A program made the position numbers and the translations under genes. Below, in pieces: positions 1 to 37,255 of a stretch of DNA of 37,255 nucleotides (the first letter of the stretch is position 1; each line of letters opens with the position of its first letter). Source of the stretch: Hydrogenobacter sp. (GTDB taxonomy: Bacteria > Aquificota > Aquificia > Aquificales > Aquificaceae); the NCBI GenBank assembly GCA_041287335.1, contig JBEULM010000037.1:1-37255 (forward strand), written 5' to 3'. A model generated the notes under the pieces. That model worked only from the letters and a program-made list of their open reading frames with translations, was not told the origin of the DNA and ran no database searches.

Positions 1-225
1 ATACTCTTTTAGCCTCTGGGCTTGTCTTTCAAGGTTGTCTTTACTTGCATTGTCAGAAACCCTTGCATAGATAATACACCTGTTTCCGTTCTCATACTCT
101 TGTTTTTCCTCAACTATGATAGTTCCTGTAGGCAACTGAAAGCCCTTTATCTTTCCTTCTTTAAACAACCTCCATGCGGTCTTATAACTAATGCCAAGCT
201 TTTTAGCATAATCCGATAACTTCAT
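1..225 (-). CDS. tnpA: IS607-family serine recombinase (TnpA), N-terminal part, runs off left edge
   Basis: Reads leftward from an ATG at 225-223 to the window edge, 75 codons with no stop. It begins MKLSDYAKKLGISYKTAW, a MerR-like helix-turn-helix DNA-binding head (residues ~1-45 including LPTGTIIV). The start of a serine-resolvase domain follows: IIYARVSDNASKDNLERQ, with the catalytic serine in YARVS. An HTH head fused before a resolvase domain is the diagnostic layout of IS607 OrfA transposases, which move DNA through a serine-recombinase synaptic complex. The rest of the catalytic domain, and any tnpB partner with its guide RNA, would lie outside the window. A near-consensus promoter sits just upstream. 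I am confident of the family; whether the copy is intact cannot be seen. Confidence 0.92.
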   Translation of the reverse strand, partial: MKLSDYAKKLGISYKTAWRLFKEGKIKGFQLPTGTIIVEEKQEYENGNRCIIYARVSDNASKDNLERQAQRLKEY

Positions 226-232
226 AGGGAAT

Positions 233-261
233 AATATAGTATGTTTGAGTAATTTTGTCAA
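233..261 (-). promoter_or_regulatory. Promoter of the IS607 recombinase gene
   Basis: On the minus strand TTGACA (261-256) and TATATT (238-233) are separated by 17 bp, a near-perfect sigma-70-type promoter. Transcription would begin only a few bases before the ATG at 225, so the mRNA would have a very short leader; no clear Shine-Dalgarno sequence is visible. Confidence 0.7.
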
Positions 262-279
262 TAAAAAATAGAACCAGTT

Positions 280-387
280 TCCATGACCCACCCTGATGAA
301 GCTTGTCCTGCAAGATGGAGAGGAGGAGAAAAGACGTTAAAGCCTTCTGAGGAGTTGATTGGTAAAGTTCACGAGGCTTTAAGATAG
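280..387 (+). pseudogene. ahpC: 3' remnant of an AhpC-type 2-Cys peroxiredoxin gene
   Basis: This frame ends ...THPDEACPARWRGGEKTL... and then KPSEELIGKVHEALR before the TAG at 385-387. It matches the AhpC C-terminus (HPGEVCPAKWKEGEATLAPS in E. coli, from memory), including the resolving cysteine in the CPAxW motif. Similarity begins at about 280-286, and an in-frame TAA at 262-264 closes the frame upstream. There is therefore no room for the peroxidatic-cysteine domain; the IS607 element occupies that place. The stop lies 36 bp before the reductase-like gene at 424, the expected order for an ahpC-trxB type operon. The rest of the gene may survive on the far side of the element. The call rests on about 35 residues, but the motif is distinctive. 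Confidence 0.8.
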
Positions 388-423
388 GCATATATTTAAT
401 AATACTTTTTGGAGGTTCAAAAA

Positions 424-1395
424 ATGGAGCTTACGCTTGATTTCACTACTGACAAAGTGTACGATGTGATAGTGATAGGTGCTGGACCTGCTGGCTCTTC
501 TGCCGCCATTTACACCTCAAGGGCAGGGCTTTCCACACTCGTCCTTTATAGGGCGGAGGCTGATGGTGCCTTAGGTGTGACTCAGCAAATAGAAAATTAT
601 CCAGGCATAAGAGGACCTATCTCAGGATATGAGCTTCTAAAACTTATGAGGGAACATGCCAAAGCTTTCGGTGCTGAGTTTGTAAGGGGAAAGGTCATAG
701 CCACTGATCTTCTGAATGAAATCAAAAAAGTTTACACAATAGATGGTAGGGAATTCAAAGGAAGGGCAGTCATAATAGCCTCGGGTGCTATGGAAAGAAC
801 TAACAAGTATAAAGGTGAGGAAGAATTTCTCGGTAAAGGGGTGTCTTATTGTGGAGTGTGTGATGCAGCTTTTTTCAAAAATAGACCTGTTGCGGTTATA
901 GGTGAGGATGATTACGCTTTGGAAGAAACGGAATTTATCGCTCGTTTTGCGAATAAAATATACCTCGTTGTACCTTCAAGCAGGATAAAAGCACCGCCTG
1001 AAATGATTGAAGAGATCCAATCACGCGAAAATGTTGAAATACTTTTGCATCACAGGGTATCGGAGATAGTGGGAACTTCTCTGGTTGAAGGTTTAAAGGT
1101 ACAAAGTATAAATACAAAGGAAAACAAGTTACTTCAGGTTGATGGTGTCTTTATATTCTTAGGAGGGAACAAACCATCAGTAGATTTTCTTATGAATCAG
1201 GTGCAGATGACTGATGAACACTGCATAATGGTAAATGAGGAAATGATGACCTCAGTTCCCGGTGTGTTTGCTGCAGGTGATGTGCTTTGCACTAATATAA
1301 AGCAAGCAGTCATCGCCGCAGCAGATGGAGTAAAGGCTGCTCTTGCAGCAGATAAGTATCTCAATAAGAAAGCTAAAATCACTTCCCAGTGGTAA
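424..1395 (+). CDS. Thioredoxin-reductase-like FAD oxidoreductase with atypical NAD(P)H site
   Basis: A 323-residue flavoprotein of the low-Mr thioredoxin reductase family. The FAD-binding motif GAGPAG is at residues 19-24, the redox-active CGVC pair at 143-146, and the C-terminal FAD motif GVFAAGDV near 280. The family's NADPH motif (GGGxSAxEE followed by HRRD) is replaced by IGEDDYALEE (159-168) and VPSSR, so the usual NADPH contacts are missing. NADH, ferredoxin or another donor is possible. I chose the ATG at 424 because GGAGG (411-415) sits 8 bp upstream; an in-frame TTG at 409 would overlap that site. It lies directly behind the peroxiredoxin remnant, which suggests a role in peroxide reduction. 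It could act on thioredoxin, a glutaredoxin-like protein, or AhpC directly. Confidence 0.85.
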   Translation: MELTLDFTTDKVYDVIVIGAGPAGSSAAIYTSRAGLSTLVLYRAEADGALGVTQQIENYPGIRGPISGYELLKLMREHAKAFGAEFVRGKVIATDLLNEIKKVYTIDGREFKGRAVIIASGAMERTNKYKGEEEFLGKGVSYCGVCDAAFFKNRPVAVIGEDDYALEETEFIARFANKIYLVVPSSRIKAPPEMIEEIQSRENVEILLHHRVSEIVGTSLVEGLKVQSINTKENKLLQVDGVFIFLGGNKPSVDFLMNQVQMTDEHCIMVNEEMMTSVPGVFAAGDVLCTNIKQAVIAAADGVKAALAADKYLNKKAKITSQW

Positions 1396-1403
1396 AAGTA
1401 TTT

Positions 1404-1429
1404 TAAAAGAAAGCCCCCAGGAAGGGGGC
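1404..1429 (-). terminator. Rho-independent terminator of the minus-strand repeat-protein operon
   Basis: A perfect 6-bp stem GCCCCC/GGGGGC (1413-1418, 1424-1429) with loop AGGAA is followed, reading leftward, by TTTCTTTTAAAA. That makes a convincing terminator for the minus-strand operon ending at 1439. In the plus direction the hairpin is not followed by a T tract, so it would stop the flavoprotein transcript less well. It sits between the two convergent stop codons. Confidence 0.75.
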
Positions 1430-1438
1430 AGTTAGGTC

Positions 1439-2536
1439 TTACACTCTGCGGATTATCCTTCTGAAGAATACAGCTACAGGTATAAAGAGCCAGGCGAGGA
1501 TATTTATCGGAGGACTACCTGAAGACATGCTGCATCCACCGCCGCCTCCTATATGATCGAAGGTTGCAATGCATGTCTTATCTGCTGCAAAGAGTCTCAC
1601 ATTGCACGTGTCATTCATCCCACAGCTTTCACAATCACCACTCCAACCTTTGAACACAGAGCCTGCATCAGCTTTTGCCTTGAGCTGTATCACTATCAGA
1701 GATGGGAAATTTGCTATACAACTACCGCCACAATCTATACCTGGTGGATCGCTGGTAACGCTTCCACCGCCACTACCTTGTTTTTTTATGGTCAGTGCAT
1801 AAGGAGGTCCACCACCTGCCACGTTGTTGAAAACTGCTTTACACTGTTTATCTGCATCCATAGTTAAATTACAAGTTGGATTGTTTGCACATACGGAACA
1901 ATCTCCAAGCCAAGCACTGAAGATAGAACCCGCATCCGGCACAGCAGACAAAGTTACGTTACTACCAGCAGGAAAGTCCGCAGAACAGTTGGTTCCACAA
2001 TTTATACCTTCAGGACTGCTATATATCTGACCTGATCCTGTACCTGCCTTAGAAAGAGAAAGCTTGTGCGTAGCAGAGGGCTGTCCGCCACTGCTGGGAG
2101 GCTGTCCTCCACCACCACCTCCTCCACCTCCACCACCTCCTCCTCCACCGGAGGTGTTAAAGGTGGCTGTACATGCCTTGTTAGCATCCATAGTGAGACT
2201 GCATCCTGGAGCTGTTCCACAGCTTGAGCAGTCACCACCCCATCCCGCAAAGGTAGAGCCTAGGTCAGGTGTAGCAACGAGGGATATAGTTCCCAAAAGC
2301 CCTATAAAGGTTGCACTGCACTGAGTTCCACACTGTATGCCACCCGGAGGAATAACTATGCTTACCAGTCCTGTTTGACTTGATACAAAACCGCTTCCGC
2401 TTCCCTGCTTGGTAACAGAAACCGTTATAACATCAAGAAGACCCTTAGGTTGTGCAGAATAAACTTCTGAAGAGGAAAAGAGAGCCAGAAAGGCTCCCAC
2501 AAAAAGGTAAAAAAGCTTTTCATACGTCTCATACAT
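1439..2536 (-). CDS. Secreted cysteine-rich repeat protein with C-terminal sorting-like tail
   Basis: A 365-residue exported protein. A signal peptide covers residues ~1-28 (cut after SEVYSA). Three copies of an InlB-B/Listeria-Bacteroides-like repeat follow at ~37-126, ~152-237 and ~245-330. Each repeat holds six cysteines in the same order: CGxxC early, then FxGWxGDCxxC, a fifth Cys, and a last Cys before xAxF. A run of 15 glycines (130-144) separates repeats 1 and 2. The C-terminus has glycines, GGCSMSSGSPP, one hydrophobic segment and FFRRIIRR, resembling GlyGly-CTERM/JDVT-CTERM sorting tails that a rhombosortase or related protease trims. The start ATG is preceded by GGGGGG and overlaps the lipoprotein stop by 8 bp, so the two are probably translationally coupled. 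Function is unknown; a surface adhesin or structural protein is plausible. Confidence 0.8.
   Translation of the reverse strand: MYETYEKLFYLFVGAFLALFSSSEVYSAQPKGLLDVITVSVTKQGSGSGFVSSQTGLVSIVIPPGGIQCGTQCSATFIGLLGTISLVATPDLGSTFAGWGGDCSSCGTAPGCSLTMDANKACTATFNTSGGGGGGGGGGGGGGGQPPSSGGQPSATHKLSLSKAGTGSGQIYSSPEGINCGTNCSADFPAGSNVTLSAVPDAGSIFSAWLGDCSVCANNPTCNLTMDADKQCKAVFNNVAGGGPPYALTIKKQGSGGGSVTSDPPGIDCGGSCIANFPSLIVIQLKAKADAGSVFKGWSGDCESCGMNDTCNVRLFAADKTCIATFDHIGGGGGCSMSSGSPPINILAWLFIPVAVFFRRIIRRV
2105..2149 (-). repeat. Polyglycine codon tract (15 GGN codons)
   Basis: Fifteen consecutive GGA/GGT codons in mixed order encode a Gly15 linker between repeats 1 and 2 of the secreted protein. Because GGA and GGT are mixed, the tract is not a pure microsatellite, but length changes between strains would be in-frame and tolerated. 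Confidence 0.85.
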
Positions 2537-3698
2537 GTAACCCCCCTAAGAGACCAGCTAAAAGCTGTACTAAAAGCCCTACTACAGTATTTACAAGACC
2601 TATAACCAGTTGAAGTATGGGAGAAACCAAACCAAGTAGGCTGTTAAGAAGATTTGATAGATCAAGAAGTGAGTTGGTGCTTACCTGTAGTCCACCGTTG
2701 CTTACAACTGCACCAGCATATGTATTACTCATAAAGGTATAGGTATTATTCAGTAAGTTTCCAAGTAGGGATTGGCTTACACCACCCAAAAGTCCTCCTC
2801 CGAGAAGTCCATTCAGAAGTCCACCCAGAAGGCTGTTGAGAAGCCCAAGTACCAGATTGAGGAGGTTTGAAAGTAGTGAAAGATCTATAAGTTTTGCATT
2901 GAGCATGAGACTTGAACCAGCCGAAGCGCTACCGCTAAGAGAAAGTCCACCTAAAAGAGCAGACAGAAGCTGATTTACAGTTACCAAAAGTGTATTAACC
3001 AAACCAACTACCGTGTTCACGAGAGTCGGTGCTATACCTATAAGTCCACCACTGCTGAGTAGTGTCCCAAGTAATGCATTTACAAGGGTTACAAGCGAAT
3101 GCACAAGTCCTATCACTGTGTTTAATAAAGATGGTACTATGGGAAGCACACCGCTTAATAGAACTGCTAAAAGGTTATTTACTACAGCAACAAGATTACT
3201 GAGTAATGGTATCAGCAAAGCTGGAGCAAGTGTAAGAAGCCCGTTTGTTGTGCTTAGCAGATGTGCTATTAGAGAATTCAACACGCTTATAAGGTTATTT
3301 AGAAGCGGTCCCACTTGACTTGCAGGTGTTGTGCTAAGTTGTACATTTAGCTGTGCAAGATTTGATACATCAGCTTGTAGGTTTGCGGAGATTTGGGTAT
3401 TCTGAAGCACAGGTTGAAGGCTTTGCAAAAGATTACTTATGGAGCTGGTAAGAGCGCTAAGCTGTCCTGAAAGTGGCAGAGAGTAAACTTTCAGGCTGTT
3501 ATCTGTAAAAGCAGTTTCGGAAGAGTTAGAGGAAGATGTTGAAGGCACAGTAGATTGTTGAGTTTGCTGAGGACTTGAAGTTCCACCTGTAGAACTTCCA
3601 GAACCTCCGCCTCCACAACCGTAAAGGAAAAGGAAAATAAAGAAGGCAGAAAATAGTAGCAACCTACCTACAGCAAAAAAGCCCCTTATACTGCGCAT
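2529..3698 (-). CDS. Leucine-rich lipoprotein with heptad-like hydrophobic repeats
   Basis: A 389-residue protein starting MRSIRGFF. The signal peptide ends in the lipobox LYGC, so Cys28 would be lipidated. After a Ser/Thr/Gly-rich linker (~29-65) the protein consists mostly of Leu, Val, Asn, Ser and Gly. Seven-residue units such as GLVNTVV-GLVNTLL-VTVNQLL recur, along with NSLLGGLLNGLLGGG blocks, and there are almost no charged residues. I chose the ATG at 3698 over one at 3734 because AGGAGGTG sits 6 bp ahead of it and the promoter -10 overlaps 3734. It heads an operon with the downstream cysteine-repeat protein. I do not recognise the family; the pattern could form amphipathic helices, a solenoid or an aggregating surface coat. 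Confidence 0.75.
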   Translation of the reverse strand: MRSIRGFFAVGRLLLFSAFFIFLFLYGCGGGGSGSSTGGTSSPQQTQQSTVPSTSSSNSSETAFTDNSLKVYSLPLSGQLSALTSSISNLLQSLQPVLQNTQISANLQADVSNLAQLNVQLSTTPASQVGPLLNNLISVLNSLIAHLLSTTNGLLTLAPALLIPLLSNLVAVVNNLLAVLLSGVLPIVPSLLNTVIGLVHSLVTLVNALLGTLLSSGGLIGIAPTLVNTVVGLVNTLLVTVNQLLSALLGGLSLSGSASAGSSLMLNAKLIDLSLLSNLLNLVLGLLNSLLGGLLNGLLGGGLLGGVSQSLLGNLLNNTYTFMSNTYAGAVVSNGGLQVSTNSLLDLSNLLNSLLGLVSPILQLVIGLVNTVVGLLVQLLAGLLGGLHV

Positions 3699-3729
3699 AA
3701 CCCACCTCCTTGATAAGTGTTGTGAAATT

Positions 3730-3759
3730 ATCATATAGCGTTATTGATATACATGTCAA
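3730..3759 (-). promoter_or_regulatory. Promoter of the lipoprotein/repeat-protein operon
   Basis: Minus strand TTGACA (3759-3754) and TATGAT (3735-3730) with an 18-bp spacer, followed ~30 bp later by a strong Shine-Dalgarno sequence and the ATG at 3698. A palindrome lies just upstream at 3767-3786. Confidence 0.7.
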
Positions 3760-3766
3760 GAAAAGA

Positions 3767-3786
3767 AATATGATCAAAGTCATATT
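3767..3786. promoter_or_regulatory. Inverted repeat, candidate repressor operator
   Basis: AATATGA and TCATATT are perfect 7-bp arms around TCAAAG. The site lies immediately upstream of the -35 of the surface-protein promoter and about 25 bp past the stop codon of the neighbouring S24-type regulator. ATATGA/TCATAT elements recur upstream of that regulator's own gene, so it is a candidate binding site. This is inference from sequence only. Confidence 0.4.
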
Positions 3787-3810
3787 ATTTTTTTTATCTC
3801 TTGTGGGTTC

Positions 3811-4545
3811 TTATACCCTATCTATAGTGGTATGTTTGACAAATATCTGAGGGGCTATGGCTATGACTTTCTTAGGTTCAACAACTATGTCAGGGTACTT
3901 AAGATCATCCCAGCTTCTCAAAATCCACTTTCCCCTACCGTTTTCAGGTTTTGCTTTAACTATCCTCACCACTATACCCACACCTTCTATCTGAGCTACA
4001 ACCGTATCTCCCACTTTTGGCGTCATGTCCAGGTCTACGTAAATTATGTCACCTTCTATAAGCCTCGGATACATGCTATCGCCCTCTATTACAAAAGCAA
4101 CTATCCTGTGATTTCTCTTCTCTATAGGTATTGGCATTTCTTCCATACGTTCAGCCCCCTCTAAAACATGTTCATAATTTGAAATAATACCAGTGTAAGA
4201 AAAGGATACAACTGGAATCTTTTTAAGGGTGCAAACAGGTACAAAACCTTGAGATACAAGCTCCTTCTCTAACTTTGATGAAGAGAGCATATCTAAAAAC
4301 TCATCGTTTATAAGATACTCTATTGGAACATCTAAGGCTTTTGCCAGAGCTGTGATCTTTTTCCTACTCTCAGGAACAGCTCTCCCAGACTTATATCTGT
4401 GCATATCGTTATGTGCGGATTCTGGGGAGATCTCCGCAAATTCAGCGAACCTATTGGCTATGTGACGTATAGACCATCCTCTTTTCTTTTGTACCTCACC
4501 CAAGGCTTTTACAAATTTCTGTGTATCAAATATACCGTTACGCAT
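3811..4545 (-). CDS. LexA/CI-like transcriptional repressor (HTH + S24 fold), probably not self-cleaving
   Basis: 244 residues. An N-terminal XRE-type helix-turn-helix region (~10-78, with SIRHIANRF and ESRKKITALAKALDVPIEYL) is joined to a C-terminal S24 peptidase fold (~108-235). The nucleophile motif GDSMYP is present (Ser157). Where LexA has the general-base lysine in TVKRL, this protein reads VVRIV, so the Lys position aligns with Val193. The expected Ala-Gly or Cys-Gly cleavage site is replaced by Thr-Gly (~118-119). Self-cleavage therefore looks unlikely, and control by ligand or redox is more probable. It is divergent from the ArsA-type gene with palindromes between them, so auto- and cross-regulation is plausible. 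No clear Shine-Dalgarno sequence precedes the ATG. Confidence 0.85.
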   Translation of the reverse strand: MRNGIFDTQKFVKALGEVQKKRGWSIRHIANRFAEFAEISPESAHNDMHRYKSGRAVPESRKKITALAKALDVPIEYLINDEFLDMLSSSKLEKELVSQGFVPVCTLKKIPVVSFSYTGIISNYEHVLEGAERMEEMPIPIEKRNHRIVAFVIEGDSMYPRLIEGDIIYVDLDMTPKVGDTVVAQIEGVGIVVRIVKAKPENGRGKWILRSWDDLKYPDIVVEPKKVIAIAPQIFVKHTTIDRV

Positions 4546-4599
4546 CTTAGCAGTAAGTAAACAATTAATATGAATATGTTATGAGATGTTTATTTAGAA

Positions 4600-4615
4600 G
4601 TATCATATGTGATAC
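4600..4615. promoter_or_regulatory. Palindromic operator candidate in the divergent repressor/ArsA promoter region
   Basis: GTATCA and TGATAC are perfect 6-bp arms around TATG, lying 55 bp ahead of the repressor start and 59 bp ahead of the ArsA-type start. It is a good candidate autoregulatory site for the XRE/S24 protein encoded next door. Confidence 0.5.
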
Positions 4616-4632
4616 ACTTTTTTTGTTTAAAA

Positions 4633-4650
4633 TATCATCACTGATTGATA
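4633..4650. promoter_or_regulatory. Second imperfect operator-like repeat
   Basis: TATCA and TGATA, the core half-sites of the palindrome at 4600-4615, recur here with an 8-bp spacer. The site overlaps where the -35 of the ArsA-type promoter should be, a position suited to repression. Confidence 0.35.
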
Positions 4651-4660
4651 GATGAGGGAA

Positions 4661-4666
4661 TATAAT
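4661..4666 (+). promoter_or_regulatory. -10 element of the ArsA-type gene, probable leaderless transcript
   Basis: A perfect TATAAT ends 7 bp before the ATG at 4674. Transcription would start at or next to the start codon, giving a leaderless mRNA. No Shine-Dalgarno sequence is present, and the -35 is poor (TCACTG at 4638-4643 with a 17-bp spacer). Confidence 0.55.
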
Positions 4667-4673
4667 TTTCGCA

Positions 4674-5873
4674 ATGAGGGTTATACTCTTTTCCGGGAAA
4701 GGCGGTGTAGGGAAAACAACCATTTCAGCATCCACCGCTTACAGACTTTCTCAGCTCGGATACAAAACCATAGTGGTTTCTCTGGATCCAGCTCACAGTT
4801 TGGGAGATGCCTTTGATATATCGGAAAGTGAGAAAATAAGAGCAAAGGGACTTCCTATAAAGATAAGTGAAAGGTTATATATTCAGGAGATAGACATACA
4901 GGAAGAGTTAGACAGATACTGGGGTGATGTTTACAGGTTTTTAGAGCTTCTTTTTAATACTACAGGGCTTGATGAGGTGGTGTCAGAAGAGCTTGCCATA
5001 CTGCCGGGTATGGAAGAGGTCACAAGCCTTCTTTACGTAAATAAGTATTATAGAGAGGGGGAATTTGACGTTCTTGTACTTGATCTGCCACCTACAGGAG
5101 AGTCACTTCGTTTCGTTTCTATGCCTACAGTTCTCAAATGGTATATGAAGAGAATATTCAACGTTGAGAGAAATATACTCAAAGTTGCACGTCCCGTAGC
5201 GAGGAGAATAACAGATGTACCTCTCCCTGACGAATCTTACTTTAAAGCTCTTGAGAACTTCTATGAAAAGCTAAAAGGCGTAGATGAACTGCTTATAGAC
5301 CCTGACATAACTTCAGTGAGGCTTGTAGCAAATCCCGAAAAAATGGTGCTGAAAGAGAGCCAGAGAGCTTTCATGTACTTTAATCTCTTCGGTGTGAATG
5401 TAGACGCTGTAATAATCAATAAGGTCTTCCCACCAGAAGTGGAAAGTTGTGAGAGCTTATCCAGTTGGGTGTGGACACAAAAGAGGTATCTGGAAGAGAT
5501 GTCCGCACTTTTTGCGCCTGTTCCCATATTCAGGGTACCAATGCTTGAAGATGAAGTGGTAGGTCTTGAAAGGTTGAGTATTCTCGCAAACCTCATCTAC
5601 GGTGATACCGATCCTTCCAGAGTCCTTTTCAAGGAAAAGCCGTACGAATTTATACAGGAAGGGGATAGATATATGGTAAAGCTCAAAGCGCCCTTTCTCA
5701 CAAAGGAAGGGTTGACAGTTCTCAAAGGAGACGGAGAGATCACCGTAAGGTGGAGAAATTTCAAAAGTCATATAATGCTTCCGAGAAAGCTCAGAAACTA
5801 CGATCCCGCTGGAGCCAAAATAGACAGGGGGTATCTTTTTATAGAACTCACCAGAGGCAAAGCTCCAAATTGA
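4674..5873 (+). CDS. ArsA/Get3-family ATPase with C-terminal HSP20-like domain
   Basis: 399 residues. The N-terminus carries the deviant Walker A motif SGKGGVGKTT (residues ~7-16) of the SIMIBI ATPases, the A-loop segment VSLDPAHSLGDAF, and the switch II motif DLPPTGESLR in place of the family's DTAPTGHTLR. Residues ~325-395 match the small HSP20-like domain (ArsA_HSP20) that closes many bacterial single-domain ArsA homologues. Known relatives are the arsenite-pump ATPase ArsA and the tail-anchored-protein carrier Get3. No arsB or arsenic resistance gene is nearby, and I see no CxxC dimer clamp of the Get3 type, so the client is unknown. It stands alone behind a repressor, which suggests conditional expression. 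Confidence 0.9.
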   Translation: MRVILFSGKGGVGKTTISASTAYRLSQLGYKTIVVSLDPAHSLGDAFDISESEKIRAKGLPIKISERLYIQEIDIQEELDRYWGDVYRFLELLFNTTGLDEVVSEELAILPGMEEVTSLLYVNKYYREGEFDVLVLDLPPTGESLRFVSMPTVLKWYMKRIFNVERNILKVARPVARRITDVPLPDESYFKALENFYEKLKGVDELLIDPDITSVRLVANPEKMVLKESQRAFMYFNLFGVNVDAVIINKVFPPEVESCESLSSWVWTQKRYLEEMSALFAPVPIFRVPMLEDEVVGLERLSILANLIYGDTDPSRVLFKEKPYEFIQEGDRYMVKLKAPFLTKEGLTVLKGDGEITVRWRNFKSHIMLPRKLRNYDPAGAKIDRGYLFIELTRGKAPN

Positions 5874-5905
5874 CAAAGATCAGTTTAAAGATATATTTAT
5901 ATAAT
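5870..5905 (+). promoter_or_regulatory. Promoter of the hydrogenase operon
   Basis: TTGACA at 5870-5875 is followed after 16 bp by TATATT (5892-5897); a second candidate -10, TATAAT, lies at 5900-5905. The -35 overlaps the stop codon of the ArsA-type gene. Confidence 0.55.
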
Positions 5906-5919
5906 GAATTATCATTCAT
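5904..5919. promoter_or_regulatory. Inverted repeat between hydrogenase promoter and start codon
   Basis: ATGAAT and ATTCAT are perfect 6-bp arms around TATC, lying on or just after the probable transcription start and just before the GGAGGT ribosome-binding site. It is a candidate operator for the hydrogenase operon. The AT-rich composition loosely recalls a Fur box, but the match is too partial to name a regulator. Confidence 0.4.
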
Positions 5920-5930
5920 GGAGGTAGAAT

Positions 5931-6971
5931 ATGGAAAGCCTCTACGATGTGTTCAGAAGGAGGGGGTACAATAGGAGGGACTTTTTAAAATCAGTCCTGC
6001 TTCTTACAGCTTCGCTGGGACTTCCTCCTTCCGCTTTTGCCCGTGCGGTGAAAGTTCTTGATCTAAAGCCTAAACCTGTTGTCATATGGTTGGAGTTTCA
6101 AGATTGTGCTGGTTGTAGCGAATCTTTCATAAGGAGTACAAGCATCCTCCCGTCCGATGTTCTTTTGGACTATATATCCCTTGAGTACCACGAGACTCTA
6201 ATGTCTCCATCCGGCTTTTACGCAGAGGAAGCTAAAAAAGAAGCTATGGAAAGATACAAAGGTGAGTACATACTCATAGTTGAAGGATCAATAACTCCTA
6301 AGGATAAGGGGATTTACTGCACGGTTTCTGGCAAGTCAAATGTGGAACTACTTAAGGAAGCTGCAAAGGATGCCAAACTTGTAATAGCGGTGGGAAGCTG
6401 TGCGAGTTGGGGAGGGATTCCTCACGCAGAACCAAATCCTACAGGAGCAATTCCGGTAAGTCAAGTGTTAGAAGGTAAACAGGTGGTGAACATACCAGGC
6501 TGTCCTCCAATAGGTGATGTGATCGTTGCGCTCATTATGGGCTTGGTCATAACCGGTAAAGCTCCAGAGCTTGACAGTTTTGGAAGACCGAAAACCTTTT
6601 ACGGACAGACTATACACGATAGATGTTACAGGAGACCCTTTTATAATGCGGGTAAGTTTGCGAGCTCCTTTGATGATGAAAGTGCTAAACGGGGTTACTG
6701 CCTGTATAAGTTGGGCTGTAAAGGTCCTATAACGAGAAATGCCTGTGCAACTGTAAGATGGAACGGTGGATTGAGCTTTCCAATACAGTCAGGGCATCCG
6801 TGTTTTGGCTGTTCCGAGCCTGACTTTTGGGACAGAGGTTTTATATACTCACCGCTGTCCGTGGTAGAAGGGGAATTTAGCTGGAAGACGGCTCTTGCAG
6901 GTTTGGCTGTAGGTACAGCGATAGGTACAGCTTCTGCGTTGATAAACAAAAAGCTACAGGAGGGAAAGTGA
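5931..6971 (+). CDS. hynS: [NiFe] hydrogenase small subunit, Tat-exported
   Basis: 346 residues. The twin-arginine signal RRDFLK (~15-20) and hydrophobic stretch to about residue 38 (PPSAFARA) direct folded export. The iron-sulfur cysteines are in place: FQDCAGC, GSCASWGG and PGCPP (proximal cluster), HDRCYRR with GYCLYKLGC (distal), and CATVRWN with GHPCFGC (medial). A C-terminal hydrophobic segment (~320-340) followed by basic residues anchors it to the membrane. The start ATG is preceded by GGAGGT. The subunit relays electrons from the NiFe site of the large subunit to the membrane partner encoded next. Gene order small subunit - Isp1 - Isp2 - large subunit matches the Thiocapsa hyn operon type (group 1e, from memory). 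Confidence 0.95.
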   Translation: MESLYDVFRRRGYNRRDFLKSVLLLTASLGLPPSAFARAVKVLDLKPKPVVIWLEFQDCAGCSESFIRSTSILPSDVLLDYISLEYHETLMSPSGFYAEEAKKEAMERYKGEYILIVEGSITPKDKGIYCTVSGKSNVELLKEAAKDAKLVIAVGSCASWGGIPHAEPNPTGAIPVSQVLEGKQVVNIPGCPPIGDVIVALIMGLVITGKAPELDSFGRPKTFYGQTIHDRCYRRPFYNAGKFASSFDDESAKRGYCLYKLGCKGPITRNACATVRWNGGLSFPIQSGHPCFGCSEPDFWDRGFIYSPLSVVEGEFSWKTALAGLAVGTAIGTASALINKKLQEGK

Positions 6972-6972
6972 T

Positions 6973-7644
6973 ATGACTGACCTCACCTTTTACGATTTTG
7001 TCAGGGGACAACTATTGAGATTTGCTTTATTTGTATTCTTTGCAGGTATAGCTTACAGATTTTTTAGGGTTGTATTTCTTGGACTTCCTTATGATTACGC
7101 AAAGCCTAAGGGGAATCCTTATTATATGGCAATAAAGAAGATAGTGATAAAACCTACCATGGGCTGGACTTTTAACGAAATATTCTCAAGAAGGGCGGTA
7201 AACTTTATAGGGGGATTTCTCTTTCATTTTGGCTTCCTTGGACTTACCTTTTTTGTCCCAGCGCACGCCTTTCTCTGGAAGAAGATCACAGGTCTATATG
7301 TACCTGCTGTTCCAAACATAGTTTCGGATATGCTTGCTTATGCAGCACTTGGCTCTCTCGTAGCTTTAACGGTGCATAGGATGCTAAACCCTGTGCTGAA
7401 ACTTCTCACTGGAAAGGACGAATACCTTGCAAACTTTCTGATAGCCATGATACTCTTTACAGGTCTTCTTGCCAGCAAATGGGCAGGAGGAGGTTTTTAT
7501 GTGTGGATACTTTCCACGCATATGTTCCTCGCAGACATACTCATCATATATATACCCTTCAGTAGGCTGTCCCACTTTATCTATTACTTCCTTTCTGTTG
7601 GCTTTATGGGATGGAATGCTGGCAAAAGGGGTGTATCCTTTTAG
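6973..7644 (+). CDS. isp1: Isp1-type membrane cytochrome b subunit of the hydrogenase
   Basis: 223 residues with about five hydrophobic segments. Histidines within or beside them (for example LFHFGFLG, VPAHAF, LTVHRM, STHMF, LSHFIYY) suit b-type heme binding, as in the NarI/DsrM/HmeC-like family. It starts one base after the small-subunit stop, with GGAGGG ahead as ribosome-binding site. Lying between the Tat-exported small subunit and a HdrD-like cytoplasmic protein, it probably carries electrons across the membrane from the periplasmic hydrogenase. The Isp1 assignment rests mainly on gene order plus topology. Confidence 0.85.
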   Translation: MTDLTFYDFVRGQLLRFALFVFFAGIAYRFFRVVFLGLPYDYAKPKGNPYYMAIKKIVIKPTMGWTFNEIFSRRAVNFIGGFLFHFGFLGLTFFVPAHAFLWKKITGLYVPAVPNIVSDMLAYAALGSLVALTVHRMLNPVLKLLTGKDEYLANFLIAMILFTGLLASKWAGGGFYVWILSTHMFLADILIIYIPFSRLSHFIYYFLSVGFMGWNAGKRGVSF

Positions 7645-7657
7645 AGGAGGTTTTGAT

Positions 7658-8968
7658 ATGCCTGTAGAATCCAAAGAAAAAGTAGGTAAAGAGGAGATAG
7701 CCAAGTTTTACGAGTTTTGCAAAAGGAGTATAAACGCTGAGGTGGCTGCTTATCTGGAAGCCTGTGTAAGGTGCGGTATATGTGCCGAAGCATGCCTTTT
7801 TTACATGGGGGAAAATGTCTCTGGTAGAATAGACCCTACGCTTACACCAGCATACAAGGCAGACCTTCTTCGTGAGATATACAAAGAAAACTATACCCTG
7901 ATAGGTAGGATAAAGAAGGTCCTCGGCTTAGGCATTAAAATCACTGCAGAGGACCTTAAAAATCAGGTAAAGCTCGTCTTTTACACATGCACCAACTGTG
8001 ATAGATGTACAAAGGCTTGCCCTATGGGAATAGATACTCCCAGACTCGTAAGTATAGTAAGGGGTGCGCTTACTTATGCAGGTCTTACACCAAAGGATCT
8101 TGCCCAGGCAACAAACCTTTCCGTAGAAAAAGGAAGCCCTCTTGGAGTGGATATCCCCACCTTCCTCAAGAGGATAGAGTTTATATCAGAAGAGTATGAA
8201 GTGGAAATACCTATAGATAAAAAGCCTTCTGAATACCTTTACATACCTTCATCCATAGAACTTATGAAATTTCCGCAGGCTGTTGCATCAGCTGTAAAGG
8301 TTTTAAACAAAACGGGTGTAAGCTGGACACTTTCCAGTATTGCTCACGAAGCTACAAATTTTGGTTTATTTGCCCAAAGCAAGGAAGTAACAAAAGAAAT
8401 GTTGAGGAGGGTTCTTGAAGGTGCAAAGGATCTGGGCATTAAATACATAATTGCTCCCGAGTGTGGACATGCCTACCAATCCATGAGGTTTATAGCACCT
8501 AACGTATTTCCGACGGACTGGAAGTTTGAAGTTTTAAACATAGTGGAATTTATAGACAGGATGATAAAAGAGGGAAGGTTAAGTATAAAAGGTAAGGTGA
8601 TAAAGGAAAGGGTAACGATCCACGATTCCTGTCAGATAGGAAGGAGGGGAGGTGTTCTCAAAGAACCCAGACGGATACTCAACATGCTTGCGGAAGACTT
8701 TAAAGACTCGGTGATGATACCAGAACACAATATATGCTGTGGTGGTGGAGGTGGAGTACTTGTCATAAAAGACGCCGATTATCACAGGCAAAAAGCTTTT
8801 ATATCCAAGATGACTCTCTTTGACAAGGTGGGCGCAAAAACAGTAGTGTGTTATTGTGCCAACTGTATGCTTGCTCTCAGTATGGGTAGTCAAGAGTTAA
8901 AAAGGGATTACAGGTTTGTGAGCATAGTGGAACTGGTTGCTGAAGCTGTAGAGGAGGTAGAGCAATGA
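7658..8968 (+). CDS. isp2: Isp2-type heterodisulfide-reductase-like iron-sulfur protein
   Basis: 436 residues from the ATG at 7658, chosen because GAGGAGG (7644-7650) precedes it; the open frame extends further upstream only through the isp1 gene. Two ferredoxin-type clusters are encoded near the N-terminus (CVRCGICAEAC and CTNCDRCTKACP). They are followed by two CCG domains (APECGHAY region; HDSCQ...NICCGGGGG...CYCANC) that in HdrB/HdrD bind the noncubane [4Fe-4S] cluster. There are no membrane segments and no signal peptide, so it sits on the cytoplasmic face with Isp1. It should pass hydrogenase electrons to a thiol/disulfide, quinone-linked or sulfur-metabolic acceptor. Its stop overlaps the large-subunit ATG by 4 bp. 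Confidence 0.9.
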   Translation: MPVESKEKVGKEEIAKFYEFCKRSINAEVAAYLEACVRCGICAEACLFYMGENVSGRIDPTLTPAYKADLLREIYKENYTLIGRIKKVLGLGIKITAEDLKNQVKLVFYTCTNCDRCTKACPMGIDTPRLVSIVRGALTYAGLTPKDLAQATNLSVEKGSPLGVDIPTFLKRIEFISEEYEVEIPIDKKPSEYLYIPSSIELMKFPQAVASAVKVLNKTGVSWTLSSIAHEATNFGLFAQSKEVTKEMLRRVLEGAKDLGIKYIIAPECGHAYQSMRFIAPNVFPTDWKFEVLNIVEFIDRMIKEGRLSIKGKVIKERVTIHDSCQIGRRGGVLKEPRRILNMLAEDFKDSVMIPEHNICCGGGGGVLVIKDADYHRQKAFISKMTLFDKVGAKTVVCYCANCMLALSMGSQELKRDYRFVSIVELVAEAVEEVEQ

Positions 8969-10662
8969 GCAGGTTAGTCATAGACCCTATAACGAGGATA
9001 GAAGGTCATTTAAGAATTGAAGCGGAACTTGAAGGAAATCGCATAAAAAAGGCTTACTCCTCTGGTACTATGGTCAGGGGTATAGAGATAATATTAAAGG
9101 GTAGAGATCCCAGGGAAGCGTGGGCTTTGGCTCAAAGGATATGCGGAGTTTGTACCACGGTGCATGCCTTTGCTTCCATAAGAGCGGTTGAGGATGCCTT
9201 AAAGATAAGAGTACCTAAAAACGCATCCCTTATAAGAAAGCTCATGATAGGCACTTTGTTTGTTCATGACCATGTTGTGCATTTTTATCACCTTCACGCC
9301 CTTGACTGGGTCAATCCCATTCAAGCCCTAAAGGCGGATCCTGTAAAAACTTCGGAACTCGCTAAGATCGTATCCGGTTACGAAAAATCCTCACCTTCTT
9401 ACTTCAAAGAGGTACAAGACAAAATACGTCAGCAGGTTGAGAGGAATCAATTGGGTATATTCAGCAAAGGTTACTGGGAACATCCAGATTACAGATTACC
9501 ACCTGAAGCAAACCTTATGGCTGTAGCTCATTATTTGGACGCACTAAACTGGCAGACTCAAATAGTACAAGTTCATACCATCTTCGGTGGTAAAAATCCT
9601 CACCCTAACTTTGTGGTTGGTGGTATGGCATGTCCCATAGACCTTCAGAGCGATACAGCTATAAATATGGAAAAACTCAATAAGGTAAAGAGCCTCATAG
9701 ATACAATGATAGATTTCGTGGAGAAGGTTTATTTGCCAGATCTCATAACTATCGCAAGCTTCTATAAAGACTGGTTTGAAAGGGGTGAAGGTATTGGAAA
9801 CTTTTTAGTTCTTGGAGAACCTGAAGGGGACTCTCACAGAGAAGGTAAGTTTTTCATACCCCCAACCTTTATAGAAGGGAGAAATATAGAAAGCTACGAA
9901 GATGTAGATTACTTTAAGGTGGAAGAGTATGTAACTCACAGTTATTATAAGTACTCCGTGGGAGATCAAAAAGGGCTTCATCCTTTTGAAGGTGAAACAG
10001 TCCTTAACTATACAGGACCTGAGCCACCGTACGAGCAGTTGAACGTTGATGGAAAATATAGCTGGCTGAAGGCACCGAGATATAAGGGTCTTCCTGCAGA
10101 GGTTGGACCACTCGCGAGAATTTTGGCTCTTTATGCAAGAAATGAGCTCAACGCTAAGGAACTTGTAAATTCTTATCTCTCAAAACTTGGACTGCCTTTA
10201 GAAGCTATGTACTCAACCATGGGTAGAACCTTAGCGAGAGGTTTGGAAACATACATCTACGCTCACTCTATGAAGATGTGGTATGAGGATCTTATTCAGA
10301 ATATGAAGGTTGGGGATCTAAAAACCTTTAACGGAGAAAGATGGGAACCATCCACATGGGAGAGGGATGTTAAAGGCTTTGGACTCATGGAAGCTCCCAG
10401 AGGCTCTCTCTCACACTGGATTTACATAAAAGATGGTAAGATAGCAAACTATCAAGCTGTTGTCCCAACAACATGGAATGGATCTCCGAGGGATGCAAAA
10501 GGACAGCCTTCACCTTACGAAGCCTCCTTGTTAGGACACGAACTCGCAGATCCAAAAAAACCTTTAGAGATAATAAGAACTATACATTCTTTTGACCCAT
10601 GCCTTGCTTGCGCTGTACACCTATATTCGGATACCGAGGATACGCTTGTTAAGATAATATAG
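8965..10662 (+). CDS. hynL: [NiFe] hydrogenase large subunit
   Basis: 565 residues carrying the catalytic NiFe(CN)2CO site. The N-terminal ligand pair is RICGVC (Cys60, Cys63) and the C-terminal pair DPCLACAVH (Cys546, Cys549). After the motif's histidine, 13 residues (LYSDTEDTLVKII) form the tail that a maturation endopeptidase normally removes. It has no signal peptide, as expected for co-export with the Tat-bearing small subunit. Translation is coupled to isp2 by an ATGA overlap. No hyp or endopeptidase genes occur in the window, so maturation factors must be elsewhere. The last 14 bp overlap the end of the convergent birA gene. Confidence 0.96.
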   Translation: MSRLVIDPITRIEGHLRIEAELEGNRIKKAYSSGTMVRGIEIILKGRDPREAWALAQRICGVCTTVHAFASIRAVEDALKIRVPKNASLIRKLMIGTLFVHDHVVHFYHLHALDWVNPIQALKADPVKTSELAKIVSGYEKSSPSYFKEVQDKIRQQVERNQLGIFSKGYWEHPDYRLPPEANLMAVAHYLDALNWQTQIVQVHTIFGGKNPHPNFVVGGMACPIDLQSDTAINMEKLNKVKSLIDTMIDFVEKVYLPDLITIASFYKDWFERGEGIGNFLVLGEPEGDSHREGKFFIPPTFIEGRNIESYEDVDYFKVEEYVTHSYYKYSVGDQKGLHPFEGETVLNYTGPEPPYEQLNVDGKYSWLKAPRYKGLPAEVGPLARILALYARNELNAKELVNSYLSKLGLPLEAMYSTMGRTLARGLETYIYAHSMKMWYEDLIQNMKVGDLKTFNGERWEPSTWERDVKGFGLMEAPRGSLSHWIYIKDGKIANYQAVVPTTWNGSPRDAKGQPSPYEASLLGHELADPKKPLEIIRTIHSFDPCLACAVHLYSDTEDTLVKII

Positions 10663-11350
10663 TACCCCTTAAGGTTATGTCCCCACTGATCACTCTCTTC
10701 TCACCTTCAGCTGTCAAGAGGATGATCTGTCCTTCAGGAGATAGATCGGTGAGTATCCCTACAGTAGGAGGATCAGTTTGAAGTACAACTTCTTCACCGA
10801 GGAAGAGAAGTCTTTTCTTTATGTCTTCCCTGAAATCTCCAAAGCCCCGTTCCTTCAAAAGATCCAAATTCCTATCTATCTTTTTAAGAAGCCTAAAGAG
10901 TACTTCTATAGTGTCATATTTTCTGCCGGACACCAAAAGCATAGATGTAGCCTGTAAGCCTTCCGGAAAATTCTCCTGATTTACATTTAGACCTATCCCT
11001 GCTATGATCCTGTCTTTCACTTTCTCCACAAGAATACCGCATATCTTTTTACCCTTCAAATACACGTCGTTTATCCACTTTATGCTTGCGAAAAATCCGT
11101 AATCTTCAAGCAGTTGGCACACCGAAAGGCTTAGCACCAAAGGTAAAGCCTGTTCATCTTTAAATGATTCTTTCAAAGAAAAGCTAAAGTACAATCCACC
11201 CATATCCGAGTGCCAAAATCTTCCGTACCTCCCTCTACCCAACCTTTGAGTTCTTGCAACAACCACACAATTTAGAGACATTTTGTCTTTTAAATAGTCC
11301 TGTGTTGAACTTACTTCTTCAAGCCACAGCATGCACAAAAATCTTTTCAT
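10649..11350 (-). CDS. birA: Biotin--[acetyl-CoA-carboxylase] ligase
   Basis: 233 residues. The biotin-binding loop reads GRGRYGR (~38-44), followed by WHSDMGGLYFSFSL and then KWINDVYLKGKKICGILVE (~92-110), the hallmark of biotin protein ligases. The C-terminal small beta-barrel (~190-233) is present. It lacks the N-terminal winged helix of E. coli BirA, so it is a class I ligase: an enzyme that biotinylates carboxylase subunits but does not repress bio genes. Its ATG overlaps the bioA stop by 4 bp (ATGA), so bioA and birA are cotranscribed. The 3' end overlaps the hydrogenase large-subunit gene tail to tail. Confidence 0.95.
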   Translation of the reverse strand: MKRFLCMLWLEEVSSTQDYLKDKMSLNCVVVARTQRLGRGRYGRFWHSDMGGLYFSFSLKESFKDEQALPLVLSLSVCQLLEDYGFFASIKWINDVYLKGKKICGILVEKVKDRIIAGIGLNVNQENFPEGLQATSMLLVSGRKYDTIEVLFRLLKKIDRNLDLLKERGFGDFREDIKKRLLFLGEEVVLQTDPPTVGILTDLSPEGQIILLTAEGEKRVISGDITLRGTILS

Positions 11351-12693
11351 GATAGGGACTTTATAACTTCCTTGAGTGTGTCCAAAACCGTATCCATCTC
11401 TTCAAAACCAATCACCAGTGGCATCATCAAGACCATCACATCACCCAAAGGTCTTAGGAATACACCCCTTTCCCTGCATTTGCAGGCTACCTTAAAGCCT
11501 GTGCGTTCGCCGTAAGGAAACTTCTCCCCTGTTTTTTTGTCCTTTATTAGCTCTATGCCCACCATAAAGCCAAGCTGTCTTACATCTCCTACATGAGGAA
11601 GCTCATAAAACTCTTCCAGCCTCTTTGTTAAATGCTCTATCTTTGGCTTTAGCTTTTCTAAGGTTCTTTCCTCTTCAAAGACTTCAAGGTTTGCCAATGC
11701 TACAGCACAGGCAAGGTTGTTACCCGTGTAGGTGTGCCCATGGTAGAAGTGTTTTAGCTCTCCAAACTCGCCAAGAAAGGCATTAAAGACCTCGTCGGTG
11801 GTTAAAGTAACCGCCAAAGGCAGGTATCCGCCAGTTATACCCTTTCCAAGACACATAAAGTCCGGACTTACCTCTTCTTGCTCGCAATAAAACATCCTGC
11901 CCGTCCTTCCAAAGCCTGTAGCCACCTCATCTACTATCATAAGCACGCCATACTTTTTGGTAAGCTCCCTCACGCCCCTTAAAAAGCCTTTTGGAAAAGG
12001 TAGCATGCCAGCTGCTGCCTGAATGCCAGCCTCTAAGCTAACCGCTACTATATCATCCCTGCTTTGGAGTATTTTTTCAAGAAGGCTTAAAAGCTCTTTC
12101 TTACACTCCTCGCATAGCTTTCCATAACGCTCTTTGCAAAACATATAGGGGGAGGGTAGTTTTATGGTTTCAAAAAGGAGGTCTCTGTAGGTGCCATGAA
12201 AGAGGTCTATACCTCCAAGGCTAACAGCTCCAAGTGTGTCTCCGTGGTAGGCTTCTTGAAGGGTTATAAAGACTCTTCTTTTTTCTCCTTTGTTTCTCCA
12301 ATACTGGTAGGCGAGCTTTATGGCAATCTCAACCGCCTCTGCCCCGTCTTCTGAGTAAAAAACCTTTGTGAGACCTTTTGGAGCAATATCTACAAGCCTT
12401 TTTGCTAAGAGGGTAGCAGGTACGTTGGAACTTCCAAGAGTGGTAGTGTGAGCCACTTTTTTGAGCTGTTCTATCAAAGCAGAATTTAACTTAGGATGAT
12501 TGTGACCATGCACGTTGCACCATAAGGAAGATATGGCATCTATGAACTTTCTACCATAAATGTCGTAAAGATAAACTCCTTCCCCTCTTTCAAATATCAG
12601 GTTTTCTTCTTCACGATATACTTTCATCTGTGTAAAGGGATGCCAAAAATATTCCTTGTCCCATTGTTCAAGGAGTTTAGGGTCCCAGTTCAT
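11347..12693 (-). CDS. bioA: Adenosylmethionine--8-amino-7-oxononanoate aminotransferase
   Basis: 448 residues of a class III PLP aminotransferase that converts KAPA to DAPA in biotin synthesis. Visible motifs include the N-terminal WHPFTQMK typical of BioA, the cofactor segment MIVDEVATGFGRTG, and GKGITGGY with the PLP lysine at about 284. No Shine-Dalgarno sequence precedes the ATG (AAATTTAAAACT). It lies 15 bp downstream of the restriction endonuclease stop and may depend on that operon or on a weak -10 (TATAAA) inside it. Its first ~80 codons are duplicated at 14354-14596 with many synonymous changes, so this copy and the fragment have separate histories. Confidence 0.95.
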   Translation of the reverse strand: MNWDPKLLEQWDKEYFWHPFTQMKVYREEENLIFERGEGVYLYDIYGRKFIDAISSLWCNVHGHNHPKLNSALIEQLKKVAHTTTLGSSNVPATLLAKRLVDIAPKGLTKVFYSEDGAEAVEIAIKLAYQYWRNKGEKRRVFITLQEAYHGDTLGAVSLGGIDLFHGTYRDLLFETIKLPSPYMFCKERYGKLCEECKKELLSLLEKILQSRDDIVAVSLEAGIQAAAGMLPFPKGFLRGVRELTKKYGVLMIVDEVATGFGRTGRMFYCEQEEVSPDFMCLGKGITGGYLPLAVTLTTDEVFNAFLGEFGELKHFYHGHTYTGNNLACAVALANLEVFEEERTLEKLKPKIEHLTKRLEEFYELPHVGDVRQLGFMVGIELIKDKKTGEKFPYGERTGFKVACKCRERGVFLRPLGDVMVLMMPLVIGFEEMDTVLDTLKEVIKSLS

Positions 12694-12853
12694 AGTTTTA
12701 AATTTTACCTAAACTTTATAATCTTTCGTTGAAGTATATTTAAGGACTTTTTCCCAATTTACAGAACCATTTTCTTCGCAAAAGAGTCTTATGAACTCAC
12801 CTGTTATCCTGTTTAGTAGATTTTTATACTCTTCAAGATACTTTTCGCTCTTT
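12451..12853 (-). repeat. Direct repeat copy 1: bioA 5' end plus endonuclease 3' end
   Basis: This stretch (first ~80 codons of bioA, the 15-bp gap and the last ~48 codons of the endonuclease) is repeated in the same orientation at 14354-14757. By eye the bioA part is about 83-84% identical at DNA level with only two amino-acid differences; the endonuclease part is lower and contains indels. Confidence 0.85.
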
Positions 12854-13455
12854 TCCCTTGCTTGTCTTCCAATGGGTTCTACTATATCCACATACAAGGT
12901 TTCTATTCCACTTATCAATTCCCAAAAATCTTTACCACAGTATTTGTAATAAAAATTTTCCTTCACCTGCACACCACATCTTCCATAACAGCATCCTTCT
13001 ACAAAAACGCTTCTATGTCTTTCCGCAGATGGCAATCTACTCCATATCTTTTTAAAATTCATGACCATTTCTCTTATTTGTCCAGAGTTTCCCCAGTTTG
13101 GTCCAGATTTTACAGAAACAAAGTACCTTTTGCCATCTCTCTCAAACTCAAGGTCTATGCCCTGTGCAGATGATTTCACACCACCAAAAGCCTTGCTACA
13201 TACGAATATGGCTAAGTCCTCCAACCAATTACCAAATATGGTTTCCTCATGAGCTGTTAGAAAATCATCCACTATTTGCTTAACTATCTCATAGGCTGTA
13301 TTTAATCCTTTTGCTTTATACAGGTAAGGATTTTTCCTTTTCATGATATCAAGCAATCTAATGCTCATCAGTTTTTCCAGCCTCTTTTCATGAAAAGTGC
13401 TAATGGTATCTTTGACAAAGTTTTCTATTTTTTTTAACAGTTCTTCCTTCTTCAC
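12709..13455 (-). CDS. Type II restriction endonuclease (PD-(D/E)XK type)
   Basis: 248 residues starting with GTG (the codon forms a GTGA overlap with the methyltransferase stop). The likely catalytic core is GIDLEF (Asp101) followed by VSVKSGPNWGN (Lys116), a PD-xVK arrangement; FGNWLEDLA (~74-82) may supply an upstream acidic residue. A small cysteine cluster (EGCCYGRCG, ~155) may bind metal. Pairing with the overlapping DNA methyltransferase makes the endonuclease role secure. The specificity is not: the KSGPNWGN block recalls TdeIII/MjaII-like enzymes, but I cannot confirm that. A decayed relative of its C-terminus lies at 14601-14757. Confidence 0.8.
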   Translation of the reverse strand: MKKEELLKKIENFVKDTISTFHEKRLEKLMSIRLLDIMKRKNPYLYKAKGLNTAYEIVKQIVDDFLTAHEETIFGNWLEDLAIFVCSKAFGGVKSSAQGIDLEFERDGKRYFVSVKSGPNWGNSGQIREMVMNFKKIWSRLPSAERHRSVFVEGCCYGRCGVQVKENFYYKYCGKDFWELISGIETLYVDIVEPIGRQAREKSEKYLEEYKNLLNRITGEFIRLFCEENGSVNWEKVLKYTSTKDYKV

Positions 13456-14324
13456 AATACAGCCTCTGTTTCCTTGAATTTTATTATCTGAATTTTCTCT
13501 AAAACCCCCGCTTCCCTTCTTAATCTCTCACGGGCAAGCTCTAAGTACTCACCTTTGATATCTATGCCTATGCAGTTTCTTTTTAACCTATAACTTGCCA
13601 CGCATGTGGTTCCACTTCCTACAAAAGGGTCAAGGACTGTATCGCCTTCAAGGGTAAAGAGCTTTATGAACCATTCTGGTAGAGCCACAGGAAAGACTGC
13701 GCTATGACCTTTGAAACTACACTCTGTTGCCATGTGAAGCACATTTGTTGGATAAACAAGTTCCTTACCTATCCAGTTTGCTATCCTTTTACCAAAACCG
13801 CTTTTTGTGGAGGAATTTAGACGTTTAATATCGTTCTCGCTTAATTTGGAAAGCCTCTTGCTTACCCAATCTCCTACCGGCACCATCACCGCTTCCTGAA
13901 ACATTTTAAACTTCTTGCTTTTTGTAAAATGCAAAAGCCTCTCCCATGCATCTCTAAATCTGTTAGGCCACTTACCCGGATAACAATTCTTCTTATGCCA
14001 TATGTATTCCTCTATCCAAAACCACCCTCGCTGTTTTAAAGCCAGTATAAGTTCAATCACATAGGTATGTCTCTCGCCGTTTACCACACGCTCTTTTATG
14101 TTTAAGATAAAAGAGCCATCGGGCTTTAAAACCCTGTAGAGCTGGTCCGCAATAGGTAAAAACCAATCCACATATTCGTCTGGATGCACTCCACCATAGA
14201 CTTTTTTTCTTCTATCCGCATAGGGTGGAGAGGTAAATATTAGGTCTATACTGTTATCGGGTATGCTTTTTAGGACCTCAAGGCAGTTGCCTTCGTAGAG
14301 CAAAACAGAAGGCTTGATTAGCAT
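13452..14324 (-). CDS. DNA methyltransferase of a type II system, beta class, probably N4-cytosine
   Basis: 290 residues. The catalytic motif IV, TSPPY (31-35), comes first and the AdoMet-binding motif I, DPFVGSGTT (~234-242), near the C-terminus: the beta-class order. TSPPY rather than DPPY favours an N4-cytosine enzyme, though N6-adenine cannot be excluded. The region between (~95-215) is the target-recognition part. It would protect host DNA from the partner endonuclease, with which it overlaps by 4 bp; being upstream, it is translated first. A TATAAT at 14338-14333 lies 8 bp before the ATG, inside sequence that follows a truncated bioA copy, and there is no clear ribosome-binding site. 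Confidence 0.9.
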   Translation of the reverse strand: MLIKPSVLLYEGNCLEVLKSIPDNSIDLIFTSPPYADRRKKVYGGVHPDEYVDWFLPIADQLYRVLKPDGSFILNIKERVVNGERHTYVIELILALKQRGWFWIEEYIWHKKNCYPGKWPNRFRDAWERLLHFTKSKKFKMFQEAVMVPVGDWVSKRLSKLSENDIKRLNSSTKSGFGKRIANWIGKELVYPTNVLHMATECSFKGHSAVFPVALPEWFIKLFTLEGDTVLDPFVGSGTTCVASYRLKRNCIGIDIKGEYLELARERLRREAGVLEKIQIIKFKETEAVL

Positions 14325-14332
14325 AATTGTAT

Positions 14333-14338
14333 ATTATA
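14333..14338 (-). promoter_or_regulatory. -10 element ahead of the methyltransferase
   Basis: TATAAT on the minus strand ends 8 bp before the ATG, implying a near-leaderless transcript for the restriction-modification pair. No good -35 is seen 16-18 bp upstream, so the truncated bioA fragment may also supply transcription. Confidence 0.4.
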
Positions 14339-14353
14339 TTGCCTCAAAACTAA

Positions 14354-14596
14354 AGCTACCTTTTTTAGCTGTTCTATTAGGGCTTGGTTTAATTTCGGAT
14401 GGTTGTGTCCATGCACGTTGCACCAGAGGGAGGAAATGGCATCTATAAACTTTCTTCCGTATATGTCATAGAGATACACACCTTCACCCCTTTCAAAGAT
14501 GAGGTTTTCTTCTTCTCTATATACCTTCATCTGTGTAAAGGGATGCCAAAAGTATTCCTTATCCCAGCTTTCAAGGAGCTTCGGGTCCCAGTTCAT
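14354..14596 (-). pseudogene. bioA: Truncated second copy of bioA (first ~80 codons)
   Basis: Starts MNWDPKLLESWDKEYFWHPF and stays collinear with BioA to LIEQLKKVA, then runs into unrelated sequence and stops at 14318. Compared with the intact gene I count about 40 mismatches over 243 bp but only two amino-acid differences (Q10S and S71Q). It was thus under protein-level selection until recently and is not a random duplicate. It is broken before the cofactor-binding region and cannot be active. Confidence 0.9.
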
Positions 14597-14600
14597 GGTT

Positions 14601-14757
14601 TTAAATTTTATCTAATTTGAAGCCCTTTGTTGAAGTATAGTTTAAAAGCATTTCCCAATCAACTTCTCTACTTCCTTTGAAAAAAGCCTTATAAACTCCA
14701 GGCTTATTCTGTTAGTAATTTTTCGTATTCCTCAGAGTATTCTGTGTTCTTTCCCCC
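14601..14757 (-). pseudogene. Decayed 3' end of a restriction endonuclease gene
   Basis: Reading leftward, translated pieces (YEKLL, RISLEFIRLFSK, EVDWEMLLNYTSTKGFKL) align with the C-terminus of the intact endonuclease (YKNLL, RITGEFIRLFCE, SVNWEKVLKYTSTKDYKV) but lie in different frames. Single-base indels have occurred, and no upstream body of the gene remains. The final piece runs to TAA at 14603-14601, just before the truncated bioA start, the same gene order as in the intact copy. Confidence 0.8.
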
Positions 14758-14879
14758 ATATTATAGCCTCCAGGCAGTCTTAGAAACCACTTATTTATAT
14801 GCTCAACTATTTTCCTATGTTTTGAGAAATTGTGAGTTTGTGTAGTAGGGAAATGAGTATTTTCAATATTCAGAAAATC
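14758..14879 (-). pseudogene. Possible coding remnant, unrecognised
   Basis: On the minus strand an open stretch after a TAA at 14882-14880 has protein-like composition: NTHFPTTQTHNFSKHRK and IVEHINKWFLRLPGGYN. It then runs out of frame into the endonuclease remnant. I do not recognise the family, and it does not match the intact endonuclease. It could be debris of another gene in the same island or a chance open frame. Together with the pseudogenes it fills most of the 380-bp stretch without intact genes before 14976. Confidence 0.3.
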
Positions 14880-14919
14880 TTATATAAGTACTTTTAATAC
14901 CTCTATTAGTATTGTTTAA

Positions 14920-14947
14920 TTGACTTTCTGAACCTAAAAGCTATAAT
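14920..14947 (+). promoter_or_regulatory. Promoter of the flavoprotein-Rieske operon
   Basis: TTGACT (14920-14925), a 16-bp spacer and a perfect TATAAT (14942-14947), followed by GGGAGGT (14964-14970) and the ATG at 14976. Confidence 0.75.
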
Positions 14948-14975
14948 TTTATGAAAACTTTATGGGAGGTAAAAT

Positions 14976-16295
14976 ATGAGTGTGACGAGACGTGACCTAT
15001 TTAAGTTGGCAGGAATTGGGGCTTTGACGCTGGGTGTTCCATCTGCAAGTTTCTCAGCAGCCGAAAAAGTAAAAAAGGCTCAAGCTATGCTTCCTCCACC
15101 TAAAGGCAACAGGGTAGTTGTGTGTGGAGGGGGATGGGCAGGATTGACTGTTGCCAAGTATCTTAAGAAAGAAAATCCCAACATAGATGTAGTCCTCATT
15201 GAAAAAAGACCCAACTTCTTTTCATGTCCAATATCCAACGAGTGGATCGCAGGTCTTGTAAACCTTGATTTTATATCCCACGATTATAATCAACCAGCTT
15301 CTAAGTATGGCTACAGGTTCATCAATGCGGTAATTCTAGGCATAGAAAGGGATAAAAAGAGGGTATATACAAATCACGGTTATATAGAATACAATTACCT
15401 TGTACTCGCTCCAGGCATAAAGTACAACTACGGCGCGTGGTTCAAGGATGATAAGGAAATGGCTTCTTATACGAAGATACACTATCCTGCAGCATTTATA
15501 CCAGGATCTGAACATCTGGCACTCAAAAGGAAAGTGTGGGAATTTGAAGAGGGAGATTTCATCATCACAGTACCACCGGGCGCTTACAGATGTCCTCCCG
15601 CACCTTACGAGCGGGCAGCCATGATAGCCTATGTGTTTAAGAAAAATAACGTTAAAGGAAGGGTAATAATTCTTGACCCTAAGGAAGATATAGCTCCTAA
15701 GGGTCCAGGCTTCAGAGCTGCATACGAACAGCTCTATCTGGGTATAGTTGAGTACGTTCCAAAAGCTCAGATAAAAGAAGTGGATCCGGTAAATAAAGTT
15801 ATAAAAACTACAGCAGGTGACTTTAAGTTTACGGATGCCAACTTGATTCCTCCCCATCAGGCTGGTGAGCTTGTCTGGATGGCGGATCTCATAGCGAAGG
15901 ATAAGGAAGGGAAACCTACCGGATGGGCTGACCAAGATCCTCTCACCTTCCAAGCTAAGACAGATCCCAACGTATTCCTTGTAGGTGATGTCATAGGTGG
16001 CGTTCCCTATCCAAAGAGCGGACATATGGGTAACTCTCAAGGTAAGATAGTAGCCAAGATCATAGCTTCACGCATAGCAGGCAAAGACACAAAACTTACA
16101 CTTCCAGACAATACGTGTTATTCCATGGTGAACGGAGATCCTCAGGAAGCTATTGTCATAAATGTCACTTACGACTACAATGACAAAGAAAAAAAGATAG
16201 TACCCAAGCCAAAAGTTATAAACGAGCGATCAACTGACCTTGCAAGGGCAACTTACGAATGGGCAAAAAGCATGTACAAAGATATGTTTGCTTGA
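14976..16295 (+). CDS. FCSD-type sulfide dehydrogenase flavoprotein (SoxF/FccB-like), Tat-exported
   Basis: 439 residues. The Tat signal TRRDLFKL (4-11) and hydrophobic segment to ~28 are followed by an FAD domain beginning VVVCGGGWAG (~47-56). Three cysteines match the flavocytochrome c sulfide dehydrogenase pattern: Cys84 in FFSCPISNEW (the covalent-FAD position in FccB), Cys206 in YRCPPAPYER, and the cysteine of NTCYSMV (~370), the last two forming the redox disulfide that attacks sulfide. The second FAD motif is VFLVGDVIGG (~335). It should oxidise sulfide in the periplasm. No cytochrome c subunit gene is adjacent; instead a Rieske protein follows. The ATG is preceded by GGGAGGT. Confidence 0.9.
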   Translation: MSVTRRDLFKLAGIGALTLGVPSASFSAAEKVKKAQAMLPPPKGNRVVVCGGGWAGLTVAKYLKKENPNIDVVLIEKRPNFFSCPISNEWIAGLVNLDFISHDYNQPASKYGYRFINAVILGIERDKKRVYTNHGYIEYNYLVLAPGIKYNYGAWFKDDKEMASYTKIHYPAAFIPGSEHLALKRKVWEFEEGDFIITVPPGAYRCPPAPYERAAMIAYVFKKNNVKGRVIILDPKEDIAPKGPGFRAAYEQLYLGIVEYVPKAQIKEVDPVNKVIKTTAGDFKFTDANLIPPHQAGELVWMADLIAKDKEGKPTGWADQDPLTFQAKTDPNVFLVGDVIGGVPYPKSGHMGNSQGKIVAKIIASRIAGKDTKLTLPDNTCYSMVNGDPQEAIVINVTYDYNDKEKKIVPKPKVINERSTDLARATYEWAKSMYKDMFA

Positions 16296-16311
16296 TGCAA
16301 CGACCGTTGCA
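16296..16311. repeat. Perfect inverted repeat after the first flavoprotein gene
   Basis: TGCAACG and CGTTGCA are perfect 7-bp arms around AC, starting one base after the stop codon. The ~105-bp gap that follows has no T-run right after the hairpin, so it is not a typical terminator. It may be an mRNA 3'-end stabiliser or a partial attenuator separating the first flavoprotein from the Rieske gene. Confidence 0.5.
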
Positions 16312-16400
16312 ACACGGAGCATTCTTTTTAAAATAAAAGCATGTTTCTGCGTGCTTGGGGAGTATGCTTCTTTTGGCATAAAGATTGCAAGGAGATAGGC

Positions 16401-17117
16401 ATGGACAGAAGGGATTTTATAAAAACCTGTGGAACTATAGCGGTAGCGTCCTTTTTGGATGCTGGATTTTTCTCTCAAGTGTTAGCCAATCAAGAGAGCT
16501 TTTTGAAGCTATACAATAAAGCCCTCTTACTTAAGGAAGATGGCTCACCGCTCACTGAAAAGGATATAATACCGCATAAGGAGTACATATTTTTCTATCC
16601 TTTTGCCTCTACTCCGTGCTACCTTATAAATCTAGGTGAAGAGGTTAAAGGAGTTGATGTGAAGCTGAATGACGGACAGACATATGCCTGGAAGGGTGGT
16701 GTGGGCAGTAAAAAGAGTATAGTCGCATACTCAGCCATATGCTCCCATCAATGGAGCTATCCAACAAAGGAATACGCCTTTATAAATTACTATCCTCCCG
16801 ATAAAGCCTCAGAGACTACAAAAAGGGCAGGTATAATTCAGTGTTGCGCGCACCTTTCCGTATTTGATCCCAAAGCGGGAGGCAAAGTCGTAGAAGGTCC
16901 TGCGGAAGTTCCCTTAGCATCCATACTTCTTCAGGAAGATGGAGAAAAACTTTACGCCGTAGGTGTACTCGGTAAAGACCAATTTGACGCTTTTTTTGAA
17001 AACTATAAGACGGACCTCAGAAAGGAATACGGATCTACCACTAAAGCTAAAGAGCTTGTGGATAAATGTACAGTTATGGAGGTGGAGAAGTATGTTAAGG
17101 AGATCATCAGGTGTTAG
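16401..17117 (+). CDS. Rieske-type [2Fe-2S] protein, Tat-exported
   Basis: 238 residues from the ATG at 16401 (AAGGAG at 16389-16394 ahead). A Tat signal, DRRDFIK (2-8), is followed by a hydrophobic stretch. The cluster ligands are Cys114-x-His116 in ICSHQW and Cys148-x2-His151 in CCAHLS. The loop between the two ligand motifs is ~31 residues, longer than in bc1-type Rieske proteins, and the third cysteine of the usual first motif is missing. It is cotranscribed between two FCSD-like flavoproteins, so it most likely accepts their electrons in place of the c-type cytochrome of classical FCSD. The last 26 bp overlap the next gene. The partner role is inference from gene order. Confidence 0.85.
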   Translation: MDRRDFIKTCGTIAVASFLDAGFFSQVLANQESFLKLYNKALLLKEDGSPLTEKDIIPHKEYIFFYPFASTPCYLINLGEEVKGVDVKLNDGQTYAWKGGVGSKKSIVAYSAICSHQWSYPTKEYAFINYYPPDKASETTKRAGIIQCCAHLSVFDPKAGGKVVEGPAEVPLASILLQEDGEKLYAVGVLGKDQFDAFFENYKTDLRKEYGSTTKAKELVDKCTVMEVEKYVKEIIRC

Positions 17118-18348
17118 CAGAAGGGACCTTATAAAGTCTACAGTGGGGGTGAGTCTTTTTCCAGTTTTGGCTTTTTCCCAAGTATCTGCCAAAAGGGAAA
17201 AGGCTCAAGTGGTTATTGTAGGTGGTGGATACGGGGGAGTGACCGCTGCCAAATACCTCAAAAAGGAAAATCCTGATCTGAGCGTTACCTTGATTGAGGA
17301 AAGGCATTTTTTTATGTCTTGCCCTCTGTCTAATCATTTTTTGGCAGGTCTCATGGAACTTACACCGTTGTGTTTTGCTTACAATGTTCTGGAAACAAAG
17401 TATGGTGTGAAAGTAATTACGGATAAAGTTATAGGTATTGAGCTTGACAAAAAGACCGTTAGAACATCGCAAGAATACATAAACTATGACTTTCTTATAC
17501 TTTCTCCTGGTATAGATTACGATATAGAGGACAAGCCTTTTTACGCTGAGACTTTGGTATACTATCCGCCTGCTTTCAAACCTGGTTCTGAACACATATA
17601 CCTCAAGAAGCTTCTCAGCGAGTTTGAGGGTGGAGATATTGTAATAACAGTTCCACCACCACCTTACAGATGCCCTCCTGCGCCTTACGAGCGGGCAGCT
17701 CTTATAGCTGATATGATAAAGAGAAACAAGTTAAAGGCTCACCTGTATTTTGTGGATGCCAATGAAAGACCCTTAATAAATTCTGAGGGTTTCCTATCAG
17801 CATATTATGACCTTTACCGGGACGTTGCCACCTATGTAACCTCTGCTCAGGTCAAGAATGTGGATGTGAAAAAGAAGATAGTCAAGACATCTTACGGTGA
17901 TTTCAAATTTGATCTTGCAAATATTATACCACCTATGAAGGCTCATAGTATCTTAGCTTCAGCTGGGCTTCTCAAGAAGAATGAAAAGTGGGTAAGTGTT
18001 GATCCCCTCACTTTTGAGACACAGGTGGAAAATGTCTTTGTTATAGGGGATGCATCAATGAGCTATCTTCCAAAAAGTGGCTACGCTGCACATTCGGAAG
18101 GTAAAGCTGTTGCCAAGATCATAAACGCAAGACTAAAGGGTAAAGAAATCAAAGAGGAGCTTCTCCAGATGGTTTGTTACGCTATGGTAAGTGACAAAGA
18201 AGCCATAATGACTGAGACGAGCTTTAAGTATGAAAAGGACAAAAATAGATTTATACCGCTCCATAGAGAAGACAACCAAAGAAAGGAAACTACAGCCAAG
18301 AGGTATATAGAGTGGGCTAAGGGTTTGTGGAGGGATATGTTCGGATAA
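17092..18348 (+). CDS. Second FCSD-type flavoprotein (SoxF/FccB-like), Tat-exported
   Basis: 418 residues from the ATG at 17092, preceded by GGAGGTGGAG and lying inside the 3' end of the Rieske gene. Tat signal VSRRDLIKS is near residue 10; the FAD domain begins VVIVGGGYGG. All three characteristic cysteines are kept: FFMSCPLSNH, YRCPPAPYER and MVCYAMV. It is clearly paralogous to the protein at 14976 over the full length but well diverged, so this is not a recent duplication. The pair may form a heterodimer with the Rieske protein or act on different sulfur substrates. An upstream open extension exists in frame but lacks a start signal of its own. Confidence 0.9.
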   Translation: MLRRSSGVSRRDLIKSTVGVSLFPVLAFSQVSAKREKAQVVIVGGGYGGVTAAKYLKKENPDLSVTLIEERHFFMSCPLSNHFLAGLMELTPLCFAYNVLETKYGVKVITDKVIGIELDKKTVRTSQEYINYDFLILSPGIDYDIEDKPFYAETLVYYPPAFKPGSEHIYLKKLLSEFEGGDIVITVPPPPYRCPPAPYERAALIADMIKRNKLKAHLYFVDANERPLINSEGFLSAYYDLYRDVATYVTSAQVKNVDVKKKIVKTSYGDFKFDLANIIPPMKAHSILASAGLLKKNEKWVSVDPLTFETQVENVFVIGDASMSYLPKSGYAAHSEGKAVAKIINARLKGKEIKEELLQMVCYAMVSDKEAIMTETSFKYEKDKNRFIPLHREDNQRKETTAKRYIEWAKGLWRDMFG

Positions 18349-18359
18349 ATTTTACCCTT

Positions 18360-19388
18360 ATGAAGATATACAGGTTAGGCAAAAGGGATCACCTGAGATC
18401 CATAACCATTTTTCACGCAATGGCACGCTTGGGGTACACGGGTCTTGTGATTACGGAACCAAAAGATACATACGTAAGCATAGGTTACTTTGACAGGTTG
18501 GAAGACATAATAGATTACGAAAAGTGCAAAAGATTGAACATACCTGTGATAAGGCGAGAGGTGGGAGGTGGTGCGGTGCTTCTTTCGGAAGGTCAAGTCT
18601 TTTACCAGCTTATACTACCTAAAAAGTTGGTGCCTTTCAAGGTGGAAGATGCCTACAGGAAATTTTCTAAACCTATTATACAAACATACAGAAAACTCGG
18701 TGTTGAGGTAAGCTACAGACCTATCAATGACTTGGTTCTCAAAAACGGTAAAAAAATAAGCGGTCAAGGTGCGGCGGACATAGGCGAGTGTTTTGTATTT
18801 GTCGGTAATGTACTTCTGAGGTTTGACACCAAGCTCATGTCAGAGCTTTTTAAAGTGCAAGAGGAAAAGTTTAGAGACAAGTTATACAAGAGTCTTGAAG
18901 AAAACATAAGTTGGGTGGAGAGGGAGACGGGAAGATCCTTCTCTTACGAGGAAGTAGAAAATACACTTGCGGAGGAGTTCTCAAAAATTATTGAATTTGA
19001 TGGAGAAGGCAAACTAAACGATGAGATCTTGGAGCTTGCGGACAGATTAAGAGAAGAAATGACATCACCCAATGTTCTCTTTGAAGATACTGGAAGAAGG
19101 CACAAATTCCTAAAGATAAGGGAAGGTGTGTATGTGAGAAACGCAGTCAGAAAAGCGCAAGGAGGTCTCCTAAGGTGTGAAGTTTACCTCACAGACAGTC
19201 ACATAGAGGATGTAAGAATTTACGGGGATTTTTCACTTGTACCTAAGTCAGCCATCACAGATCTTGAGGACTCACTCAGAGGTACCGCACTTGAGAAAGT
19301 AAAGGAAAAGGTGAAGGAGTTTTTAGAAAGGGTGGATATGCCCGGTGTTGAAGTAGAAGACTTTCTTTATCTTTTACTCGGCGAGTGA
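18360..19388 (+). CDS. lplA: Lipoate--protein ligase family protein
   Basis: 342 residues from the ATG at 18360, 11 bp after the flavoprotein stop, with no clear ribosome-binding site. A GTG at 18327 is possible but overlaps the upstream gene. Motifs of the LplA/LipB fold are RREVGGGAVLL (~62-72), a PINDLV segment and KISGQGA. The C-terminal ~80 residues (RNAVRKAQGG, DSHIEDVRIYGD) match the LplA accessory domain, so adenylation and transfer may occur in one protein. It would attach lipoate to E2/GcvH-type proteins or to the lipoate-binding proteins of the sHdr sulfur-oxidation pathway. Its place behind sulfide-oxidation genes favours the latter, but no lbpA or hdr gene is in the window. Confidence 0.85.
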   Translation: MKIYRLGKRDHLRSITIFHAMARLGYTGLVITEPKDTYVSIGYFDRLEDIIDYEKCKRLNIPVIRREVGGGAVLLSEGQVFYQLILPKKLVPFKVEDAYRKFSKPIIQTYRKLGVEVSYRPINDLVLKNGKKISGQGAADIGECFVFVGNVLLRFDTKLMSELFKVQEEKFRDKLYKSLEENISWVERETGRSFSYEEVENTLAEEFSKIIEFDGEGKLNDEILELADRLREEMTSPNVLFEDTGRRHKFLKIREGVYVRNAVRKAQGGLLRCEVYLTDSHIEDVRIYGDFSLVPKSAITDLEDSLRGTALEKVKEKVKEFLERVDMPGVEVEDFLYLLLGE

Positions 19389-19421
19389 AATCAAATCTTT
19401 CTAAAACTGTTTATATAAAAC

Positions 19422-19457
19422 TTGACAAAGAATAACTAAAGTTATATCTTAAAGATA
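19422..19457 (+). promoter_or_regulatory. Promoter and palindrome upstream of dnaK
   Basis: TTGACA (19422-19427) with TATCTT (19445-19450) 17 bp away. The -10 forms one arm of a perfect palindrome, TATCTT-A-AAGATA (19445-19457). No CIRCE element (TTAGCACTC-N9-GAGTGCTAA) is present, so HrcA control of the usual type is not indicated. Confidence 0.5.
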
Positions 19458-19477
19458 AAACTGCTGGAGGTGGAAAG

Positions 19478-21346
19478 ATGGCTGAAAAGATACTGGGTAT
19501 TGATTTGGGAACTACTAATTCGGTTGTAGCTGTTATGATGGGGGATGAGCCGGTGGTTATAGCAAATCAGGAAGGTTCCAGGCTCACTCCTTCTATAGTT
19601 TCTTGGACAAAGGAAAAAGATGTGCTTGTGGGTGAGCCTGCCAAAAGGCGTGCCATACTTGATCCAGAAAATACTATATACGAATCCAAGAGGTTCATAG
19701 GGAGGAAGTTTGAGGAAGTAAAGGAAGAAGCAAAGAGGGTATCTTACAAGGTAACTGCGGATGACAAAGGGGACGCGAGCTTTGACGTTCCAAATGCGGG
19801 AAGGCTCGTAAGACCTGAGGAAGTAGGCGCTCACGTGCTAAAAAAACTCAAAGAAGCTGCTGAAGCTTATTTGGGTGAGAAGGTGACCAAAGCGGTTATT
19901 ACCGTACCGGCTTACTTTAACGAAAGACAAAGACAAGCTACAAAGGATGCTGGAAAGATAGCTGGTCTTGAGGTTCTAAGAATACTTAACGAACCTACCG
20001 CTGCAGCTCTCGCTTATGGGCTTGACAAAAAGGAAAATGTAAAGATACTGGTTTACGACTTTGGAGGAGGAACCTTTGATGTTTCCATACTGGAAGGCGG
20101 TGAAGGTGTCATAGAGGTAAAAGCCACCGCAGGAGACACGCATTTGGGTGGTGCTAACATAGATGAACGTATAATGGAGTGGCTCATAGAAGAGTTTAAG
20201 AAAGAAACTGGCATTGATCTCAGAAAAGACAGAACAGCCCTTCAAAGGCTAAAAGAAGCTTCAGAACAGGCAAAGAAGGAACTATCCTTCAAGTTAGAAA
20301 CGGAAATAAACCTTCCCTTCATTACCATAGACCCTTCTACCAACCAACCAATGCATCTTCAAAAGACACTCACCAGAGCGAGGCTTGAGGAGATGATAAA
20401 GGATCTGGTAAACAGAACTATGGAGATAGTAAAGCGTGCGCTTGAGGATGCAAAACTCAGACCTCAGGACATAGATGATGTAGTGCTTGTAGGTGGATCT
20501 ACGAGAATACCTTTAGTTCAACAGAAGATAAAGGAGTTTTTTGGAAAAGAACCTCACAAAGGTGTAAATCCTGACGAAGTTGTAGCCGTGGGTGCAGCTA
20601 TCCAAGCCGGAGTTTTATCTGGAGAGGTTAAAGAGATTCTCCTCGTGGATGTGACACCTCTATCTCTGGGTGTAGAAACTTACGGAGGTGTGATGACCGT
20701 ATTGATTCCGAGAAACACACCCATACCTTACAGAAAGTGCGAAACTTTCACAACAGCGTCAGATTATCAAACGGAAGTGGAAATACACGTGCTCCAAGGT
20801 GAGAGACCCATGGCAAGGGATAACAAATCTTTAGGCAAGTTTTACCTCACCGGTATCCCTCCAGCTCCGAGAGGTGTACCCAAGATAGAAGTTTGCTTTG
20901 ACATAGATGTGGATGGTATACTTCATGTGACCGCAAAGGATCTTGGAACGGGTAAAGAGCAATCCATAAGAGTTCAGGCATCCTCAGGTCTCACTCAAGA
21001 AGAGATAGATAGAATGGTAAAGGAAGCACAACTTCACGAAGAGGAAGACAGAAAGAAAAAGGAGCTTGTGGAAGCTAAAAACCAACTTGATCAGTACATA
21101 TACAACCTTGAAAAGGTACTCAGGGAAAACAGAGAAAAGTTGCCTTCCGATCTAATATCCGAGGTAGAAAGAACTATAGAAGAATCCAAAAAGGTTATGA
21201 ATACCGCGCAGGAAGCTGAAGAAGTGAGAAAAGCTATAGAGAAAGTACTTGATGCCTCTTCTAAGATAGGCAGTAAGATATACGAATCAGCTGGTCAGAA
21301 AAGTAGTGGAGACGGTGGCGATGTGATAGAGGGTAAACCTCTGTGA
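19478..21346 (+). CDS. dnaK: Molecular chaperone DnaK (Hsp70)
   Basis: 622 residues. The ATPase domain (1-~385) opens with [13 protein letters not shown] and contains [21 protein letters not shown] and [12 protein letters not shown]. The substrate-binding beta domain (~390-505) includes [14 protein letters not shown] and a helical lid follows to ~600. The C-terminus ends DVIEGKPL rather than the EEVKD of many proteobacterial forms. A strong ribosome-binding site (GGAGGTGG) precedes the ATG. No grpE, dnaJ or hrcA lies beside it; the neighbours are lplA and leuS, so the classical operon is broken up here. Confidence 0.97.
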
Positions 21347-21363
21347 GGATTTTTCCTTTTTTT
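21346..21363 (+). terminator. Weak terminator-like hairpin after dnaK
   Basis: AGGA-TTTT-TCCT (21346-21357) followed by a run of T residues to 21363, starting at the dnaK stop codon. The stem is only 4 bp, so termination would be partial at best. Confidence 0.35.
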
Positions 21364-21387
21364 CACTAAAATGGTATCATATCATAT

Positions 21388-23208
21388 ATGCGGGATTACG
21401 TTCCAAAAGAGATAGAGGAAAAGTGGCAAAGGGCCTGGGAAGAACAGAGGGTTTTTAGGGCAAAAGAAGAGGGTCAAAAGGTATATGTGCTTGAGATGTT
21501 TCCCTATCCTTCCGGAAGAATACACATGGGTCATGTGAGGAACTACACCATAGGTGATGTTATAGCGAGATTTTTAAGGTTTAAGGGCTATAGCGTACTT
21601 CACCCCATGGGATGGGATGCATTTGGTCTTCCTGCTGAAAATGCGGCGATAAAGCAAGGTATCCATCCTGCTGACTGGACTTACGAGAACATAGCTTACA
21701 TGAAAGACCAACTCAAAAGACTCGGCTTTTCTTACGATTGGGATAGAGAAGTGACCACCTGTGACCCAGATTACTATCGCTGGAATCAGTGGATATTTTT
21801 AAAGCTTTACGAAAAAGGGCTGGTTTACAGAAAACTCGCAGAGGTAAATTGGTGTCCCAAAGATGAGACTGTACTTGCCAATGAACAAGTTATAGATGGA
21901 AGATGTTGGAGATGCGGAACCTCTGTTGTTAAAAAAGAAGTGCCTTCATGGTATATAAAGATCACGGATTATGCGGAAAGGCTCCTTGAAGACCTTAAAC
22001 TTCTTGAAGGTAAGTGGCCTGAAAAGGTGATAGCTCAACAAAGGAATTGGATAGGAAAGTCAGAAGGTGCAATAATAAGGTTTTACGTTGACGATATACC
22101 CGTTGAAGTATTTACTACAAGACCAGATACCATCTTCGGAGCTACCTTTCTCGTGCTTGCACCCGAACACCCTCTCACTATTAAATTTGCTGAAAAAGGC
22201 GGAAAACTGAGTGAAGTCATGTCTTTTGTTGAGAAAGTGAGATCCGTTCCAATAAAAGAGAGGGGTAAAGAGGAAGAGAAAGAGGGCATCTTTTTGGGTG
22301 TATACGCCACAAACCCAGCAAACGGAGAGAAGATACCTGTATGGAGTGCCAACTACGTACTTTACGAGTACGGGACAGGTGCCATTATGTGTGTTCCAGC
22401 ACACGATCAGAGAGATTATGAGTTTGCCATAAAGTATAAGCTTCCCATAAGACAGGTAATTTCTCCAAAAGATGGGCAGGTACCTTCAGAAAGAGCTTAC
22501 GAAGGAGAAGGTATACTGATAAACTCGGGGCACTTTAATGGACTTGAATCCCAAGAAGCAAAAAGAGTAATAACTTCTTGGCTCAAAGAGATGGGATACG
22601 GAGATTTTAAGATAACATACAGGCTCAGAGACTGGAACATATCAAGACAGAGATATTGGGGAACACCCATACCGATCGTATACTGCAAAGAGTGTGGAAT
22701 TGTGCCAGTTCCAGAAGAGGATCTTCCCGTCTTGCTCCCGAGAAACGTCAAAATCACTGGACATGGCAATCCTTTGGAGAGCGTGGAAGAGTTTGTAAAT
22801 ACGGTATGCCCCAGATGTAAAGGTCCCGCAAGGCGTGAAACTGATACCATGGATACCTTTTTTGATTCCTCCTGGTATTTTTTAAGGTATTGCGATCCCA
22901 AAAATGAAAAACTTCCCTTTGACAGGAGCAAAGTGGATTTCTGGATGCCAGTAGACATTTATATAGGTGGTATAGAACATGCGGTTCTTCATCTTCTTTA
23001 TGCACGCTTTTTCCAGAAATTCCTCAAAGATCTGGGACTTGTTAGAGATAGTGAACCATTCTTAAGCTTGATAACTCAGGGTATGGTGCTCAAAAGGTGG
23101 GTAAGCATTGAGACATATCTTTCCCATCTTGGTCTCACTGAGGAAGATAATGTAGATGCACTTTTGGAGAAAATTCGTGAGGAGGTAAAGCATGTCCAAG
23201 GAGTTTGA
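21388..23208 (+). CDS. leuS: Leucyl-tRNA synthetase alpha subunit (split enzyme)
   Basis: 606 residues, where a full-length bacterial LeuRS has about 860. The HIGH motif is HMGH in [17 protein letters not shown] (~45-60). The CP1 editing domain (~225-420) contains [12 protein letters not shown] and [13 protein letters not shown]. The chain continues through WYFLRYCDP and [18 protein letters not shown] to TQGMVL, then ends after a ~45-residue acidic helical tail instead of reaching KMSKS. This is the alpha subunit of the two-chain LeuRS known from Aquifex, in which a separate beta subunit supplies KMSKS and the anticodon-binding region; no beta gene is in the window. The ATG has no Shine-Dalgarno sequence, and TATCAT lies 7 bp upstream, so a leaderless mRNA is possible. 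Confidence 0.95.
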
Positions 23209-23515
23209 GATAGGTATAAGCCTCATAAGAAAGGTTCTGCCCGAGTTAGAAAGTCTACTCGGTGCGCAGGATAAACTTGCAGCGAGAAGGATAGTAAACT
23301 CCATATTTAACCCTATAACCGCCTCAGCTTATCAGATTAGGGTAGGGAGTGGTCCGAGAAAGGATGAGCTTTCCAGCTTACTTAACTTGCTGGTTAGTCA
23401 AATGAGAGAACTGTCCGATCTTGATACTCTTAAAGCATCCGTTAAAAAGCTTTTGGAAGTTCTTAAAGAGGTTGAAGAAGAACTATCAGCTCCTCAGGAA
23501 CAAAAGAATGCTTGA
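23192..23515 (+). CDS. Small helical protein of unknown function
   Basis: 107 residues, not recognised. The composition (Leu, Glu, Lys, Ser rich, no Cys or Trp) and spacing ([19 protein letters not shown], then [18 protein letters not shown] and LKEVEEELS) predict three or four helices, the last ones coiled-coil-like. It has no signal peptide or membrane segment. GGAGGT (23179-23184) precedes the ATG; it starts 17 bp inside leuS and its stop overlaps panB by 8 bp, so all three are translationally coupled. A conserved cytoplasmic accessory protein is likely; no function can be assigned. Coding status is supported by the ribosome-binding site and tight packing. Confidence 0.7.
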
Positions 23516-24311
23516 AAATGTGACATTGAGAAGCCTTTTCAGGAAAAAGAGAGAAGGGCAGAAGATCACCATGGTATCCACCTACGATTACATATCAGCC
23601 AGGCTATGCGATGAGGCAGGTATAGATTGCGTATTGGTTGGTGATTCCTTGGGAATGGTGTTTCAGGGTCTTGAGTCCACTCTTCCTGTCACCCTTGAAG
23701 AAATGATATACCACACGAAGGCAGTCAAAAGAGGTGTGAAAAGAGCTTTTATTATAGTAGATATGCCCTTTATGAGCTATCAAGTAAGTCAAGAAGAGGC
23801 ACTGCGCAACTGTGCGAGAGTAATGAAAGAGACAGGGGCTAACGCCGTAAAACTTGAGGGAGGACAGGAGATAGCGGAACTTGTTCACAGACTCGTGAGT
23901 GTAGGCATACCCGTAGTAGGGCATATAGGTTTTACACCGCAGAGTGTTCACGCACTCGGTGGATACAGGGTGATAGGCAAAAAGGAGGACGAGCGTGAAA
24001 AGTTAAAAAGGGATTTTAAGGCTTTGGAAGATGCGGGAGCTTTTATGGTAGTTTTGGAAAGTGTGCCTTCTTACTTAGCCAAGGAGATAAGTCAGCCTGC
24101 AAAGAGTATAACCATAGGTATAGGAGCAGGTCCTCACTGTGACGGTCAGGTACTTGTTTTTCACGATCTTGTAGGTCTGGTGGAGGATATAAAACCCAAG
24201 TTCGTAAAAAGGTATGTGGAAGGTGCTAAAATATTCAGAGATGCACTCAAAAGGTATAAGGAAGAGGTAGAAAAGGGGATTTTCCCTTCAGAGGAAGAGA
24301 GCTATGGATGA
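23508..24311 (+). CDS. panB: 3-methyl-2-oxobutanoate hydroxymethyltransferase
   Basis: 267 residues from the ATG at 23508 (RBS-like AGGA 9 bp upstream; the frame is open further upstream but overlaps the previous gene). PanB makes ketopantoate from alpha-ketoisovalerate and methylene-tetrahydrofolate, the first committed step of pantothenate synthesis. The barrel motifs are all present: VLVGDSLGMV (Mg-binding Asp), VDMPFMSYQ, AVKLEGG, GHIGFTPQSV, VVLESVP and GIGAGPHCDGQVLVFHD. Length matches the family. Its stop overlaps the pilB-type start. Confidence 0.95.
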   Translation: MLENVTLRSLFRKKREGQKITMVSTYDYISARLCDEAGIDCVLVGDSLGMVFQGLESTLPVTLEEMIYHTKAVKRGVKRAFIIVDMPFMSYQVSQEEALRNCARVMKETGANAVKLEGGQEIAELVHRLVSVGIPVVGHIGFTPQSVHALGGYRVIGKKEDEREKLKRDFKALEDAGAFMVVLESVPSYLAKEISQPAKSITIGIGAGPHCDGQVLVFHDLVGLVEDIKPKFVKRYVEGAKIFRDALKRYKEEVEKGIFPSEEESYG

Positions 24312-26004
24312 GGCGAAACTCTTAGAGCTTTTTGTGAGGCTCGGCTATATAACAAAGGATCAGGCATCACAAGCTTACGCTGGAAAAGAGAAAGATGAAG
24401 ATATTATAAGTTCGCTCATAAGATTTGGATTTTTGGATGATGCAAAGCTGGCTGACTTTTATTCTAAGAACATGTCCCAGAGGTTCTGGAAGGATAGCGT
24501 GGAGGATATAAAAATACCCGAGCATATACTTAAGGAACTTCCTGAAAATCTTCTAAGAAAGTATTCTATGGCACCTGTCAAATACGAAGACGGGAAGCTT
24601 ACTATAGTCACTGTAAATCCCTTTAATCAATCAGCCATAAACGAACTCAGGTTTAAAAGTAAGATAAATACCATAATACCCTATGCTGGTACGAGAAAAA
24701 CCGTTGAAACTATACTCAACAAGCTCTACCCAACGGTAGCCAAATTCATCGAGGAGTTGGAACCTGCGGAAGAGGTAGAGATAGAGAATCTTCCTATAGA
24801 TCTATCTCCGGAGGCACTTGCAGCAGAAGCGGGAGAAGCACCAATAGTGAAACTCGCTAATTACCTCATATACGAAGCGGTCAGACTTGAAGCTTCAGAC
24901 ATACATATAGAACCTTACGAAAAGAAAGTGGTAGTAAGATACAGGGTGGACGGTATACTACGTGTATTTCACGAGTTTCCATTGCGCGTCAAAGATCCGC
25001 TCACCGCAAGGTACAAAATAATGTCCAACATGGATATAGCGGAAAGGAGAAAGCCTCAAGACGGAAGGATAAGGGTAAAGGTGGGAAACAAAAGGGTGGA
25101 TCTGAGAGTATCTACAGTCCCAACCGTTTACGGTGAGAAGGTAGTTATGAGGATACAGGAGGCGGAAAGATACTTGAATGTAAAGCTTGAAAATCTCGGT
25201 TTTGAGGAGGACGATCTTGAAAAGTTTAGAAAAGCTATATGGACACCTTGGGGAATGATATTGGTCACAGGACCTACCGGTTCAGGTAAAACAACCACCC
25301 TTTACGCATCGCTTATGGAAAGAAATACACCTGATGTAAATATAATGACTGCAGAAGATCCCGTCGAAGTTGCAATCCCAGGACTCAATCAGGTTCAAAT
25401 AGCGGAACATATAGGGCTCACTTTTTCAACCGTTCTTAGGGCTTTTCTCAGGCAAGACCCTGACATTATCCTCATAGGTGAGATAAGAGATACAGAGACC
25501 GCAGAGATAGGTATAAGGGCAGCTCTCACCGGACACTTAGTCTTCTCTACCCTTCATACTAACGATGCGCCATCTTCAATCACAAGACTCGTTGATATGG
25601 GAATAGAACCCTTTCTCGTAGGATCTTCCCTAATACTCATAGTTGCCCAGAGGCTTGTAAGGAAGCTTTGTCCCGTTTGTAAAGTTGAAGCAAAGCTACC
25701 CAAAGAGACGCTTGTCAGGATGGGTGTATTGAAGGATATGCACGAAGATATCGTCGTATATACACACAAAGATGGCGGTTGTGAAGCATGTAACGGTACA
25801 GGTTATAAGGGAAGGACCGCCGTTCATGAAATCTTAGAAATAGACGAAGATCTGAGAAAGCTGATCATAAAAGGTGCTACGTCAGAAGATATAAAGGATA
25901 TGGCAAAGAAAAGGGGGATGAGGAGTCTTTACGAGGCAGGTATACTGAAGGTAAGGAAAGGAATAACTTCCTTAGAGGAAGTGGCGAGGGTTCTTGCAAA
26001 GTAG
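24304..26004 (+). CDS. pilB: Type IV pilus / type II secretion ATPase (PilB/GspE family)
   Basis: 566 residues. An N-terminal MshEN-type region (~1-140, KLTIVTVNPFNQSAINELRF) is followed by the N2 domain (SDIHIEPYEKKVVVRYRVDG) and the ATPase core. Walker A is GPTGSGKTTT (~322), the Asp box MTAEDPVE, Walker B ILIGEIRDTETAEI, and the His box TGHLVFSTLHTND. A tetracysteine zinc module follows (CPVC ... CEACNGTGY), typical of extension ATPases. PilB rather than GspE is favoured by the CxxC module and overall pattern, but no other pilus gene is in the window, so the pilus assignment is moderate. It overlaps panB by 8 bp. Confidence 0.92.
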   Translation: MDEAKLLELFVRLGYITKDQASQAYAGKEKDEDIISSLIRFGFLDDAKLADFYSKNMSQRFWKDSVEDIKIPEHILKELPENLLRKYSMAPVKYEDGKLTIVTVNPFNQSAINELRFKSKINTIIPYAGTRKTVETILNKLYPTVAKFIEELEPAEEVEIENLPIDLSPEALAAEAGEAPIVKLANYLIYEAVRLEASDIHIEPYEKKVVVRYRVDGILRVFHEFPLRVKDPLTARYKIMSNMDIAERRKPQDGRIRVKVGNKRVDLRVSTVPTVYGEKVVMRIQEAERYLNVKLENLGFEEDDLEKFRKAIWTPWGMILVTGPTGSGKTTTLYASLMERNTPDVNIMTAEDPVEVAIPGLNQVQIAEHIGLTFSTVLRAFLRQDPDIILIGEIRDTETAEIGIRAALTGHLVFSTLHTNDAPSSITRLVDMGIEPFLVGSSLILIVAQRLVRKLCPVCKVEAKLPKETLVRMGVLKDMHEDIVVYTHKDGGCEACNGTGYKGRTAVHEILEIDEDLRKLIIKGATSEDIKDMAKKRGMRSLYEAGILKVRKGITSLEEVARVLAK

Positions 26005-26020
26005 AGAAATTTGCTATAAT
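25994..26020 (+). promoter_or_regulatory. Promoter of the tusA-dsrEFH-queD-priA gene group
   Basis: TTGCAA (25994-25999), a 15-bp spacer and a perfect TATAAT (26015-26020), 10 bp before the tusA ATG. The short distance and absence of a Shine-Dalgarno sequence suggest a leaderless or near-leaderless mRNA. Confidence 0.5.
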
Positions 26021-26030
26021 TATAAACCTT

Positions 26031-26264
26031 ATGAAATACGACAGAGAGCTGGACATAAGAGGTGATGTTTGTCCTTTCACTTTTGTGAAGAGTAAGCTCG
26101 TACTTGAACAGATGGATAGAGGAGAAATATTGAGAGTTATTGTGGACTACAAACCATCCGCTGAAAATGTACCTAAGAGTATGAGAGAAGAGGGACAGGA
26201 AGTTCTCGCAGTTAATCAAATAGGAGAAAGGGAATGGGAGATAATAGTGAGAAAGGTAAGATGA
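26031..26264 (+). CDS. tusA: TusA-family sulfur carrier protein
   Basis: 77 residues, the usual TusA size. The sulfur-binding motif reads LDIRGDVCPFTFVKSK, with the acceptor Cys14 in the conserved CPxT context. TusA proteins carry persulfide sulfur between rhodanese-, DsrE- and Hdr-type proteins. Its stop overlaps the next gene by 4 bp (ATGA), and the following genes are DsrE-, DsrF- and DsrH-like, the classical trafficking partners in sulfur oxidisers. TusB-C-D-type use in tRNA thiolation is the alternative, but the lithotrophic setting favours sulfur oxidation. Confidence 0.93.
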   Translation: MKYDRELDIRGDVCPFTFVKSKLVLEQMDRGEILRVIVDYKPSAENVPKSMREEGQEVLAVNQIGEREWEIIVRKVR

Positions 26265-26563
26265 GATTCCTGTTTGTTGTAACGAGCAACCCATTTGCTA
26301 AGGACTTTAGCACACTGCTCTATCTGGTGAGTGCTCTATCTAAGGAAGGCGAAGTCGTTATGTTCTTTTCTGGTAACGGTGCTTACTACCTTACAAGACC
26401 TGAAGCAAAGAAGTTCAAAGATGCAGGTGCAAGGCTCCTTTACTGCGCACATTCAGCTCACCAGAGGGGTGTAGAAAAAGTTCCCGACTTTTTTGAAAGT
26501 AGCTCTACTTATAATCTCTCTAAGATGCTTCCTGAATATGATAAGGTTTTAGTGTTTAATTGA
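26261..26563 (+). CDS. dsrE: DsrE-like sulfur transfer protein
   Basis: 100 residues from the ATG at 26261 that overlaps the tusA stop. The DsrE/F fold is indicated by RFLFVVTSNPF at the N-terminus and EVVMFFSGNGAYYL. The probable sulfur-accepting cysteine is Cys62 in RLLYCAHSAHQRGV, the position of the active cysteine of DsrE/TusD. An upstream in-frame ATG at 26234 would lie deep in tusA and is not preferred. It presumably forms an alpha-beta-gamma complex with the next two products. Confidence 0.85.
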   Translation: MRFLFVVTSNPFAKDFSTLLYLVSALSKEGEVVMFFSGNGAYYLTRPEAKKFKDAGARLLYCAHSAHQRGVEKVPDFFESSSTYNLSKMLPEYDKVLVFN

Positions 26564-26564
26564 G

Positions 26565-26909
26565 ATGAGAAAGGTTGTCTTTTTACTTAAAGGTGATCCC
26601 TTCTCCTGGAAAGCTCACGAAGCTTTTCGTGTGGGTATGGCAATAGGTATAAACAGCGAGGTAAGTTTTGTGCTCATAAAAGATGGTGTCTATGCTCTCA
26701 CACGCTGGTATCCTGAAAAATTAGAGATACATGGTTTTGATAAATTACTTGAGAACATAGATTATGTGAATGTAAAACTTTATGTGGAAGATGCATCCGC
26801 TGAAGAGAGAGGACTAAAAGAGGCGGATTTTGTGAAGAATGTTAGTTTTATAAGTGCTGACGAGATAAAAGAGATTATAAGGAATGCGGAGGCTGTATTC
26901 GTATGGTAA
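26565..26909 (+). CDS. dsrF: DsrF-like protein of the DsrEFH complex
   Basis: 114 residues, DsrE/F fold: KVVFLLKGDPFSWKAHEAFRVG, then SFVLIKDGVYAL. At the position equivalent to the DsrE active cysteine it reads LYVEDASAEERG, with no cysteine at all in the protein, so it is a structural rather than catalytic subunit, as usual for DsrF/TusC. It begins 1 bp after the dsrE stop and overlaps dsrH by 7 bp. Confidence 0.8.
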   Translation: MRKVVFLLKGDPFSWKAHEAFRVGMAIGINSEVSFVLIKDGVYALTRWYPEKLEIHGFDKLLENIDYVNVKLYVEDASAEERGLKEADFVKNVSFISADEIKEIIRNAEAVFVW

Positions 26910-27145
26910 ACACGCTTTGGCTTGTTAGAAAGCTGGGAGATTTCTCTTCTGACCTTGTAGATGAGGACAAGGATGTAGTGATCCTAATTCAAGACGGTGT
27001 CTTGCGCTTTCCTACAAAAAAAGGCTGGTTTCTTTGCAAAGAGGATGCTCAAGCAAGAGGTATCAAAGTTCCAGAAAACGCAGCGAAGAGTTATGAGGAG
27101 ATAGCAAAACTTATAGTAGAGGCTAAAAGGGTAGTGGTGTGGTGA
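26903..27145 (+). CDS. dsrH: DsrH/TusB-like protein
   Basis: 80 residues. The pattern TLWLVRK, VVILIQDGVLR and FLCKEDAQARGI matches DsrH/TusB, including the conserved cysteine (Cys45) before the D-x-x-ARG segment. It is the third and smallest member of the DsrEFH-type set, which with TusA relays sulfur to or from the oxidation machinery. It overlaps dsrF by 7 bp and is followed one base later by queD. Confidence 0.82.
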   Translation: MVNTLWLVRKLGDFSSDLVDEDKDVVILIQDGVLRFPTKKGWFLCKEDAQARGIKVPENAAKSYEEIAKLIVEAKRVVVW

Positions 27146-27146
27146 T

Positions 27147-27641
27147 ATGAGGTGGAAGATAACGAAGGTTTTTGACTTTGAGGCTGGACACAGAGTTTGG
27201 AAGCAAAATCTTACCTACGGAAGGGGATCTGAGTTCACAAGAAGGGATGCCATGCCACAAAACAAATGCGTAAACCTTCACGGACACAGTTATACCCTTG
27301 AGGTTACCTTAGGTTCTGACACGCTGAGCGAGCAGGACATGGTTATGGACTTTTACCACGTGAAGAACGCCCTTAAGGATATCATAGATAAGATGGATCA
27401 CAGTTTTATAATAGACACAAATGATCCAATGTATCCAGAGCTAAAACAGGTTGCCGAAAAGTACGGAGCCATGAAGATATTTCCTGTTGATTTTTGTCCA
27501 ACAGCGGAAGCCTTAGCTAAGTTCTTTTACGATTTTTTAACGGATAGGCTCAATCAGGCGGGACTTTTGGGAGAGGTTAAGGTGATCAGCGTGATCCTGT
27601 GGGAAACGAGAACTTCAAAAGCCGAATACAGACCAGAATGA
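27147..27641 (+). CDS. queD: 6-carboxy-5,6,7,8-tetrahydropterin synthase (QueD/PTPS family)
   Basis: 164 residues. The zinc-binding histidines are in FEAGHRVW and NLHGHSY, the catalytic cysteine in NKCVNLHGH, and further conserved blocks are MDFYHVKNALKDIIDKMDH, PTAEALAKF and VILWETRTSKAEY. The family converts 7,8-dihydroneopterin triphosphate to carboxytetrahydropterin in queuosine synthesis, or makes pyruvoyl-tetrahydropterin. The Glu in the WET segment is consistent with either. An ~18-residue insertion (NLTYGRGSEFTRRDAMPQ) precedes the HGH motif. It overlaps priA by 4 bp. Confidence 0.9.
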   Translation: MRWKITKVFDFEAGHRVWKQNLTYGRGSEFTRRDAMPQNKCVNLHGHSYTLEVTLGSDTLSEQDMVMDFYHVKNALKDIIDKMDHSFIIDTNDPMYPELKQVAEKYGAMKIFPVDFCPTAEALAKFFYDFLTDRLNQAGLLGEVKVISVILWETRTSKAEYRPE

Positions 27642-29665
27642 ATCTGAAAATAGCGGTCGGCGGGAGGGTGTTTGAACTTTCCATTCCCTTTCCGTATGGA
27701 GAAAATCCTACAGGGTATCGTGTACTTCTTCCATCGGGTAAAACGGGCATAGTTCTTGGCATAGGCAAAGGAGGGGAACACATACAAGATGCTAAGTTTC
27801 CAGATGATAAACCTATCGTGTCTGCCGAACATTTAGAGACTTTGAGGGATCTTTCAAAGCTTTATGGACTCAATCCTTGGATGCTTCTTTTTAATCTGCT
27901 CCCTGAAGAGTTCCTTTGGAGAGAAGAGACGTATCTTTTATCCACAGGCAGATCCATTTACGGGCTTGACAGCAAAAGTATGCAGGTTATTAGTTATGTG
28001 CAAAAGAGAAAAGGTGTAAAGGAAAAGCAGATCAAAAATAAATTTGGTTGGCAGCTTGTGGAACTGCTCATTAGCAAGGGATTTTTGAAGAGGGAAAAAA
28101 GGTGGGACATACCTGAGGTCAAAACCGAGATCCTAAAGCTGGGACTACCCTTTGAAGAGGCTTACGAGAAGGTAAAGAGGTTAAGGGTAAAAGAGGAAAA
28201 GTTATCCATACTGAACTATTTAAAAGAGCGCACTTTTGCGAGTTTGGACGAACTCAGAGATATGGAATTTAAAGTCCGTGACATAAACTACCTTTTGGAA
28301 AAGGGTATACTCGTAAAAGAGGAGTACCCAGAATCTTATAGTGCAAATACCGTGAGATCAGATTGGAAGATCTCTACTCGAAAACTTCAAAAGAGCGGTA
28401 TCATTTGTGGAGGTTACAGTATCGCTCTTAAAAGGTTAAGGGATGTACTACAAACTACTTTTTTACAGGGTAGATCGGCTCTAATCGTATGCACAACTCT
28501 ATCTGGTCTTTTTTCGCTTGAAGTTGAACTTAAAAACACTTTCGGTGATGATCTTCTCGTTATATCCTCTAAAGAAAAATCGAGAGATCTTTTAAGAAAC
28601 TGGTTCAAAGCGCAGGATGGGAACAAAATAGTATTAGGTAGTAGGTTGTCGCTCCTTGTGCCCGTAAGGGATATAGATGTTATAGCTTTATTTGATGATG
28701 CAGGGACTAAACTTCCAAATGGTATAGATCTTAGAAACTTCCTTTATCTGCTGTCAAAATATACAGGGGCAAAGTTCCTAATCGTATCGCCTGCCATAGA
28801 TATACATACGTATAATCTTATAAAAGCGAATAGGGTGGAAATTGAGTACCTTATGCAAAAATTAGAGGTACACGTGGTAAAAAGGAAAGAAGAGGAGGTA
28901 CTTTGTTCTGAGTCTGTAAAGCTCTTGGAAAAATATGCGGACAGAAAGGTACTTTTCTTGGTCAACAAGAAAGGTTACGGTTACGCATACTGTCCTAAGT
29001 GTCAAAGCTTATGTATATGTCCTTTTTGCGGTACTTTCCTGACGCTTTACAAAGAAAGCGAAAAGATCCTTTGCACAAGTTGCGGTTTTAAAAGTGATCT
29101 CGTTTGTCCGGAATGTGCAGGCGATGTGAGAAGCTCAAGTTTTGGTATAGAAAAGGCTATGGAGGAATTGGAAAAACTTTTTGGAATAAGGAAGAACTTT
29201 ACCTTTGATACCTTCCCAGCCTTTGAGGATACATACGATCTAGTCATAGTGCTAAATGCCGATAACCTACTTTCCGTACCTTTTTTTAACGCGGAAGAAA
29301 GCTACTACAGATACCTCTGGAGGGCTAGGGCTATAGCGCGCGATAAGCTTTTAATACAAACGCTCTTCCCAGAACATCCCATATTAAAACATCTGCAGGA
29401 GGGAGATTGGAAAAGTTATTGTGAAAGCGAATTAAAACGCAGAAGAGAGGAAAAGCTTCCACCCTTTTCAAGAATACTGTTGGTGCGGTTTACAGAAGAC
29501 AAGAGTAAAGAGTTACAGAAGCTAGCAAAAAATTACGGTCTTGAGATCAGATACAGAAAAACCGGAAGATTGATGGAAGTTCTCGTTAGGGGAAGCTTTT
29601 ATAATATGAGTAAGATCATAAAAGAAATCAGGATTCTCAGACCTCTGCATCTGGAGTTTTTCTGA
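27638..29665 (+). CDS. priA: PriA-like primosomal protein lacking helicase motifs
   Basis: 675 residues from an ATG that overlaps the queD stop by 4 bp. The PriA plan is recognisable: N-terminal 3'-DNA-binding domain, a winged-helix-like region, a RecA-like lobe (~255-400), and the zinc-binding module [16 protein letters not shown] / [17 protein letters not shown]. The C-terminal domain has [13 protein letters not shown]. The motor is degenerate. The Walker A region (GxTGSGKT) reads [15 protein letters not shown]; the DEEH Walker B region reads IALFDDAG, after the conserved [13 protein letters not shown]; and the VGRAGR-type motif VI is gone. It probably binds forks and helps load DnaB without ATP-driven unwinding, as reported for some actinobacterial PriA proteins. 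Confidence 0.85.
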
Positions 29666-30854
29666 GGATATCCATTACATGGAACATATCTTTGTCACCT
29701 CTACCTGAAAGGTTGAGGATCACTACACCTTCCCTTCCTATTTCTTTTGCAAGCTCTATAGTTTTCAAAACAGCGTGAGCAGGCTCTAAGGCTGGTATAA
29801 TACCTTCAAGTTTTGAAAGGATCTTAAAACCTTCAAGAGCTTCTTCGTCGTTTGCCCATACATACTCAGCTCTCTTACTCTCAAATAAGTAGGCATGTTC
29901 TGGACCGACACCGGGGTAATCAAGACCTGCAGATACCGAGTGCGTAGGCAGTATTTGTCCCTCTTCGTCCTGCAAAAAGTAAGATTTCATACCGTGAAGG
30001 ATACCCACGCTCCCACCGTTTATTGAAGCTGCGTGTTTACCTGTATTCAAACCTAAGCCCCCAGCTTCAACGCCTATAAGTCTCACCCCTTCATCTTCCA
30101 GGAAGGGATAAAATATACCCATAGCGTTAGAACCACCGCCTACGCATGCGATAATCGCATTTGGCAGTTTACCCTCCAGTTTTAGTATCTGTTCTTTTGC
30201 CTCTTGTCCTATTACCTTTTGGAAGTCCCTGACTATAAGGGGAAAAGGGTGTGGACCTACGACGGAGCCTATTATGTAATGTGTTGTCTCTACGTTAGTT
30301 ACCCAATCTCTGAGAGCTTCATTTATAGCATCCTTTAATGTCCTGCTCCCACTTTTGACTATACTCACCTGTGCACCCAAAAGCTTCATTCTGAAAACAT
30401 TAAGCTCTTGCCTATGTGCATCTTCTTCACCCATATATACTGTACAATCAAGACCTAAAAGGGCGCAGGCTGTTGCCGTGGCAACGCCGTGTTGACCGGC
30501 ACCAGTTTCAGCTATAACCCTTTTTTTACCCATCCTTTTGGTGAGCAAAGCCTGTCCGAGTGTGTTGTTTATTTTGTGAGCGCCTGTATGTAGGAGATCC
30601 TCCCTCTTTATATAGATCTTGGCGCCTCCCGCATACTCGGTGAGATTTTTGGCAAAATATAGGGGAGTAGGCCTTCCTGCGTAAGTCCTTAGGTAATAAT
30701 TCAGCTCTTCCCAAAAGCTTTTATCTGATCTTACCTCCTTATATTGACCTTCAAGCTCTTCAAGGGCATACATGAGAGTTTCAGGAACAAATTTACCGCC
30801 AAAGTTACCAAAGTATCCTTTATTATCTGGTAATTTCATGAATCTATGTTCCAT
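29637..30854 (-). CDS. trpB: Tryptophan synthase beta chain (TrpB1 type)
   Basis: 405 residues. PLP lysine is Lys94 in [15 protein letters not shown]; the catalytic glutamate region is ETGAGQHG; the phosphate loop is [19 protein letters not shown] closes the active site. It condenses indole with serine. It is close in length to the canonical alpha-partnered TrpB1, but trpA is not adjacent, so the trp genes are dispersed. AAGGTG precedes the ATG at 30854. The 3' end overlaps priA by 29 bp tail to tail, and the 5' end is divergent from bioD. Confidence 0.96.
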
Positions 30855-30866
30855 CTGACACCTTTT

Positions 30867-30872
30867 ATTATA
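30867..30872 (-). promoter_or_regulatory. -10 element of trpB
   Basis: TATAAT on the minus strand, 12 bp before the trpB ATG and touching the divergent bioD start. No matching -35 is seen within bioD. The 20-bp gap between the two divergent starts must serve both genes. Confidence 0.4.
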
Positions 30873-30874
30873 TC

Positions 30875-31537
30875 ATGGATCTTATGGATGCCCTTTTGAT
30901 TACCGGAACTGATACAGGTGTGGGGAAAACCTTTATGGCTTATAACCTCGCTTACGCTCTAAAGGAGAGAGGTATCAATGTAGGATACTTAAAACCCGTT
31001 GAGACTGATGTTAAAACTTTGCCTGCTGATGGCTCTCTTTTGGCAAGCGTAACAGGGCAGGATATAAAGGAAGTTGTACCTGTCACATTTTCTCTTCCTC
31101 TTTCGCCATATGCGGGTATTTTGGAGGAAGGTGGAGACTTTTCTCTTGAGGAATTATATACTCACTTTGAGAAGATGTTAAGAAAGTACAGCATAGTTAT
31201 TGTGGAAGGTGCTGGTGGTATAGCGGTGCCTATAAAGAAAGGTTACGACTATGCGAGGCTCGCAAAGGACTGGAATTTACCAATTTTGATCGTAGCAAGG
31301 GCAGGTCTGGGAACAATAAACCACACTTTTCTGTCTTGGTTTTACGCTAAAGAGATGCATCTTAATATAAGGGGTATAGTTATGAACGGTTTCGGAAGTG
31401 ACGATGTATCGGAGAAGACAAACGCTCGCATAATAGAGGAGCTTACAGGCATAAAACCATTAAAAATTCCCAAAATTGAAGGATCACTTCTTCCTACCTA
31501 TCTGAGAGAAGCTCTCCTTGACTTTATCCGGCTTTAA
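30875..31537 (+). CDS. bioD: Dethiobiotin synthetase
   Basis: 220 residues. P-loop GTDTGVGKT (~11-19), catalytic KPVETD (~41-46) and VEGAGGIAVP (~109-118) identify BioD, which carboxylates DAPA to dethiobiotin with ATP and CO2. It complements bioA and birA in the left half of the window, so the biotin genes are split over at least two places. The start is uncertain: ATG at 30875 or 30884, neither with a ribosome-binding site. The final 54 bp overlap the convergent ftsI gene. Confidence 0.94.
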   Translation: MDLMDALLITGTDTGVGKTFMAYNLAYALKERGINVGYLKPVETDVKTLPADGSLLASVTGQDIKEVVPVTFSLPLSPYAGILEEGGDFSLEELYTHFEKMLRKYSIVIVEGAGGIAVPIKKGYDYARLAKDWNLPILIVARAGLGTINHTFLSWFYAKEMHLNIRGIVMNGFGSDDVSEKTNARIIEELTGIKPLKIPKIEGSLLPTYLREALLDFIRL

Positions 31538-33217
31538 CCTGTAATAAGCTGATACTCTTTCAACCATCTGTTTAAAGTAAGGTGCCGCGGCAGTTCCACC
31601 ATAAGCTAATCCTTTTGGTTCATCAACGGATATACCTGCAACGAATCTTGGATCCGTTGCAGGAAAGTAACCTACAAAGTAGGCTACCACCTTATCCCTT
31701 GAATAGCGCCCTACCCTAAAGTCAAACTTCTGGGATGTCCCAGTTTTACCAGCTATTGTAAAGTAGTCGGATCTGGCAAGTTTGGCAGTGCCTTCCTCAA
31801 CTACCCTAATCAGGTTTCTATGCAGCCAATTCATAACCTTAGGTGAAAAGAGTCTATCCCTTATTACCTCACTCTGGTAGTAAGTTCTGTTTCCTTGCGC
31901 ATCCTCTGTATACAGAACTATTCTTGGCTTGACCATCTTACCTGTGGCGAGAAAAGAAAAAGCAGTGCATAAATTGAGGAGGTTTACAGACAGGCCTTGT
32001 CCGATGCTTGAGTAGAGGATGTTAGCAGGATATCTGTAGTCCGGCAGTTTAGGTTTAGTTTCCCCAGGTAGAATTCCAAATGTATTTTTAAAGTGTATCT
32101 TTTCCATCAGCTCTTGTACATCTTTTCTTGATAGGAATTTAGCTATCTTTACCATCCCCACATTGGAGGACTTTATAAGCACTTGGTCAAGTGGGAGATC
32201 ACCGTAAGGGTGTACGTCTCTGACTATTCTTCCGTAAACTTCCGTCTTCCCCCACCCTGCGTTCACCACATAATTCTCAGGTATGTAACCTTTGTCTAAA
32301 GCCATACCCAAAAAGAAAGGTTTCATGACGGATCCCGGCTCAAAGAGATCCGTAACCACAAAGTTCTTCCTCTCCCAAGGGCTATATCTCTGATAGTTGT
32401 TTGGATCGTAATAGGGATATGTAGTCATACCCAGTATATCTCCATTTTTGGTATCCATGACCAGTATGGACACCTTTTTGGGTTTCCAGTCCCTCACTAT
32501 TTGATCCCTTATATCTTCCAATATGCTTTGTACACCTAAGTCTATTGTTGTATAAACCGTTTCCGTTTTCAAAACATGGATATCGGCTATAGGTTCTATA
32601 GCAAGCTTTCCAGCTTCCGGAGAGAGAAGAAAGCGGACATTCGTCCCTTTCTCATCAAAGAATGTATTTAGCATATACTCAAGACCTTCAAGTCCCTTCC
32701 CATCATCACCACAAAACCCCAGCAGATTACTCGCCAAATGTCCGTGAGGATAAAACCTTTTGAAATCCTCCTGAACACCTACAGCCCTCATATTATCCGT
32801 ATCCTTTATAACACCTCTAATGTAAGGTAGAAGTTCCTTATCCACCTTCCTTGCGAGCCATACAAACTTCCTGTGTGAATTTAGACTTTCAAGTATCTGT
32901 TTCTCCGGCACGTGGGTTGCAGCTGAGAGTCTACTTGCAAGCTCTTCTTTATTTAAGACATACTTAGGGAAAGCGTATACCGAGATGGTAGGGATACTCA
33001 AAGCCAGATCGTTGCCTCGCCTATCCTTTATAGATCCTCTGTAGACAGGCATGTTTACTAGTGCGATCTTTGGAAACTTTTCTGCCACTTTTTCCACATA
33101 CTCTGTTCTTCCTACGAGTTGAAGGTAAGCTGTGCGCAAAAGAAGCACGGAAAATCCAAGAAATATTAAGAAAGAAACCAAAAGTATCTTTGAGTTTTCC
33201 TTCCTAAGCTCTTGCAT
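31484..33217 (-). CDS. ftsI: Penicillin-binding protein 2/3-type transpeptidase (FtsI)
   Basis: 577 residues from the ATG at 33217. A single membrane anchor lies at ~10-32 (ILLVSFLIFLGFSVLLL), the dimerisation domain follows (RGSIKDRRGNDLA), and then the transpeptidase: active Ser296 in EPGSVMKP, SSN at ~350, and KTGTS at ~491. Class B PBPs of this layout make septal (FtsI) or lateral (PBP2) peptidoglycan. The short C-terminus without PASTA domains and the RGSIKDRRG motif favour FtsI. The ATG lies 14 bp inside carA and has no ribosome-binding site, so expression probably depends on carA translation. An in-frame extension upstream exists only within carA. Confidence 0.88.
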   Translation of the reverse strand: MQELRKENSKILLVSFLIFLGFSVLLLRTAYLQLVGRTEYVEKVAEKFPKIALVNMPVYRGSIKDRRGNDLALSIPTISVYAFPKYVLNKEELASRLSAATHVPEKQILESLNSHRKFVWLARKVDKELLPYIRGVIKDTDNMRAVGVQEDFKRFYPHGHLASNLLGFCGDDGKGLEGLEYMLNTFFDEKGTNVRFLLSPEAGKLAIEPIADIHVLKTETVYTTIDLGVQSILEDIRDQIVRDWKPKKVSILVMDTKNGDILGMTTYPYYDPNNYQRYSPWERKNFVVTDLFEPGSVMKPFFLGMALDKGYIPENYVVNAGWGKTEVYGRIVRDVHPYGDLPLDQVLIKSSNVGMVKIAKFLSRKDVQELMEKIHFKNTFGILPGETKPKLPDYRYPANILYSSIGQGLSVNLLNLCTAFSFLATGKMVKPRIVLYTEDAQGNRTYYQSEVIRDRLFSPKVMNWLHRNLIRVVEEGTAKLARSDYFTIAGKTGTSQKFDFRVGRYSRDKVVAYFVGYFPATDPRFVAGISVDEPKGLAYGGTAAAPYFKQMVERVSAYYRLKPDKVKESFSQIGRKK

Positions 33218-34319
33218 AACAAAGTTGAAGGAACTCTTTGAAAATGTTTTTCGCGTCGTGAGGTCCAGGTGACGCCTCAGGATGATATTGAACGCAATAT
33301 ATAGGCAGGTTTCTGTGTTTGAATCCTTCCAGTGTATTGTCAAGCAAATTTACATGTGTTATTTCCACATCTTTCAGGCTGTCAGCATCCACAGCAAAGT
33401 TGTGATTTTGAGCTGTTATCTCTATGTGACCATCTCTCAGATCCTTTACTGGATGATTTCCTCCATGATGTCCAAACTTGAGTTTATAAACCCTACCTCC
33501 TAACGCAAGCCCTATTATCTGATGTCCCAAACATATACCCATTATGGGCTTTTCTTCCATAAATTCTCTGACAAGTTTTATACCTTCCATGACCCTCTGT
33601 GGATCACCTGGCCCGTTGCTCAAAAGTATCGCGTCAGGATCTATTTTTCTTAAGTTTTCGCGCGCATTATAAGGAGGCAAAACGATCACCTTTGCACCTT
33701 CACTGACGAGCCTTCTGAGAATGTTACGTTTTACACCAAAATCCACAACAGCCACAAGAGGTTTGTTAACTTCTTTAACCAAATACCCTTTGTGGAGATC
33801 CCAATCGCCTTCTCCCCAATAATAAACTTCGTGCGTGGCAACTTCTCTAACGAGATCTAACTCTGATATGTCTTTTATACCCTTTGCTTTTTGAATGAGT
33901 TGTTTTGGATCATTCTCACGTGTTGATATTATGCCTCTTAAGACACCCTTCTCCCTTATCTTTTTTACTAATGCCCTTGTGTCTATACCCTGGATACCTA
34001 CCACCCCATATTCCTTAAGGTAATCATCAAGGCTCTTCTTTGCTCTCCAGTTGCTGTAAAATACAGAAAGCTCTTTTACTACAAAGCCATTTACTTGAAC
34101 CTTCCCAGACTCCACATCCTCATCGTTGACTCCGTAATTGCCTATTTGAGTGTACGTCATAACTACGATCTGACCTTTGTAAGATGGATCCGTGAGAATT
34201 TCCTGATAACCCGTCATAGATGTGTTGAAAACTATCTCTCCTTGAGCTTCCCCTTCTGCCCCAAAAGAATATCCTACAAAATAAGTTCCATCTTCTAAGG
34301 CAAGTATCGCTCTCTTCAT
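33204..34319 (-). CDS. carA: Carbamoyl-phosphate synthase small subunit
   Basis: 371 residues. The N-terminal CarA domain (EIVFNTSMTGYQEILTDPSY) is followed by the class I glutamine amidotransferase with nucleophile Cys in GICLGHQIIG and the His/Glu pair in CVQYHPEASPGP. It supplies ammonia to CarB for pyrimidine and arginine synthesis. The ATG is only 12 bp from the 3' end of the tRNA-Ser gene, so its mRNA leader may be generated by tRNA processing; GGAAGAG within that gap is the likely ribosome-binding site. carB is not adjacent; ftsI follows with a 14-bp overlap. Confidence 0.96.
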   Translation of the reverse strand: MKRAILALEDGTYFVGYSFGAEGEAQGEIVFNTSMTGYQEILTDPSYKGQIVVMTYTQIGNYGVNDEDVESGKVQVNGFVVKELSVFYSNWRAKKSLDDYLKEYGVVGIQGIDTRALVKKIREKGVLRGIISTRENDPKQLIQKAKGIKDISELDLVREVATHEVYYWGEGDWDLHKGYLVKEVNKPLVAVVDFGVKRNILRRLVSEGAKVIVLPPYNARENLRKIDPDAILLSNGPGDPQRVMEGIKLVREFMEEKPIMGICLGHQIIGLALGGRVYKLKFGHHGGNHPVKDLRDGHIEITAQNHNFAVDADSLKDVEITHVNLLDNTLEGFKHRNLPIYCVQYHPEASPGPHDAKNIFKEFLQLCYARA

Positions 34320-34331
34320 AGCTCTTCCAAA

Positions 34332-34421
34332 CGGAGAGGGCGGGATTCGAACCCGCGGTAGGGTATTTAGCCCTACAACTCCTTAGCAGGGAGCCGCCTT
34401 CGGCCTCTCGGCCACCTCTCC
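34332..34421 (-). tRNA. tRNA-Ser (GCU)
   Basis: Read on the minus strand: acceptor arms GGAGAGG and CCTCTCC pair perfectly, with discriminator G. The anticodon stem-loop is CTCC-CTGCTAA-GGAG, with anticodon GCT. A long variable arm (TTGTAGGG...CCCTAC) is present, and the T arm is GCGGG-TTCGAAT-CCCGC. About 90 nt; CCA is not encoded. Confidence 0.96.
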
Positions 34422-34438
34422 TGCCTTTAAAGTTAAAG

Positions 34439-34512
<74 letters not shown>

Positions 34513-34533
34513 TTGTGTTCAATAATTATAAGT

Positions 34534-35598
34534 TTACAACTCTATCAAGTCAAGATCTATTTCTGACATAGGCTTGCCCACATCATCCTCTACTACCACT
34601 ATGTTTTCAAGCCGAATACCGAACTTACCCGGAATGTATATGCCCGGCTCTATAGTAAAGACCATACCTTCCTGTATTAACCTTTTGCTGTCTTTTCCTT
34701 TATAATAGACTCTCGGATATTCGTGTATATCAATACCTATACCGTGTCCAGTAGAGTGATTGAACAGTCCCTTGAATCCCTTCCTTTCTATGTGCTTTCT
34801 TGCAGCTCTATCCACATCTCCTAAGGTATTTCCTACTTTTACCTTATCAAGAGCAAAAAGGTGTGCGTCTTTAACGGTTTGATAAGCTTTTCTGAACTCC
34901 TCGTCAGCTTTGCCGATGAATACAGTTCTTGTGAAGTCTGTACAATAACCCTTCCAAACCAGACCCATGTCTATAAGAAGGTTTTTACCCGACTCTATCT
35001 TCTTTTGGGAAGTTTCCCAGTGAGGTATCGCGGAACCTTCACCGCTTGCCACTATAGCTGGAAAGCTCTCTCCGCTTGCACCCATTTTGAAAATCTCTTC
35101 CACTATGAAAGCCCTTAAGTCCATTTCTCTCATACCGGGTTTAACAAATTCAAGGAGTTTTCTATATATGAGATCGCTCTTTTTAACACCCTCACGCATT
35201 ATCCCTATCTCTTCTTTACTTTTTATCGCTCTCATCTCTTTTAGAAAACCAGAAAAACCTATCCACGCAAAACCTTTTGATCTTAGCGAACGTTTTAGTT
35301 CACAGCTCACCTTATCCATTTCGTAACCTATCCTCTTAGCCCCAAGCTCTTTCAAAAAAAACTTTATGTACTTTACAGCGTTCTGATCTATGAGTTTTAC
35401 ATCCCATTCAGGAAGGAAACTCTTTGCTCTCTCGTAATATCTTGCATCAGTAAGTAGGTGATGGCTGTCTGGAGTAATTATCACATATGCGTGACTCGAT
35501 CTAAAACCAGTGAGATAAAAGACGTTTGATGGAGAACTTATCATAAAGGCATCAAGGTCACTCTTTTTGACAAGCTCCTTCACTTTCCTTAGCTTCAT
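34534..35598 (-). CDS. M24-family metallopeptidase (Xaa-Pro aminopeptidase/dipeptidase)
   Basis: 354 residues. A creatinase-like N-terminal domain (SSPSNVFYLTGF) is followed by the pita-bread domain with the dinuclear metal ligands: Asp in LIDMGLVWKGYCTDFTRTV (two Asp), His in HSTGHGIGIDIHE, Glu in TIEPGIY and Glu in IRLENIVVV. It is the usual size for PepQ/YpdF-like Xaa-Pro peptidases. The ATG overlaps the rpoN stop (ATGA), so the two are translated together. Dipeptidase and aminopeptidase activities cannot be told apart from sequence. Confidence 0.92.
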   Translation of the reverse strand: MKLRKVKELVKKSDLDAFMISSPSNVFYLTGFRSSHAYVIITPDSHHLLTDARYYERAKSFLPEWDVKLIDQNAVKYIKFFLKELGAKRIGYEMDKVSCELKRSLRSKGFAWIGFSGFLKEMRAIKSKEEIGIMREGVKKSDLIYRKLLEFVKPGMREMDLRAFIVEEIFKMGASGESFPAIVASGEGSAIPHWETSQKKIESGKNLLIDMGLVWKGYCTDFTRTVFIGKADEEFRKAYQTVKDAHLFALDKVKVGNTLGDVDRAARKHIERKGFKGLFNHSTGHGIGIDIHEYPRVYYKGKDSKRLIQEGMVFTIEPGIYIPGKFGIRLENIVVVEDDVGKPMSEIDLDLIEL

Positions 35599-36746
35599 CT
35601 TAGCCCCAAAAGCTTTCTGTACTTAGCTACCGTTCTTCTGGCTATGTCTATACCTCTTTCTTTTAAAATCTGTGCAACCTTACTGTCACTAATAGTCAAG
35701 TTCTCCTGCAATACCTCCTTTATGGCTCTCATCACTTCTTCTTTGCTCATACCTCCCTTGCTTTCCTTCACAAAAAAGAATTTCAAGGGATATATGCCCG
35801 CAGGTGTTTTTGCGTATCTGGAGTTGATCACCCTACTTACTGTGGACATGCTCACTCCAGAGCTTTCAGCAATCTCCTTTGCGGTCAATGTCTTTAAGGG
35901 TTCGTTTTTGATCAAAAATCCCTCCTGCCTCCTTACTATAGCTTCCCCTATCTTTCTCAATACGTTTCTTCTTATTTCAAGGATAAGCTTTAGCGCTTTT
36001 GCTCTCCTGAATTTTTCCTTGCTTATTTCATCCTGAGGCTGTATCTTCTCATCCATTTCTACATCTATAAAATCCTCCTGTATAAAGATATACCAACTCT
36101 CTCCGTCGTATTCCAAAATTATGTCTATCCTTGCACCTACTGGAGACAGATCCTCTCCCTCTATGGGTCTTAGCCTGAGACGTGATAGGATATCTTTTAT
36201 TTCGCCGTCAATATTTCCAGTCTTTAAAGCGTGCAAGACTTTTTCGTGAATTTTTGTTTCTTTTGGATACATCTCCTGTAGCTGTACTTTTATAAACTCT
36301 TCCAGATTTCTTGAAGCAACACCGACGGGTTCTATTTCCATCATAATAAACTCCCTTATGTCTTCTACGTATTCTTCACTCACTCCATAGAGTTTTGCTA
36401 TATCCTGCGTACTATCCTTGAAAAATCCATCGGAGCTGCATCTGTAAAGTATCTCAAGAGCTATCTCTTTATCTATACCATCAAACTCAAGACTTATCTG
36501 TTTGGAAATATCGTCAAATAAGCTATCCTTTGCCACAGCTTCTTTAACTCTCCCTTCCTCCTCTCCAAAGAACCATCTGGGAATGCGCTTTACCACGTGA
36601 GTTATATAAGGGTTTTGATTTTCCTCTTCTTTGAGTATTTGCTCCAACTCCTGAGAACTTTTAGTCAAAAGCTCCACATCCTGTTTTAAAAGTACTGATA
36701 GGCTAAGCTTTGGTTTTACAGTAGTTTTTAACTCACCTTTTACCAT
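35595..36746 (-). CDS. rpoN: RNA polymerase sigma-54 factor
   Basis: 383 residues from the ATG at 36746 (MVKGELKTTVKPKLSLS). Region I is present but unusually poor in glutamine. The core-binding region spans ~80-230. The DNA-binding part has the helix-turn-helix TAKEIAESSGVSMSTVSRVI with RYAKTPAGIYPLKFFF, and the C-terminal RpoN box is ARRTVAKYRKLLGLR. I chose this start over an ATG at 36839 because a near-consensus promoter (36832-36805) lies inside that longer frame, placing transcription start near 36798; a GTG at 36770 is the alternative. Sigma-54 drives activator-dependent genes. I did not find a convincing -24/-12 site in the regions I read. Confidence 0.93.
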   Translation of the reverse strand: MVKGELKTTVKPKLSLSVLLKQDVELLTKSSQELEQILKEEENQNPYITHVVKRIPRWFFGEEEGRVKEAVAKDSLFDDISKQISLEFDGIDKEIALEILYRCSSDGFFKDSTQDIAKLYGVSEEYVEDIREFIMMEIEPVGVASRNLEEFIKVQLQEMYPKETKIHEKVLHALKTGNIDGEIKDILSRLRLRPIEGEDLSPVGARIDIILEYDGESWYIFIQEDFIDVEMDEKIQPQDEISKEKFRRAKALKLILEIRRNVLRKIGEAIVRRQEGFLIKNEPLKTLTAKEIAESSGVSMSTVSRVINSRYAKTPAGIYPLKFFFVKESKGGMSKEEVMRAIKEVLQENLTISDSKVAQILKERGIDIARRTVAKYRKLLGLR

Positions 36747-36804
36747 AGAATAAAAATGTAAACTACCCACCTTCCATAAGGCGAATGGAAACCTCCTCAG
36801 AACT

Positions 36805-36832
36805 ATTATAAGCCTATTGAATAATCTGTCAA
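36805..36832 (-). promoter_or_regulatory. Promoter of the rpoN operon
   Basis: Minus strand TTGACA (36832-36827), a 16-bp spacer and TATAAT (36810-36805). It heads the leftward run rpoN, peptidase, tRNA-fMet, tRNA-Ser, carA, ftsI, and rules against rpoN starts upstream of about 36798. Confidence 0.75.
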
Positions 36833-36871
36833 GTAGCATTTAGGCTGTTGCGTCTGCAACTACACTGACCC

Positions 36872-36900
36872 TTGACAAAAGATCTTTTTCGGTATATTAT
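36872..36900 (+). promoter_or_regulatory. Strong promoter driving the right-edge transcript
   Basis: TTGACA (36872-36877), 17-bp spacer, TATTAT (36895-36900), on the plus strand and divergent from the rpoN promoter. A short inverted repeat, GTTGC-GTCT-GCAAC (36847-36860), lies just upstream of the -35 and could be an operator. Confidence 0.75.
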
Positions 36901-36906
36901 ATAAAA

Positions 36907-36990
36907 ACGTGGGTTAAAAAAGCGGGAGTGATAAACTCCCTCCCCCTCCCTCCCCTAATTGTTTGCCCCACCGCCCGGTGGGGCTTTTCT
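36907..36990 (+). ncRNA. Candidate small structured RNA (or terminating leader) with C-rich anti-SD tract
   Basis: The predicted transcript starts near 36907 and would be about 84 nt. It contains hairpin 1 (GGGAGT-GATAA-ACTCCC, 36924-36940), then a pyrimidine tract in which CCCTCC-type units repeat (36936-36955), a short AT-rich linker, and a strong terminator hairpin with a TTTTCT tail. No open reading frame with a start fits. The tract is complementary to GGAGG-type ribosome-binding sites, so base-pairing to mRNA leaders is an attractive idea. The alternative is a 5' leader of the sfsA-like gene, whose ATG lies only 9 bp after the tail, in which case the terminator is an attenuator. I cannot decide between the two from sequence. 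Confidence 0.55.
36965..36990 (+). terminator. Strong Rho-independent terminator or attenuator
   Basis: GCCCCACCG (36965-36973) and CGGTGGGGC (36976-36984) pair perfectly over 9 bp (8 bp with a 4-nt loop), followed by TTTTCT. It ends the predicted C-rich transcript and sits immediately before the sfsA-like start codon. Confidence 0.85.
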
Positions 36991-36998
36991 AAAAAATT

Positions 36999-37255
36999 AT
37001 GAGATTTCCTCATCTGACCGGTGCTAAATTTGTAAGGAGGTTAAATAGATTCGTTTGCTCCATACTCATACAAGGAAAAGAGTTTCCGGCTTATATAAGA
37101 AATACGGGAAGATTGAGTGAGCTTTTAAAGGAGGGAAGTTCTGTATACGTAAAGCATAAGAGTAGAGGTAAATACAACTATGAGCTTGTTTTGGCAGAAT
37201 ATGGTGAAGGGATTTTAGTATGTCTTGATGCACAAATAGCGCCCAAGCTTTATGC
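36999..37255 (+). CDS. sfsA: SfsA-like protein, N-terminal part, runs off right edge
   Basis: The first 85 codons are visible and no stop is reached. MRFPHLTGAKFVRRLNRF at the start, then AYIRNTGRLSELLKEGSSVY and LVCLDAQIAPKLY, match the N-terminal OB-like domain of SfsA (nucleic-acid-binding, nuclease-like; first named for sugar fermentation stimulation in E. coli). The start fits the family's usual N-terminus. There is no Shine-Dalgarno sequence close to the ATG, which lies 9 bp behind a terminator tail, so translation may be leaderless from an unseen start or controlled by read-through. Confidence 0.8.
   Translation, partial: MRFPHLTGAKFVRRLNRFVCSILIQGKEFPAYIRNTGRLSELLKEGSSVYVKHKSRGKYNYELVLAEYGEGILVCLDAQIAPKLY

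Follow-up and report, generated by a model that had tools for sequence, protein, structure and literature searches.

A C-rich small RNA conserved across Aquificota is a candidate trans-acting anti-Shine-Dalgarno regulator

The C-rich regions of the Firmicutes small RNAs (sRNAs) RoxS/RsaE, FsrA and CsfG pair with mRNAs at ribosome-binding sites, and several such RNAs, each under different signals, coexist in one organism (PMC8216469). In Sinorhizobium, the trans-acting and ultraconserved alpha-r14/NfeR1 RNAs are defined by the anti-Shine-Dalgarno (SD) motif CCUCCUCCC (PMC10746234). Two published transcripts of Aquifex aeolicus also belong in this comparison. The first, n68 (989704-989840, plus strand; 476/756 cDNA reads), is noted as Aae-65 of a 2005 RNomics study; it was reported as a candidate whose conservation was limited to 2-4 species, with no mechanism given in the text consulted (PMC4227106). 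The second, n75 (1168974-1169071, minus strand), is Northern-positive with an unclear published polarity, and the same text does not link it to n68. No function is proposed for either transcript in the literature consulted.

The locus described here lies in a window of 37,255 nucleotides (the whole stretch of DNA that was analysed), which is contig 37 of a 1.67-Mb Hydrogenobacter sp. genome. A predicted non-coding transcript of ~85 nt carries the C-rich tract CUCCCUCCCCCUCCCUCCCC, and the span from promoter to tail occupies 36872-36991 of the plus strand (Table 1). An initial annotation, made from the sequence alone, had proposed a C-rich transcript with a near-consensus promoter, no reading frame and a strong terminator. 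The promoter is indeed close to consensus, and the window ORF check found no sense-strand ORF of at least 30 aa inside the element. A coding reading was rejected on this ground, and also because the frame is not kept where relatives differ in length and no third-position pattern shows in the tract. The terminator and its T tail are real, although the stem measures 8 bp rather than the proposed 9, and the distance from the tail to the sfsA ATG at 36999 is 7 nt, not 9. The predicted fold of 36907-36991 is more stable than dinucleotide shuffles (z = -2.9), and the window holds three copies of TCCCTCCCC, where 0.37 would be expected; two of these fall inside the C tract.

Table 1. Positions of the predicted small-RNA gene and its neighbours in the window
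Feature	Position	Strand	Details
rpoN (sigma-54), divergent neighbour	35595..36839	-	Pfam Sigma54_DBD 9.2e-37
Sigma-70-type promoter TTGACA-17-TATTAT	36872..36900	+	TTGACA 36872-36877, TATTAT 36895-36900; 11/12 matches
Predicted small RNA, ~85 nt	36907..36991	+	5' end inferred 6 nt past the -10 box
Hairpin 1, GGGAGU-GAUAA-ACUCCC	36924..36940	+	Local, variable; missing in Hydrogenothermaceae members
C-rich tract CTCCCTCCCCCTCCCTCCCC, presumed anti-SD seed	36936..36955	+	Near-invariant across Aquificaceae
Intrinsic terminator GCCCCACC-GCCC-GGTGGGGC (RNA GCCCCACC-GCCC-GGUGGGGC)	36965..36984, tail TTTTCTA to 36991	+	8-bp stem
sfsA, 5' part only (contig ends within the gene); adjacent to but outside the RNA	36999..37255	+	Pfam SfsA_N 1.5e-17

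The gene order in the window is local, since rpoN and sfsA lie far apart in a related complete genome (G004). On the opposite strand, a 12/12 sigma-70 promoter (TTGACA-16-TATAAT, 36805-36832, minus) is contained in the extended 5' portion of the rpoN ORF. The rpoN start is therefore probably an ATG near 36746 (MVKGELKTT...), as in relatives. The rpoN leader also holds a four-codon ORF, ATG GAA GGT GGG TAG, at about 36777-36763, with AGGAGG upstream.

Conservation among relatives, which the initial annotation had named as a test, proved stronger and wider than it anticipated. A DNA search recovered the element from four of four genomes of the same genus at 84-93% identity and from most other Aquificaceae. 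Such identity in the genus, together with a sequence recognisable through the family, indicates that the C-rich element is not a product of chance. The C tract is near-invariant among 42 distinct Aquificaceae sequences and so is under very strong purifying selection. In the same 42 sequences, five of the eight terminator pairs show compensatory two-sided changes and none is broken, which shows that compensatory change maintains the terminator. The same promoter arrangement stands ahead of 41 Aquificaceae copies, with a mean score of 11.2/12. Taken together, the comparative evidence argues for an independent small-RNA gene. Hairpin 1 behaves differently. The initial annotation had suggested that it sequesters the first part of the tract and so acts as a switch, which does not hold as a general feature: the 3' arm is invariant and the 5' arm variable, 75% of cells pair, no pair has changed on both sides, and the hairpin is missing in Hydrogenothermaceae.

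Published data from A. aeolicus bear directly on whether the RNA is made. In the genome G007, the SRP RNA at 1303772-1303857 lies inside published n85 (1303758-1303875), so G007 coordinates are those of strain VF5. The VF5 homologue of the window RNA (G007:C1:989721-989815, plus strand) is within n68, and locus, strand and 5' boundary all agree: a start 6 nt past the TATAAT box would be 989703, 1 nt from the published boundary at 989704. By the published transcript data, then, the RNA is transcribed in A. aeolicus as a short RNA, and with the conserved tract and terminator this bears out the proposal of a functional RNA. A covariance model match identified a second Aquifex copy at 1168992-1169087 (minus), which coincides with n75. 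As n75 shares the C-rich tract and terminator plan of the family, its sense strand is the minus strand. The transcript was thus already known in one species, while the family, the seed and the spread appear to be new.

In its probable mode of action, the family resembles RoxS, FsrA and alpha-r14/NfeR1. At gathering score, Rfam found two tRNAs alone in the window and no sRNA family, RsaE/RoxS and FsrA included, and Rfam is without a family for the Aquificota C-rich RNA. The best sub-threshold match was ar14 (RF02344; 18.4 bits, E 0.093, gathering score 58.8). Like alpha-r14, the window RNA has a C-rich seed, here a presumed anti-SD one; unlike it, the window RNA has a single continuous tract in place of three hairpins that each expose CCUCCUCCC, a motif it does not contain. 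RoxS/RsaE, FsrA and CsfG differ from it in structure and belong to a distant phylum. With no Rfam threshold reached and the three-hairpin plan absent, the RNA is not a member of the RoxS/FsrA or alpha-r14 families. It does have the traits of the wider class of C-rich trans-acting sRNAs: its own promoter, an intrinsic terminator, no coding capacity and a conserved C-rich seed (about half exposed in the Aquificaceae form, type I).

The family extends well beyond Aquificaceae. A covariance model built from type I alone (R1) matches Hydrogenobaculum at 1e-13 to 1e-15 and many Hydrogenothermaceae at about 1e-7 to 1e-13. With a second model (R2), 107 of the 136 Aquificota genomes have a match at E<=1e-3; the R2 scores on the Hydrogenothermaceae form, type II, are circular because type II was included in its training. 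In type II, CACCTCCCCCCTCCCTCCCCC and the terminator come almost directly after the -10 box, so that the RNA would start with the C tract and have no hairpin 1. Type III, also from Hydrogenothermaceae, lies between topA and gatC (loci L221, L223, L224, L226, L228, L230 and L233), in most cases behind the FNR-like palindrome ATGATAAAAATCATT or a variant of it. Near copies of this box also stand ahead of genes for cytochrome bd oxidase, HemN, ferredoxin-thioredoxin reductase, 2-oxoacid:ferredoxin oxidoreductase and a molybdopterin oxidoreductase, a set that fits an FNR-type regulator, and Crp-family proteins are present. A reading of the box as a Fur site was dropped, given its fit to TTGAT-N4-ATCAA and the genes behind its other copies. 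The topA/gatC RNA looks like an oxygen-responsive sRNA, its control being analogous to that of FnrS. Desulfurobacteriaceae copies have weaker support (1e-4 to 3e-7 with R2), with TTGACA promoters in most cases examined. At three Hydrogenothermaceae loci (L227, L229 and L231), a third kind of C-rich stretch, with a terminator, directly follows a protein gene, in a 3'UTR-like position.

The pattern UC(4-6)UCCCUCC is present in 44/44 type I, 10/12 type II, 7/7 type III and 6/7 Desulfurobacteriaceae loci. What all types retain is the C tract, though this exact pattern is found in 0/10 loci of the Aquifex second-copy, Hydrogenobaculum and 3'UTR-like types. C-runs with GC-rich hairpins may have arisen more than once, and a single origin of types I, III and V is therefore not established. 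When 84,980 species were scanned for the exact pattern, the full type I arrangement appeared only in records labelled Aquificaceae or Aquificota and in one other, L158; about 30 matches outside Aquificaceae, on inspection, were without the RNA's terminator plan, with the exception of L158. This record, 'Acidobacteria bacterium isolate J001', holds a complete Aquificaceae RNA adjoining sfsA and on that account is probably a mislabelled Aquificaceae genome bin.

How such an RNA might act is suggested by its tract, whose complementarity to ribosome-binding sites, as first proposed, was upheld. In types II, III and V, ~95% of the tract is predicted to be free of pairing; in type I the average at 37 C is about half. 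We compared it with 414 start regions from a 400-kb sample of a relative's genome. GGAGG stood at the expected SD place in 131 of these; GGGAGG, which had also been considered typical, did so in just 11. At 37 C, tract duplexes with starts (-9.75 kcal/mol) were stronger than those with gene interiors (-6.72) or shuffles (-8.22), a comparison that is somewhat circular, since starts were picked partly by SD strength. At 75 C, SD pairing is weak, averaging -3.4 kcal/mol. A search of 11 genomes showed no excess of near-complementary 13-mers relative to a reversed-pattern control, and there is thus no evidence for a single dedicated partner; a single long antisense partner was rejected for the same reason. 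Of the 136 genomes, 130 encode Hfq, although the short U tail makes dependence on it doubtful. Hfq-family matches number two per genome in most Aquificales (including G000) and three in most Desulfurobacteriaceae.

A conserved, exposed, SD-complementary tract, the presence of Hfq and the lack of a dedicated partner favour a multi-target translational repressor. We consider it likely that the RNA is an autonomous, promoter- and terminator-bounded sRNA acting in trans, with a C-rich anti-SD-like seed that blocks mRNAs with G-rich ribosome-binding sites; here we infer the pairing, the repression and the targets. The C tract would pair with GGAGG/GGGAG-type sites of several mRNAs, and the duplex would prevent 30S binding. 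Where present, the 5' hairpin would partly mask and stabilise the tract. At growth temperature ordinary SD pairing is weak, so strong repression would be limited to mRNAs with unusually long G-rich leaders, and the same weakness at 75 C makes a C-only seed physically sensible. Related C-rich RNAs use other promoters, one of them FNR-type, and one seed thus appears to be placed under several signals.

Several other explanations have to be weighed against this one. An abundant mimic of the 16S 3' tail might compete with 30S subunits for all SD sequences and slow translation unselectively, acting as a global damper. The presence of GGAGG at the SD position in about a third of the sampled genes agrees with this, as does the predicted CACCUCC start of Hydrogenothermaceae members, which resembles the 16S tail, and a Betaproteobacteria toxic sRNA is among the better sub-threshold Rfam matches. 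We nonetheless regard global damping as unlikely: short pairings hold only weakly at 75 C, a CCUCC core would suffice where the whole ~20-nt tract is conserved, and at least two differently controlled copies suggest specific signals.

The C tract might instead bind and titrate either a protein or a regulatory RNA rich in G. There is precedent for a G-rich sponge acting on a C-rich sRNA, as with RosA and RoxS (PMC8216469), and Hfq is present, in two copies in most genomes. A sponge or decoy role is nevertheless rather improbable, as long complements are not enriched in the genomes, and the structure conservation analysis found no conserved protein-binding structure other than the terminator.

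The main alternative offered at the outset was a cis-acting leader or attenuator of sfsA. Downstream DNA is readable at 43 type I loci, and at 21 of these the sfsA ATG lies 2-7 nt past the end of the terminator, with no SD between, as this explanation would have it. A cis attenuator would always lie upstream of its regulated gene, yet at the other 22 loci sfsA does not follow and the RNA adjoins tmk, a permease, an ABC transporter or other genes with the same C tract; in other families, identical tract and terminator plans have rhomboid, topA/gatC and others as neighbours. Moreover, the terminator arms covary with each other and not with the C tract. As about half of the members are away from sfsA with the tract unchanged, sfsA attenuation is not the core function, and we rate it very improbable; the trans-acting reading is favoured over it. 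We also observed that no SD lies between the RNA tail and the sfsA ATG in the window or in relatives, the sole G-rich sequence nearby on the upstream side being the terminator's GGUGGGG arm. Finally, a DNA-level element, with a G-quadruplex on the opposite strand or an i-motif here and transcription incidental, fits the window tract, (C3+N1-7)4, but is barely credible, as the four-tract rule fails for three of the five type II tracts checked and for the one type III tract checked, while promoter and terminator are kept.

The trans-acting repressor favoured here may also form part of something larger. Possibly, though this is a tentative extension, the phylum carries a set of sRNAs with a shared near-pure-C seed suited to 70-95 C, placed under constitutive or FNR signals and some of them mimicking the 16S tail, which would amount to one anti-SD 'code' governing how mRNAs with G-rich leaders are translated in hyperthermophiles. 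More generally, the analysis joins two orphan Aquifex transcripts into one deeply conserved family with a testable mechanism. The family would represent a natural case of base-pairing regulation near the boiling point, and a trans-acting seed almost unchanged across so deep a phylum would, if true, be unusual.
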